This document shows, piece by piece, positions 1 to 48,314 of a DNA stretch of 48,314 nucleotides. This stretch comes from Oscillibacter sp. (GTDB taxonomy: Bacteria; Bacillota; Clostridia; Oscillospirales; Oscillospiraceae), in assembly GCA_017482345.1 (NCBI GenBank), contig JAFUNB010000012.1:1-48314 (forward strand), given 5' to 3'. The notes under the pieces were generated by a model that was given only the letters and a program-made list of their open reading frames with translations, was not told the DNA's origin and searched no databases. The translations under genes and the position numbers were made by a program. The stretch's first letter is position 1. Each line of letters opens with the position of its first letter.

Positions 1-28
1 CTTGCGCACCGGGGGGCTTTTTGCTGAT

Positions 29-343
29 TCAGAAAAAACCGTCCCACAGGCACTGCTCCAGATCCACAGTGCCGTCCGGCCGGAAGATGACGCCCTCGGC
101 CTCCAGCAGAGCCTGCTGCATCCGGGGCGCGTAAGTATCAAAGCAGGCCTTTGTGCCGCCGAAGCGATCCACCACCCGGTGACAGGGAATGGAGCTGTCA
201 TGGCAGCCTGCCATGGCGTAGCCCACGGTGCGGGCGCAGCGGGGCATGCCCGCAAGGCGGGCGATCTGGCCGTAGGTGGCCACTTTTCCGGCGGGGATCC
301 GCCGGACGATATCGTAAAATGCGCCGAACACATAACCACTCAT
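29..343 (-). CDS. MGMT-family (O6-alkylguanine DNA alkyltransferase-like) protein
   Basis: A 104-residue protein matching the DNA-binding/active-site domain of methylated-DNA-cysteine methyltransferases. The helix-turn-helix region (GKVATYGQIARLAG, about residues 18-31) and the active-site motif IPCHRVV (about 52-58) are present, and the acceptor cysteine is retained. This separates it from alkyltransferase-like (Atl) proteins, where the cysteine is replaced. It lacks the N-terminal ribonuclease-H-like domain of full-length Ogt, so it is the short form. The start follows AAGGAGG by a normal distance. It is the second gene of an operon with the upstream Smr-domain gene (13 bases apart). Direct repair of alkylated guanine is the likely role; the activity of the short cysteine-bearing form is inferred. 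Confidence 0.88.
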   Translation of the reverse strand: MSGYVFGAFYDIVRRIPAGKVATYGQIARLAGMPRCARTVGYAMAGCHDSSIPCHRVVDRFGGTKACFDTYAPRMQQALLEAEGVIFRPDGTVDLEQCLWDGFF

Positions 344-356
344 GGAAGGTTCCTCC

Positions 357-602
357 TTAGTATTCCCGCAGTACCAGCTCCGTGCTGCCGCCGTCGGGAG
401 AGAGGAGGAGCCGCTTGACCTTCGGGTGGCGGCCGTATTCCGCGCGGATGAAGTCCCGCAGCTCCGTGCCGCCGTGATAGCCGTGAATGAGCCGCAGACG
501 GTAGGTGCCGCTGCCGGAGCGGCGCAGCAGGGCGTCCACGGTGATTTTGGCCTGATATTTTGTTTTGCCGTGCAGGTCGGCGCTGATAGTTCCGGGATTC
601 AT
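357..602 (-). CDS. Small Smr-domain protein
   Basis: An 81-residue protein made of essentially one Smr (MutS2 C-terminal) domain. The characteristic DLHG motif is at residues 9-12 and the second glycine-rich element HGYHGGTELR is at about 40-49. Smr domains are DNA or RNA endonucleases or nucleic-acid-binding modules, and stand-alone versions are common in Firmicutes. The start codon follows GAGGTGAT and is preceded by a good minus-strand promoter. It is the first gene of a two-gene operon with the MGMT-family protein, which hints at a nucleic-acid repair or quality-control role. The substrate cannot be told from sequence. Confidence 0.8.
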   Translation of the reverse strand: MNPGTISADLHGKTKYQAKITVDALLRRSGSGTYRLRLIHGYHGGTELRDFIRAEYGRHPKVKRLLLSPDGGSTELVLREY

Positions 603-623
603 CGTATCACCTCGCTATGTTTG

Positions 624-652
624 ATTGTACCACGCCGCGTCCGGCGGGACAA
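624..652 (-). promoter_or_regulatory. Promoter of the Smr/MGMT operon
   Basis: On the minus strand TTGTCC (647-652) and TACAAT (624-629) are separated by exactly 17 bases. This gives a leader of about 20 bases before the ribosome binding site of the Smr gene. Confidence 0.6.
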
Positions 653-726
653 TCCTGAATCGAGAATCGTTTCCCGGCATAAAACGTCGGGTTTTGCATA
701 ATCTGGCAGATGAGGAGGCAGTTTAT

Positions 727-1179
727 ATGGCTGTTTACACAGAGACTAAGACCTATCACACCAAGGCCCATATGGGCATGATCGACGTGACAGAGGATTT
801 TCAGCACGCGGTGAGCCAGGCCTGTAAAAAGCATGGCATCTCCAGCGGCATCATCACCGGCTTCACCACCGGCGGTGTGGCTGGACTGACCACCCTGGAG
901 TTTGAACCGGGCATGGTCTACCATGACCTGAAGGCCGCCATGGACGTGTTCTCTCCCTATCAGGACGAGACCGGCCGGGTCATCCACTACCGCCATCACG
1001 AGACCTGGCACGATGACAACGGTTCCTCCCACATCAAGGCGGCGCTGCTGTCTCCCTTTATCACCATCCCCTTTGTCAACGGACGCATCACCATCGGCCC
1101 CTGGCAGAACCTGACGCTGGTGGAGTGCGACACCCGCAACCGTGTCCGGGACATCGTGTTCCAGGTCATGGGCGAATAA
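727..1179 (+). CDS. yjbQ: YjbQ family protein (UPF0047)
   Basis: A 150-residue protein of the YjbQ/UPF0047 family. The C-terminal half has the family signature: SSHIKAALL, then IPFVNGRITIGPWQNL and VECDTRNR (about residues 99-143), and conserved histidines lie in YRHHETWHDD. Some members have weak thiamine-phosphate synthase activity in complementation tests, but the true role is unsettled. The ATG at 727 was chosen over the in-frame upstream start at 625 because GAGGAGG lies just in front of it and the family homology begins here. It is followed after 20 bases by an amino-acid permease, probably in one transcript. Confidence 0.85.
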   Translation: MAVYTETKTYHTKAHMGMIDVTEDFQHAVSQACKKHGISSGIITGFTTGGVAGLTTLEFEPGMVYHDLKAAMDVFSPYQDETGRVIHYRHHETWHDDNGSSHIKAALLSPFITIPFVNGRITIGPWQNLTLVECDTRNRVRDIVFQVMGE

Positions 1180-1199
1180 GCCCGAAAGGAATTTGTATT

Positions 1200-2564
1200 A
1201 TGGACAATCAGCTGAAAGAAAAATACGGCCTGCCCACTGCCATCGGCATGGTGGTCGGCATCGTCATCGGCTCCGGCGTCTTTTTCAAGGCGGAGGCCGT
1301 GCTTAACAAGACCGGCGGCAACATGCCGCTGGGTATTCTGGCCTGGTTCATTGTGGGTCTAGTCATGATCTTCTGTTCCTGTGCGTTCTCTACCATGGCC
1401 ACGCATTATGAAGAGGCCAGTGGTATCGTGGATTACGCCGATGTCACCGTGGGCAAGCGTTATGCCTATAACCTGGGCTGGTTCGTAGCCACGATTTACG
1501 CTCCCTGCCTGGTGTCCGCCCTGGCTTGGATCAGCGCCCGCTACTTCTGCGTGCTCATCGGCTGGGAAGACCAGATCACTGCCGGCAGCTGCATGACCAT
1601 GGCCGGCTTCCTGCTGTGTATCAGCTACGCCCTCAACGCGCTGGCTCCCAAGCTGGCAGGCAAGTTTCAGGTGTCCTGCACCGTGGCCAAGATGATCCCC
1701 CTGGCTCTTATGGCTGTGGTGGGCACCGTTGTGGGTCTGCGCAGCGGCCAGATGGCGGAGAATATCTCCACCATGCACACCGCCACCGTCTCCGCCGGCG
1801 AGGGCCTCATGGGCGCCATGGTGGCCGTGGCCTTTGCTTATGAGGGATGGGTGCTGGCAACCTCCATCAGCAAGGAGCTGAAGAATGCCAAGCGCAACCT
1901 GCCTCTGGCACTGATTGGCGGCTCTCTGGTGGTCGTTCTGGTCTATATCCTGTACTACATCGGCCTCCACGGCGCCGTCAGCACCCAGGAGCTGATGGCC
2001 AGCGGTCAGGCCGGCGCCAAGATGGCCTTCCAGCGGGTGTTCGGCGAGAGTGCCGGAACGCTGGTGTTCGTGCTGATCGTGGTGTCCTGCCTGGGCACCC
2101 TCAACGGTCTGACCCTGTCCTGCTGCCGCGGATTGTACGCCCTGGCCGTCAGAGGGGAGGGCCCCCGTCCTGAGATGTTTGTGCAGGTGGATCCTGTCAC
2201 CAATATCCCCACCAACTCCGCCGTCATGTCCCTGGTGTTCAATGCCGCCTGGCTGCTGTATTTCTACGGCGCCAACCTGGGCGGCGGCTGGTTCGGCGGC
2301 TTCAACTTTGACAGCTCCGAGCTGCCCGTCATCACCCTGTACGCCATGTATATCCCTATGTTCGTCCAGCTGATGCGTAAGGGCAAAGGACTGAGCACCG
2401 TCAGCCGCTATGTGATGCCCGCGCTGGGCGTGATCGGCTGCCTGTTCATGATCTATGCGGCCTTTGCTGCCTATGGCGTCAGCACGGTCTTCCATTACCT
2501 GATCGTGTATGCCGTGATCATGGTGGTGGGCAATCTGCTGTACGGCGGAAAGAGAAAAGCTTAA
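1200..2564 (+). CDS. APC-family amino acid permease
   Basis: A 454-residue integral membrane protein with about 12 hydrophobic segments. The N-terminal signature GMVVGIVIGSGVFF (about residues 15-28) is the glycine-rich first-helix motif of the amino acid-polyamine-organocation superfamily. AFAYEGWVLATSISKELKNAKR in the middle is the conserved helix 6 region and loop of amino acid permeases. The start ATG at 1200 follows GAAAGGAATT; the reading frame is open upstream to 1125, but that stretch is the end of yjbQ in another frame. The substrate cannot be assigned. No terminator separates it from yjbQ. Downstream lies the promoter of the cation ATPase. Confidence 0.88.
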   Translation: MDNQLKEKYGLPTAIGMVVGIVIGSGVFFKAEAVLNKTGGNMPLGILAWFIVGLVMIFCSCAFSTMATHYEEASGIVDYADVTVGKRYAYNLGWFVATIYAPCLVSALAWISARYFCVLIGWEDQITAGSCMTMAGFLLCISYALNALAPKLAGKFQVSCTVAKMIPLALMAVVGTVVGLRSGQMAENISTMHTATVSAGEGLMGAMVAVAFAYEGWVLATSISKELKNAKRNLPLALIGGSLVVVLVYILYYIGLHGAVSTQELMASGQAGAKMAFQRVFGESAGTLVFVLIVVSCLGTLNGLTLSCCRGLYALAVRGEGPRPEMFVQVDPVTNIPTNSAVMSLVFNAAWLLYFYGANLGGGWFGGFNFDSSELPVITLYAMYIPMFVQLMRKGKGLSTVSRYVMPALGVIGCLFMIYAAFAAYGVSTVFHYLIVYAVIMVVGNLLYGGKRKA

Positions 2565-2586
2565 CAGAAAATTCACCGGATAGGGA

Positions 2587-2615
2587 TTGACTTTCCGGAG
2601 AAACTATCGTATGAT
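2587..2615 (+). promoter_or_regulatory. Promoter of the Mn-riboswitch/ATPase unit
   Basis: TTGACT (2587-2592) and TATGAT (2610-2615) are spaced by 17 bases, a near-consensus housekeeping promoter. Transcription would begin at about 2621, immediately before the P1 helix of the riboswitch. Confidence 0.75.
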
Positions 2616-2619
2616 GCCG

Positions 2620-2752
2620 TGTACGAAAAGGGAGTAGCTGGCACACGATTGTGGATCCGCGGGCGTCAATACGAGTTTTGACTCCGCTCCGGATTGAAAT
2701 GGCGAGACTTTTGTATCAATGCGGGGCATTGACGCAAAAGTCTCGTTTTTTT
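2620..2752 (+). promoter_or_regulatory. yybP-ykoY (Mn2+) riboswitch
   Basis: The leader carries the two conserved yybP-ykoY blocks: AAAAGGGAGTAGC (2626-2638) and GGCGAGACTTTTGTA (2701-2715). Between them lie helices such as ATCCG/CGGAT and GTCAA/TTGAC. The P1 helix pairs TAC.AAAAG with CTTTTGTA. The 3' strand of P1 is also the 5' arm of the following terminator, so ligand-stabilised P1 should prevent termination and switch the gene on. This class senses Mn2+ and often precedes cation ATPases. Helix assignments were made by eye. Confidence 0.85.
2703..2752 (+). terminator. Riboswitch-controlled intrinsic terminator
   Basis: CGAGACTTTTG (2703-2713) pairs with CAAAAGTCTCG (2735-2745), with an inner TCAATGC/GCATTGA stem, followed by seven T at 2746-2752. 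It ends only 28 bases before the ATPase start codon, so it is an attenuator and not an end-of-gene signal. Confidence 0.88.
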
Positions 2753-2780
2753 GCGTCCTGCCGGAAAGGAAGATGTATTT

Positions 2781-5354
2781 ATGAGTCAAGAATCCATCTG
2801 GGAAAAGAGCCGTGTGGAGCTGTTCCGGGAGCTGAACACCTCCGAGGCCGGCCTGACGGCGGAGGAGGCTGCGGCCCGTCTGGCCCAATACGGTCCCAAC
2901 GAACTGCAGGGCGGCGAGAAGAAGAGCGTTCTGCGGATCTTTCTGGAGCAGTTTGCCGACTTTCTGGTGATCATCCTGATCATCGCGGCTGTGGTGTCCG
3001 CCGTTCTGGGGGACACGGAGAGCATGGCGGTCATTCTGGCGGTCATCACTATGAACGCCATTCTGGGCACCGTGCAGACTGTGAAGGCCGCCGCCTCGTT
3101 GGACAGTCTGAAGCAGATGTCCGCCCCTTCCGCCAAGGTCATCCGCGGCGGCCACATCATGACGGTGCCCGGCCGGGAAGTGACGGTGGGCGACGTGGTG
3201 GTACTGGAGGCCGGCGACAGCGTGTGTGCCGACGGCCGCCTGCTGGAGTGCGCCAGCCTGAAGTGCGCCGAGAGCGCCCTCACCGGCGAGAGCCTGCCTG
3301 TTGAAAAGGATGCCGCCGAGATCATGGGCGATGTGCCGCTGGGCGACCGGAAGAATATGGTGTTCTCCGGCAGCTTCGTTACCTATGGCCGTGCAAAATT
3401 TGTGGTGACCGGCACCGGTATGAATACGGAGATGGGTAAGATCGCCACCCTCCTGCGTACCACGGAGGAGAAAAAGACCCCTCTGCAGATCAGCCTGGAT
3501 CAGTTCGGCCGCAAGCTGTCCATGATCATTCTGGCCATCTGCGCCGTGCTGTTCGCAGTCAGCGTCTTTGTCCGCGGCGAGGATGTGATGAACGCCTTCC
3601 TCTTTGCTGTGGCGCTGGCGGTGGCCGCCATTCCGGAGGCCCTGTCTTCCATTGTCACCATCGTGCTGTCCTTCGGCACCCGGAAGATGGCCCGTGAAAA
3701 CGCCATCATCCGCAAGCTGCAGGCAGTAGAGGGCTTGGGTAGTGTGTCTGTGATCTGCTCCGACAAGACCGGCACCCTGACCCAGAACCGCATGACGGTG
3801 AAAAAGCTGTATACCGCCGGCCATATCATCGACGCAAAGGACGCCGATTTTCACGACCCCATTCAGGAGCCCCTGCTGCGGACGGCTCTGCTGTGCAGCG
3901 ACGCCATCGTCAACGAGCAGGGCGAGGTGGGAGATCCCACCGAGACGGCGCTGGTGCATCTGGGCGAGGCCAACGGCTTTGACGAGGAGGTCACCCGCGA
4001 GCGCTGGCCCCGCCTGACCGAGATCCCCTTTGATTCCGACCGCAAGCTCATGTCCACAGTCCATCAGCTCTCTGGCGGACTGATGATGGTCACCAAGGGC
4101 GCGGTGGATGTCATGCTGGACCGCTGCATCATTTCCGCGGAGGAGCGGGCCGAGGTGGAGCGGGTGAACCGCCAGTTCTCTGAGGAGGGCCTGCGTGTGC
4201 TGGCCTTCGGCTGCCGCCGCATCGACCGTGCGGAGGTGTGCCTGGAGGATGAGAACGGCCTGGTGTTCCTGGGTCTCATCGCCATGATGGATCCTCCCCG
4301 TGAGGAGTCCAAAGACGCCGTGGCTCAGTGCATTGCCGCGGGCATCCGCCCCATCATGATCACCGGCGACCACAAGGTGACCGCCTCTGCCATTGCAAAG
4401 GAGATCGGTATCCTGACGGAGGGCACCGAGGCCGTGGAGGGCGCCGTCATCGAAAAGATGACCGACGCGGAGCTGCGCCAGTTTGTGCCCCGTGTGTCTG
4501 TTTACGCCCGTGTTTCCCCCGAGCATAAGATCCGCATCGTCAAGGCCTGGCAGGAGCTGGGCAATCTGGTGGCCATGACCGGCGACGGCGTCAATGACGC
4601 ACCTGCCCTGAAGCAGGCGGACATCGGTGTGGCCATGGGCATCACCGGCACGGAGGTGGCCAAGGACGCCGCCGGCATGGTGCTGACGGACGACAATTTC
4701 GCCACCATCGTCAAGGCCGTGAAGAACGGCCGCAACGTATACGCCAACATCAAGCGGGCCATCCAGTTCCTGCTCTCCGGCAACACCGCCGGTATCCTGA
4801 CGGTGCTGTACGCCTCTCTGGCCGGCCTGCCGGTGCCCTTCGCGGCGGTGCATCTGCTGTTTATCAACCTGCTGACGGACTCTCTGCCCGCCATCGCACT
4901 GGGTCTGGAGCCCCACAGCGACGCGGTCATGCGGGAAAAGCCCCGTCCCCGCAACGAGGGTATCCTGACGAAGAAGTTCCTGACCAATGTGGCCCTGGAG
5001 GGCGCGGTCATCGCCGCCGCCACCATCGCCGCCTTCCACCTGGGCCTCAATGCCGGCGGCGCTGCCGTGGGCAGCACCATGGCCTTTGCGACATTGTGCC
5101 TGGCCCGCCTGTTCCACGGCTTCAGCTGCAAGGCTGACCGGCCGGTGATCCTGAAGCGCCAGCTGTGGAACAACTCCACGCTGCTGCTGGCCTTTGCCGT
5201 GGGCGCGGCGCTGCTGCTGGCTGTCCTGCTGGTGCCCTTCCTGGCCCCTCTGTTCCAGATCGCGGAGCTGTCCGCTGGTCTGGTGGGTGCCATCGTGGGT
5301 CTGGCCTTTGCCTCCATGCTGGTCATTCAGCTGCTCAAGGCCGTTCGCCATTAA
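2781..5354 (+). CDS. P-type cation-transporting ATPase (P2 family; probable Mn2+/Ca2+ exporter)
   Basis: An 857-residue P2-type ATPase with the complete domain order: cation ATPase N-domain (1-70), M1-M2, actuator domain with TGES (about 167), M3-M4, phosphorylation motif DKTGTLTQN (about 328), nucleotide-binding domain, hinge GDGVNDAP (about 600), and the C-terminal membrane domain. M4 reads AIPEALS rather than the PEGLP common in Ca2+ pumps. M6 has NLLTDSLPA, keeping the Asn and Asp cation ligands. The Mn2+ riboswitch in its leader argues for export of surplus Mn2+ (or Ca2+) across the plasma membrane; this is inferred from regulation and family. The start follows AAAGGAAG. It is monocistronic, with its own terminator. 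Confidence 0.92.
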   Translation: MSQESIWEKSRVELFRELNTSEAGLTAEEAAARLAQYGPNELQGGEKKSVLRIFLEQFADFLVIILIIAAVVSAVLGDTESMAVILAVITMNAILGTVQTVKAAASLDSLKQMSAPSAKVIRGGHIMTVPGREVTVGDVVVLEAGDSVCADGRLLECASLKCAESALTGESLPVEKDAAEIMGDVPLGDRKNMVFSGSFVTYGRAKFVVTGTGMNTEMGKIATLLRTTEEKKTPLQISLDQFGRKLSMIILAICAVLFAVSVFVRGEDVMNAFLFAVALAVAAIPEALSSIVTIVLSFGTRKMARENAIIRKLQAVEGLGSVSVICSDKTGTLTQNRMTVKKLYTAGHIIDAKDADFHDPIQEPLLRTALLCSDAIVNEQGEVGDPTETALVHLGEANGFDEEVTRERWPRLTEIPFDSDRKLMSTVHQLSGGLMMVTKGAVDVMLDRCIISAEERAEVERVNRQFSEEGLRVLAFGCRRIDRAEVCLEDENGLVFLGLIAMMDPPREESKDAVAQCIAAGIRPIMITGDHKVTASAIAKEIGILTEGTEAVEGAVIEKMTDAELRQFVPRVSVYARVSPEHKIRIVKAWQELGNLVAMTGDGVNDAPALKQADIGVAMGITGTEVAKDAAGMVLTDDNFATIVKAVKNGRNVYANIKRAIQFLLSGNTAGILTVLYASLAGLPVPFAAVHLLFINLLTDSLPAIALGLEPHSDAVMREKPRPRNEGILTKKFLTNVALEGAVIAAATIAAFHLGLNAGGAAVGSTMAFATLCLARLFHGFSCKADRPVILKRQLWNNSTLLLAFAVGAALLLAVLLVPFLAPLFQIAELSAGLVGAIVGLAFASMLVIQLLKAVRH

Positions 5355-5357
5355 CAG

Positions 5358-5390
5358 GAAAAGTCCCGGAAACGGGACTTTTCTTTTTTT
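5358..5390 (+). terminator. Terminator of the cation ATPase gene
   Basis: GAAAAGTCCCG (5358-5368), a GAAA tetraloop, CGGGACTTTTC (5373-5383), then a run of seven T. Confidence 0.93.
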
Positions 5391-5428
5391 GCCAATGTGG
5401 GTATAATGGGCCAAAGGAGATGAGACCC

Positions 5429-5896
5429 ATGATCAATTCCACTTTGTGCTATCTGGAGCGGGGCGACGAGTATCTGATGCTCCACCGGGTGAAAAAAGTG
5501 AATGATATGAACCACGACAAGTGGATCGGCATCGGCGGCAAGTTTGAGGACAAGGAGAGTCCGGAGGACTGCATTCTGCGGGAGGCCTGGGAGGAGACCG
5601 GCCTGACGCTGACGGACTACCGCTACCGGGGACTGGTGACCTTTGTGTCCGACCAGTATCCCACGGAGTATATGCACCTGTTCACCGCCACCGGCTGGGA
5701 GGGCACGCCCCACGAGTGTGACGAGGGTGAGCTGGCCTGGATCAGAAAAGAGAAGCTGCTGTCCTTGCCCCTGTGGGAGGGAGACAAGATCTTCCTGCGG
5801 CTGCTGGACAGTAACGCGCCTTTTTTCTCCCTGAAACTGAAATATGAGGGCGAGACGCTGGTACTTGCCGTACTGAATGGAGAGAAACTCGTATGA
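5429..5896 (+). CDS. Nudix hydrolase, MutT/8-oxo-dGTP diphosphatase-like
   Basis: A 155-residue Nudix hydrolase. The Nudix box fits G-x5-E-x7-REUxEExGU exactly (GKFEDKE...REAWEETGL, about residues 36-57), so the metal-binding glutamates are present. The family is usually annotated as 8-oxo-dGTP diphosphatase, but Nudix substrates cannot be predicted safely. The ATG at 5429 lies 9 bases after GGAG; the in-frame ATG at 5420 is only one base from it and is less likely. A TATAAT at 5402-5407 probably serves as -10 box, with only a weak -35 inside the preceding terminator. It is first in an operon: its stop overlaps the next start (ATGA). Confidence 0.9.
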   Translation: MINSTLCYLERGDEYLMLHRVKKVNDMNHDKWIGIGGKFEDKESPEDCILREAWEETGLTLTDYRYRGLVTFVSDQYPTEYMHLFTATGWEGTPHECDEGELAWIRKEKLLSLPLWEGDKIFLRLLDSNAPFFSLKLKYEGETLVLAVLNGEKLV

Positions 5897-6276
5897 AAAA
5901 GATCCTGATGTTTGAATTCAACAGCCTCATCGCCGGCCTGACGGTGGACCGGGCCGTGGCCCCCTTTGGCGCGGAGGTGGTGCCCGTGGCACGGAAGAAC
6001 TACAACAAGACGCTGGAAGACCTGATCGACGAGTGGAGCGACGTGTATAACGAGGACGCGGAGCTGGAGAACTACACCGGCGGCCCTCTGGGCGGCCGGA
6101 TGCTGGTGTTCTGCGGTCTGGACCAGGAACTGAACGATGTGCTGACGGCCCTGCGAAAGGAGGGCATCGGTCCGGATTGCCTGAAGGCTGTTCTGACGGA
6201 GCACAACCGGGAGTGGGACGCTGTGAAGCTGTACGGCGAGCTGCGCAGGGAGCATCTGAAAATGCAGGGGAAGTGA
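5893..6276 (+). CDS. DUF3783 domain protein
   Basis: A 127-residue protein of unknown function. The C-terminal part fits DUF3783: GGRMLVFCGLDQELNDVL followed by the conserved KAVLTEHNREWDAVKLYGEL (about residues 66-115). The N-terminal part (MKKILMFEFN) looks like the first strand of a small alpha/beta fold. It starts within the stop codon of the Nudix gene (ATGA overlap), so the two are translationally coupled. A DUF523 gene follows 7 bases after its stop. No catalytic motif is apparent. Confidence 0.75.
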   Translation: MKKILMFEFNSLIAGLTVDRAVAPFGAEVVPVARKNYNKTLEDLIDEWSDVYNEDAELENYTGGPLGGRMLVFCGLDQELNDVLTALRKEGIGPDCLKAVLTEHNREWDAVKLYGELRREHLKMQGK

Positions 6277-6283
6277 GGCAGGC

Positions 6284-6715
6284 ATGAACATTCTGGTTTC
6301 CGCCTGCCTGCTGGGCGTCCGCTGCCGGTATGACGGGGCCTCCAAGCCCAACGAAACTGTGCTGCGGCTGAGGAAGCATCATACGCTGATCCCCGTCTGT
6401 CCGGAGCAGCTGGGCGGCCTTGCCACGCCCCGCCCGCCAGCGGAACGGCAGGGGGCGGCGGTGCGCACCCAGTCCGGCGTGGATGTGACGGAGCAGTACC
6501 GCAAAGGCGCGGAGGAGGCGCTGCGGCTGTGCAGGCTGTATGGCTGCGAGGCGGCGGTGCTGAAGGAGCGCAGTCCCTCCTGCGGCAGCGGAGCGGTCTA
6601 CGACGGCTCGTTTTCCGGCGTCCTGACGACCGGCGACGGTGTGACGGCGGAGCTGCTGGCGGCCCACGGTATTCCGGTGTACGGCGAGTCACGGCTGGAC
6701 GAACTGTTGAAATAA
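6284..6715 (+). CDS. DUF523 domain protein
   Basis: A 143-residue protein of the DUF523 family. It shows the conserved cysteine motifs SACLLGVRCRYDG (about residues 6-18), IPVCPEQLGGL (about 36-46) and SPSCGSGAVYDGSF (about 94-107), which suggest a metal or Fe-S site or a redox-active pocket. It is the last gene of the Nudix-DUF3783-DUF523 operon and is followed by a terminator. The biochemical function is unknown. Confidence 0.85.
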   Translation: MNILVSACLLGVRCRYDGASKPNETVLRLRKHHTLIPVCPEQLGGLATPRPPAERQGAAVRTQSGVDVTEQYRKGAEEALRLCRLYGCEAAVLKERSPSCGSGAVYDGSFSGVLTTGDGVTAELLAAHGIPVYGESRLDELLK

Positions 6716-6722
6716 AGAAAGG

Positions 6723-6750
6723 CGCCGGCGGAGATCTCTGCCGGCGTTTT
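6723..6750 (+). terminator. Terminator of the Nudix-DUF523 operon
   Basis: CGCCGGC (6723-6729) pairs with GCCGGCG (6740-6746) around a GGAGATCTCT core that extends the stem, then TTTT. Confidence 0.8.
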
Positions 6751-6783
6751 GAAAGATTTGGTCAATTTTTCGGGAAAGCACTC

Positions 6784-6812
6784 TTGCAATGTGGGCGTTG
6801 CTTCGGTATAAT
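6784..6812 (+). promoter_or_regulatory. Promoter of the uraA leader
   Basis: TTGCAA (6784-6789) and TATAAT (6807-6812) with a 17-base spacer. Transcription would begin near 6819, leaving about 10 bases before the leader-peptide ribosome binding site. Confidence 0.8.
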
Positions 6813-6842
6813 AAGCGCGAATCGAAGAAGGGAGGATACACC

Positions 6843-6902
6843 ATGGGTCAGCACGTTGATTTTTTCGCAATGGAGTCCTTCTTTTGTCGTCCCCTTTTTT
6901 GA
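6843..6902 (+). CDS. Putative 19-residue leader peptide of uraA
   Basis: A short frame (MGQHVDFFAMESFFCRPLF, stop TGA at 6900-6902) preceded by a strong ribosome binding site GGGAGG at 6830-6835, 7 bases from the ATG. The message is unusually U-rich (five Phe codons; U runs at 6860-6866, 6881-6884 and 6895-6900). The stop codon overlaps the first base of a terminator hairpin. This geometry matches pyrBI-type attenuators, where the ribosome following a paused polymerase disrupts the hairpin when UTP is low. Function is inferred from layout only. The ribosome binding site region AAGAAGG (6825-6831) can also pair with CCTTCTT (6877-6883). Confidence 0.55.
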   Translation: MGQHVDFFAMESFFCRPLF

Positions 6903-6927
6903 CCGGCTTGAAGTGCCGGTATTTTTT
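6902..6927 (+). terminator. Attenuator terminator in the uraA leader
   Basis: ACCGGC (6902-6907), loop TTGAAGT, GCCGGT (6915-6920), then A and six T. It lies between promoter and coding region, 45 bases before the uraA start, so it must be conditional. Confidence 0.8.
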
Positions 6928-6971
6928 ATGTGCTTTGGCAAATGTCAAATGATATTGAGAGGAGAAAACAC

Positions 6972-8363
6972 ATGAACGAAAAGAAAAACGTCATGGGACA
7001 GGGCGTCGTCCGGGATGCCCGGCAGTTGGGTATTCCCAAGATGCTGATCCTGGGTCTGCAGCATATGTTCGCCATGTTCGGCGCCACGGTGCTGGTCCCC
7101 ATTCTGGTTCAGGGCTATGGCTTGCCCCTGAATATTCAGACCACACTGTTGTTTGCCGGCATTGGAACCCTGTTTTTCCATTGCTGCACCAAAATGAAGG
7201 TTCCCGCTTTCCTGGGCTCTTCCTTCGCTTTCCTGGGTGGTTTTGCTGCCATGGCGAACATGGACTCCGGTGCGTATGCCACCATGGAAGCGTCTGAGAA
7301 GCTGCAGTATGCCTGCGGCGGTATCGTGGTGGCCGGCCTTTTGTATGTGGTGCTGGCTGCTATCATCAAACTGGTGGGCGTCCACAAGGTCATGCACTTC
7401 CTGCCTCCTGTGGTCACTGGCCCCATCATCATTCTGATTGGCCTGAATCTGGCTCCTTCCGCCGTGTCCAATGCCTCCACCTGCTGGTGGCTGGCCATCG
7501 TTTCCATCGCCGTCATCATCGTGGCCAACATCTGGGGCAAGGGCATGATCAAGATCGTTCCCATTCTGCTGGGCGTGGTGATCCCCTATCTGGTGGCTCT
7601 GGTCTGCAACTTTGCCGGCATGGCGATGATCGACTTCTCCGGTCTGAGTGTGCAGGGCCTGTTCGGCGGTGCTACCCCCATTCTGGGCTTCCAGCCCTTT
7701 GTCACCGATTTTGGCGGCAACATCGCCAAGTTCGATGTCTCCGGTATTCTGGTCATGGCCCCCATCGCCATTGCTACCATGATGGAGCACATCGGCGACA
7801 TTTCCGCCATCTCTGCCACTGTTGGTGAAAACTACATCGAGGATCCCGGCCTGCACCGCACCCTCATTGGCGACGGCGTTGCCACCTCTCTCTCCGCCAT
7901 GTTCGGCGGCCCCGCCAACACCACCTACGGCGAAAACACCGGCGTTCTCGTGCTCTCCAGAGTGTACGATCCCAAGGTGGTTCGTCTGGCTGCCGTCTAT
8001 GCCATCATCCTGTCCTTCAGCCCCGCCTTCGCCTATATCATCAACACCATTCCCGCAGCTATCATCGGCGGCGTCAGCTTCATCCTGTACGGTATGATCT
8101 CCGCCATCGGCGTGCGCAACGTGGTTGAGAATCAGGTGGACTTCACCAACAGCCGCAATCTGATCATTGCCGCTGTCATTCTGGTGTGCGGCCTGGGCTT
8201 CTCCAGCGGCCTGACCTTCCAGGTGGGCAGCGCCTCCATCACCCTGACCTCCCTGGCTATCGCAGCCATCGCCGGCATTGCCCTCAATGCCATCCTGCCC
8301 GGCAACGATTTCCACTTCGGCAAGAGTGCCAACGACGACACCGGCAGCCTGGGCAAGTATTGA
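6972..8363 (+). CDS. uraA: Uracil permease (NCS2 family)
   Basis: A 463-residue membrane protein of the nucleobase-cation symporter-2 family. It has the UraA-type N-terminus (LGLQHMFAMFGATVLVP, about residues 26-42), VPAFLGSSFAF (about 77-87), the substrate-site motif MMEHIGDISA (about 270) and GGPANTTYGENTGV (about 311-324). These patterns are those of uracil/H+ symporters rather than the purine/xanthine branch. The start ATG follows GAGAGGAG. Expression seems controlled by the leader peptide and terminator upstream. It is monocistronic. Confidence 0.92.
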   Translation: MNEKKNVMGQGVVRDARQLGIPKMLILGLQHMFAMFGATVLVPILVQGYGLPLNIQTTLLFAGIGTLFFHCCTKMKVPAFLGSSFAFLGGFAAMANMDSGAYATMEASEKLQYACGGIVVAGLLYVVLAAIIKLVGVHKVMHFLPPVVTGPIIILIGLNLAPSAVSNASTCWWLAIVSIAVIIVANIWGKGMIKIVPILLGVVIPYLVALVCNFAGMAMIDFSGLSVQGLFGGATPILGFQPFVTDFGGNIAKFDVSGILVMAPIAIATMMEHIGDISAISATVGENYIEDPGLHRTLIGDGVATSLSAMFGGPANTTYGENTGVLVLSRVYDPKVVRLAAVYAIILSFSPAFAYIINTIPAAIIGGVSFILYGMISAIGVRNVVENQVDFTNSRNLIIAAVILVCGLGFSSGLTFQVGSASITLTSLAIAAIAGIALNAILPGNDFHFGKSANDDTGSLGKY

Positions 8364-8375
8364 TTCCAAGACCAA

Positions 8376-8409
8376 AAGAAGAACGCCGTGATCGGCGTTC
8401 TTCTTTTTT
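8376..8409 (+). terminator. Terminator of uraA
   Basis: AAGAAGAACGCCG (8376-8388), loop TGAT, CGGCGTTCTTCTT (8393-8405), with the T run continuing to 8409. Confidence 0.9.
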
Positions 8410-8431
8410 GCTCAAAAAGTGTTGGAAATGA

Positions 8432-8459
8432 TTGACATTTGAAAAAATATCGATATAAT
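8432..8459 (+). promoter_or_regulatory. Promoter of the lysine riboswitch/lysW unit
   Basis: Consensus TTGACA (8432-8437) and TATAAT (8454-8459) with a 16-base spacer. Confidence 0.85.
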
Positions 8460-8465
8460 GGACGT

Positions 8466-8706
8466 GTTGTATGCATGATAGAGGCGCGAATGCCATCAGT
8501 ATGCTCTCCCGGACGGACAGGAATACCGGGGAGAGGGGAAAGGGACATTCGCCGAGGTTTCACGGCAGTGCCTGTCGCCGCGGAGCCGGGCTGTAGGATA
8601 AGATCCTGCGGACTGTCGTCCCAAAAGGGACGGAGCGCTGTCGTGGTTTTATATACCCTCTTTCGGGTGGTATGAAGTCATGACTCTGTCATGACTTTAT
8701 TTTTTT
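8466..8706 (+). promoter_or_regulatory. Lysine riboswitch (L box)
   Basis: The leader contains the L-box conserved elements in the right order: AGAGGCGCGA (8480-8489), AGTAT (8498-8502), GGGGAAAGG (8535-8543), GCCGAGG (8551-8557), CCGGGCTG (8586-8593) and GGACTGTC (8610-8617). An intrinsic terminator ends it just before the start codon of the transporter. Lysine binding should favour the terminator and shut off uptake. Together with the 8364-8465 stretch (terminator and promoter) this accounts for the whole 357-base gap. Confidence 0.9.
8675..8706 (+). terminator. Lysine-riboswitch terminator
   Basis: AAGTCATGAC (8675-8684), loop TCT, GTCATGACTT (8688-8697), then TATTTTTTT. It lies 14 bases before the start codon at 8721. 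Confidence 0.9.
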
Positions 8707-8720
8707 GAAGGAGAGTATTC

Positions 8721-10349
8721 ATGAACACACGAAACAACAGATGGCGTGGCATTCTGCTGGCTGTCATGGCGGCCGCCGTTCTGACGGTGCCTGCACTGGC
8801 CGCAGGTGAGGCGGAGGCCGGCCCCAGTATGTACGGCACCTTCTGGGCCATGATCCCGCCCCTGGTGGCCATCGTTCTGGCCCTGGTCACCAAGGAGGCC
8901 TATGTGTCCCTGTTCCTGGGCGTGGTGATCGGTGGTCTGTTTGTCTGCGATTTCAGCCCTGTTGCCACGCTGGACACCGTCCTGAATCAGGGCCTGGTGG
9001 ACTCCATCTCCGGCAACGCCGGCATTTTCCTGTTCCTGGTCCTGCTGGGAATCATCGTGGCGCTGATCAACGCCAGCGGCGCCTCTGCCGCGTTTGGCCG
9101 CTGGGCGGAAACGAACATCAAAACCCGCACCGGCGCCATGCTGGCCACCTTTATGCTGGGCGTGTTGATTTTCATTGACGACTATTTCAACTGCCTGACG
9201 GTGGGCTCTGTTATGATGCCGGTCACGGATCGCCACAAGATCTCCCGTGCCAAGCTCAGCTTCATCATCGACGCCACCGCAGCGCCCGTCTGCATGATCG
9301 CCCCCATTTCCTCCTGGGCTGCTGCCATGGCAGTTGCCACCGAAGGTCTGAATGTGGGCTGGGAGGGCATCGAGCTGTTTATCCGTGCCATTCCCTATAA
9401 CTTCTATTCTCTGCTGACCTTGGTCTTCGTAGTTGCCATCGCTGTCATGAAGGTGGACTACGGCCCCATGAAGCTCCATGAGATGAATGCGCGGCTCCAC
9501 GGTGAACTGGGCGCACTGGAGGAGTCCGGCGCGGAGGAGGGCAACCCCAAGGGCAAGGTCATTGATCTGGTACTGCCCGTGGTGGTGCTCATTGCCGCCT
9601 GCTTCATCGGCATGATCTATGTGGGTGGCTACTTCGGCGTGGATGCCTGGGGCGGCACCGACTATGCCGGCGACCTCTTCGGCGCATTCAGCAATACCGA
9701 CGCCTTCATCGGCCTGCCCTGGGGCGGTATCATCTCTCTGCTCTTCATCGTGGTCTACTTCCTGTGCCGCCGCGTCATTACCTTCAAGGAGGCAATGGAC
9801 GCTATCCCCAAGGGCTTCGTTGCCATGGTGCCTCCCATCATCATTCTGACGCTGGCTGTGGCCCTGAAGAATATGATCAACATGCTGGGCGCCGCTGTGT
9901 TCTTTGAGGGTCTGATGACCGGCGCGGCTGCCAGTGTTTACAGCATGCTGCCCGCCGTCGTGTTCGTGGCCGCCTGCGTGCTGGCCTTCTCCTCCGGCAC
10001 CAGCTGGGGTACCTTCAGCATCCTGATCCCCATCGTGGCCGCTATTTTCCCCGCCGGCAGCGAGCTGCTGATCATCGGTATGTCCGCCTGCCTGGCCGGC
10101 GCTGTCTGCGGCGACCACTGCTCCCCCATCTCTGATACCACCATCATGGCTTCCGCCGGCGCACAGTGCGATCACATCAACCATGTGTCCACCCAGCTGC
10201 CCTACGCCATTACTGTGGCGGCCATCAGCTTTGTGAACTACATCATTGCCGGCTTTGTGCAGAATGTTGTCGTTTGCCTGGCCACCGGTGTTGTTCTGAC
10301 GGTGGGTACCCTGTTTGTCATCAAGAAGATGACCGCTGACAAGAACTGA
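8721..10349 (+). CDS. lysW: NhaC-superfamily transporter, probable lysine transporter LysW
   Basis: A 542-residue multi-helix transporter of the NhaC Na+/H+ antiporter superfamily. Family landmarks are FIDDYFNCLTVGSVM (about residues 152-166), DATAAPVCMIAPISSWAA (about 184-201), and CGDHCSPISDTTIMASAGAQ near the C-terminus. A signal-like hydrophobic segment (residues 10-27, ending ALAAG) precedes the first family helix. NhaC-type genes behind lysine riboswitches have been proposed to be lysine transporters (LysW), and that layout is exactly what is seen. So lysine uptake, probably sodium-coupled, is the best call; Na+/H+ exchange cannot be excluded from the protein alone. The start follows GAAGGAGAG. 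Confidence 0.82.
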   Translation: MNTRNNRWRGILLAVMAAAVLTVPALAAGEAEAGPSMYGTFWAMIPPLVAIVLALVTKEAYVSLFLGVVIGGLFVCDFSPVATLDTVLNQGLVDSISGNAGIFLFLVLLGIIVALINASGASAAFGRWAETNIKTRTGAMLATFMLGVLIFIDDYFNCLTVGSVMMPVTDRHKISRAKLSFIIDATAAPVCMIAPISSWAAAMAVATEGLNVGWEGIELFIRAIPYNFYSLLTLVFVVAIAVMKVDYGPMKLHEMNARLHGELGALEESGAEEGNPKGKVIDLVLPVVVLIAACFIGMIYVGGYFGVDAWGGTDYAGDLFGAFSNTDAFIGLPWGGIISLLFIVVYFLCRRVITFKEAMDAIPKGFVAMVPPIIILTLAVALKNMINMLGAAVFFEGLMTGAAASVYSMLPAVVFVAACVLAFSSGTSWGTFSILIPIVAAIFPAGSELLIIGMSACLAGAVCGDHCSPISDTTIMASAGAQCDHINHVSTQLPYAITVAAISFVNYIIAGFVQNVVVCLATGVVLTVGTLFVIKKMTADKN

Positions 10350-10360
10350 TACGCAAAAGA

Positions 10361-10393
10361 AAAATGCCTGACCGATCGGTCAGGCATTTTTTT
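10361..10393. terminator. Bidirectional terminator between lysW and the BTAD regulator
   Basis: AAAATGCCTGACC (10361-10373), loop GATC, GGTCAGGCATTTT (10378-10390), with T runs on both strands. It serves the two convergent genes, and the minus-strand stop codon lies in its T run. Confidence 0.92.
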
Positions 10394-11591
10394 ATACACT
10401 TGGTTCCAGAGGCTGGACTGCGAAATGCAGCTTGGCGGGGGAGTGGGGATACTGGCGGTAGAACGCCCGGATCACTCGCTCGCAGACCATGCAGCTGTTT
10501 TCGTAGTTGGCCTGAGGCAGCATGAAGATGAACTGAGAGACGCTGCACCGGGAGGCGATATCGCCCCGGCGGAGGTTGCTGCAGATCACATCCTGCAGAT
10601 TCTCCATGCAGCGGTCCAGACTGCGCTTGGACAGCTCCTCGTCCTTGTTGTCCGTGGCGGACATCAGGCAGATATGCACGGCGTCGCCGCTGCGGGCCAG
10701 GGCCCGGGCTTCGGCGTGATAGATCACCCGGAAGAAATCGTAGTCGCAGAGCAGGGCACCCTTGGCGGCGGGGGGCTCCCGCAGCTGATCCCGCAGAGAG
10801 CTGATGGACAGGGCGCGGTCATTGATGGTGCGGACGGCGTCACGGTACAGGGCGCGGATCTCGTCGGAGGGCATGATGCCGAAGCTGTCAAACAGCAGCT
10901 GGCTCATATCCTCGTAGACATGGGCGGCCTCGCGCTGACGCTCCAGCGCCAGCAGCGCCTGCATCAAGTGCTGGTAGAGCTGCTCATTATAAGGTTCTAC
11001 CTCCACGGCCTTGCGGCACAGGGTGACGATGTCCTCGTGCTGGCCGGCCTCGGACAGGAGGGGAATGGTGTCCAGCAGGACCTGGATGTACAGATTGTGG
11101 AAATAGGCGGAAATGGGGACCACCCAGGGCTCGGAGGAGAGCTTGGGCAGAAAATCGCCCTGATACAGCTCCAGCGCCTTCCGATAGGCGGCCAGCTTGG
11201 TCTCCTTGTCCTCGGCGGCAGTGCCCAGACGGCACTGCTTTTCAAATTCATCCACGTCGTAGAAGAAAGGAATGTCCGTATTCCAGGCATAGTTTCCGCT
11301 GCGGCGGATGATGAGGCTGTGGCCGGCGGTGCCGTCCAGCTGATTCAGGGAGGCACGGGCCCGGTGGAACATGGTCTTGAGGGCATTGAGGGGATTGGAA
11401 CTGCCGTCCTCGTCGCTCCATAGCAGGTTGACCAGCTCCTCCTGAGAGATGGCGCGGCTGCGGCAATAGATCATATAGGCCAACAGCAGCCAGATCTTGC
11501 GGGATCGGTTATCGCTGTCGTTGATTTCCTGGTCGCCCTTGCGGATCGAAAATGTACCCAGCATGCGCACCTGAAATACGCTGTTTTCCAC
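10392..11591 (-). CDS. BTAD-domain transcriptional regulator with degenerate GGDEF-like tail
   Basis: A 399-residue regulator. Residues about 5-100 resemble the winged-helix DNA-binding domain of SARP-type activators (LLAYMIYCRSRAISQEELVN...). About 110-260 match the bacterial transcriptional activation domain (BTAD), a TPR-like helical bundle (FEKQCRLG..., ALELYQGDFLPKL, EPYNEQLYQHLMQALL). The C-terminal 130 residues look like a nucleotide-cyclase fold: RRGDIASRCSVSQFIFML occupies the place of the RxxDxxaRxGGDEFxxlL signature, so the catalytic GGDEF is SVSQF and the domain should be inactive, perhaps a sensor. The GTG start at 11591 was chosen because AAGGAGG precedes it; the in-frame upstream ATG lacks a ribosome binding site. 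It diverges from the transglutaminase-like gene. Confidence 0.8.
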   Translation of the reverse strand: MENSVFQVRMLGTFSIRKGDQEINDSDNRSRKIWLLLAYMIYCRSRAISQEELVNLLWSDEDGSSNPLNALKTMFHRARASLNQLDGTAGHSLIIRRSGNYAWNTDIPFFYDVDEFEKQCRLGTAAEDKETKLAAYRKALELYQGDFLPKLSSEPWVVPISAYFHNLYIQVLLDTIPLLSEAGQHEDIVTLCRKAVEVEPYNEQLYQHLMQALLALERQREAAHVYEDMSQLLFDSFGIMPSDEIRALYRDAVRTINDRALSISSLRDQLREPPAAKGALLCDYDFFRVIYHAEARALARSGDAVHICLMSATDNKDEELSKRSLDRCMENLQDVICSNLRRGDIASRCSVSQFIFMLPQANYENSCMVCERVIRAFYRQYPHSPAKLHFAVQPLEPSV

Positions 11592-11658
11592 GCCGTCGCA
11601 CCTCCTTTGCAGTAACAGGATTACAAATTCTTCGTTGTAATCCCCTGTGAGCGGTACC

Positions 11659-11687
11659 ATTATAATATACTGTTTGCAAAAAAGCAA
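11659..11687 (-). promoter_or_regulatory. Promoter of the BTAD regulator
   Basis: On the minus strand TTGCTT (11682-11687) and TATAAT (11659-11664) with a 17-base spacer, in an AT-rich intergenic region. Confidence 0.65.
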
Positions 11688-11770
11688 CTGAAAAAGTGAC
11701 TAAGTTACAAGAAATTTTAAAAAATGAAAATTTTTACAAAAAAGTACTTTTCTTTTTGAAACCGACCTGT

Positions 11771-11776
11771 TATACT
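11771..11776 (+). promoter_or_regulatory. Probable -10 box for the transglutaminase-like gene
   Basis: TATACT at 11771-11776. The -35 position (11748-11753, TTTTCT) is poor, so an activator may be needed; the divergently encoded BTAD regulator is an obvious candidate (inference). Confidence 0.4.
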
Positions 11777-11788
11777 ATGCTCGAACAC

Positions 11789-11810
11789 AAGCGCCAAAGG
11801 GCGCTTTTTT
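11789..11810 (+). terminator. Terminator-like hairpin in the transglutaminase gene leader
   Basis: AAGCGCC (11789-11795), loop AAAG, GGCGCTT (11800-11806), T run to 11810. It sits between the -10 box and the start codon at 11828, with no upstream plus-strand gene to terminate. Confidence 0.75.
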
Positions 11811-11827
11811 AGAGAGGGTGACAGGTT

Positions 11828-12718
11828 TTGAAGAATCGGCTGCATCATATCGTGCTGCTGGTGCTGATGATTTGCCTGCTGGCGGGAACTGTTTTTTCTG
11901 CGGAGGTCACGGAGGAGCAGCCGCTGGCTGCACCGACGGCTTCCGGTGTGCTGACAAAGTCTGCCGGAAAGGCGACCATCGACTATTCCAACACCAAGGA
12001 CGGCTACGTCATGGTAAACTACAACGCCGCTACGGCAAAGCGGCTGAAGGTCCAGGTCAAGGGACCTGCGACGACCTATACATATGATCTGATGCCCGGC
12101 CAGTGGGAGGTCTTCCCGCTGACGGAGGGCAACGGCAGCTACCAGACCTTTGTCTACGAGAATGTCAGCGGCACCCGCTATTCCACGCTGGTGTCTGCCA
12201 AGTTCAATGTGACGTTGACCAACGAGTTCGTGCCGTTCCTGCAGCCCAGCCAGTATGTGGACTACAGCGCCGCCCCCAACACCGTGGCCAAGGCCGCGGA
12301 AGTGGTGCAGGGCAAGACAAAAACGTTGGACAAGGTAAAGGCGGTCTATGACTTCGTCATCAGCCACCTGACCTATGACCACCAGCAGGCTGCCACGGTG
12401 CAGAGCGGTTACGTGCCCGATCTGGACGCCGTGCTGGAGAAAAAAACCGGCATCTGTTTCGATTATGCCGCCATGATGACGGGTATGCTCCGCAGTCAGG
12501 GCATCCCCTGCAAAATGGTGTTCGGCTATGTGGGAACCGCCTACCACGCCTGGATCAGCGTCTGGTCGGAGGAGACCGGTTGGGTGGATACGATCTATTT
12601 TGATGGAGCCAGCTGGAAGCAGATGGACCCCACGTTTGCATCCAGTGCGCTGCACAGCGGTTCTGTGAACAAGGATGTGGGAAGCAACATGGTGTATACA
12701 TCCAAGTATCAGTATTGA
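11828..12718 (+). CDS. Secreted transglutaminase-like domain protein
   Basis: A 296-residue protein with a signal peptide (KNR, hydrophobic core VLLVLMICLLAG, likely cleavage after FSA at about residue 24). The C-terminal half is a transglutaminase-like cysteine-protease fold: Cys in KTGICFDYAAMM (about 215), His in AYHAWISV (about 240) and Asp in KQMDPTFA (about 264) form the expected triad. Such exported proteins act as peptidases or cross-linking enzymes at the cell surface; the substrate is unknown. Translation starts at TTG (11828), preceded by GAGAGGGTG; no in-frame ATG precedes the signal peptide. It lies downstream of a leader hairpin and upstream of the pilus-like cluster, separated by a terminator. 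Confidence 0.87.
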   Translation: MKNRLHHIVLLVLMICLLAGTVFSAEVTEEQPLAAPTASGVLTKSAGKATIDYSNTKDGYVMVNYNAATAKRLKVQVKGPATTYTYDLMPGQWEVFPLTEGNGSYQTFVYENVSGTRYSTLVSAKFNVTLTNEFVPFLQPSQYVDYSAAPNTVAKAAEVVQGKTKTLDKVKAVYDFVISHLTYDHQQAATVQSGYVPDLDAVLEKKTGICFDYAAMMTGMLRSQGIPCKMVFGYVGTAYHAWISVWSEETGWVDTIYFDGASWKQMDPTFASSALHSGSVNKDVGSNMVYTSKYQY

Positions 12719-12725
12719 GAACACG

Positions 12726-12757
12726 AAAAAGGGCCTGTGGGGATACAGGCCCTTTTT
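12726..12757 (+). terminator. Terminator of the transglutaminase-like gene
   Basis: AAAAAGGGCCTGT (12726-12738), loop GGGGAT, ACAGGCCCTTTTT (12745-12757). Confidence 0.92.
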
Positions 12758-12777
12758 GTATCGAACAGGGAGTTTTT

Positions 12778-13815
12778 ATGAAACGACAGGAAATGACCAG
12801 CGGAGAAACTTCGGCCTTTTGTCTGGAGCTGGCGCTGTTGCTGCATGCCGGCGTATCCGTAGGTGACGGCCTTGCCCTGCTGGCAGAGGAACGGGAAAAT
12901 CCGGACTGGCTGGCAGATGCAGCCCGGCAGGCGGACAACGGTGAATCTCTGGCGCAGATCATTCGTGCCAGCGGACGGTTTCCCGCCTATGTGGCCGGAT
13001 TGCTGGCTGTGGGTGAACAGACTGGCCGGACGGAGGAGGCGCTGGAGGCGCTGTCCCGCTATTACGACAGCCGCGAGCAGATGGAGCGGCAGGTGCGAAA
13101 CGCCCTGTTGTACCCGGCCATGCTGCTGTTGATGATGCTGGCGGTGATCGTGGTGCTGCTGGCCAAGGTGCTGCCTGTGTTTGATCAGGTGTACGCCTCC
13201 CTGGGCGGTCAGCTGACCGGCGTGGCCGCCGGATTGCTGGCGGCGGGCCGGATTCTGGATCGTGCGCTGCCGGCGCTCTGCGTGCTGTTGGCGGCAGTCG
13301 TGGTGCTGGCGGCGGTATTCGCTGCGGGAGGAACGGTGCAGAAGCGGATGGTGGCCTGGTGGCAGTGCCGCCGGGGCGACCGGGGCGTCAGCCGCAAGCT
13401 GAACACCGCCCGTCTGGCCCAGGCGCTGGCCATGGCGCTGCGCAGCGGCCTGCCGCTGGAGGAGGCGCTGACGCTGGCAGAAGAACTGCTGGGCGAGGAG
13501 GCACCGGACGCGCAGCGCTGCCGGGAATGCCGGGAGCGTCTGGAGCAGGGCGAGGATCTGGCCGCGGCGCTGAAAGCGGCGGAGGTGCTGCCTGCGGCGG
13601 AGTGCCGGCTGGTGGCGCTGGGTGACCGGAGCGGCAGCTGCGATGCCGTGATGGAGGAGGTCTCCCGCCGTCTGACGGAGGAGAGCGAGCAGGCCCTGAA
13701 CGAGCTGCTGGGCCGTGTGGAGCCGGCGCTGGTGCTGGGCACGGCCCTGCTGGTGGGCGTGATTTTGCTGTCTGTGATGCTGCCGCTCATGAACATCATG
13801 GCGGCCCTTGGGTGA
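12778..13815 (+). CDS. Type II secretion/type IV pilus inner-membrane protein (GspF/PilC-like)
   Basis: A 345-residue protein with two GspF-type cytoplasmic domains, each followed by membrane helices. The first has the signature GRFPAYVAGLLAVGEQTGRTEEALEAL-type pattern (about residues 61-87). The second has LAQALAMALRSGLPLEEAL (about 214-232). Hydrophobic segments are at about 109-140, 162-180 and 320-342. It would be the platform protein anchoring a pilus or pseudopilus motor. It begins a tight cluster of four small pilin-like genes and a PilT-like ATPase. The start follows CAGGGAG. Confidence 0.88.
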   Translation: MKRQEMTSGETSAFCLELALLLHAGVSVGDGLALLAEERENPDWLADAARQADNGESLAQIIRASGRFPAYVAGLLAVGEQTGRTEEALEALSRYYDSREQMERQVRNALLYPAMLLLMMLAVIVVLLAKVLPVFDQVYASLGGQLTGVAAGLLAAGRILDRALPALCVLLAAVVVLAAVFAAGGTVQKRMVAWWQCRRGDRGVSRKLNTARLAQALAMALRSGLPLEEALTLAEELLGEEAPDAQRCRECRERLEQGEDLAAALKAAEVLPAAECRLVALGDRSGSCDAVMEEVSRRLTEESEQALNELLGRVEPALVLGTALLVGVILLSVMLPLMNIMAALG

Positions 13816-13819
13816 TGGT

Positions 13820-14116
13820 ATGAGAGTACGAATGATCGCGTGCGGCGCCGCGCTGATGGCGGTGCTGCTGGTGTTTTCTCTGGCGCTGCGGCAGGTGGAT
13901 GTCAGCCGGAAGGCGGAGGGCGTCCGGATTCTGGAGGAGTCCGTCCGCCGGAGCGCGGCGGCCTGCTACGCGGCGGAGGGCATGTATCCTCCGGATCTGG
14001 CGTATCTGCAGGAGCATTACGGCCTGCAGATCGACGGAAGCCGGTATACGGTCTGCTATTCTGTATTCGGCGCCAATATGATGCCGGATATCACCGTTTT
14101 GGAGACGGTTTCATGA
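13820..14116 (+). CDS. Small membrane-anchored pseudopilin-like protein (GspG-like tail)
   Basis: A 98-residue protein: an N-terminal hydrophobic segment (about residues 5-22), a helical stretch, then YAAEGMYPPDLAYLQEHYGL, a pattern like the C-terminal part of GspG/PilE-type pseudopilins. There is no canonical prepilin peptidase site (G then F-x3-E), so processing is doubtful. The ATG at 13820 was chosen over the TTG at 13808. It starts 4 bases after the GspF-like gene and its stop overlaps the next start, indicating coupled translation within the cluster. The role is inferred from context. Confidence 0.6.
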   Translation: MRVRMIACGAALMAVLLVFSLALRQVDVSRKAEGVRILEESVRRSAAACYAAEGMYPPDLAYLQEHYGLQIDGSRYTVCYSVFGANMMPDITVLETVS

Positions 14117-14613
14117 AAGACGAAAAACGAACTTCACAATCCATCGGAAGCCTTGCGGCGCTGCTGCTGTTTGCGGTGTTTGCCGTCTGCGTGCTCTCCG
14201 TTCTGCTGACCGGCGCCGGAGCCTACCGGCGTCTGGCGGCGCGGGATCAGGCGGCCTTTGACAGCCGCACGGCGGCCCGCTATGTGACCACGCGGATCCG
14301 GCAGGCGGACCGGGCGGAGAGTTTCTCCCTGCGCCGGCTGGACGGCGTGGATGCCATGGTGCTGACGGAGCAGATCGACGGAACCGGGTATGAGACCTGG
14401 ATCTACTGCTATGACGGCCAGCTGAGGGAGCTGTTCATCCGTGAGGATGCCCAGGCGCAGGCGGAGTCCGGCGAGACGATCCTGGCCATGGAGTCCCTGT
14501 CCGTGCGGTGGGACGAGACCTGCGCGGGCCGGCTGCTGGTGGGCATCGAAACAGAACGCGGCAGGGAGGAGCTTGTGCTGTACCTGCGCTGCGGAGAGGG
14601 GGCGGCCGCATGA
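14113..14613 (+). CDS. DUF4860-like membrane-anchored protein of the pilus cluster
   Basis: A 166-residue protein with one N-terminal hydrophobic segment (about residues 13-34) and a soluble domain resembling DUF4860, a family found in Firmicute pilus-like clusters. The topology (short N-in tail, one helix, beta-rich outside domain) is that of a pseudopilin, though no cleavage motif is visible. Starts and stops overlap both neighbours by ATGA, so the five small genes form one translational unit. No enzymatic motif is seen. Confidence 0.65.
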   Translation: MKDEKRTSQSIGSLAALLLFAVFAVCVLSVLLTGAGAYRRLAARDQAAFDSRTAARYVTTRIRQADRAESFSLRRLDGVDAMVLTEQIDGTGYETWIYCYDGQLRELFIREDAQAQAESGETILAMESLSVRWDETCAGRLLVGIETERGREELVLYLRCGEGAAA

Positions 14614-15035
14614 GAAACAAAGCGCCCCTTGCCTTGATGGAGCAGCTGGTGATGGTGCTGGTGTTCGCGCTGGCGGCGGCCCTTTGCGTGCAGGCCTTCG
14701 TGCTGGCGGACAACCGTTCCCGGGAGATGGAAAACCGGGACCGTGCGCTTCTGGAGGCCCAGAACGCGGTGGAAACTCTGAAAAGCTGCGGCGGCGATTA
14801 CCGGGCGGCGGCACAGCTGTGCCGGGGCACCTGGGAGGATACCGCTGTGCAGGTGTTTTATGACGAAGCATGGCAGACAGTGGAGGAAGACCGCGCGGTC
14901 TATACCCTGACCATCGCGCCGGCGGCCAGCGGACATCCGCTGCTGGGCCGGGCGGAGGTCTCGGTTTATGAGACGGAGGGCGGCCAGCTCTGCACGCTGC
15001 CGGCAGCCTGGCAGGAGGTGGATGCGTATGCGTAA
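14610..15035 (+). CDS. Prepilin-like protein
   Basis: A 141-residue protein whose start resembles a type IV prepilin: KAP followed by LALMEQLVMVLVF aligns with the FTLIELLVV segment and keeps the glutamate at position +5. The invariant glycine at -1 is replaced by proline, so the usual peptidase cleavage is uncertain. A single hydrophobic helix (about residues 7-29) and a soluble domain follow. The start ATG overlaps the preceding stop and lies after GAGAGGGGG. Confidence 0.65.
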   Translation: MRNKAPLALMEQLVMVLVFALAAALCVQAFVLADNRSREMENRDRALLEAQNAVETLKSCGGDYRAAAQLCRGTWEDTAVQVFYDEAWQTVEEDRAVYTLTIAPAASGHPLLGRAEVSVYETEGGQLCTLPAAWQEVDAYA

Positions 15036-15435
15036 GAGACAGCGTTTTTCCCCTCCGGCCGTGGGCGGCAGCTCACTGCTGGTGGTCTTTGCCGTGCTGT
15101 GTCTGACGGTGTTCGCTCTGCTGAGTCTGAGTACCGTGCAGGCCAACCGGCGGCTGGCGGAGACCTCGGCAGCGTCTGTGCAGGCGTATTACGAGGCGGA
15201 CTGCCGGGCGGAGGAGATCCTGGCCCAGCTGCGAAGCGGCCAGCGGCCGGAGGGCGTGTCTTCCGCCGGCAATGAGTATTGGTATACCTGTCCCATTTCG
15301 GACACCCAGTCCCTGCAGGTGCGGGTACGATTGGAAGATGCGGCGTGGACGGTCCTGCAGTGGCAGGCGGTCTCCACGGTGCAGTGGGAAGCGGATCAGG
15401 GACTGGATCTGTGGGACGGAGGTCCCACGACGTAA
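15028..15435 (+). CDS. Small pilus-cluster membrane protein (PilX/GspK-like)
   Basis: A 135-residue protein with a hydrophobic segment (GGSSLLVVFAVLCLTVFALL, about residues 13-32) followed by STVQANRRLAE and YYEADCRAEEILAQL. This resembles PilX/GspK-type minor pseudopilins that cap a pilus tip. The start at 15028 lies 9 bases after AGGAGG; the ATG at 15022 is too close to it. It overlaps the preceding gene by 8 bases. Function is inferred from context and weak similarity only. Confidence 0.6.
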   Translation: MRKRQRFSPPAVGGSSLLVVFAVLCLTVFALLSLSTVQANRRLAETSAASVQAYYEADCRAEEILAQLRSGQRPEGVSSAGNEYWYTCPISDTQSLQVRVRLEDAAWTVLQWQAVSTVQWEADQGLDLWDGGPTT

Positions 15436-15451
15436 AGAGAGGATTTCATTT

Positions 15452-16510
15452 ATGGCAGAATTGCTGGACTATTTGAAACGGGCGGTGGAGGATCAAGCCT
15501 CTGACCTGTTCATCGTGGCGGGCGGCCGCGTCAGTGAAAAGGCTGATGGCCACATCCGGGCCATCAGCGGGGAGAAGGTGTATCCCAAGGAGACGGAGCA
15601 GCTGATCACCGGCCTGTATACCATGGCCTCCCGTTCCATGGAGCAGTACCGCCAGACCGGCGACGACGATTTTTCCTTCGCCATTCCGGGCCTGGCCCGG
15701 TTCCGCGTGAATGCCTACCGGCAGCGCGGGTCTCTTGCGGCGGTGGTTCGTCTGGTGGCCTTTGACATTCCGGACTACCGGACGCTGCACATCCCGGAGG
15801 CGGTCATGGATCTGGCGGACGTTAGCCATGGCATGATCCTGGTGACCGGCACCGCCGGCAGCGGCAAGTCCACCACCCAGGCCTGTATCATCGACCGGAT
15901 CAACCGCACCCGGGAGGGCCATATCATCACGCTGGAGGATCCCATCGAATACCTCCACCGGGACCAGTGCAGCATCATCAGCCAGCGGGAGATCGCCATC
16001 GACACCTCGGACTATCTCTCCGCTCTGCGGGCCTGCCTGCGGCAGGCGCCGGATGTGATCCTGCTGGGCGAGATGCGGGACCACGAGACCATCCGCACCG
16101 CCATGACGGCAGCGGAGACCGGCCATCTGCTCATCGCCACCCTGCACACCAACGGCGCGGTCAACACCATCGACCGCATCATCGACTCCTTCCCGCCGGC
16201 TCAGCAGACCCAGATCCGTGTCCAGCTGAGCATGGTGTTGCACACGGTGGTGTCCCAGCGGCTCATTCCCGACCGGAATGGCGGACTGGTGCCGGCCTAT
16301 GAGATCATGCATACCACGCCGGCCATCCGCAGCATGATTCGGGACAGCAAGAGCCACCAGATCGACAACGCCATCGCGGCGGGCGCCGGAGACGGCATGT
16401 GCGCCATGGACCAGTCCATTGTGAACCTGTATCAGGAGGGGATCATCACCCGGGAGACGGCGCTGGCCTATGCGGACCACCCGGAGCAGATGCAGCGGCG
16501 TCTGGGATAA
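15452..16510 (+). CDS. pilT: PilT-like type IV pilus ATPase
   Basis: A 352-residue hexameric secretion ATPase of the PilT family. Walker A is GTAGSGKSTT (about residues 130-139), the Asp box has ITLEDPIEYLH (about 160), Walker B is DVILLGEMRD (about 200-209) and the His box is IATLHTNGAVNTIDRIID. The short N-terminal domain (ASDLFIVAGG...) is PilT-like rather than the long GspE/PilB type, so retraction or a dual role is suggested. It is the last gene of the cluster and the only motor seen in the window; no assembly ATPase or prepilin peptidase is nearby. A terminator follows. Confidence 0.9.
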   Translation: MAELLDYLKRAVEDQASDLFIVAGGRVSEKADGHIRAISGEKVYPKETEQLITGLYTMASRSMEQYRQTGDDDFSFAIPGLARFRVNAYRQRGSLAAVVRLVAFDIPDYRTLHIPEAVMDLADVSHGMILVTGTAGSGKSTTQACIIDRINRTREGHIITLEDPIEYLHRDQCSIISQREIAIDTSDYLSALRACLRQAPDVILLGEMRDHETIRTAMTAAETGHLLIATLHTNGAVNTIDRIIDSFPPAQQTQIRVQLSMVLHTVVSQRLIPDRNGGLVPAYEIMHTTPAIRSMIRDSKSHQIDNAIAAGAGDGMCAMDQSIVNLYQEGIITRETALAYADHPEQMQRRLG

Positions 16511-16524
16511 GCAAGCGGTAGTCA

Positions 16525-16556
16525 GAGGCCCGGACATCCGTCCGGGCCTCTTGTGT
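16525..16556 (+). terminator. Terminator of the pilus-like cluster
   Basis: GAGGCCCGGAC (16525-16535), loop ATCC, GTCCGGGCCTC (16540-16550), then TTGTGT, a weak T tract. Confidence 0.7.
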
Positions 16557-16579
16557 CAACAGGGAAAACGCAGTATAAT
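16551..16579 (+). promoter_or_regulatory. Promoter of sortase B/birA
   Basis: TTGTGT (16551-16556) and TATAAT (16574-16579), spacer 17. The -35 abuts the preceding terminator stem. Confidence 0.65.
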
Positions 16580-16616
16580 AAACTGGAAAATCGGTCCGAA
16601 AGGGGACATGACCCAT

Positions 16617-17453
16617 ATGAAGAAAACCATCCGAAAAATCCTGATCGTCGTGCTGGCGGCGGTGTTTATTGGCAGCATCGCCATGATGCTGCGTCAGAAC
16701 ATGCAGTATCGGCAGGGCGAGGAGGAATACGCCGAGGCGGAGAGTTTGGTGGAGCTGCCGGACTTCAGCCAGCTGCCTGCGCCCACGCCTACGGTGCCAG
16801 AGGAACAGGCACCGCAGGAGAGCGCGCCTGAAGAGGAAAAACCGGTGTATGTGGACCCCTACGCAGAGGTCCTGCGCAACATGGATTTCACCGCTCTGCG
16901 GGAGGTCAACAGCGACATCCTGGGCTGGATCGTCATTCCCGGCACGCCCATCTCCTATCCGCTGATCCAGGGAACGGATAACGACTACTATCTGAACCAC
17001 ACCTGGAAGAAGGCCAAAAGCGTGGTGGGCTCCATTTACATGGAGTGTCAGAACGACCCGGCTCTCACGGATTTCAACACCATCATTTACGGCCACCGGA
17101 TGAACAACGGCTCCATGTTTGCCTCCCTGAAATATTTCAAGGACAAGAGCTACTGGCAGCAGCACCCTTACGTGTATATCACCGATGACAACGGCAGCCA
17201 CACCTATGAGATCTTCGCCGCCTACGAGGTACCCATCGACGGCGATACCTACTACCTGGGCTTCCCGGCAGAGGACTCCCGGCAGGAGTTCATCGACTAC
17301 TGCCTGGGTCAGTCCGTGATCCAGACCGGCGTGGTGCCTCAGACCTATGACCGCATCCTGACCCTGTCCACCTGCACCGGCCGTGGACACGCCACCCGCT
17401 GGGTGGTGCAGGCCGTCATGCGTGGTGAGGCGCCGGCGGAGGAAGCTGCATGA
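16617..17453 (+). CDS. srtB: Class B sortase
   Basis: A 278-residue protein: N-terminal membrane anchor (about residues 8-26), a Pro/Glu-rich spacer (about 45-80) and a class B sortase domain. The catalytic residues are visible: His in IIYGHRMNNGSMF (about 159), Cys in LTLSTCTG (about 251) and Arg in ATRWVVQA (about 260). It would cleave sorting signals and attach proteins to the cell wall or pili; no sortase substrate is encoded in this window. The ATG at 16617 is preferred, since the alternative at 16608 lies only two bases after AAAGGGG. Its stop overlaps the birA start. Confidence 0.92.
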   Translation: MKKTIRKILIVVLAAVFIGSIAMMLRQNMQYRQGEEEYAEAESLVELPDFSQLPAPTPTVPEEQAPQESAPEEEKPVYVDPYAEVLRNMDFTALREVNSDILGWIVIPGTPISYPLIQGTDNDYYLNHTWKKAKSVVGSIYMECQNDPALTDFNTIIYGHRMNNGSMFASLKYFKDKSYWQQHPYVYITDDNGSHTYEIFAAYEVPIDGDTYYLGFPAEDSRQEFIDYCLGQSVIQTGVVPQTYDRILTLSTCTGRGHATRWVVQAVMRGEAPAEEAA

Positions 17454-18247
17454 ACGAACCGGTACTCAGACAGGGATTGGGCGGCGTGAAGCTCGTCGGC
17501 CGTACGCTGTGCTGCCTTGCGGAGATCGGCTCCACCAATGACTATGGCAAGCAGCTGGTATACAGCGGCGCGGAGAGCGGAACCGTGATCCTGGCGGACA
17601 GGCAGACGGCCGGACGCGGCCGGATGGACCGGCGGTTTCAGTCGCCTGCTGAAAAGGGAATTTACTTGACAGCCCTGCTTCGGCCGGAGCTTCCGCCGGA
17701 GCAGCTGGTCTGCGTGACTGCCATGGCCGGCATGGCCATTTGCGACGCGGTGGAGGCGGTTTGCGGTGTTCGACCCGGCCTGAAGTGGCCCAATGACCCG
17801 GTTTTGAATGGGAAAAAGCTGGGCGGTATCCTGACGGAGCTGGTGATAGAGCCGGAAAGCGGCCAGCCGTGGGTGATTCTTGGAATCGGGTTAAATGTAA
17901 AGCAAAATGAGTTTACACCAGATGTGGAGGCTATGGCCACCTCTCTGGAGCGGGAGGGCTTTGCTGTCACCCGGGAACAGGTGGCGGCGGCGTTGATCCG
18001 GGCGCTGGATGAAATGTATGCGGCATTGATTTCCGGCGACTGTGAGCCGTATCTCGCGGCCTACCGCCGGGGCTGTGTGAATCTGGGAAAGGCTGTGCGG
18101 CTGATCTCCGGCGGCAGGGAGGAGCCCGCTGTGGCCATCGGCATCGACGAGCAGTTTGGCCTGCTGGTGCGTCTGGCAGACGGGACGCAGACCGCTGTCC
18201 GCTCCGGCGAGGTCTCAGTCCGGGGCCTGTACGGGTACACAGATTAA
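17450..18247 (+). CDS. birA: Biotin--[acetyl-CoA-carboxylase] ligase, short form without HTH
   Basis: A 265-residue biotin protein ligase. It has GSTNDYGKQL (about residues 26-35), the biotinyl-AMP loop TAGRGRMDRRF (about 53-63), LKWPNDPVLNGKKLGGIL (about 110-127) and VILGIGLNV, then the C-terminal SH3-like domain (LISGGREEPAVAIGID...). The N-terminal DNA-binding domain of repressor-type BirA is missing, so it is a monofunctional enzyme that attaches biotin to carboxyl-carrier proteins. It is translationally coupled to sortase B by an ATGA overlap, with no evident functional link. Confidence 0.92.
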   Translation: MNEPVLRQGLGGVKLVGRTLCCLAEIGSTNDYGKQLVYSGAESGTVILADRQTAGRGRMDRRFQSPAEKGIYLTALLRPELPPEQLVCVTAMAGMAICDAVEAVCGVRPGLKWPNDPVLNGKKLGGILTELVIEPESGQPWVILGIGLNVKQNEFTPDVEAMATSLEREGFAVTREQVAAALIRALDEMYAALISGDCEPYLAAYRRGCVNLGKAVRLISGGREEPAVAIGIDEQFGLLVRLADGTQTAVRSGEVSVRGLYGYTD

Positions 18248-18256
18248 ACAGATCCG

Positions 18257-18284
18257 GAAGGCGGCGAGAGCCGCCTTCTTTTTT
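18257..18284 (+). terminator. Terminator of srtB-birA
   Basis: GAAGGCGGC (18257-18265), GAGA tetraloop, GCCGCCTTC (18270-18278), then six T. Confidence 0.92.
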
Positions 18285-18334
18285 GCATCTCGGACAGGAA
18301 CCTGCGAAAAGACGGAAAAATCAACAGTCTGCTC

Positions 18335-18363
18335 TTGACGGCTTGGCACGAAAACAGTATTAT
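18335..18363 (+). promoter_or_regulatory. Promoter of the zinc-ribbon/SH3 protein gene
   Basis: TTGACG (18335-18340) and TATTAT (18358-18363), spacer 17. Confidence 0.7.
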
Positions 18364-18399
18364 GTAAATTGGAGAGAAATTTTGAGAGGAGTACCGTCT

Positions 18400-19356
18400 A
18401 TGGCCATGAAACAGTGCCCCATCTGCGGAGAAAAATATTCCGATACATATAAAAAGTGTCCGTTCTGCGAGGAAGAAAAGGCGATACAGGAGGGAAAGCG
18501 CCTGCGCCGCAATACCCGCGGCGGCAAGCGGACCGCGCAGAAGTCTCCCAACCTGCTGACGCCCATGCTGGTCATTCTGATCCTCATCATGGCGGCGCTG
18601 CTGGTCTATCTGCTCTTCGGCGAGCGCTTCGCCAAGCTGCCCAGCATTGAAAAGCAGCCCCAGACGCCTGTGGAGGATGAGCAGCCCGAGCAGCCTGAGA
18701 TCCCCGATGAGCAGGAGCCTGTTCAGGGCGAGGAACCCGACGTGACTATGCCGGAGAATCCCGGTACCACCGAAACGCCCGGCACGACCACCACGCCCCA
18801 GACGCCTCCCGTTACCGCAAACGCCGAATATGAGGCCGCTGCCAAGCTGCCCAAGGGCCTGCGCCTGAGCACGGAGGACTTCACGCTGAAAAAGATCGGC
18901 GAGACGGCAACCATTCAGGTCTCCGGCGGCGGTGGCTCCTACCGCTGGTACAGCAAGGACATCGGCATTGCCTCTGTGGATCAGAACGGCACGGTGACCG
19001 CCGTTGCCAAGGGCAACACCACCGTTCTGGTGACGGACGGCAGCAAGATGGCGGAGTGCATCGTCCGCGTCAGCGGCATCGGCACCGTGACGCCCTCCAC
19101 CGGCACCACCACTCCCACTGAGAGCACCGGCTCCGGTCTGAAGGCCGGCGCGGCCAAGGTCGTCAACGCCGGCAGCGGCGTGCGTATCCGCTCCGGCCCC
19201 AGCACGGACCATGAGATCCTGGCCACCGTGAAGGATGGCGCAGACGTTCAGGTGGTAAAGAGTGCCGGCGGCGGCTGGTATGAGATCACCTTCTCCAACG
19301 TGGGCGGCGTGAAGACCACCGGCTACATGATGAGTGACTTCCTGCAGAACAAGTAA
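18400..19356 (+). CDS. Membrane protein with zinc ribbon, Ig-like (Big_2) and SH3b domains
   Basis: A 318-residue protein. In order: a zinc ribbon with two CxxC knuckles (CPICG...CPFCE, residues 6-26), a basic stretch, one membrane helix (about 51-72), a Pro/Glu/Thr-rich stalk (about 85-140), an Ig-like Big_2 domain (TATIQVSGGGG...GIASVDQNGTVTAVAKG, about 160-225) and a C-terminal bacterial SH3 domain (GSGVRIRSGPSTDHEILATV, about 255-318). The N-terminus should be cytoplasmic and the SH3 domain outside, where such domains bind peptidoglycan. It is probably a wall-sensing or wall-anchoring protein; the function is inferred. It is monocistronic with its own promoter and terminator, and the start follows GAGAGGA. 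Confidence 0.85.
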   Translation: MAMKQCPICGEKYSDTYKKCPFCEEEKAIQEGKRLRRNTRGGKRTAQKSPNLLTPMLVILILIMAALLVYLLFGERFAKLPSIEKQPQTPVEDEQPEQPEIPDEQEPVQGEEPDVTMPENPGTTETPGTTTTPQTPPVTANAEYEAAAKLPKGLRLSTEDFTLKKIGETATIQVSGGGGSYRWYSKDIGIASVDQNGTVTAVAKGNTTVLVTDGSKMAECIVRVSGIGTVTPSTGTTTPTESTGSGLKAGAAKVVNAGSGVRIRSGPSTDHEILATVKDGADVQVVKSAGGGWYEITFSNVGGVKTTGYMMSDFLQNK

Positions 19357-19368
19357 ACGGTGTTTTCC

Positions 19369-19402
19369 ATATCCCCGGATGCTTCGGCGTCCGGGGATAT
19401 TT
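19369..19402 (+). terminator. UUCG-capped terminator
   Basis: A 14-pair stem, ATATCCCCGGATGC (19369-19382) with GCGTCCGGGGATAT (19387-19400) including one G-U pair, closed by a TTCG tetraloop. Only TT follows, so release may be weak, but the hairpin is very stable. Confidence 0.75.
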
Positions 19403-19404
19403 CG

Positions 19405-19433
19405 TTGCATCGGGTATGAAAACATGGTATGAT
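19405..19433 (+). promoter_or_regulatory. Promoter of the ABC exporter operon
   Basis: TTGCAT (19405-19410) and TATGAT (19428-19433), spacer 17. Confidence 0.65.
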
Positions 19434-19476
19434 GATAAGCTGAACAGATATGTAGACCCGGAAGGAGGCGTGCTTT

Positions 19477-21228
19477 ATGACCACCCGGGAATTCCAGGAA
19501 AAATCCGCGCTGCAGATTTTCCTCACCTATTTCAAACCCCATCGGAAGCTGTTCATCATGGACCTGAGCTGTGCGCTGCTCATCTCCCTGATCGATCTGG
19601 CGTTCCCGTATGTCTCCCGCTGGTGCATGTACCAGCTGCTGCCCCAGAGCGCCTATCAGACCTTCTTCGTGGTCATGGCCATCGTGTTCGCGGCCTTTGC
19701 CCTGCGGGCGGCGCTGCACTATGTCATCGCCTACTGGGGCCACACCTTCGGAATTCTGGTGGAGGCGGATATCCGTCGGGACCTGTTCCGGCACATGCAG
19801 GAGCTGTCCTTTGACTATTACGACCGCAACCGCACCGGCCAGCTGATGAGTCGGCTGACCGCCGACCTGTTTGACATCACGGAGCTGGCACACCACGGCC
19901 CGGAGGATATCTTCATCTCCGGCGTCACCATTGTAGGCGCGCTGGCCATCATGTTCTCCATCCAGTGGCGGCTGGCGCTGGTCATCGCCATCATTCTGCC
20001 GGTGTTTTTTCTGGTGATCTGGTCTTGCCGCAAGTCTATGAGCGAGGCCTCCCGCCGGGTGAAGCAGCGGACGGCGGTCATCAACGCGGACATTGAATCC
20101 GGCCTCTCCGGCATCCGCACCGCCAAGGCCTTTGCCAATGAACAGGCGGAGCTGAAAAAGTTCGAGACCTCCAACGACAGCTTCAAGACCTCCAAGCGGG
20201 CCTTCCACAAGGCCATGGGCCGCTTCAACGCCGCCATGGAGTTCTTCATGACCATCCTGTCCGTGGCAGTCATTTCCGTGGGCGGTCTGCTGATCATGCA
20301 GGGCAAGATGGACACGGTGGATCTCATCACCTTCAGCCTGTATATCTCCACTTTCGTCACGCCCATCCGCAAGCTCTCCTCCTTCGCGGAGCTGTTTGCC
20401 AACGGCACCGCCGGCCTGTCCCGTTTTGTTGAGATCATGCGGGAGGAGCCTGCCCTGCAGGACGCGCCGGACGCCGCCGTTCTGGAGCGGGTGGAAGGCC
20501 GCATCGACGTGGATCACGTCAGCTTTGCCTACAAGCAGGCGCTGGACGTGCTGCACGATGTGGATCTGCACATCCGGCCCGGTGAGACCGTGGCGGTGGT
20601 GGGTCCCTCCGGCGGCGGAAAGTCCACCCTCTGCCAGCTGATCCCCCGGTTCTACGACGTCAGCGAGGGCGCCATCCGCATCGACGGACAGGACGTCCGC
20701 TCCGTTACCCAGGAATCCCTGCGGCAGAACGTGGGCGTGGTGCAGCAGGAGGTGTTCCTGTTTGCCGCCAGTATTCTGGAGAATATCCGCTACGGCCGTC
20801 CCACCGCCACGGAGGAAGATGTGGCGCAGGCGGCAAAGCTGGCGGAGATTTACGACGACATCATCGCCATGCCTGATGGCTTCAACACCTATGTGGGTGA
20901 ACGGGGCGCTCTGCTGTCCGGCGGACAGAAGCAGCGCATCTCCATCGCCCGCATCTTCCTGAAAAATCCCCCGGTGCTCATTCTGGACGAGGCCACCTCC
21001 GCACTGGACAGCGTGACGGAGGCGAAGCTGCAGGAGACCTTCGAAAAGCTCTCCCAGGGCCGCACCACCATCATCATCGCCCACCGGCTCTCCACCGTCC
21101 GCAACGCCGACCGCATCGCCGTGGTGGAGGAGGGCCGCATCGCCGAGCTGGGCAGCCACGAAGAACTGATGGCGAAGAACGGCGCCTACGCCCAGCTGGT
21201 GCGGACACAGGAGCTGCGCCATGGATAA
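19477..21228 (+). CDS. ABC exporter, fused permease and ATPase half-transporter
   Basis: A 583-residue half-transporter of the multidrug/lipid exporter type. Six membrane helices occupy about residues 20-310. The nucleotide-binding domain has Walker A GPSGGGKSTL (about 376-385), Q-loop VVQQEVFLFAA, signature LSGGQKQRISIAR (about 480-492), Walker B VLILDEATSALDS (about 500) and the H-loop IIIAHRLSTV. It must dimerise to work; no second half-transporter is next to it, so a homodimer is likely. The substrate is unknown. The start follows GGAAGGAGG, and the stop overlaps ylmH by 8 bases. Confidence 0.92.
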   Translation: MTTREFQEKSALQIFLTYFKPHRKLFIMDLSCALLISLIDLAFPYVSRWCMYQLLPQSAYQTFFVVMAIVFAAFALRAALHYVIAYWGHTFGILVEADIRRDLFRHMQELSFDYYDRNRTGQLMSRLTADLFDITELAHHGPEDIFISGVTIVGALAIMFSIQWRLALVIAIILPVFFLVIWSCRKSMSEASRRVKQRTAVINADIESGLSGIRTAKAFANEQAELKKFETSNDSFKTSKRAFHKAMGRFNAAMEFFMTILSVAVISVGGLLIMQGKMDTVDLITFSLYISTFVTPIRKLSSFAELFANGTAGLSRFVEIMREEPALQDAPDAAVLERVEGRIDVDHVSFAYKQALDVLHDVDLHIRPGETVAVVGPSGGGKSTLCQLIPRFYDVSEGAIRIDGQDVRSVTQESLRQNVGVVQQEVFLFAASILENIRYGRPTATEEDVAQAAKLAEIYDDIIAMPDGFNTYVGERGALLSGGQKQRISIARIFLKNPPVLILDEATSALDSVTEAKLQETFEKLSQGRTTIIIAHRLSTVRNADRIAVVEEGRIAELGSHEELMAKNGAYAQLVRTQELRHG

Positions 21229-22018
21229 GAGCAGACTGCTGGACCGCATCGGCGCGGAGGGGGATGACCGGCTGCTGCTGGCCAAGGTGCTGGACCGGGC
21301 CGAGCAGGCCCAGAGCCGCAACATCCCCGCAAATACAGACTTTTTAAGCCCCCAGCAGCAGGTGCTGGCACTGGATCTGCTGCGTCTGGCCGGCATCCCG
21401 GAGAGCGGCTATGTCCGCCTGGGCGGCTATGAGGGCGCGGAGCGCAATATCATTCTGTTCCTGCCGGACTGGCTGGACGCGGAGGCGGCGGAGACGCAAA
21501 GTCCCATCCGCATCCTGCGGGCCGCTTTCCGGGAGGAGGACAAGCTGAACCACCGGGATTTTCTCGGCAGCCTTATGGGCATGGGCATCGTCCGGGAGAA
21601 GCTGGGCGACATTCTGGTGAGCGCTGACAGCGCCGATCTCATGGTGCTGGAGAGCGTGGCGGACTTCCTGCGGCAGAGCTGGGACAGCGCGGGCCGCGCC
21701 CATCTGAAGGTCACGGAGATCGAGCCGTGGGAGCTGCGGGTGCCGGAAGTCCGGTGTCAGGAGGTGCGGGATACCGTTTCCTCCCTGCGGCTGGACGCCA
21801 TCGCCTCCACGGGTTTCCGCATGGCCCGGGGCAAGGCGGCGGAGCTGATCGCCTCCGGCCGGGTGCAGCTGAACTGGCGGGAGTGCACGAAGCCGGATAA
21901 GCTGCTGGTGCAGGGGGACACCGTCTCCGCCCGCGGCTTTGGAAAATTTGAATTGACGGAGGTTGGCGGACTGACGAAAAAGGGCCGCACCTCCATTACG
22001 CTGAAACGATATATTTGA
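21221..22018 (+). CDS. ylmH: YlmH-like S4-domain RNA-binding protein
   Basis: A 265-residue protein matching YlmH. The N-terminal two thirds form the conserved domain (LSPQQQVLALDLL...RILRAAFR...LNHRDFLGSLMGMGIVREKLGD), and residues about 185-245 form an S4 RNA-binding domain (LRLDAIASTGFRMARGKAAELIASGRVQLNW). In Firmicutes YlmH usually sits in the division cluster near divIVA and has been tied to ribosome-associated quality control and cell division. Here it is away from that cluster, overlapping an ABC exporter gene by 8 bases. The DUF896 gene follows after 18 bases. Confidence 0.85.
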   Translation: MDKSRLLDRIGAEGDDRLLLAKVLDRAEQAQSRNIPANTDFLSPQQQVLALDLLRLAGIPESGYVRLGGYEGAERNIILFLPDWLDAEAAETQSPIRILRAAFREEDKLNHRDFLGSLMGMGIVREKLGDILVSADSADLMVLESVADFLRQSWDSAGRAHLKVTEIEPWELRVPEVRCQEVRDTVSSLRLDAIASTGFRMARGKAAELIASGRVQLNWRECTKPDKLLVQGDTVSARGFGKFELTEVGGLTKKGRTSITLKRYI

Positions 22019-22036
22019 CAGGAGAGGGTAAACACT

Positions 22037-22243
22037 ATGGATCAGAAGAAGATCGACCGCATCAACGAACTGGCCCGCAAGGCCAAGACCGAGGGCCTGA
22101 CAGAGGCGGAAACTGTGGAGCGCGCCGCGCTGCGCCGGGAGTATATCGACGCTGTGGTGGGCAGTCTGAAGGGCAATCTGGACAACACCTACTATGTGGA
22201 TGAAAAGGGCAACAAGGAGAAGCTGAAGAAAAAGGGGGAGTGA
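22037..22243 (+). CDS. DUF896 (UPF0291, YnzC-like) protein
   Basis: A 68-residue protein with the family pattern KIDRINELARKAKTEGLT, then AALRREYIDAVVGSLKGNLDN (about residues 4-50). This forms a helical hairpin as in B. subtilis YnzC. The start follows GGAGAGGGT. The function of the family is not established. It lies between ylmH and the XpaC-like gene with no terminator, so all are probably co-transcribed. Confidence 0.85.
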   Translation: MDQKKIDRINELARKAKTEGLTEAETVERAALRREYIDAVVGSLKGNLDNTYYVDEKGNKEKLKKKGE

Positions 22244-22246
22244 CCC

Positions 22247-23335
22247 ATGGCTTCCGGAAAGAAGAGATCGGATTGGCGCTGGCCGCTGATTATCTTTTTG
22301 TTTTTCATTGGTGCTGCACCCTTAGCTGTGCTCCTGCTGGTTTTTACGCTGTTCGGAGACGATGAGGAAGAAAAGCAGCCGAAGAAACCGACAACGGCCA
22401 AACGGAAAAAACCGCTGGTGGTGAAAAAGACCCAGTGGAGGAAGATTCTGGGCGGCATTTTGGCATTCCTGGGGTTGTTTATGTGCGTGGAGCCCATCGA
22501 GTCCATGCTGTGGCTGCAGCAGATCAAGAGCTATTATGTGGAGGATCTGCTGGTGGCTCTGGCCTTCCTGGTGGGAGGCAGCGTCTTGCTGGGGCGGGGG
22601 ATCCTGATGGATCGCCGGCAGAAGCGGTTTGCCAAGTATCTGTCCGTCATGGGCGACCGGGAGGCCATTCCTGTGCAGGAGCTGGCACGCACGCTGGGAT
22701 ACTCACAGCGCCGGGTGGAGCAGGATCTGCATAAAATGATCGACAAGGGGTACTTCGGCGGCCAGGCCTACGTGAATGTGGAGCTGGGCTGCCTGTTCCG
22801 CAGCGGCAGCGCCGGCGCGGAGTACCACCGCCAGCAGGAGGAACAGGCCAAGCGTGCCCGTGAACAGGCTGCCGCGGAAGCGGAGGGTGAATACGCGAAG
22901 GTCCTGCGGGATATCCGTCAGGCCAACGACCGCATTGCCGATCCTGTCCTCTCCGCCAAGATCGACCGGCTGGAGGAGATCACCGCCAGAATTTTCAAGA
23001 TCGTGGAAGAGGATCCCAAAAAGAAAAACCGCATCGACCGTTTCCTGAATTACTACTTACCCACCACCCAGAAGCTGCTGGACTCCTATGCGGAGTTTGA
23101 AGCCGCCGGCGTGGAGGGCGAGAACCTGCGGCAGGCGAAAAGCCGCATCGAATCCACCATGGATTCCATCGTCCGCGGCTTTGAGCATCAGCTGGACCAG
23201 CTATATAAGACGGACGCCATGGACGTGGACAGCGACATCCGGGTCATGGAGCAGATGCTCCGGCGGGACACCGCCTCCGCCGACCGGGACTTTGATCTGG
23301 GCGGCACTGCGGTGCAGCAGGCGGAAGAACAGTGA
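22247..23335 (+). CDS. XpaC-like membrane protein (5-bromo-4-chloroindolyl phosphate hydrolysis family)
   Basis: A 362-residue protein. Three hydrophobic segments (about residues 11-32, 66-84 and 96-118) lead into a winged-helix-like part (IPVQELARTLGYSQRRVEQDLHKMIDKGYF, about 140-170). A charged coiled coil follows (HRQQEEQAKRAREQAAAEAEGEY), and the XpaC-family C-terminal domain ends it (KKKNRIDRFLNYYLPTTQKLLDSYAEFE). XpaC is usually next to telA (toxic anion resistance); no telA is present here. The helix-turn-helix next to membrane helices suggests a regulatory or scaffold role, not a hydrolase. The start follows GGGGGAG, 3 bases after the DUF896 stop. Confidence 0.75.
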   Translation: MASGKKRSDWRWPLIIFLFFIGAAPLAVLLLVFTLFGDDEEEKQPKKPTTAKRKKPLVVKKTQWRKILGGILAFLGLFMCVEPIESMLWLQQIKSYYVEDLLVALAFLVGGSVLLGRGILMDRRQKRFAKYLSVMGDREAIPVQELARTLGYSQRRVEQDLHKMIDKGYFGGQAYVNVELGCLFRSGSAGAEYHRQQEEQAKRAREQAAAEAEGEYAKVLRDIRQANDRIADPVLSAKIDRLEEITARIFKIVEEDPKKKNRIDRFLNYYLPTTQKLLDSYAEFEAAGVEGENLRQAKSRIESTMDSIVRGFEHQLDQLYKTDAMDVDSDIRVMEQMLRRDTASADRDFDLGGTAVQQAEEQ

Positions 23336-23348
23336 AAGGAACAATCAT

Positions 23349-24791
23349 ATGGCAGTTTTGAATCATCTGGAACCGAAGAACGTGTTCCGCTTTTTTGAGG
23401 AAATGAGCGCCATTCCCCATGGCTCCTATAACACCAAGGCCGTCAGCGACTGGTGCGTGGCTTTCGCCCGGGAGCGGGGACTGGAGCATTATCAGGATGC
23501 GACCAATAACGTGATCATCATCAAGGAGGCCAGCGCCGGATATGCGTCTGCCGAGCCGGTCATCATTCAGGGCCATCTGGACATGGTGTGCGAAAAGGCC
23601 GCGGACTGCGCCAAGGATATGGCAAAAGAGGGCCTGGACTTGGCTGTGGACGGCGACTGGGTCTACGCAAAGGGTACGACCCTGGGCGCCGACGACGGCA
23701 TCGCTGTGGCCATGGCGCTGGCGGCGCTGGACGATGACAGTCTGCCCCATCCCCGGCTGGAGGTCATCCTGACCACCGAGGAGGAAGTGGGCATGGATGG
23801 CGCTGCCGCGCTGGATGTGGCGCCCATCCGGGGCCGGAAGCTCATCAACATCGACTCCGAGGAGGAGGGCATCTTCACCGTCAGCTGTGCCGGCGGGGCC
23901 AGAGCCTCCTGCATCCTGCCGGTGAGCAGAGCGGCTTATGACGGCGGCACCGTGCTCTCCGTCACCATCGGCGGTCTGGCCGGCGGCCACTCCGGCGTGG
24001 AGATCCACAAGCAGCGGGGCAACGCCGATATGCTGCTGGGCCGTGTTCTGCGGGGGGTGTCCGCGGCCACGGAAATGCGCGTCATCTGCGCCGGCGGCGG
24101 ACTGAAGGACAACGCCATTCCCGCGGAGTCCGGCGCGCTGCTGGCTGTGAAGAACGGCGAGGCCGCCGTGGCGGCTGTGGCCGCTGTGGAAGCTGTGATC
24201 CGGCGGGAGCTGCAGACCGCAGACCCCGGCGTGTTTGTTCGGGTGCAGACTGCGGAATCCGCGCAGATGCCCATGGATGAAGCGTCCACCGAGCGGGTGG
24301 TCTGCATGCTGACCTGCGCCCCCTGCGGCGTACAGACCATGAGTCTGGATATCCCCGGACTGGTGCAGACCTCTCTGAATCTGGGCGTGCTGGAGACGGC
24401 GGAGGAGCACCTGCGTGCTTCCTTCAGCATCCGCAGCTCTGTGGCCAGCGAGAAGGAAATGATGAAGGACCGGCTGGCCTGCCTGGTGAAGATGCTGGGC
24501 GGCAGCATCAGCTTCGCCGGTGAATACCCCGCCTGGGAGTATCGCAAGGATTCTCCGCTGCGGGAGCTGATGGTGGAAATTTACAAGGAGCAGTATGGCG
24601 CGGAGCCGAAGGTGGAGGCTATCCACGCAGGCTTGGAGTGTGGCCTGCTGTCCGCCAAGCTGCCCGGCCTGGACTGCGTGTCCATTGGCCCGGAGCTGCG
24701 GGATATCCACACGCCCAGAGAGCGCATGAGCGTAGCCTCTGTGCAGCGTGTATGGGCCTTCGTGTTGGAGGTCCTGCGGAGGAGTAAATAA
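23349..24791 (+). CDS. pepD: Aminoacyl-histidine dipeptidase (PepD, M20 family)
   Basis: A 480-residue M20/PepD metallodipeptidase. Metal ligands and active-site motifs are intact: IIQGHLDMVCEK (about residues 74-85), TTLGADDGIAVAMALA (about 112-127), TTEEEVGMDGA (about 141-151) and INIDSEEEG (about 168-176). The lid/dimerisation domain (GGLAGGHSGVEIHKQRGNA) interrupts the catalytic domain as usual. It would hydrolyse X-His and other dipeptides in the cytosol. It is the last gene of the ABC-ylmH-DUF896-xpaC-pepD run and ends at a strong terminator. The start follows GAAAGGAAC. Confidence 0.92.
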   Translation: MAVLNHLEPKNVFRFFEEMSAIPHGSYNTKAVSDWCVAFARERGLEHYQDATNNVIIIKEASAGYASAEPVIIQGHLDMVCEKAADCAKDMAKEGLDLAVDGDWVYAKGTTLGADDGIAVAMALAALDDDSLPHPRLEVILTTEEEVGMDGAAALDVAPIRGRKLINIDSEEEGIFTVSCAGGARASCILPVSRAAYDGGTVLSVTIGGLAGGHSGVEIHKQRGNADMLLGRVLRGVSAATEMRVICAGGGLKDNAIPAESGALLAVKNGEAAVAAVAAVEAVIRRELQTADPGVFVRVQTAESAQMPMDEASTERVVCMLTCAPCGVQTMSLDIPGLVQTSLNLGVLETAEEHLRASFSIRSSVASEKEMMKDRLACLVKMLGGSISFAGEYPAWEYRKDSPLRELMVEIYKEQYGAEPKVEAIHAGLECGLLSAKLPGLDCVSIGPELRDIHTPRERMSVASVQRVWAFVLEVLRRSK

Positions 24792-24832
24792 GCAAACAAA
24801 AAGAGCGGCACGGCCGCTCTTTTTGTTTGCTT
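24792..24832 (+). terminator. Long terminator after pepD
   Basis: An 18-pair stem, GCAAACAAAAAGAGCGGC (24792-24809) with GCCGCTCTTTTTGTTTGC (24813-24830), loop ACG. The stem holds the T run TTTTTGTTT. Confidence 0.9.
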
Positions 24833-25064
24833 GCGCGTCTTTTATATTCCGGTATCCTATGCTTATTACATCCCGCGTGAGAATACGGTGGATACCCGCT
24901 GTCAGGCGAATCATAGAAAAATGGTCAGAATGACAAAAAACAAAAAAATAATTGTTAGAAATGACGAATTTGAGCAGAAAGCAGAGAATCAAGGCAGAAG
25001 ACTTGTGAAAAAATCACCAAAGGAAACCGGAAGATTTCTATATGTGTGTTGCTTGTGGTTTAAA
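24833..25064 (+). other. AT-rich gap, no gene recognised
   Basis: A 232-base A-rich stretch, visibly lower in GC than its surroundings. It holds a 7-base inverted repeat (GGTATCC near 24850, GGATACC near 24893) and no start codon with a convincing ribosome binding site. I see no gene or known RNA in it. Confidence 0.5.
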
Positions 25065-25093
25065 TTGACAAGCTCACGGCCCAAAGGTATACT
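25065..25093 (+). promoter_or_regulatory. Promoter of nifJ
   Basis: Consensus TTGACA (25065-25070) and TATACT (25088-25093) with a 17-base spacer. The -35 overlaps an imperfect palindrome TTGTGG-TTTAAA-TTGACAA (about 25053-25071) that is faintly like a Rex operator. Confidence 0.85.
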
Positions 25094-25099
25094 AATATA

Positions 25100-25237
25100 T
25101 GAACGAGCATTTGCAAAAGCGATACTGCGCAAATTTCCCCCATCTGGGGAGGGAGAAATCTGAGGAAATCCCTAAGGAGATACTCCATCTGAACTCGTTT
25201 TGCTTAGACTAAATAATAATAGGAGGAGTTTAAGTTT
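25100..25237 (+). other. 138-base nifJ leader
   Basis: The untranslated leader between promoter and nifJ. It has a possible ATTTGC...GCGCAAAT pairing and a CCCC-ATCT-GGGG hairpin near 25138-25149. It ends in the strong ribosome binding site AGGAGG. No terminator and no known riboswitch pattern was recognised. Confidence 0.5.
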
Positions 25238-28200
25238 ATGGCAAAGAACAAAGTGTTCAAATCGATGGACGGTAATGAGGCTGCCGCATACGTGTCTTAC
25301 GCGTTTACCGAAGTAGCTACCATTTACCCCATCACCCCGTCCAGCCCCATGGCTGACCACGTGGATGCGTGGGCTGCCAACGGCAAGAAGAATCTGTTCG
25401 GTCAGCCCGTGAAGCTGGTCGAGATGCAGTCGGAGGCCGGTGCAGCCGGCGCGATGCACGGCTCTCTGGAGACCGGCTCCCTGACCAGCACCTACACCGC
25501 GTCCCAGGGCCTGCTGCTGATGATCCCTCCCATGTACCGTATCGGCGGTTCTCAGCTGCCCGGCGTTATGCATGTCTCTGCCCGTACCGTGGCCACCCAC
25601 GCTCTGTCCATTTTCGGCGATCAGTCCGACGTCATGGCCTGCCGTCAGACCGGCTGGGGCCAGCTGGCTTCCTCCAGCGTGCAGGAGAGCATGGATTTGG
25701 GTGCTGTTGCACACCTGTCTGCCATCAAGGGCTCCATCCCCTTCCAGCATTTCTTCGATGGTTTCCGTACCTCTCACGAGATCCAGAAGATCGAGGTCCT
25801 GGACTATGAGGATCTGGCCAAGGTGCTGGATTGGGACGCTGTTCAGAGATTCAAGGATCACGCTCTGAGCACTGAGCACCCCACCCTGCGCCACACCCTG
25901 CAGAACCCCGACACCTTCTTCCAGTCCCGCGAGGCCTGCAACACCGCTTATGCTGCTCTGCCCGCCATCGTTGAGGAGTACATGGGCAAGATCAACGAGA
26001 TCACCGGCCGCAACTATCAGCTGTTCAACTACTACGGCGCCCCCGATGCTGAGCGCGTTGTGGTGGCCATGGGCTCCGTCTGCGAGACCCTGACCGAGGT
26101 CGTCGACTATCTGATGGAGCGCGGCGAGAAGGTCGGCTTCATCCAGGTCCACCTGTACCGTCCCTTCTCCATGGCCCATCTGCTGGAGAAGATCCCCGCT
26201 TCCTGTAAGTACCTGTCCGTTCTGGACCGTACCAAGGAGCCCGGCGCTCCCGGCGAGCCTCTGTATCTGGACGTCTGCAACGCCCTGTGGGAGAGCAAGC
26301 GCACCAACATCGAGGTCCTGTGCGGCCGCTACGGCCTGGGCTCTAAGGATACCACTCCCGCCCAGATGAAGGCCGTGTTCGACAACATGAAGGGTGAGAA
26401 GAAGAACCACTTCACCGTCGGCATCAACGATGACGTCACTCACCTGTCCCTGCCCGTTGGCGAGAACATCGTCACTTCCGGCAAGTCCATCATCTCCTGC
26501 AAGTTCTGGGGCCTGGGCTCTGACGGTACCGTTGGCGCCAACAAGAACTCCATCAAGATCATCGGTGACCACACCGATCAGTACGCTCAGGCTTACTTCG
26601 AGTATGACTCCAAGAAGTCCGGCGGCGTTACCAAGTCTCACCTGCGCTTCGGCCATGAGCCCATCCGCAGCACTTACTATGTCACCATGGCTGACTTCGT
26701 GGCCTGCCACAAGCCCTCTTATATCAAGGACTTCGACATCGTCTCCGAGATCAAGCCTCACGGCACCTTCCTGCTGAACACCAGCTGGAGCGGCGCTGAG
26801 CTGGAGGAGAACCTGCCCAACCGTGTGAAGCGTCAGATCGCCGAGCGTGAGATCAACTTCTACACCATCGACGCCACCGCTATCGCCATGGAGCTGGGCC
26901 TGGGCAGCCGTACCAACACCGTGCTGCAGGCTGCTTTCTTCAAGCTCGCCGGCGTGATGCCCGTCGAAGAGGCTGTCGAGTACATGAAGGCCGCTATCGT
27001 CAAGTCCTACTCCAAGAAGGGCCAGAAGATCGTCGATATGAACAGCGCCGCCGTTGACAAGGGTGTTGACGCCGCTGTGAAGGTCGAGGTTCCCGAGTCC
27101 TGGAAGACTCTGGCTGACGATACCCAGGCTCCCGACGCCAGCCTGCCCCACTACATCCGCGCCATCCAGATCCCCGTCAACAAGCAGGCCGGCGATGCCA
27201 TCCCCGTGAGCGAGTTCATGGCTTACGCCGATGGTGTCCATCCCTCTGAGACCTCCAAGTATGAGAAGCGCGGCATCGCCGTGAAGGTGCCCAAGTGGCT
27301 GCCCGAGAACTGCATTGGCTGCAACAAGTGCGCTCTGGTTTGCCCCCATGCCGCCATCCGTCCCTTCCTGCTGAACGCTGAGGAAGAGGCTGCCAAGCCC
27401 GCCTCCTTCATCACCAAGGAAGCCAAGGGCAAGGGCTTCGAGGGCCTGACCTTCCGTATGCAGGTCGATCCTCTGGACTGCCAGGGCTGCGGCGCCTGCG
27501 TCAACGCCTGCCCCGCCAAGGAGAAGGCTCTGAGCATGGAGCTGCTGGATACCCAGATGCCCGAGCAGGAGAACTGGGATCATGCTCTGACCCTGTCCAC
27601 CAAGGCCAACCCCATGGACAAGTTCACCATCCGCGGCTCTCAGTTCGAGCGTCCTCTGTACGAGTTCAGCGGCGCCTGCGCAGGCTGCGGCGAGGCTCCC
27701 TACATGAAGCTCATGTCTCAGCTGTTCGGTGACCGTATGTTCGTTACCTCCGCCACCGGCTGCGCTTACGTCGTGGGCTCCTCTACTCCTTCCTTCCCCT
27801 ATGCCATTAACGAGAAGGGCCATGGTCCCGCCAACTCCAACTCCCTGTTCGAGGATAACGCTGAGTATGCCCTGGGCATGAAGCTGTCCATCGACCAGAT
27901 GCGTCGTCAGATGACCACCCACGCTGAGGCTGTGGTGGCTGCTACCTCCGACGCTGCTCTGAAGAGCGCCATCGAGGCCTGGCTGGCCGAGGGCGACGAC
28001 GGCGATAAGACCCGCGCTCTGTCCGAGGCAGTCGTGGCCGCTCTGGACGCCACCGCTGAGACCTCCGACGACATCGCCTTCATGAAGGCCAACAAGGACG
28101 TTCTGCCCAAGAAGAGCGTCTGGATGTACGGCGGCGACGGCTGGGCTTACGATATCGGCTTCGGCGGTCTGGACCACATCCTGGCTTCCGGCGCTGACGT

Positions 28201-28759
28201 GAACATCCTGGTTGTCGATACCGAGGTGTACTCCAACACCGGCGGTCAGGCTTCCAAGGCCACTCAGCTGGGCGCTGTTGCTCAGTTCGCCAACGCTGGT
28301 AAGAGAACCGGCAAGAAGGATCTGGGCGCCATCGCCATGACCTATGGCAATGTCTATGTTGCTCAGGTCGCCATGGGCGCCAGCGAGCAGCACCTCATCA
28401 CTGCTCTGAAGGAAGCCGAGGCCCATAAGGGTACTTCCATCATCATTGCTTACGCACCCTGCATCAACCACGGTATCTCCAAGGGCATGGGCCTGGCCCA
28501 GCTGGAGGAGAAGCAGGCCAGCGAGTGCGGCTACTGGCCTCTGTGGCGCTATGTGCCCGCTCTGAAGGAAGAGGGCAAGAATCCCTTCATCCTGACCAGC
28601 AAGGAGCCCAACGGCCAGCTGCTGGACTTCATGATGGGCGAGACCCGTTTCGCATCTCTGACCAGAACCTTCCCCGAGATCGCCAAGGTGCTGTTCGAGG
28701 ATGCCCAGAAGTTCTGCGCCGACCGTTACGCCAAGTACAAGAAGCTGGCCGAGGGCTAA
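25238..28759 (+). CDS. nifJ: Pyruvate:ferredoxin (flavodoxin) oxidoreductase
   Basis: A 1173-residue single-chain PFOR with all domains in order. The N-terminal pyrimidine-binding domain is YPITPSSPMADHVDAWA (about residues 30-46). Next come domains II-III and the EKR region. The 2x[4Fe-4S] ferredoxin insert has CIGCNKCALVC (about 691-701) and CQGCGACVNAC (about 747-757). The TPP-binding domain has CAGCGEAPY (about 813), carrying the proximal cluster, and GGDGWAYDIGFGGLDH (about 966). It oxidises pyruvate to acetyl-CoA and CO2 with reduction of ferredoxin, the central step of anaerobic catabolism. Codon choice is narrower than in neighbours (few codons per residue), as in highly expressed genes. 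It is monocistronic. Confidence 0.97.
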   Translation: MAKNKVFKSMDGNEAAAYVSYAFTEVATIYPITPSSPMADHVDAWAANGKKNLFGQPVKLVEMQSEAGAAGAMHGSLETGSLTSTYTASQGLLLMIPPMYRIGGSQLPGVMHVSARTVATHALSIFGDQSDVMACRQTGWGQLASSSVQESMDLGAVAHLSAIKGSIPFQHFFDGFRTSHEIQKIEVLDYEDLAKVLDWDAVQRFKDHALSTEHPTLRHTLQNPDTFFQSREACNTAYAALPAIVEEYMGKINEITGRNYQLFNYYGAPDAERVVVAMGSVCETLTEVVDYLMERGEKVGFIQVHLYRPFSMAHLLEKIPASCKYLSVLDRTKEPGAPGEPLYLDVCNALWESKRTNIEVLCGRYGLGSKDTTPAQMKAVFDNMKGEKKNHFTVGINDDVTHLSLPVGENIVTSGKSIISCKFWGLGSDGTVGANKNSIKIIGDHTDQYAQAYFEYDSKKSGGVTKSHLRFGHEPIRSTYYVTMADFVACHKPSYIKDFDIVSEIKPHGTFLLNTSWSGAELEENLPNRVKRQIAEREINFYTIDATAIAMELGLGSRTNTVLQAAFFKLAGVMPVEEAVEYMKAAIVKSYSKKGQKIVDMNSAAVDKGVDAAVKVEVPESWKTLADDTQAPDASLPHYIRAIQIPVNKQAGDAIPVSEFMAYADGVHPSETSKYEKRGIAVKVPKWLPENCIGCNKCALVCPHAAIRPFLLNAEEEAAKPASFITKEAKGKGFEGLTFRMQVDPLDCQGCGACVNACPAKEKALSMELLDTQMPEQENWDHALTLSTKANPMDKFTIRGSQFERPLYEFSGACAGCGEAPYMKLMSQLFGDRMFVTSATGCAYVVGSSTPSFPYAINEKGHGPANSNSLFEDNAEYALGMKLSIDQMRRQMTTHAEAVVAATSDAALKSAIEAWLAEGDDGDKTRALSEAVVAALDATAETSDDIAFMKANKDVLPKKSVWMYGGDGWAYDIGFGGLDHILASGADVNILVVDTEVYSNTGGQASKATQLGAVAQFANAGKRTGKKDLGAIAMTYGNVYVAQVAMGASEQHLITALKEAEAHKGTSIIIAYAPCINHGISKGMGLAQLEEKQASECGYWPLWRYVPALKEEGKNPFILTSKEPNGQLLDFMMGETRFASLTRTFPEIAKVLFEDAQKFCADRYAKYKKLAEG

Positions 28760-28799
28760 GCCCCTGCCTGACGCTTGCCTGCACAGCATAACAGCATAA

Positions 28800-28834
28800 A
28801 AAAGAGCGGTACCCGATCTCGGGTACCGCTCTTT
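28800..28834. terminator. Bidirectional terminator after nifJ
   Basis: AAAAGAGCGGTACCCG (28800-28815), loop ATCT, CGGGTACCGCTCTTTT (28820-28835 including the T run). The minus strand also has a T run, so it can stop the convergent rsmH-mazG transcript. Confidence 0.9.
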
Positions 28835-28859
28835 TCGGCTTGTCTTGACAAACGAACGC

Positions 28860-28983
28860 CTCATATCAGGAGACTGCCGTATCCTGATATGAGTCGTTGC
28901 ACGTATGCGATTGAATCGCCGTGTACGGAACCGTAGGCACGGTGGTGCGAGAGATCGGACTATTCAGCCCCTCCTACTCTATT
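28860..28983 (+). mobile_element. Remnant of the 3' end of a group II intron (domains V-VI)
   Basis: A 12-pair hairpin CTCATATCAGGA/TCCTGATATGAG (28860-28893) precedes a domain V-like fold at 28915-28946. The lower stem is ATCGCCGTG/CACGGTGGT, the upper stem is TACG/CGTA, the loop is GAAC and a two-base bulge lies on the 3' side. GCGAGAG and a domain VI-like tail ending CCTCCTACTCTAT follow, as at intron 3' ends. No reverse transcriptase is present. The bulge reads GG and the domain VI stem is eroded, so it should be dead. It lies directly behind the nifJ terminator, the sort of target group IIC introns use. The tail overlaps the mazG-like stop codon. Confidence 0.7.
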
Positions 28984-29317
28984 TCAGTTCGGTGTACTTG
29001 TCGGCCCGGCCCCGGGCTTTTTCCACCGGGTATTTGGCCTCGTTCTTGTCGATCTTCTCATTCATGATCTCGTCCAGATCCAATCCGTACACGTCTGCCA
29101 TCAAAATGCAGTAGCTCAGCACGTCCGCCAGCTCCTCCCGCACGCGGGGCAGCTTCTCCCGGCACTCCAGATCTGTGCCGCTCCACTGGTATACCTCCAA
29201 AAGCTCACCGGCTTCCAGTGTCATGGACAGGGCCAGATCCTTCGGCGTGTGGAACTGCCGCCAGTCCCGGTCGTCCCGGAATTTCAGTACACGCTGAATG
29301 GTCTCGTCACGCAGCAT
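28979..29317 (-). CDS. MazG-like nucleotide pyrophosphohydrolase
   Basis: A 112-residue all-alpha NTP pyrophosphohydrolase of the MazG-like/dCTPase (RS21-C6, YpjD) type. It has HTPKDLALSMTLEAGELLEVYQW (about residues 23-45, with the ExxE metal ligands) and REELADVLSYCILMADVYGLD (about 60-80, with ELAD), followed by IMNEKIDKNEAKYPVEKARG. It probably cleaves noncanonical or surplus dNTPs such as dCTP. The start lies after AAGGAGG, which overlaps the rsmH stop codon, so it is coupled to rsmH. Its stop codon lies at the edge of the group II intron remnant, but the protein end looks natural (KYTEL). Confidence 0.9.
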   Translation of the reverse strand: MLRDETIQRVLKFRDDRDWRQFHTPKDLALSMTLEAGELLEVYQWSGTDLECREKLPRVREELADVLSYCILMADVYGLDLDEIMNEKIDKNEAKYPVEKARGRADKYTELK

Positions 29318-29328
29318 GAGGCACCTCC

Positions 29329-30366
29329 TTACTCACGGATGGCCCAGCGCATCTTGGTGGACCGGGCCCGGGGATTGCGGAAGCACTCCTCGGCGGAGGG
29401 GCGGATCACGTCGGCGGCCACGTCGCTGTAAACGCCCTCCTTCAGGCCCTGCTTGAAAGCCTTTTTCACCAGCCGGTCCTCGCCGGAGTGGAAGGTCAGC
29501 ACGGCCACCCGTCCGCCGCTTTTCAGCACCGTGGGCAGCTTTTCCAAAAAGTCATAAAGAACCTCAAACTCGCTGTTCACGTCAATGCGGAGGGCCTGGA
29601 ACGTCCGCTGGCAGGCTTTTTTCACAGCCTCCTTCTTCTCGTTGGCCGGCAGGAAGGAGAGGGCCTCCTCCACGGCGGTAGCCAGCTGCTTGGTGGTGTC
29701 GATCCGGCCGCCCTTTTTGAAGAGTTTCATGATGGTTTTGGCGATGCGGTCGGCGTAGGGCTCGTCGGAGTTCTCCACCAGCATGGCTGCCAGCTCCTCC
29801 TCGTCCAGCTCCCGCAGCCGCTCCGCGGCGCTGACACCGGAGGTGGGGTCCAGCCGCAGATCCAGAGGGCCGTCGTGCTTAAAGGTGAAGCCACGCTCCG
29901 GATTGTCGATCTGCATGGAGGACACGCCCAGGTCCGCCAGCACAAAGTCAAACTTCTCGCCGGGGGCCACCTGATCCAGCTGGGCGAAATTCATGCGCCG
30001 GATGGTGAGGATCTCGGGGCCGAAGCCGGCCTCCGCCAGTCGTGCCCGGGTCTTTTCGGACTCGATTGGGTCCACATCCGTGGCATAGAGATGGCCCTGC
30101 CCCTGCAGCTGCTCCAGCATTTTGCGGCTGTGGCCGCCGTAGCCCAGTGTGGCGTCCAGACCGATCTGGCCCGGCTGGATCTGCAGGAAATCCAGGATCT
30201 CCTGCACCATGATGGAAATATGCATACCGGCAGGGGTCTTGCCGCTCTGGACGATCTTTTCCACATCGTCCTTGTACTTTTCGGGATTCAGTTCCTTGTA
30301 TTTTTCCTTGTAAGAGCGGGGATGCGTGCCTTTATAACGGACGCGCCGCTTGTGTTCCTGTTCCAT
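29329..30366 (-). CDS. rsmH: 16S rRNA (cytosine-1402-N4)-methyltransferase, RsmH paralogue with N-terminal extension
   Basis: A 345-residue member of the RsmH/MraW family. SAM-binding and family motifs are present: GLDATLGYGGHSRKML (about residues 69-84), FVLADLGVSSMQIDNPERGF (about 141-160), PLDLRLDP and a C-terminal LTFHSGEDRLVKKAFK. An N-terminal extension of about 50 residues (YKGTHPRSYKEKYKELNPEKY) is absent from canonical RsmH. The gene is away from any division (dcw) cluster, and its neighbour is a MazG-like gene. This looks like the second, RsmH2-type paralogue seen in some Clostridia, so the target base should be treated as tentative. The start follows AAAGGAG; a TATGAT box at 30388-30393 (minus) may be the -10. 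Confidence 0.85.
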   Translation of the reverse strand: MEQEHKRRVRYKGTHPRSYKEKYKELNPEKYKDDVEKIVQSGKTPAGMHISIMVQEILDFLQIQPGQIGLDATLGYGGHSRKMLEQLQGQGHLYATDVDPIESEKTRARLAEAGFGPEILTIRRMNFAQLDQVAPGEKFDFVLADLGVSSMQIDNPERGFTFKHDGPLDLRLDPTSGVSAAERLRELDEEELAAMLVENSDEPYADRIAKTIMKLFKKGGRIDTTKQLATAVEEALSFLPANEKKEAVKKACQRTFQALRIDVNSEFEVLYDFLEKLPTVLKSGGRVAVLTFHSGEDRLVKKAFKQGLKEGVYSDVAADVIRPSAEECFRNPRARSTKMRWAIRE

Positions 30367-30422
30367 GGGATCAACTCCTTTGCCCTTATCATAGCACGGT
30401 TTTCCGGAAAAGAACAGCCGTC

Positions 30423-30451
30423 TTGCCTTTTTGGGGAAAATGCGCTACAAT
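30423..30451 (+). promoter_or_regulatory. Promoter of the hypothetical membrane protein gene
   Basis: TTGCCT (30423-30428) and TACAAT (30446-30451), spacer 17. The -10 overlaps an in-frame ATG at 30450, which rules that ATG out as the start. Confidence 0.65.
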
Positions 30452-30479
30452 GGCGAAAAAAGGGAGGAGGCGAGGAACA

Positions 30480-31175
30480 GTGGATAAAAAGAAGGCGGCA
30501 GCTGTTGCGGCGGTGACAACGGTCGCGGCGGCCGGCATGGTCACAGGCGCCCTGTTCGATTCGCCTGCGGAGCTGCTGAACCAGCCGGAACCGGACGACA
30601 TCGTGGAATTCATGGACGAAGACGGCGAGGAGACGGAAGAGAGCGGAAAGCAGCGCACCGCCCCCTCGGCCCGCCTGCGCAGCTGGATCCTGAGCCTGCC
30701 GGAGGCGGTGCGGATGCTGGTGGTGGTTCCCCTGTGGGTCATCGGATGGGTTCTGCTGAACGCCGTGTCCGTGTTCTGGATGGGCGCCGGCCCTGTGGTG
30801 GAGCGGGTGGTCAGCTGGCTGTGCCTGTCTTTGGTGCTGCTGGTGGTGTTCGCCGCCGGCGTCAAGACGGCGCTGCCCCATGTACCGCTGAAAAAGATCC
30901 TGCGGCCCCGCAATATCCTGTTTATTCTGGCGGTGACGCTGGTGCTGGGCCTTGCAGATCTGGCGCTGCCCTCTGTGTGGCAGTCGTACAATACCGCCAC
31001 CCAGCTGGTATGGCGGCTCGGCGCCACCTGTCTGCTGGCGTTCCTGTGCTTCATGGCGCTCTCCCACCACGGAACTGTGACGGTGGAAGTGCCCCGGGAG
31101 CTGACGGAGGAGGAAGTCCGCCATCAGGCGCTGAAGCTGGCCGATTCCGTTCACGATCCCAAATACTGGACGTAA
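30480..31175 (+). CDS. Hypothetical multi-pass membrane protein
   Basis: A 231-residue protein I do not recognise. An N-terminal Ala-rich hydrophobic segment (about residues 5-25) is followed by an acidic stretch (EFMDEDGEETEE, about 43-54). Four further hydrophobic segments lie at about 73-100, 105-128, 140-160 and 172-192, before a charged tail (RELTEEEVRHQALKLADSVHDP). The GTG start at 30480 follows AGGGAGGAGG and lies downstream of the promoter; the earlier in-frame ATG overlaps the -10 box. It is monocistronic and diverges from rsmH. No catalytic motif is seen. Confidence 0.75.
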   Translation: MDKKKAAAVAAVTTVAAAGMVTGALFDSPAELLNQPEPDDIVEFMDEDGEETEESGKQRTAPSARLRSWILSLPEAVRMLVVVPLWVIGWVLLNAVSVFWMGAGPVVERVVSWLCLSLVLLVVFAAGVKTALPHVPLKKILRPRNILFILAVTLVLGLADLALPSVWQSYNTATQLVWRLGATCLLAFLCFMALSHHGTVTVEVPRELTEEEVRHQALKLADSVHDPKYWT

Positions 31176-31180
31176 GCAAT

Positions 31181-31212
31181 GCCCCGCGGAGCAAATCCCG
31201 CGGGGTATTTTT
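31181..31212 (+). terminator. Terminator of the hypothetical membrane protein gene
   Basis: CCCCGCGG (31182-31189), loop of eight, CCGCGGGG (31198-31205), then TATTTTT. Confidence 0.88.
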
Positions 31213-31224
31213 GCGCCCAGACGG

Positions 31225-31253
31225 TTGTCACGGATTTCGGACTGCGGTATACT
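31225..31253 (+). promoter_or_regulatory. Promoter of the barnase-barstar operon
   Basis: TTGTCA (31225-31230) and TATACT (31248-31253), spacer 17. Confidence 0.75.
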
Positions 31254-31282
31254 GAACACATCAAAGAATAGGAGAACCGATC

Positions 31283-31945
31283 ATGAAAAAGAAGTTCTTG
31301 CAGAAATGGATCGCACTGCTGCTGGCAGTGCTGACGGTCCTGTCCCTGACTGCCTGCGGCAGCGTGGACAAAGAGACTGTGGAAGCGGGTCTGGAGGTGC
31401 TGGACGCCGTTCTGGACGAGATGCAGGAGATCGAGGAGCAGCAGGAGGCTGAGGAAGCCGCCGGCGAGGACTCCGTCCCTGACCAGCTGCCGCCGGACGA
31501 AGATCTGCCGGAGGAGGTCATCACGGAGCCGGAGGAACCCGTTCCGGAGGAGCCTGCCGTTGAGGAACCCGCTGACCAGCCGGAGGAGCCGGAGCTGCTG
31601 GATGAGTACGGCACATACACCAGCAAGGAGGATGTGGCGCTGTATATCCACACCTACGGCCGCCTGCCGGACAACTTCATCACCAAGAAGGAAGCGGAGA
31701 AGCTGGGCTGGCCCGGCGGCTCTCTGGAGCCCTATGCCCCGGGCATGTGCATTGGCGGCAGCCGGTTCGGCAACTATGAAAAGCTGCTGCCGGAGGCCAA
31801 GGGCAGAACCTACACGGAGTGTGACATCGACACGCTGGGCGCATCCAAGCGCGGCGCCAAGCGCATCGTGTTCTCCAATGACGGCCTGATCTATTATACG
31901 GACGACCACTATGAATCCTTCGAGCTGCTGTACGGGGAGGAATGA
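31283..31945 (+). CDS. Lipoprotein with barnase-like ribonuclease domain
   Basis: A 220-residue protein: lipoprotein signal with lipobox LTAC (Cys25), a helical segment, a Glu/Pro-rich stalk (about residues 58-104) and a barnase-type ribonuclease domain (about 108-220). The domain keeps the barnase catalytic set: Glu179 in TYTECDID, Arg190 and Arg194 in KRGAKRIVF, and His209 in DDHYESF. The spacing matches barnase E73, R83, R87 and H102. So an active guanyl-preferring RNase tethered outside the membrane is expected. A barstar gene follows 1 base after its stop, as needed to protect the cytoplasm before export. The start follows ATAGGAGAA. Roles in RNA scavenging or competition are inference. 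Confidence 0.9.
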   Translation: MKKKFLQKWIALLLAVLTVLSLTACGSVDKETVEAGLEVLDAVLDEMQEIEEQQEAEEAAGEDSVPDQLPPDEDLPEEVITEPEEPVPEEPAVEEPADQPEEPELLDEYGTYTSKEDVALYIHTYGRLPDNFITKKEAEKLGWPGGSLEPYAPGMCIGGSRFGNYEKLLPEAKGRTYTECDIDTLGASKRGAKRIVFSNDGLIYYTDDHYESFELLYGEE

Positions 31946-31946
31946 C

Positions 31947-32213
31947 ATGAAACTGGTAATTTTGGACGGTGAGAAGATCACCAGCAAAGAACAGCTGCAC
32001 CGCCATCTGGCATGGAATCTGGATCTCCCGGAGTGGTACGGCAACAATCTGGACGCCCTGTACGACTGCCTGACGGACATCCGGGAGCGGACGGGCATCC
32101 ACGTGTTCAACAAGGACGCCCTGTATGAAAACCTCGGCCCCATGGCCCATGGACTGCTGCGGGTGCTGCAGGATGCAGCCGAGGAAAATCCGGAGCTGCA
32201 CGTGGAGATGTGA
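31947..32213 (+). CDS. Barstar-family ribonuclease inhibitor
   Basis: An 88-residue barstar-like protein. The inhibitory helix region PEWYGNNLDALYDCLTD (residues 28-44) keeps the two aspartates (Asp36, Asp40) equivalent to barstar Asp35 and Asp39, which contact the barnase active site. It is cytosolic, with no signal peptide. It lies 1 base downstream of the barnase-like lipoprotein gene, so the inhibitor and the toxin are co-made. The ribosome binding site GGGGAGG lies within the end of the RNase gene. Confidence 0.92.
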   Translation: MKLVILDGEKITSKEQLHRHLAWNLDLPEWYGNNLDALYDCLTDIRERTGIHVFNKDALYENLGPMAHGLLRVLQDAAEENPELHVEM

Positions 32214-32216
32214 GCT

Positions 32217-32885
32217 ATGGAGATCGAGCGCAAATTTCTGGTCAAAACCATGCCGGAGCGGCTGGAACAGTACCCCTGCCGCCGCATTGAACAGGTCTAT
32301 CTCTCCACAAAACCGGTCATCCGCGCCCGCCGCATGGATGATGCCTACATTTTGACCTGTAAAGGAAAAGGCCTGCTCACCCGCGAAGAGCACGAGCTTT
32401 TTCTGGATGTGGAGGAGTACGGCGAGCTGCTGAAACGGGCAGAGGGAACCCCCATCGCCAAAAACCGCTATCTGATCCCTTACGGCGACCACACCATCGA
32501 GCTGGATGTGTTCGATCCGCCCTTCGCGCCGCTGGTGGTGGCCGAAGTGGAATTTTTTTCTGAAGAAGAGGCTGCGGCCTTTACCCCGCCGGACTGGTTC
32601 GGAGAGGACGTCACCGGCGATCCCGCCTACACCAACGCGGCCCTCAGTCGTCGGCTTCAGCCTGCGCCGGAGATCAAGCCCGGCCGCTATCGTCACTTCA
32701 AGGGGAATGAGTACCGGGTGCTGTCGGTGGCCCGCCACTCGGAGACCCAGGAGCCCATGGTGGTGTATCAGGCCCTTTACGGGGAACAGGGGGTCTGGGT
32801 GCGCCCGGCCTCCATGTGGAACGAGGAGATCACCCGGGACGGAACAACCTTCCGCCGCTTTACCCTGATCGAAGAGGAGGCATAA
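32217..32885 (+). CDS. CYTH domain-DUF1653 fusion protein
   Basis: A 222-residue fusion. Residues 1-150 form a CYTH/triphosphate-tunnel metalloenzyme domain: the signature EIERK (2-6), IRARRMDDAYILTCKGKG with the basic tunnel residues, NRYLIPYGDHTIELDVF and VAEVEFFSEEEA. Residues about 155-215 match DUF1653 (PGRYRHFKGNEYRVLSVARH...MVVYQALYGEQGVWVRP). CYTH proteins hydrolyse tripolyphosphate or related triphosphates; DUF1653 has no known role. The start is 3 bases after barstar and prsW follows after 1 base, so this is part of the barnase operon transcript. The fusion is seen directly; its meaning is unknown. Confidence 0.88.
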   Translation: MEIERKFLVKTMPERLEQYPCRRIEQVYLSTKPVIRARRMDDAYILTCKGKGLLTREEHELFLDVEEYGELLKRAEGTPIAKNRYLIPYGDHTIELDVFDPPFAPLVVAEVEFFSEEEAAAFTPPDWFGEDVTGDPAYTNAALSRRLQPAPEIKPGRYRHFKGNEYRVLSVARHSETQEPMVVYQALYGEQGVWVRPASMWNEEITRDGTTFRRFTLIEEEA

Positions 32886-32886
32886 A

Positions 32887-33615
32887 ATGCCGATCATGTT
32901 TTTGGGTCCGCCGCTGACCATCATCGCGGCGATCTACATTCTGGCCGCCGTGCTGCCGGCATTTCTTCTCCTGCGGTATATTTATCGGCAGGACAAGGTG
33001 GAAAAGGAACCCATCGGACTGCTGTTGAAGCTGCTGGCCATGGGCGTACTCTCCGCCCTCTGTTCCATCCTGCTGGAGCGCATCGGCCAGCGGATCCTGC
33101 ATCTGGTGGCGGAGCCGGGCACTGTGACCTTCGTGCTGCTGCTGGCCTTCGTGGTGGTGGCCATGGTGGAGGAGGGAACGAAGTTTTACTTCCTCAGGCG
33201 CGCCACCTGGAACAATCCGAACTTCAACTATCGCTTTGACGGCATCGTGTATGCGGTGTTCGTCTCTCTGGGCTTTGCCGCCTATGAGAACATCCGCTAT
33301 GTGATGAGCTACGGTTTGTCCGTGGCGCTGCCCCGGGCGGTCTCGGCCATTCCCGGTCACATGTCCTTTGCCGTGTTCATGGGTCTGTTCTACGGACGGG
33401 CCAGGCTGTGCCACGGCTGGGGCAAGGAGCGGGCCTGCCGGAGAAATCTGCGTCGGGCCTATGTGTCGGCGGTGCTGCTGCATGGCTTCTACGACGCCTG
33501 TGCCATGATCGGCACGACGGCGTCTATGGTGACGTTCTTGGTGTTCGTGGCACTCATGTTCCTGACGGTGGCCCGCGTAGTGAGGCGGGAATCCGAACGG
33601 GATGTTCCTGTATAA
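32887..33615 (+). CDS. prsW: PrsW-family intramembrane protease
   Basis: A 242-residue membrane protein with about eight hydrophobic segments and the PrsW family motifs: MVEEGTKFYFLR (about residues 93-104), FDGIVYAVFVSLGFAAYENIRYV (about 117-139), IPGHMSFAVFMGLFYGRAR (about 155-173) and LLHGFYDA (about 197-204). The Glu-Glu and His residues are the putative catalytic or metal-binding set. In B. subtilis PrsW cleaves the anti-sigma factor RsiW; the target here is unknown and no anti-sigma gene is in the window. It is the last gene of the barnase-barstar-CYTH-prsW operon, ending at a bidirectional terminator. Confidence 0.9.
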   Translation: MPIMFLGPPLTIIAAIYILAAVLPAFLLLRYIYRQDKVEKEPIGLLLKLLAMGVLSALCSILLERIGQRILHLVAEPGTVTFVLLLAFVVVAMVEEGTKFYFLRRATWNNPNFNYRFDGIVYAVFVSLGFAAYENIRYVMSYGLSVALPRAVSAIPGHMSFAVFMGLFYGRARLCHGWGKERACRRNLRRAYVSAVLLHGFYDACAMIGTTASMVTFLVFVALMFLTVARVVRRESERDVPV

Positions 33616-33621
33616 CGAAAC

Positions 33622-33655
33622 AAAACCGGAAGACCTATGTGGTCTTCCGGTTTTT
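33622..33655. terminator. Bidirectional terminator between prsW and the SGNH hydrolase gene
   Basis: AAAACCGGAAGACC (33622-33635), loop TATGT, GGTCTTCCGGTTTT (33641-33654), T run to 33655. The genes on both sides converge on it. Confidence 0.92.
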
Positions 33656-33665
33656 GCGTGCTTGA

Positions 33666-34229
33666 TCAGAAAAGAGAGGGAAGGAGTGCGGCCATGTGCC
33701 GGGCAAAGGTGCGGTGGCCGTCCTCTGTGAAATGCACGCCGTCATAGGTGAGGGCGATGTTCCATGCGGTGGCGTCGGCAAAGTGAATGTGCAGTTCGGC
33801 GGCCAACTGCCGGTATAGGGCGGGCAGCGCGGCGGACTCTGCCACCAGCGACTCCTCCGTGACCCATGCGCCGGCAGCCATGGCAGGCAGCGCGATGAGC
33901 AGGGTGGGCAGCTGCGGCAGCTGGGACAGGAATTGTGCCATAGTTTCCGCAGCTTCTTCCGCCGTGGCGCCGGAGAGCAGATCGTTGCTGCCCAGCATAA
34001 TCACAAGGCCGTCGGGGCGGCGATCCGCGATCTGCCGCAGAAGCATGGCAGACTGATAGCCGGCGGGGATGGAGCGGCCGTTGACGCCGGCGTTGATGAT
34101 GTTCCATTCCGGCAGTGCGTCCAGAATGCCGGTCCAGCGGTTTTCCCGGTCGTACCGGTCGCCGAAAAAGGATCGGGGATCATAGCCATAGGTGTTGGAA
34201 TCACCCAGACAAAATAATGTGCGGCTCAT
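33666..34229 (-). CDS. SGNH/GDSL hydrolase
   Basis: A 187-residue esterase/lipase-like enzyme. The four SGNH blocks are visible: FCLGDSNTYGYD (nucleophile Ser at about residue 10), GVNGRSIPAG (Gly block), MLGSNDLLSG (Asn block) and YDGVHFTEDGHRTFA (Asp-x-x-His). No signal peptide is seen, so it should be cytosolic. It probably removes acyl or acetyl groups from a small molecule or sugar. The ATG at 34229 follows AGGAGG. It is the fourth gene of the XRE-led minus-strand operon. Confidence 0.88.
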   Translation of the reverse strand: MSRTLFCLGDSNTYGYDPRSFFGDRYDRENRWTGILDALPEWNIINAGVNGRSIPAGYQSAMLLRQIADRRPDGLVIMLGSNDLLSGATAEEAAETMAQFLSQLPQLPTLLIALPAMAAGAWVTEESLVAESAALPALYRQLAAELHIHFADATAWNIALTYDGVHFTEDGHRTFARHMAALLPSLF

Positions 34230-34251
34230 GATGTTCCTCCTGAAAAGTTGG

Positions 34252-35454
34252 TCAGCGGACAGACACATAGCCGGTCTGATCCACGATGGCCTGCCCCTGC
34301 GGAGACAGGATCCAGTTCAGAAAGCCCCCCAGATCCCTGTCCCACTCCTGCGGCGGGGGATCGCCGATGGGAGCGACGGTGACGGCGTAAAATTCCGAGG
34401 AGATGGGATAGCTGCCGTCCCGGATGGTCTCCCGGGTGGGGGCCACGCCGTTTAAAGAAAGCAGGCGGATGTCGCCGCTTTGTACCATCTCCGTGGAATA
34501 GAAGCGGAAGGAGAAGCCGATGGCGTTTTTGTAGTTCCGGTAGTTGGCCACACGCTCAATGATGCCGCCCATGCCGTCGATGCGGTCCTCTGTTTCCGGC
34601 TCCATCAGGGGTGTGTCTGCCATCATCCGCTGCAGTGCCGACTGGCTGCCGCTGTTTTCCGCCCGCTGGAAGGGGCGGATTTTTTGATGTTTGCCGCCCA
34701 CCTGTTTCCAGTTGGTGATCTCACCGGAGTAAATACCCCGGATTTCGTCCACGCTCAGATCGGTGACGGGATTTTTGCTGTTGACGAAGAAGACAAAGGC
34801 CTCCCGGCCGATGGGGGTCAGATGCAGCTGCAGTCCGGCGGCCTCGGCGGCAGCCAGCTGCGCCTCCGACGGCGCGGCGGCGAAGATCATGTCCACATCC
34901 CGCTTGATGAGTCGTTCATAGGCGGCAATGGTGCCGGAGCAGGATACGCTTTCGTCGTAGTAGTGGTATTCGCCCTCGGGATACACCGCCTGCACAAAGG
35001 CGGCATAGACGGGGTACAGCGCCGTGGCGCCGTCCAGCTTCAGCCGCTGAGCAGAGAAGGTATCCATCCGAAACGTCGGCTCTTCCTCCAGCTGCACCAG
35101 CTTGTTGTCCGCCTCAAAGGGCTGGTACTGCCACAGCAGCAGATCCCGGTCGTCCAGAGAGGGGAGGGACTCCTTATAAGCGCCGTGGCCCGCATAGACG
35201 GCACAGGCCAAACAGATGCACAGGAAGCCGTATTTCAGTGCTTTTCGCCCACGGGGACCGGGATATCCGGAGGAGAGCAAAAGAACCGTCAGCAGGCCGC
35301 AAATGCCCAGCCAGGGGATGATCTTTGTCACATAGATGGGAAACATGCCAAGGCTGCCAAACAGGAACAGGATAAAGGTGGGGGCGCCGATCAACAGCAG
35401 CCAGATCAATGTGGTGCCGATGAGCTGGGGGATGGTTTTTCTATGATCGTCCAT
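34252..35454 (-). CDS. Membrane-tethered PstS-like substrate-binding protein
   Basis: A 400-residue protein with three N-terminal membrane helices (about residues 13-35, 42-60 and 73-90) followed by a periplasmic-binding-protein fold of the PstS-like type (GATALYPVYAAFVQAVYPEG, CSGTIAAYERLIKRDVDMIFAAAPSEAQ, LSVDEIRGIYSGEITNWKQVGG, NSGSQSALQRMM). Phosphate-type ligand loops (SGT..., NSGSQ) are recognisable. No ABC permease or ATPase is encoded nearby, so it may be a sensor or scavenger and not a transport component. It lies 3 bases downstream of the small two-TM gene. Confidence 0.82.
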   Translation of the reverse strand: MDDHRKTIPQLIGTTLIWLLLIGAPTFILFLFGSLGMFPIYVTKIIPWLGICGLLTVLLLSSGYPGPRGRKALKYGFLCICLACAVYAGHGAYKESLPSLDDRDLLLWQYQPFEADNKLVQLEEEPTFRMDTFSAQRLKLDGATALYPVYAAFVQAVYPEGEYHYYDESVSCSGTIAAYERLIKRDVDMIFAAAPSEAQLAAAEAAGLQLHLTPIGREAFVFFVNSKNPVTDLSVDEIRGIYSGEITNWKQVGGKHQKIRPFQRAENSGSQSALQRMMADTPLMEPETEDRIDGMGGIIERVANYRNYKNAIGFSFRFYSTEMVQSGDIRLLSLNGVAPTRETIRDGSYPISSEFYAVTVAPIGDPPPQEWDRDLGGFLNWILSPQGQAIVDQTGYVSVR

Positions 35455-35457
35455 CGG

Positions 35458-35688
35458 TCACCTCCTGCGGTTTTTCGGGTAGTGGAAGGAAAAGAGAAAG
35501 CAGCCGACCATGACCGCAAGATAGAGGGCGTAGCAGGCGTGCCAGACATCGCTGCCAATGGCAAGGCTGCCAATGTAGATGGTGCGGCCGCAGGTGGGAC
35601 AGGCCATGGCGCACAGCACGAATACCACGGCGACCACCAGCATCAAAAGGCTGATACAGCGAAACAGAGTGCGGCGATTCATAGACAT
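35458..35688 (-). CDS. Small two-TM membrane protein
   Basis: A 76-residue protein with two hydrophobic segments (about residues 11-29 and 49-68) and a CPTCG motif between them (about 30-34), followed by a basic tail. I do not recognise a family. It lies between the XRE regulator and the PstS-like gene with gaps of 13 and 3 bases and has an AGGAGG ribosome binding site, so it is a real member of the operon. Its function is unknown; partner of the membrane-tethered binding protein is a guess. Confidence 0.7.
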   Translation of the reverse strand: MSMNRRTLFRCISLLMLVVAVVFVLCAMACPTCGRTIYIGSLAIGSDVWHACYALYLAVMVGCFLFSFHYPKNRRR

Positions 35689-35701
35689 GTCCTCCTTTCA
35701 G

Positions 35702-36151
35702 TCAGTCCGGAAGCTGCTCCAGATAGGCTTTCACATTTGCCAGATCAAAGGACGAATAGACACGGCCATCCTCCGGATCCAGCGCCCGGTAGTGCTGGGA
35801 GATGAGGTTCTGCTGGATCCGGTAGGGACCCACAGACTCCACATACCGCCACCAGACCTTGCCGCCCATGGTTTTGGGATAGGTGGGCTTCAGATCATCG
35901 AAGGCCAGTGCCAGAACCATATCCTCCGCCTCACCGCCTAGCAGACGGGAGAGGATCTGGCTGTTGGAAAAAATGGAGACAAAGGCCACAGCGCCCATCC
36001 AGCCCAGAGAGGAACGGCCCTTTTCGATCTCCACCAGCGTTTTTTTGGAAAGGCCCAGTGCCCGGGCCATGGTCTCCTGGGTCAGGCTGTATTCGGTGCG
36101 GACCAGCTTCACCTGCCGGTCCATCTCATGGATAAACTGTTCTTTTGTCAT
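35702..36151 (-). CDS. XRE-family transcriptional regulator
   Basis: A 149-residue regulator with an N-terminal XRE helix-turn-helix (VKLVRTEYSLTQETMARALGLSKKTLVEIEKGRSSLG, about residues 17-52) and a C-terminal domain of unknown type (VWWRYVESVGPYRIQQNLISQHYRAL). The ATG at 36151 follows AGAGGTGAT; the frame is open far upstream, but that region includes the promoter and the guaB terminator. It is the first gene of a four-gene operon (small TM protein, PstS-like protein, SGNH hydrolase). Its promoter contains a 14-base palindrome over the -10 box, as expected for autoregulation. Confidence 0.85.
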   Translation of the reverse strand: MTKEQFIHEMDRQVKLVRTEYSLTQETMARALGLSKKTLVEIEKGRSSLGWMGAVAFVSIFSNSQILSRLLGGEAEDMVLALAFDDLKPTYPKTMGGKVWWRYVESVGPYRIQQNLISQHYRALDPEDGRVYSSFDLANVKAYLEQLPD

Positions 36152-36169
36152 GGTAAAATCACCTCTATG

Positions 36170-36202
36170 GTGTAATTTTACACTATTTGAGAAAATTGTC
36201 AA
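36170..36202 (-). promoter_or_regulatory. Promoter and palindromic operator of the XRE operon
   Basis: On the minus strand TTGACA (36197-36202) and TAAAAT (36175-36180), spacer 16. A perfect 14-base palindrome GTGTAATTTTACAC (36170-36183) covers the -10 box, the likely binding site of the XRE protein (inference). Confidence 0.65.
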
Positions 36203-36212
36203 GGGACAATGC

Positions 36213-36243
36213 AAAAAAACAGGACGGCCGGAGCCGTCCTGTT
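36213..36243 (-). terminator. Terminator of guaB and the purine operon
   Basis: On the minus strand AACAGGACGGC, loop TCCG, GCCGTCCTGTT, then a run of T (plus-strand A run 36213-36219). It lies beyond the duplicated guaB end, so the insert at 36292-36408 is transcribed. Confidence 0.9.
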
Positions 36244-36258
36244 GGATGCGGTATGCAA

Positions 36259-36291
36259 TTAGCCGCGGTTGGCGGAGTTGGTGGTGTCCTT
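36259..36291 (-). repeat. Downstream copy of the duplicated guaB 3' end
   Basis: 33 bases identical, except for one base, to 36409-36441. It encodes the last nine guaB codons (DTTNSANRG) and a stop, but has no start of its own. The single difference is GGC versus GGT for the terminal Gly. The offset between the copies is exactly 150 bases. Confidence 0.9.
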
Positions 36292-36408
36292 GCGTCCTCA
36301 CAAACTCCACTTTATTCGCTTCCGGCTTTGCTGAAAGCTCACACCGTTTCGTTGCTCGTCCTTTCCGTGCCGAATCCGCTTTGCTGGGTTTCGGCACGGG
36401 TCAAATAC
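36292..36408. mobile_element. 117-base insert between the guaB 3'-end copies
   Basis: It lies between two direct copies of the guaB 3' end. It contains a 10-pair inverted repeat, CCGTGCCGAA (36365-36374) with TTCGGCACGG (36390-36399), and no coding frame of note. It looks like an integration scar or a miniature interspersed element; the class is not identified. Confidence 0.5.
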
Positions 36409-36441
36409 TTAACCGCGGTTGGCGGAGTTGGTGGTGTCCTT
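36409..36441 (-). repeat. guaB-proximal copy of the duplicated 3' end
   Basis: The direct-repeat partner of 36259-36291, forming the true end of the guaB reading frame. 29 bases (36413-36441) are identical between the copies. Confidence 0.9.
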
Positions 36442-37920
36442 CAGCAGGACGTCGTGGGCGCCGCCCTCCACGATGGAGACAGCGGAGACCAGAGTCAGCT
36501 TGGCCTTGTCACGCAGTTCGGGGATGGTCAGGGCACCGCAGTTGCACATGGTGGAGCGGACCTTGGCCAGGGTGGTGGCCATGCCGTCAGACAGGGAGCC
36601 GGCATAGGGAACGTAGGAGTCAACGCCTTCCTCGAAGCTCAGCTTGGCGGCACCGCCCATGTCGTAGCGCTGCCAGTTGCGGGCACGGGCGCTGCCCTCG
36701 CCCCAGTACTCCTTCATATAGCTGCCGCCAATGAGGATCTTGTTGGTGGGGGACTCGTCGAAGCGGGAGAAGTAACGGCCTAGCATGCAGAAGTCAGCAC
36801 CCATGGCCAGAGCCAGCGTGATGTGGTAATCCTGAACGATACCGCCGTCAGCGCAGATGGGCACATAAACGCCGGTCTCCTCGAAGTACTTGTCACGCTC
36901 GGCGGCCACGTCGATGACGGAGGTAGCCTGGCCGCGGCCGATACCCTTGGTCTCGCGGGTGATGCAGATGGAGCCGCCGCCGATACCGACCTTGATGAAG
37001 TCAGCGCCTGCGTCAGCCAGGAAGCGGAAGCCCTCGCCGTCGACCACGTTGCCGGCGCCGACCTTGACGGTGTCGCCGTAATGATCGCGGATCCACTTCA
37101 GGGTGCGGGACTGCCACTCGGAATAGCCCTCGGAGGAGTCGATGACCAGCACGTCAACGCCGGCCTCCACCAGAGCGGGAACACGCTCGGCGTAGTCGCG
37201 GGTATTGATGCCGGCGCCGACCACATAGCGCTTCTGGGAATCCAGCAGCTCCAGGGGGTTGCCCTTGTGGGAGTCATAGTCCTTGCGGAACACGAAGGAG
37301 ACCAGGTTGCCGTCCTTGGACACGATGGGCAGAGCGTTCAGCTTGTGATCCCAGATAATGTCGTTGGCGATCTTCAGAGAGGTGCCTTCGGGAGCGGTGA
37401 TCAGCTTGTCAGCGGGAGTCATGAACTCGCTGACGGGAGTGGCGGGATCCATGCGGCTGACACGGTAGTCACGGCTGGTGACCAGACCCAGCAGCTTGCC
37501 GGTGCCGGTACCGTCGTCGGTGACAGCCATGGTGGAGTGGCCGCAGCGTGCTTTCAGAGCCAGCACGTCAGCCAGAGTGTCCGTGGTGCGCAGGTTGGAA
37601 TCGCTGATAACGAAACCGGCCTTGTAGTTTTTGACCTTGCGAACCATCTCAGCCTGCTGCTCGATGGGCTGGGAGACGAAGATGAAAGCGATGCCGCCTT
37701 CCTTGGCCAGACCGATACCCATCTGCTCGCCGGAAACTGCCTGCATGACAGCGGAGACCATGGGAACGTTCATGGTCAGGGGGCACTCCTCGCCCTTCTT
37801 GTACTTGACAACAGGGGTCTTCAGGGAGACGTTGGAGGGAATGCACTCCGCAGAGGAGTAGCCGGGGACCAGCAGATATTCACTAAAGGTATGAGAAGGT
37901 TCCGTGAAATAATACGCCAT
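36409..37920 (-). CDS. guaB: IMP dehydrogenase
   Basis: A 503-residue IMP dehydrogenase converting IMP to XMP with NAD, the first step to GMP. It shows the catalytic loop [18 protein letters not shown] (Cys at about residue 320), the CBS-pair insert ([22 protein letters not shown], ...[14 protein letters not shown]... about 110-220), the phosphate-binding [14 protein letters not shown] and the flap [11 protein letters not shown] 37920 lies 8 bases after GAGG; the in-frame GTG at 37929 is less likely. No terminator lies between it and purL, so it probably forms the end of the purine operon, though a weak internal promoter may exist. Its 3' end is duplicated downstream around an insert. Confidence 0.95.
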
Positions 37921-37966
37921 TGGGGCCACCTCATTTCAAAAAATTTAATAGGTTTGTTAAGGTAAT

Positions 37967-37994
37967 ATCTTATCACAAACCACAGAAAAATCAA
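37967..37994 (-). promoter_or_regulatory. Possible internal promoter for guaB
   Basis: On the minus strand TTGATT (37989-37994) and TAAGAT (37967-37972), spacer 16, in the short AT-rich gap after purL. It is only a moderate match. Confidence 0.35.
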
Positions 37995-37995
37995 C

Positions 37996-40900
37996 TTAAA
38001 TCTTGAAATATTCCCTGGCAGATTCAAACAGGTGCAGATCGTAATTGCCGGGGATGTTCTTATACAGGTCAGGACCGATGCGCTCGGCGTGACCCATCTT
38101 GCCAAAGACACGGCCATCGGGAGAGGTGATGCCCTCGATGGCCCAGACGGAGCCGTTGGGATTGAAGTCGATGTCCATGGTGGGCTTGCCGTTCAGATCC
38201 ACGTACTGGGTGGCCAGCTGGCCGTTTTCGGACAGCTTCTTCAGCAGCTCAGGACTGCACAGGAAGCGGCCCTCGCCGTGGGAGATGGGCACGTTCACCA
38301 CGTCGCCCACATTCACCTTGGCCAGCCAGGGAGAGCGGTTGGAGGCAACGCGGGTGCGGACGATCTTGGACTGGTGGCGGCCGATGACGTTGAAGGTCAA
38401 GGTGGGGCAGGTGTCATCGGTGTCGATGATCTCGCCGAAGGGCACCAGACCCAGCTTGATCAGCGCCTGGAAGCCATTGCAGATGCCCAGCATCAGACCA
38501 TCGCGGGTCTTCAGCAGATCCATGGTGGCGTCCCGGACCTCGGGATTGCGGAAGAAGGCGGTGATGAACTTGCCGGAGCCGTCGGGCTCGTCGCCGCCGG
38601 AGAAGCCGCCGGGGACGAAGATGATCTGGCTGTCGCGGGCAGCCTTGGCGAAGCGGGCGGCGGAGTCGGCCACGCCCTGGGCGGACTGGTTGTTGACCAC
38701 CAGGATCTCCGGCTCCAGACCGGCGCGCTCCACGGCGCGGGCGCTGTCATACTCGCAGTTGGTGCCGGGGAAGACGGGGATGAGGACCTTGGGCCGTGCG
38801 ATGCCCACCTTGGGAGCCACGCGGACGGCGGCAGGAGATGCCAGCACGGGGACCTCGGCGGGATCCAGCGGCGTGCGGCTGGGGTAGACGCCCTCCAGCA
38901 CATCCTCGTTCAGAGCCAGCAGCTCAGAGACGGGAGCGACATCGTCGCCGATGGAGATGAGACCATCGTCAGTGGTGACGCCCAGCAGCAGGGCGCTGTC
39001 GGTGTCCTCGGTCAGCTCGGCCACGATGGCACCGGGATACAGCATGTCCCAATCCACGTCGGTGCCGGCGGCGGAGAAGCCGACGCCGTTGCCGAAGGAC
39101 ATCTTCATGACGGCCTCGGCCACGCCGTTTTCCACAGCCCATGCTGCCTTGACCTTGCCGGCCTGGCTCAGTGCGTGGAAGGCCTCCCATGCGGCCTTCT
39201 TGCTGTCGGCGGTGTAGCCGGTGAAGAGGTACACGGGATGGCCGGCCTCCTTGAACTCGGGAGAGAGGACCTCGGCCGCCTTGATGGGGGCGATGGCGAA
39301 GGAGATCAGGGTGGGGGGAACGTCCAGATCCATGAAGGAGCCGGACATGGAGTCCTTGCCGCCGATGGCGGCGGCGCCCAGCTCCAGCTGTGCGTCCAGA
39401 CCGCCCAGCAGAGCGGAGAAGGGCTTGCCCCAGCGGGCAGGCTCGGTGCGCAGCTTCTCAAAGAACTCCTGGAAGGTCAGGTAGGCCTTTTTATAGTCAG
39501 CGCCGGCGGCCACCAGCTTGGCCATGGAGGTGTAAACGGCGTTGTAGGAACCGGTGTAGGGATCGACGCTGGACTGCTGGGGATCATAGCCCCATGCCAT
39601 GACGCTGGCCTGGTCGGTCTCCTGGTCGGGCAGGACGGGGAACAGGGCGGCCATGGCCTGGGCGGGGGTGCGCTGCGTTTTGCCGCCGAAGGGCATCAGC
39701 ACGCTGCCGCAGCCGATGGAGCCGTCGAAGCGCTCGGTCAGCTGGCGGCGGGAGGCGGACTTCAGGCTGGCAGCCATCTCCCGCAGGGAGCCGTACTGCT
39801 TCTCGCCCAGAGGAGCGCGGTCCTTTTCGGAAACGGCCACCTCGGCGTGCTTCACGGCGCCGTTGGTGTTCAGGAAGTCACGGGAGAGGTCGGCGATGAC
39901 GGCGCCGTTCCACTCCATGACCATGCGGGCCTCCTCGGTGACCACGGCCACCCGGTAGGCCTCCAGGTTTTCGCTTTCAGCAAAGGTGATGAACTTGTCC
40001 ACGTCCTCGGCAGCCACCACCACGGCCATGCGCTCCTGAGACTCGGAGATGGCCAGCTCGGTGCCGTCCAGACCGTCGTACTTCTTGCGAACGGCGTCCA
40101 GATCGATCTTCAGGCCGTCGGCCAGCTCGCCGATGGCAACGGAAACACCGCCGGCGCCGAAGTCGTTGCAGCGCTTGATGAGGCGGGTGACCTCGCTGTT
40201 GCGGAACAGGCGCTGGATCTTGCGCTCCTCGGGGGCGTTGCCCTTCTGGACCTCGGAGGCCATGGTGGTCAGGGACTTCATGTTGTGGCTCTTGGAGGAG
40301 CCGGTGGCGCCGCCGATGCCGTCACGGCCGGTGCGGCCGCCCAGCAGGATGACCACATCGCCGGGGGCGGGACGCTCGCGGCGGACATTGTAGGCGGGAG
40401 CGGCAGCCACCACCACGCCGCACTCCATGCGCTTGGCGATGAAGCCCTCGTGGTAGACCTCGGCCACATGGCCGGTGGCCAGGCCGATCTGGTTGCCGTA
40501 GGAGGAATAGCCGGCGGCTGCCGTCTGGCACAGCTTGCGCTGGGGCAGCTTGCCGGGAGTGGTCTCACTCAGGGGCACACGGGGATCGCCGGCGCCGGTG
40601 AGACGCATGGCCTGATGCACATAGGCGCGGCCGGACAGGGGGTCACGGATGCAGCCGCCGATGCAGGTGGCGGCGCCGCCGAAGGGTTCGATCTCGGTGG
40701 GGTGGTTGTGGGTCTCATTTTTGAACATCAGCAGCCAGTCCTGCTCCTCACCGTTGACGGTGGCGGTGGCATGGATGGAGCAGGCGTTGATCTCCTCGCT
40801 CTCATCCAGCTCCGGCAGCAGGCCCCGTTTCTTCAGGGTCTTGGCACCGATGGTGGCAATGTCCATCAGAGTCTGGGGGCGCTTTGCGGCCTTCTCCTCG

Positions 40901-41673
40901 CCGTAGACCTCCACGCGGGCAGCCAGATAGCGCTCATAGGCGGCCTGGATCTGGGCGTCGTCGATCTTCACGTTGTCGATATGAGTGGAGAAGGTGGTGT
41001 GGCGGCAGTGGTCGGACCAGTAGGTGTCCACCACGCGGATCTCGGTGATGGTGGGATCCCGCTTCTCGTCGTCGCGGAAATAGGCCTGCAGGAACTTCAG
41101 ATCGTCCATGTCCATGGCCAGACCCAGCTTGTCCAGCAGGGCGCTCAGTACGGCCTCGTCCATGGAAATGAAGCCCTCCACAGTCTCCACGGTGGTGGGG
41201 ATGGTGGACTCCACCTGCAGCGTCTTAGGCTTGCCCAGACGGGCCTCCCGGGACTCCACGGGGTTGATGACGTATTCCTTGATTTTCTTGACTTCCTGCT
41301 TGCTCAGCTCGCCGGAGAGCAGATACACCTTGGCGGCGCGGACCGTGGGGCGCTCGCCCTGGGTCATCAGCTGGATGCACTGGCTGGCGGAGTCGGCACG
41401 CTGGTCGAACTGGCCGGGTAGAGCCTCCGCGGCGAAGACGGTGAAATCGCCCTCGGGCAGTTTCTCGGTGGCAAAGTCCACCTGCGGCTCGGAGAACACG
41501 GTCTGTACGGCGCGCTCAAACACGTCCTTCTTCAGACCCTCCACGTCATAGCGGTTGACGAGGCGCAGATCCGTCAGGGCGGTGATGCCCAGCAGGGTGC
41601 GCAGCTCGTTCAGCAAACCGGCGGCCTCATGGCGCAGACCGGGCTTTTTTTCTACAAAAATGCGTCTTACCAT
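37996..41673 (-). CDS. purL: Phosphoribosylformylglycinamidine synthase, single-chain type
   Basis: A 1225-residue FGAM synthase in one chain: an N-terminal PurS-like part, two AIRS-like ATPase repeats (FKNETHNHPTEIEPFGGAAT at about residue 310; GGKDSMSGS at about 765) and a C-terminal glutaminase. The glutaminase has the Cys nucleophile in MLGICNGFQ, FVPGGFSGGDEPDGSG before it and the His-Glu pair in ISHGEGRF. It makes FGAM from FGAR, ATP and glutamine. Bacilli use separate PurS, PurQ and PurL; the fused form is typical of this clostridial clade. ATG 41673 follows GGAGG that lies inside the end of purD; the in-frame TTG at 41682 is too close to it. It is 5 bases from purD. Confidence 0.95.
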   Translation of the reverse strand: MVRRIFVEKKPGLRHEAAGLLNELRTLLGITALTDLRLVNRYDVEGLKKDVFERAVQTVFSEPQVDFATEKLPEGDFTVFAAEALPGQFDQRADSASQCIQLMTQGERPTVRAAKVYLLSGELSKQEVKKIKEYVINPVESREARLGKPKTLQVESTIPTTVETVEGFISMDEAVLSALLDKLGLAMDMDDLKFLQAYFRDDEKRDPTITEIRVVDTYWSDHCRHTTFSTHIDNVKIDDAQIQAAYERYLAARVEVYGEEKAAKRPQTLMDIATIGAKTLKKRGLLPELDESEEINACSIHATATVNGEEQDWLLMFKNETHNHPTEIEPFGGAATCIGGCIRDPLSGRAYVHQAMRLTGAGDPRVPLSETTPGKLPQRKLCQTAAAGYSSYGNQIGLATGHVAEVYHEGFIAKRMECGVVVAAAPAYNVRRERPAPGDVVILLGGRTGRDGIGGATGSSKSHNMKSLTTMASEVQKGNAPEERKIQRLFRNSEVTRLIKRCNDFGAGGVSVAIGELADGLKIDLDAVRKKYDGLDGTELAISESQERMAVVVAAEDVDKFITFAESENLEAYRVAVVTEEARMVMEWNGAVIADLSRDFLNTNGAVKHAEVAVSEKDRAPLGEKQYGSLREMAASLKSASRRQLTERFDGSIGCGSVLMPFGGKTQRTPAQAMAALFPVLPDQETDQASVMAWGYDPQQSSVDPYTGSYNAVYTSMAKLVAAGADYKKAYLTFQEFFEKLRTEPARWGKPFSALLGGLDAQLELGAAAIGGKDSMSGSFMDLDVPPTLISFAIAPIKAAEVLSPEFKEAGHPVYLFTGYTADSKKAAWEAFHALSQAGKVKAAWAVENGVAEAVMKMSFGNGVGFSAAGTDVDWDMLYPGAIVAELTEDTDSALLLGVTTDDGLISIGDDVAPVSELLALNEDVLEGVYPSRTPLDPAEVPVLASPAAVRVAPKVGIARPKVLIPVFPGTNCEYDSARAVERAGLEPEILVVNNQSAQGVADSAARFAKAARDSQIIFVPGGFSGGDEPDGSGKFITAFFRNPEVRDATMDLLKTRDGLMLGICNGFQALIKLGLVPFGEIIDTDDTCPTLTFNVIGRHQSKIVRTRVASNRSPWLAKVNVGDVVNVPISHGEGRFLCSPELLKKLSENGQLATQYVDLNGKPTMDIDFNPNGSVWAIEGITSPDGRVFGKMGHAERIGPDLYKNIPGNYDLHLFESAREYFKI

Positions 41674-41678
41674 TGTTC

Positions 41679-42956
<1,278 letters not shown>

Positions 42957-43001
42957 AGTATCCTCCTAATTTAATTCACCGCAGGTGGATGAATTTCAAT
43001 C

Positions 43002-43230
43002 ATTTTCGCCGCGGCGTGTACGTGGCGAAAATACGTTGACTCAGCCGCCTTGGGCGGCGTTCACCAGTGAAGAACGCTTCACTGGTGGTGGGGGAAACAG
43101 CTGAAGCGCTGCCGGAGGCAGATGAAGCGAAGCTGTTTTGAGGAAGCGGCGCGATTGGCGGACACGAAAGTGGCCGGGAATCGCAATGCCGCAACGGTGG
43201 TTATCTCAAGGGGGAGCTTGCTCCCCCTTG
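43002..43230 (-). repeat. Multi-hairpin element in the purH-purD gap
   Basis: Five consecutive inverted repeats fill the gap: ATTTTCGCC/GGCGAAAAT (43002-43032), GCCGCC/GGCGGC (43044-43058), CACCAGTGAA/TTCACTGGTG (43062-43087), AAACAGCT/AGCTGTTT with inner CTGCC/GGCAG (43095-43138), and CAAGGGGGAGC/GCTCCCCCTTG (43207-43230). None has a T tract, so they are not ordinary terminators. The stretch has no credible gene. It looks like an interspersed palindromic repeat or a structured intercistronic RNA. Confidence 0.75.
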
Positions 43231-43242
43231 AAGCGAAGCAGA

Positions 43243-44421
43243 TCAGTGGTGGAAGAGACGCATGCCGGTGAAGCACATGGTAATTCCGTACTTGTTGGCA
43301 GTCATGATGACATGGTCATCGCGGATGGAGCCGCCGGGCTCGGCGATGTACTGCACGCCGCTCTTGCGGGCGCGCTCCACGTTGTCACCGAAGGGGAAGA
43401 ACGCATCGGAGCCGACGGTCACGCCGGACTGGGTGGCGATCCAGGCCTTTTTCTCCTCGGTGGTCAGGACTTCGGGCTTGACCTTGAAGGTGTTCTGCCA
43501 CACGCCCTCGGCCAGCACGTCCTCGTACTCGTCGGAGGTGTAGATGTCGATGGCGTTGTCGCGGTCGGGGCGGCGGATGCCGTCCACGAACTGCAGGCCC
43601 AGTACCTTGGGATGCTGGCGCAGATACCAGTTGTCGGCCTTCTGGCCCGCCAGACGGGTGCAGTGGATGCGGCTCTGCTGGCCGGCGCCCACGCCGATGG
43701 CCTGGCCGTCCTTCACATAGCACACGGAGTTGGACTGGGTGTATTTCAGAGTGATGAGGGAGACGATCATATCGATCTTGGCCTGCTGGGGCAGGTCCTT
43801 GTTCTCGGTGACGATGTTGCCCAGCAGCTCCTCGTTGATCTCAAAGTTGTTGCGGCCCTGCTGGAAGGTGATGCCGAACACGTCCTTGTGCTCCTGGGGA
43901 GCGGGGACGAAGTCAGGGTCGATCTGGACGACGTTGTAGCCGCCCTTCTTCTTGGTTTTCAGGATCTCCAGCGCCTCCTCGGTGTAGCCGGGAGCGATGA
44001 CACCGTCGGAGACCTCGTATTTCAAATAATTGGCGGTGGCAGCGTCGCAGATATCGGACAGGGCGGCCCAGTCGCCGTAGGAGCACAGGCGGTCGGCGCC
44101 GCGGGCGCGGATGTAGGCGCAGGCGATGGGACTCAGCTGGGCGTCGGGATCCACGAAATAGATCTTCCGGTCAATCTCGCTGAGGGGCAGACCCACGGCG
44201 GCGCCGGCGGGGGAGACGTGCTTGAAGGAGGCGGCGGAGGGCAGGCCGGTGGCGGCCTTCAGCTCACGCACCAGCTGCCAGGAGTTGAAAGCGTCCAGGA
44301 AGTTGATGTAGCCGGGCTTGCCGTTGAGCACGGTGATGGGCAGCTCGCTGCCGTCCTTCATATAGATGCGGGAGGGCTTCTGGTTGGGGTTGCAGCCGTA
44401 TTTCAGTTCCAGTTCCGTCAT
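43243..44421 (-). CDS. purH: AICAR formyltransferase (PurH transformylase half only)
   Basis: A 392-residue protein equal to the C-terminal AICAR transformylase domain of PurH (LKYGCNPNQKPSRIY at residues 6-20, SFKHVSPAGAAVGLPLS, DGVIAPGYTEEALEIL, QSNSVCYVKDGQAIGVGAGQ and SDAFFPFGDNVERA). The catalytic Lys-His pair of KHVSP is present. The N-terminal MGS-like IMP cyclohydrolase domain of ordinary PurH is missing entirely, and no cyclohydrolase is encoded in the window, so ring closure to IMP must be by another protein. The start lies after GAGGAGTG, 13 bases behind purN. The hairpin element follows its stop. Confidence 0.92.
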   Translation of the reverse strand: MTELELKYGCNPNQKPSRIYMKDGSELPITVLNGKPGYINFLDAFNSWQLVRELKAATGLPSAASFKHVSPAGAAVGLPLSEIDRKIYFVDPDAQLSPIACAYIRARGADRLCSYGDWAALSDICDAATANYLKYEVSDGVIAPGYTEEALEILKTKKKGGYNVVQIDPDFVPAPQEHKDVFGITFQQGRNNFEINEELLGNIVTENKDLPQQAKIDMIVSLITLKYTQSNSVCYVKDGQAIGVGAGQQSRIHCTRLAGQKADNWYLRQHPKVLGLQFVDGIRRPDRDNAIDIYTSDEYEDVLAEGVWQNTFKVKPEVLTTEEKKAWIATQSGVTVGSDAFFPFGDNVERARKSGVQYIAEPGGSIRDDHVIMTANKYGITMCFTGMRLFHH

Positions 44422-44434
44422 GAAAATACACTCC

Positions 44435-45040
44435 TCAGCTTTCAGTAATTTGTTTGCACAGCAGCTCCGTGGCCTGGGGCAGCAGGATCCATTCGGCCTG
44501 CTCCATGACCCGGCGCTGCAGGGTCTCGGCGGTGTCCTCGGGGAGAATGTCCACGGCCTTCTGCAGCAGGATGCGGCCGCCGTCGGGGATCTCGTTGACC
44601 AGGTGGACGGTGGCGCCGGTGACCTTGACGCCCTTCTCCAGTGCGGCTTCGTGGACCTTCAGACCGTACATGCCCTTGCCGCAGAAGGAGGGGATCAGGG
44701 AGGGATGGACGTTGATGATGCGCTCCGGCCACTGACGGACGAAGGCTTCGGACAGGATGGAAAGGAAGCCGGCCAGCACGATGACATCGATGCTGTATTC
44801 CGCCAGCTGTTCAGAGAGGGCGGCCTCGAATTCCTCCTGGGTTTTGCCCCTGCGGGGGACGGCCACGCCGGGCACGCCGTGGTTGGCGGCACGGGTCAGG
44901 GCGTAGGCGGTCTCATTGCTGGCGCAGACCAGAACGATCTGGCCATGGGGGATAAGGCCGGATTCCTGGGCGTTCAGCAGGGCCTCCAGATTGGTGCCGC
45001 CGCCGGAGACCAGCACGGCGATGTTGGCCTTTCTCAGCAT
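44435..45040 (-). CDS. purN: Phosphoribosylglycinamide formyltransferase
   Basis: A 201-residue GAR transformylase using 10-formyl-tetrahydrofolate. It has the N-terminal phosphate loop [14 protein letters not shown] (about residues 9-22), [11 protein letters not shown] (about 86-96) and the active-site segment [18 protein letters not shown] (Asn-His at about 108-110), then [16 protein letters not shown] with the catalytic Asp. SFCGKGMYG is the known variant of the usual PxxPGLHT. It overlaps the end of purM by 7 bases, so the two are translationally coupled. Confidence 0.95.
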
Positions 45041-46059
45041 AAGGTCACCCGCTCGCCGCCCTCGGTGATCTCGCCGATGACATAGGCGCCGCAGTCCAGC
45101 GCGGCGATGGCCTTGTCCACATCGTTCTTGTCCACGATGACGGCCATGCCCACGCCCATGTTGTAGGTGTTGAACATGTCGTGCTCGGAGATGTTGCCCA
45201 TGCGCTGGAGCATGTGGAAGATGGCGGGAGTCTGAATGGCGGCCTTGTCGATCTTGGCGGACAGGCCGTCAGGCAGGCAGCGGGGAATATTCTCAAAGAA
45301 GCCGCCGCCGGTGATATGGCTGACACCGTGAACGGCGACAGACTCCATGCAGCGCAGCACGGGCTTCACATACAGGCGGGTGGGCTCCAGCAGGGCCTCG
45401 CCCAGGGTGCAGCCCAGCTCGTCAGAGTGCAGATTCAGGTTGGCGTGCTCCACGTTGAAGACCTTGCGGACCAGGGAGTAGCCGTTGGAGTGGATGCCGG
45501 AGGAGGGCAGGGCCAGGACCACGTCGCCGGCCTTCATGCTGTTTTGGTCGATGATCTTAGGTCTGTCCACGATGCCCACGCAGAAGCCGGCCAGATCATA
45601 GTCGTCAGCGGCCATGACGCCGGGATGCTCGGCGGTCTCGCCGCCGATGAGGGCACAGCCGGACTGGACGCAGCCCTCGGCCACGCCGGAGACCAGTGTG
45701 GCGACCTTCTCAGGATCGTTCTTGCCGATGGCGATGTAGTCCAGGAAGAACAGCGGTCTCGCGCCGCAGCAGATGATGTCGTTGGCGCACATGGCCACGC
45801 AGTCGATGCCGATGGTGTCGTGCTTGTCCAGCAGCTGGGCAATGCGGATCTTGGTGCCCACACCGTCGGTGCCGGAGACCAGAACCGGCTCGGTCATGCC
45901 GGCCAGATCAGGAGCGAACAGACCGCCGAAGCCGCCGATGCCGGACACGACGCCGGGGATCATGGTGCGCTCCACATGCTTCTTCATGAGCTTGACGCCC
46001 TCATAGCCAGCCTCGATGTTGACGCCGGCCTCGCGGTAGCTGTCAGAAAAACTACGCAT
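45034..46059 (-). CDS. purM: Phosphoribosylformylglycinamidine cyclo-ligase
   Basis: A 341-residue AIR synthetase: [23 protein letters not shown] at the start, then [41 protein letters not shown] (about residues 77-102) and [13 protein letters not shown] (about 128-140), with [10 protein letters not shown] further on. It closes FGAM to AIR using ATP. The start at 46059 matches family N-termini; its ribosome binding site AAAGGA is about 12 bases away, slightly long. In the 110-base gap to purF there is a GGCCGCC/GGCGGCC hairpin (46134-46157) without a T tract. Confidence 0.95.
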
Positions 46060-46169
46060 ACTGTTATTTCGTCCTTTCCGTAATGTGGGGCGGAAACGCC
46101 GCCGGTAAGTTGTTGATCGAAAACGCACGGACGGGCCGCCCCGCATTTGAGGCGGCCTGCCTGTTCGTA

Positions 46170-47594
46170 TTATTCTTTGCCGTTCCAGCAGTAAGTGCAG
46201 ACCTTGTCCCGGTCGATGCCGATGGCCTCCAGAACACCGTCCAGAGACTGATAGCTCAGGGAGTCAAAGCCGAACTTTTCGCAGATGCGCTTGAGCAGAC
46301 ACTGGCCCCGCTCAGTGGTGACGTCGGAATATTCCTCCACATGCTGCTGGCCCTCGTCGCCCTCCAGCTCCTGAATGACCCGCCGGGCCAGCAGATCCAT
46401 ATCGGAATTGCCCCGGGAGAAGTTCAGGTACTTGCAGGCATACATGATGGGCGGGCAGGCGGAACGCATATGCACTTCCGCTGCGCCGGATTCATACAGG
46501 AAATCGACGGTCTCCTGCAGCTGGGTGCCGCGGACGATGGAGTCATCCACGAACAGCAGCTTCTTGCCCTCGATCAGCTCGGGCACAGGGATCTGCTTCA
46601 TTTTGGCCACCTGATTGCGGACCTTCTGATCGCTGGGGGTGAAGGAGCGGGGCCAGGTGGGGGTGTATTTCACAAAGGGCCGGGCGAAGGGCTTGCCGCT
46701 GCGGTTGGCGTAGCCGATGGCGTGGGGGATACCGGAATCGGGCACGCCGGCCACATAGTCCACCTTGGGCAGGCTGCCCCGCAGCACCTCGTCACGGGCC
46801 ATGATCTCGCCGTTGCGGTAGCGCATGACCTCTACGTTCATGCCTTCGTAGTTGGAGTTGGGATAGCCGTAATAGGTCCACAGGAAGCCGCAGATCTTCA
46901 TTCTGTCACCGGCGGGGGCCAGCGTCTCGTAGCCCTCGGCGGTAATGCGGACGATCTCCCGGGGGCCCAGCTCGTAGGCGTCCTCGTAGCCCAGCTTGTG
47001 ATAGGCGAAGGACTCGAAAGAGACACAGTGGCCATCCTCGCTTTTGCCGATGAGGACAGGCAGGCGGCCCAGCGCGTCACGGGCGGCGATAATGCCGTCC
47101 CGGGTCAGCAGCAGAATGGTCATGGAGCCGTCAATGACCTCCTGTGCGTGGAGGATGCCCTCCACCAGAGAATCCTTCTGGTTGATGAGGGCGGCCGTCA
47201 GTTCGGTGACATTGACCTTGCCGCTGCTCATGGCCATGAACTGATGGCCGTGGTCGGAGAAGTAGGTCTCCACCAGCTCGTCGGCGTTGTTGATGATGCC
47301 GACAGTGGTGATGGCGTACAGACCCAGATGGGAACGGACCAGCAGGGGCTGGGGATCCGTGTCGCTGATGCAGCCGATACCGCCGCAGCCATGGAAATCA
47401 TGCAGATCCTTTTCGAACTTCGTCCGGAAAGGCGTGTTTTCAATGTTGTGGATCTGGCGCTGGAAGCAGTCGTCGGAGGCGTCGTAGAAAGCCATACCGG
47501 CCCGCTTGGTGCCTAAGTGGGAGTGGTAGTCGACGCCGAAGAACACGTCAAGCACACAGTCCCGCTTGGAAATTGTGCCAAAAAAACCGCCCAT
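46170..47594 (-). CDS. purF: Amidophosphoribosyltransferase-like protein lacking the glutaminase nucleophile
   Basis: A 474-residue PurF-family protein. The phosphoribosyltransferase domain is intact: PRPP loop [13 protein letters not shown] (about residues 346-358), preceded by [14 protein letters not shown]. The N-terminal glutaminase domain is degenerate: it begins MGGFFG, where the family has Cys right after Met; GHVRY is replaced by GIGCIS and the HNG motif by TVG. An in-frame TAA two codons upstream of the ATG excludes a longer start with a Cys. Cys235, 387, 466 and 469 correspond to the four Fe-S ligands of B. subtilis PurF. It probably uses free ammonia or a separate amidotransferase, or is regulatory (inference). 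The start follows CAGGAG. Confidence 0.9.
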
Positions 47595-47634
47595 GGTCAG
47601 TTACTCCTGATCAAAGTTATTTGCGGGGAAGTCA

Positions 47635-48314
47635 TTACGCGAAGAACAGCTCGTTCAGCTTCATGGGATCGATGTACTCGCCATCCTTGTAGACACGCAT
47701 ATTGCCGGAGGCGATCTCGTCGATCAGCATGACGCTGCCGTCGGCGTCATAGCCGAACTCGAACTTGATGTCGTACAGATCCAAACCCTTTTCCTTCAGA
47801 TCATCAGCCACGATCTTGGTGATGGCCTGGGTCATGGCCTTCAGCTCGTCATACTGCTGGGCGGTCATAACGCCCAGATCCACCAGACCGTCCTTCGTGA
47901 CCAGAGGATCACCCTTTTCGTCGTTTTTGAAGGTGGTCTCCACATAGGCGGGCAGATCCTGGCCCAGCTCGCAATAGTCGCTGTAACGACGGTAAAAGGA
48001 GCCTACAGCCTTGTAGCGGCAGATGACCTCCAGGCCCTTGCCGAAGACCTTGCCGGGCAGGACTTCCATGGTGGTATTGGCCAGATCGGCACTGACATAG
48101 TGAGTCTTGATGCCGGCGGCATTGATTTTCTCAAAGAAATAGATTGACATGCGCAGGTTCACATCGCCCACGCCCTCGATGGTCAGGCCAACAGAATTTT
48201 CGCCGGGATCGAACACGCCGTCCTTACCGGTGCAGTCGTCCTTGAACTTGAGCAGGCAGTTGCCATTTTCCAGCTTGTAAACATTCTTGGTCTTGCCAGT
48301 GTAAACGAGTTCCA
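47635..48314 (-). CDS. purC: SAICAR synthetase (5' end cut by the window)
   Basis: 225 residues of a PurC protein, open to the window edge; only the first one or two residues seem to be missing. It begins [17 protein letters not shown], the ATP-binding strand region. It continues with [15 protein letters not shown] and [30 protein letters not shown] (about residues 95-109) and [24 protein letters not shown] (about 185-208). It condenses CAIR with aspartate. It lies upstream of purF with a 40-base gap and is the first operon gene seen; promoter and any purE lie outside the window. Confidence 0.95.

Follow-up and report, generated by a model that had tools for sequence, protein, structure and literature searches.

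MGG-PurF, a homologue of PurF that begins with Met-Gly-Gly, probably represents a conserved bacterial branch of this family that has permanently lost the use of glutamine and instead combines PRPP with free ammonia to form phosphoribosylamine (PRA), judging from the sequences of the protein and its relatives. In the proposed mechanism, the transferase site, which is intact, would let PRPP react directly with free ammonia to yield PRA, and the rebuilt N-terminal domain would now function as a scaffold or ligand site. The gene, which encodes 474 aa, lies on contig JAFUNB010000012.1 (assembly GCA_017482345.1) of Oscillibacter sp., in a stretch of 48,314 nt that was analysed whole and is referred to here as the window. 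Alignments indicate that lacking the N-terminal Cys while retaining the cluster cysteines and the PRPP site is a trait of the family. Many gut bacteria carry MGG-PurF, and some appear to rely on it alone.

The gene and its glutaminase domain

The N-terminus of MGG-PurF reads MGGFFG, with Gly2 at the place of the Cys. The in-frame codons upstream of the ATG are ACC, CTG and then TAA (Table 1). Because this stop lies two codons 5' of the ATG and is accompanied by a Shine-Dalgarno-like AGGAG, the start is fixed and an upstream start that would add a Cys is impossible, ruling out a start-site error as the cause of Cys loss. The NCBIfam PurF model TIGR01134 gives MGG-PurF 172.4 bits, short of its curated cut-off of 350, while Pfam GATase_7 gives 27.7 bits (cut-off 25) and phmmer matches the protein to B. 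subtilis PurF (1ao0) with E = 2.3e-41. The solved structures that match MGG-PurF or its family profile are all PurF-type amidophosphoribosyltransferases, that of B. subtilis first. Database annotation of MGG-PurF sequences is either amidophosphoribosyltransferase or hypothetical protein.

Table 1. Coordinates of MGG-PurF, its parts and the neighbouring purine genes in the window
Feature	Position	Strand	Basis
MGG-PurF, glutaminase-dead PurF homologue	46170..47594	-	ORF, profile scores, 1ao0 match
In-frame TAA (47601-47603) and Shine-Dalgarno-like AGGAG (47604-47608)	47601..47608	-	sequence
Degenerate class II GATase (Ntn) domain, about residues 1-228, edge estimated	46911..47594	-	alignments, 109 and 132 MGG rows vs 41 canonical
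Junction of residues 76/77, 8-residue glutamine loop absent	47366..47367	-	0 residues in 132/132 MGG, 8 in 41/41 canonical
Phosphoribosyltransferase domain and C-terminus, about residues 229-474	46173..46910	-	1ao0 match, alignments
PRPP loop, residues 347-358	46521..46556	-	D350, D351, R355, G356, T357 in 132/132 rows
Cys235, Fe-S ligand position	46890..46892	-	132/132 MGG, 41/41 canonical rows
Cys387, Fe-S ligand position	46434..46436	-	132/132 MGG, 41/41 canonical rows
Cys466 and Cys469 (CTYC), Fe-S ligand positions	46188..46199	-	132/132 MGG, 41/41 canonical rows
purC, divergent type, cut by contig end, upstream of MGG-PurF	47635..48312	-	TIGR00081 110.8 bits, below cut-off 189.9
purM, directly downstream of MGG-PurF	45034..46059	-	TIGR00878 440.1 bits
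purN	44435..45040	-	TIGR00639 187.4 bits
purV, AICAR formyltransferase without cyclohydrolase part, 392 aa	43243..44421	-	NF005492 716.1 bits
purD	41679..42956	-	TIGR00877 521.4 bits
purL, single-chain FGAM synthase	37996..41682	-	TIGR01857 1711.5 bits

The aligned MGG set comprises 132 rows from two phyla, 129 of them distinct (the pairs L013/L014, L024/L025 and L035/L215 are identical), drawn from Oscillospiraceae, other Clostridia, Peptoclostridium, three Bacteroidota records and two virus-collection records. A copy of the window (L001) and duplicates of included loci (L191-L195) were excluded, and N-terminal counts use 131 rows, as L006 has no N-terminus. The 41 canonical rows used for comparison were selected on the Cys motif itself, so that their Cys holds by construction and is no independent test. 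Five of the 46 canonical ORFs were dropped when their N-terminus was not matched by the Cys-motif pattern; three of these (L019, L021, L046) have the Cys motif, HRGQE, GHVRY, HNGN and the PRPP loop, L139 has HRGQE, GHVRY, HNGN and the PRPP loop, and L135 has HRGQE and the PRPP loop.

In the window protein, Gly2 replaces Cys, HLG replaces HRG and TVG replaces HNG. The earlier note had read Met-Gly-Gly for Met-Cys-Gly and had found the GHVRY and HNG motifs gone; the ORF and its fixed start bear out the first point, and the protein has GCISD as well as TVG at the places of the two motifs. These losses extend to the whole family. Position 2 is Gly in 125 and Ser in 6 of the 131 rows with an N-terminus and Cys in none, which refutes a Cys mutation confined to a single genome and makes loss of the nucleophile a family trait. 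The Arg of HRG is Leu in 132/132 MGG rows (HLG; HLA in one row), the Asn of HNG is Val or Ile in 132/132, the Asp column of the glutamine site holds no Asp in 132/132, and loss of the glutamine loop takes the loop Arg with it, again in 132/132. In contrast, HRG, HNG, Asp and the 8-residue loop are intact in 41/41 canonical rows. MGG-PurF therefore lacks the N-terminal catalytic Cys and the glutamine-site residues and loop by which EC 2.4.2.14 is recognised. Two substitutes for the nucleophile are disfavoured: Cys75, as this position is Ile in 5/132 MGG rows, and Ser2, as Ser is found in just 6/131.

The domain has invariant residues of its own, among them D16, G20, D22, Y23, S25, H26, L27, G33, I48, F56, R57, F60, S77 and S88, and it consequently looks rebuilt rather than decayed. 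It is too conserved for a relic, which indicates that some further role exists; this is counted against the ammonia-using reading given above. The many invariant polar residues could form a docking face, and split enzymes such as PurL/PurQ and CarA/CarB exist, so MGG-PurF could be a synthase subunit on whose N-terminal domain a separate glutaminase encoded elsewhere docks to deliver ammonia. This arrangement is unlikely, as no glutaminase gene was recognised beside MGG-PurF in the operons read, where a few ORFs were scanned, or among 10 scanned neighbours of distant copies.

Transferase site, conservation and gene context

As the earlier note had it, the PRPP loop and Cys235, Cys387, Cys466 and Cys469 are retained, and the cysteines align with the canonical PurF cysteines. 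The five PRPP-loop residues counted are present in 132/132 MGG rows, and R316, F318, Q323, R326 and K333 are also kept in the family alignment. The flexible loop, by contrast, is altered to an invariant KYTPTW.RSF. The four cysteine ligands of the Fe-S type of PurF, the B. subtilis kind, are likewise present in 132/132 MGG rows, and we infer that MGG-PurF binds a 4Fe-4S cluster.

The 80 nearest genome loci all encode MGG-PurF, with Gly-Gly at positions 2-3 in 79 and L006 cut before them. At the same 15 loci with both proteins, mean identity is 86.6% for MGG-PurF vs 72.5% for canonical PurF, and 84.5% vs 71.4% for the N-terminal domain, a comparison in which the canonical copies are possibly of mixed origin and dN/dS is rough, with synonymous sites near saturation. 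Both domains of MGG-PurF are, on this sequence evidence, under strong constraint.

In the window, MGG-PurF sits between purC and purM in a purine operon (Table 1, in which purV is a label coined in this analysis for AICAR formyltransferase without cyclohydrolase). The earlier placement of the gene at the head of the purine operon therefore holds for membership and is slightly off in position, as purC precedes MGG-PurF. In some relatives, a purE-like gene is found farther upstream. Of the 80 nearest loci, 52 have purC and 13 have canonical purF upstream of MGG-PurF, with none of the genes queried there in 15; downstream of it, 54 have purM, 13 have canonical purF and 9 have a second purC, with none of the genes queried there in 4. 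The run purC-MGG-purM is uninterrupted in 38/80, and canonical purF is present within 35/80. Two types of purC are found (e.g. L003:9327-12072), of which the divergent one precedes MGG-PurF, as in the window, and the other precedes canonical purF, a layout that would fit the addition of a purC-MGG module to the operon. Elsewhere in the window, a lysine riboswitch (Rfam RF00168, 102.6 bits) lies at 8471-8648 (+).

Distant clostridial copies have no purine operon within about 8 kb. In one clostridial family, a full-length CarB without CarA lies directly upstream of MGG-PurF at 5 loci (L146, L147, L152, L153, L155), which come from 4/9 genomes searched and from one lineage. Each of these 4 genomes has a second CarB elsewhere, preceded by an ORF of 360-362 aa that is CarA in the one scanned; the CarB beside MGG-PurF is possibly an ammonia-using carbamoyl-phosphate synthetase. 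In 3/3 Bacteroidota records, pepT and gcvT follow MGG-PurF (two by annotation, one by tblastn); pepT also follows it in Peptoclostridium. The MGG-pepT loci (L218:10001-12800, L219:8001-11783, L220:10001-13904) display a neighbourhood common to two phyla. GcvT releases ammonia, and the CarB, gcvT and pepT settings, in which free ammonia is made or used, fit an ammonia mechanism without proving it. At 8 loci of distant copies, Rfam models at the gathering threshold identified no riboswitch beside MGG-PurF; in L147, a ZMP/ZTP element lies about 5 kb away.

These non-purine neighbourhoods, the altered flexible loop and the new invariant residues of the N-terminal domain would also suit a transferase that uses PRPP with a different amine or in a different pathway, with the rebuilt domain binding a new donor. 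Such a role is very improbable, as MGG-PurF takes the place of purF in purine operons and is the sole PurF found in some genomes. A tentative proposal that retains ammonia as the donor is that MGG-PurF might be a widespread PRPP aminotransferase of a second class, found in anaerobes, with its glutaminase domain rebuilt as an ammonia-sensing or ammonia-feeding ligand site (DY(H/N)SHLG, FR..F, GIG(C/I)IS), working beside CarB without CarA, GcvT and PepT and opening a route into nucleotide synthesis that is fed by ammonia and able to replace glutamine-dependent PurF outright.

Assignment of the family to phages or plasmids was considered and rejected, the support for it, namely one viral contig, a single 'Bacteriophage' record that is unverified and four plasmid records holding close relatives, being insufficient. 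The unverified 'Bacteriophage sp.' record with MGG-PurF (L222, MT836108.1) resembles bacterial DNA within a phage collection, and two so-called plasmids of gut Bacteroidota (L219, L220) carry rplU and rpmA, or eno, and resemble pieces of chromosome.

Genomes with and without a canonical PurF

The family sample comprises 90 genomes including the window's own, with which it has 41 MGG carriers and without which it has 40. Canonical PurF was sought in it with the MGG query alone; in a phylum sample of 299 genomes, this query left 6 without a match and missed no PurF-bearing genome, as a further search of those 6 gave only a hit near 8e-32 (GlmS level) in two and none in four. The 89 family genomes at least 95% complete divide into 24 with both proteins, 16 with MGG-PurF only, 32 with canonical PurF only and 17 with neither. 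The last group (e.g. G493, 2 contigs, 100%) are perhaps purine auxotrophs. At the 16 MGG-only loci, purM adjoins MGG-PurF in 14, and the stretch read includes purL in 8, the single-contig G468 not among them. The full run purC-MGG-purM-purN-purV-purD-purL is present in 6/16 (G496, G495, G439, G428, G484, G491), with an IMP cyclohydrolase-like gene between purN and purV in G496. The two loci without an adjoining purM are those of G433, with only purC beside MGG-PurF, and G503, with no purine gene nearby.

Other samples divide differently. In a genus sample of 86 genomes, 12 of 26 MGG carriers at least 90% complete have no canonical match over the cut-off, a count that falls to 11/26 once a canonical fragment, located at the end of a contig of G039, is taken into account. 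In the phylum sample, 18 genomes including the window's own carry MGG-PurF, and the other 17 all have canonical PurF. Of 38 genomes traced from 38 of the 80 nearest loci, 30 have canonical PurF, including all 11 isolates recognised; the remaining 8 are metagenome assemblies, one of which (L008, the locus of G039) is that with the canonical fragment. With canonical PurF in so many carriers, most need not depend on MGG-PurF. In the window's own assembly, neither a second PurF nor a GATase_6 match was found, which is not decisive at 72% completeness. Its nearest relative, G013 (MGG-PurF 91% identical), has three canonical purF copies, carried by contigs 5.5 to 18.6 kb long (L170, L171, L172); these differ from one another, with purC-like and GlmS-like matches nearby, and at 4% contamination are perhaps on contaminant contigs. 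In G498, one of the 24 family genomes with both proteins, canonical purF is split over two frames (L207:6194-7602), through decay or an assembly fault.

That every carrier has a canonical PurF, with MGG-PurF an accessory paralogue and the MGG-only genomes mere assembly gaps, is suggested by the fragment in G039, the three copies in G013 and the presence of both proteins in all 11 recognised isolates of the 38-genome set. This explanation is nonetheless barely credible, as the MGG-only set includes the single-contig G468, the 6-contig G496, G474 and G495, which are listed as 100% complete, and the cultured isolate Pseudoflavonifractor phocaeensis An569 (G500; L035, identical gene). Furthermore, the MGG-only state recurs: a tree built from 84 MGG proteins requires 16 changes in the label of both or only, at least 8 of them forced by starred branches.

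The MGG-only genomes also bear on the suggestion that the protein is a regulator. PurR and PyrR are known regulators with the PRTase fold, and MGG-PurF adjoins canonical purF in both orders at many loci, which fits a shared complex, so it could be a regulator or partner of canonical PurF that binds PRPP or nucleotides and does not form PRA. It is quite unlikely that this is its role, since no canonical PurF to regulate was found in 16/40 family carriers, 14 of these 16 keep purM adjoining MGG-PurF, and the PRTase loop residues are invariant.

The earlier note had reasoned that the committing step would need ammonia, a separate glutaminase or a second PurF. The second PurF is present in many relatives and missing from those 16/40 family carriers at least 95% complete, and ammonia use is what we infer to be the best supported of these options. 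No PurF-independent mechanism had yet met the purine requirement in Salmonella, according to the available part of PMC3485032, which speaks for a need of MGG-only genomes for an enzyme that really forms PRA. Additionally, ammonia is still a substrate for E. coli PurF that lacks Cys1 (Mei and Zalkin 1989, as cited in the available part of PMC3261824).

Relation to known systems

Standard teaching has purine synthesis depend on glutamine at its committed step. Should MGG-PurF need nothing but ammonia as its nitrogen source and no partner, common gut anaerobes would use the ammonia around them directly to begin their purines, annotation would assign its carriers the wrong reaction, and these bacteria would escape glutamine analogues directed at PurF. 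MGG-PurF would then also be a case of an Fe-S PurF in which the ligands of the cluster have survived the loss of the glutaminase, and the archaeal PurF' hypothesis of 2011 would gain a readily testable bacterial counterpart. No description of the bacterial MGG-PurF family was found in the literature searched, and one may exist elsewhere in print.

Loss of the nucleophile from a retained glutaminase domain has precedents, as beta-lactam synthetase and other relatives of AsnB without Cys1 keep a class II GATase domain. These enzymes share a nucleophile-less GATase with MGG-PurF and differ from it in synthase domain and pathway. MGG-PurF resembles B. subtilis PurF (GPATase; 1ao0, 1gph) in its PRPP loop, four cysteines and purine operon, and is unlike it in that the glutaminase residues and the glutamine loop are lost, the flexible loop is rebuilt and the TIGR01134 score falls below the cut-off. 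As described in the available part of PMC3261824, E. coli PurF C1 mutants lose glutamine use and keep ammonia use, as proposed for MGG-PurF; the mutants are laboratory changes in an otherwise intact site, whereas MGG-PurF represents a natural, long-conserved loss.

The idea of a Cys-less, ammonia-using PurF is already in print for archaea, and crenarchaeal PurF' is the nearest precedent for MGG-PurF. In the available part of their paper, Brown et al. (2011, PMC3261824) propose, as a proposal only, that crenarchaeal PurF' is an ammonia-dependent PRPP aminotransferase. By that description, both PurF' and MGG-PurF are PurF-like paralogues with no N-terminal Cys that are encoded near purF or other purine genes. 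The place of the Cys is taken by Ala or Val in many of the crenarchaeal proteins and by Gly or Ser in MGG-PurF. MGG-PurF further differs from PurF', as described there, in being bacterial, in the deletion of its glutamine loop, in having invariant residues of its own and in being the sole PurF found in some genomes.
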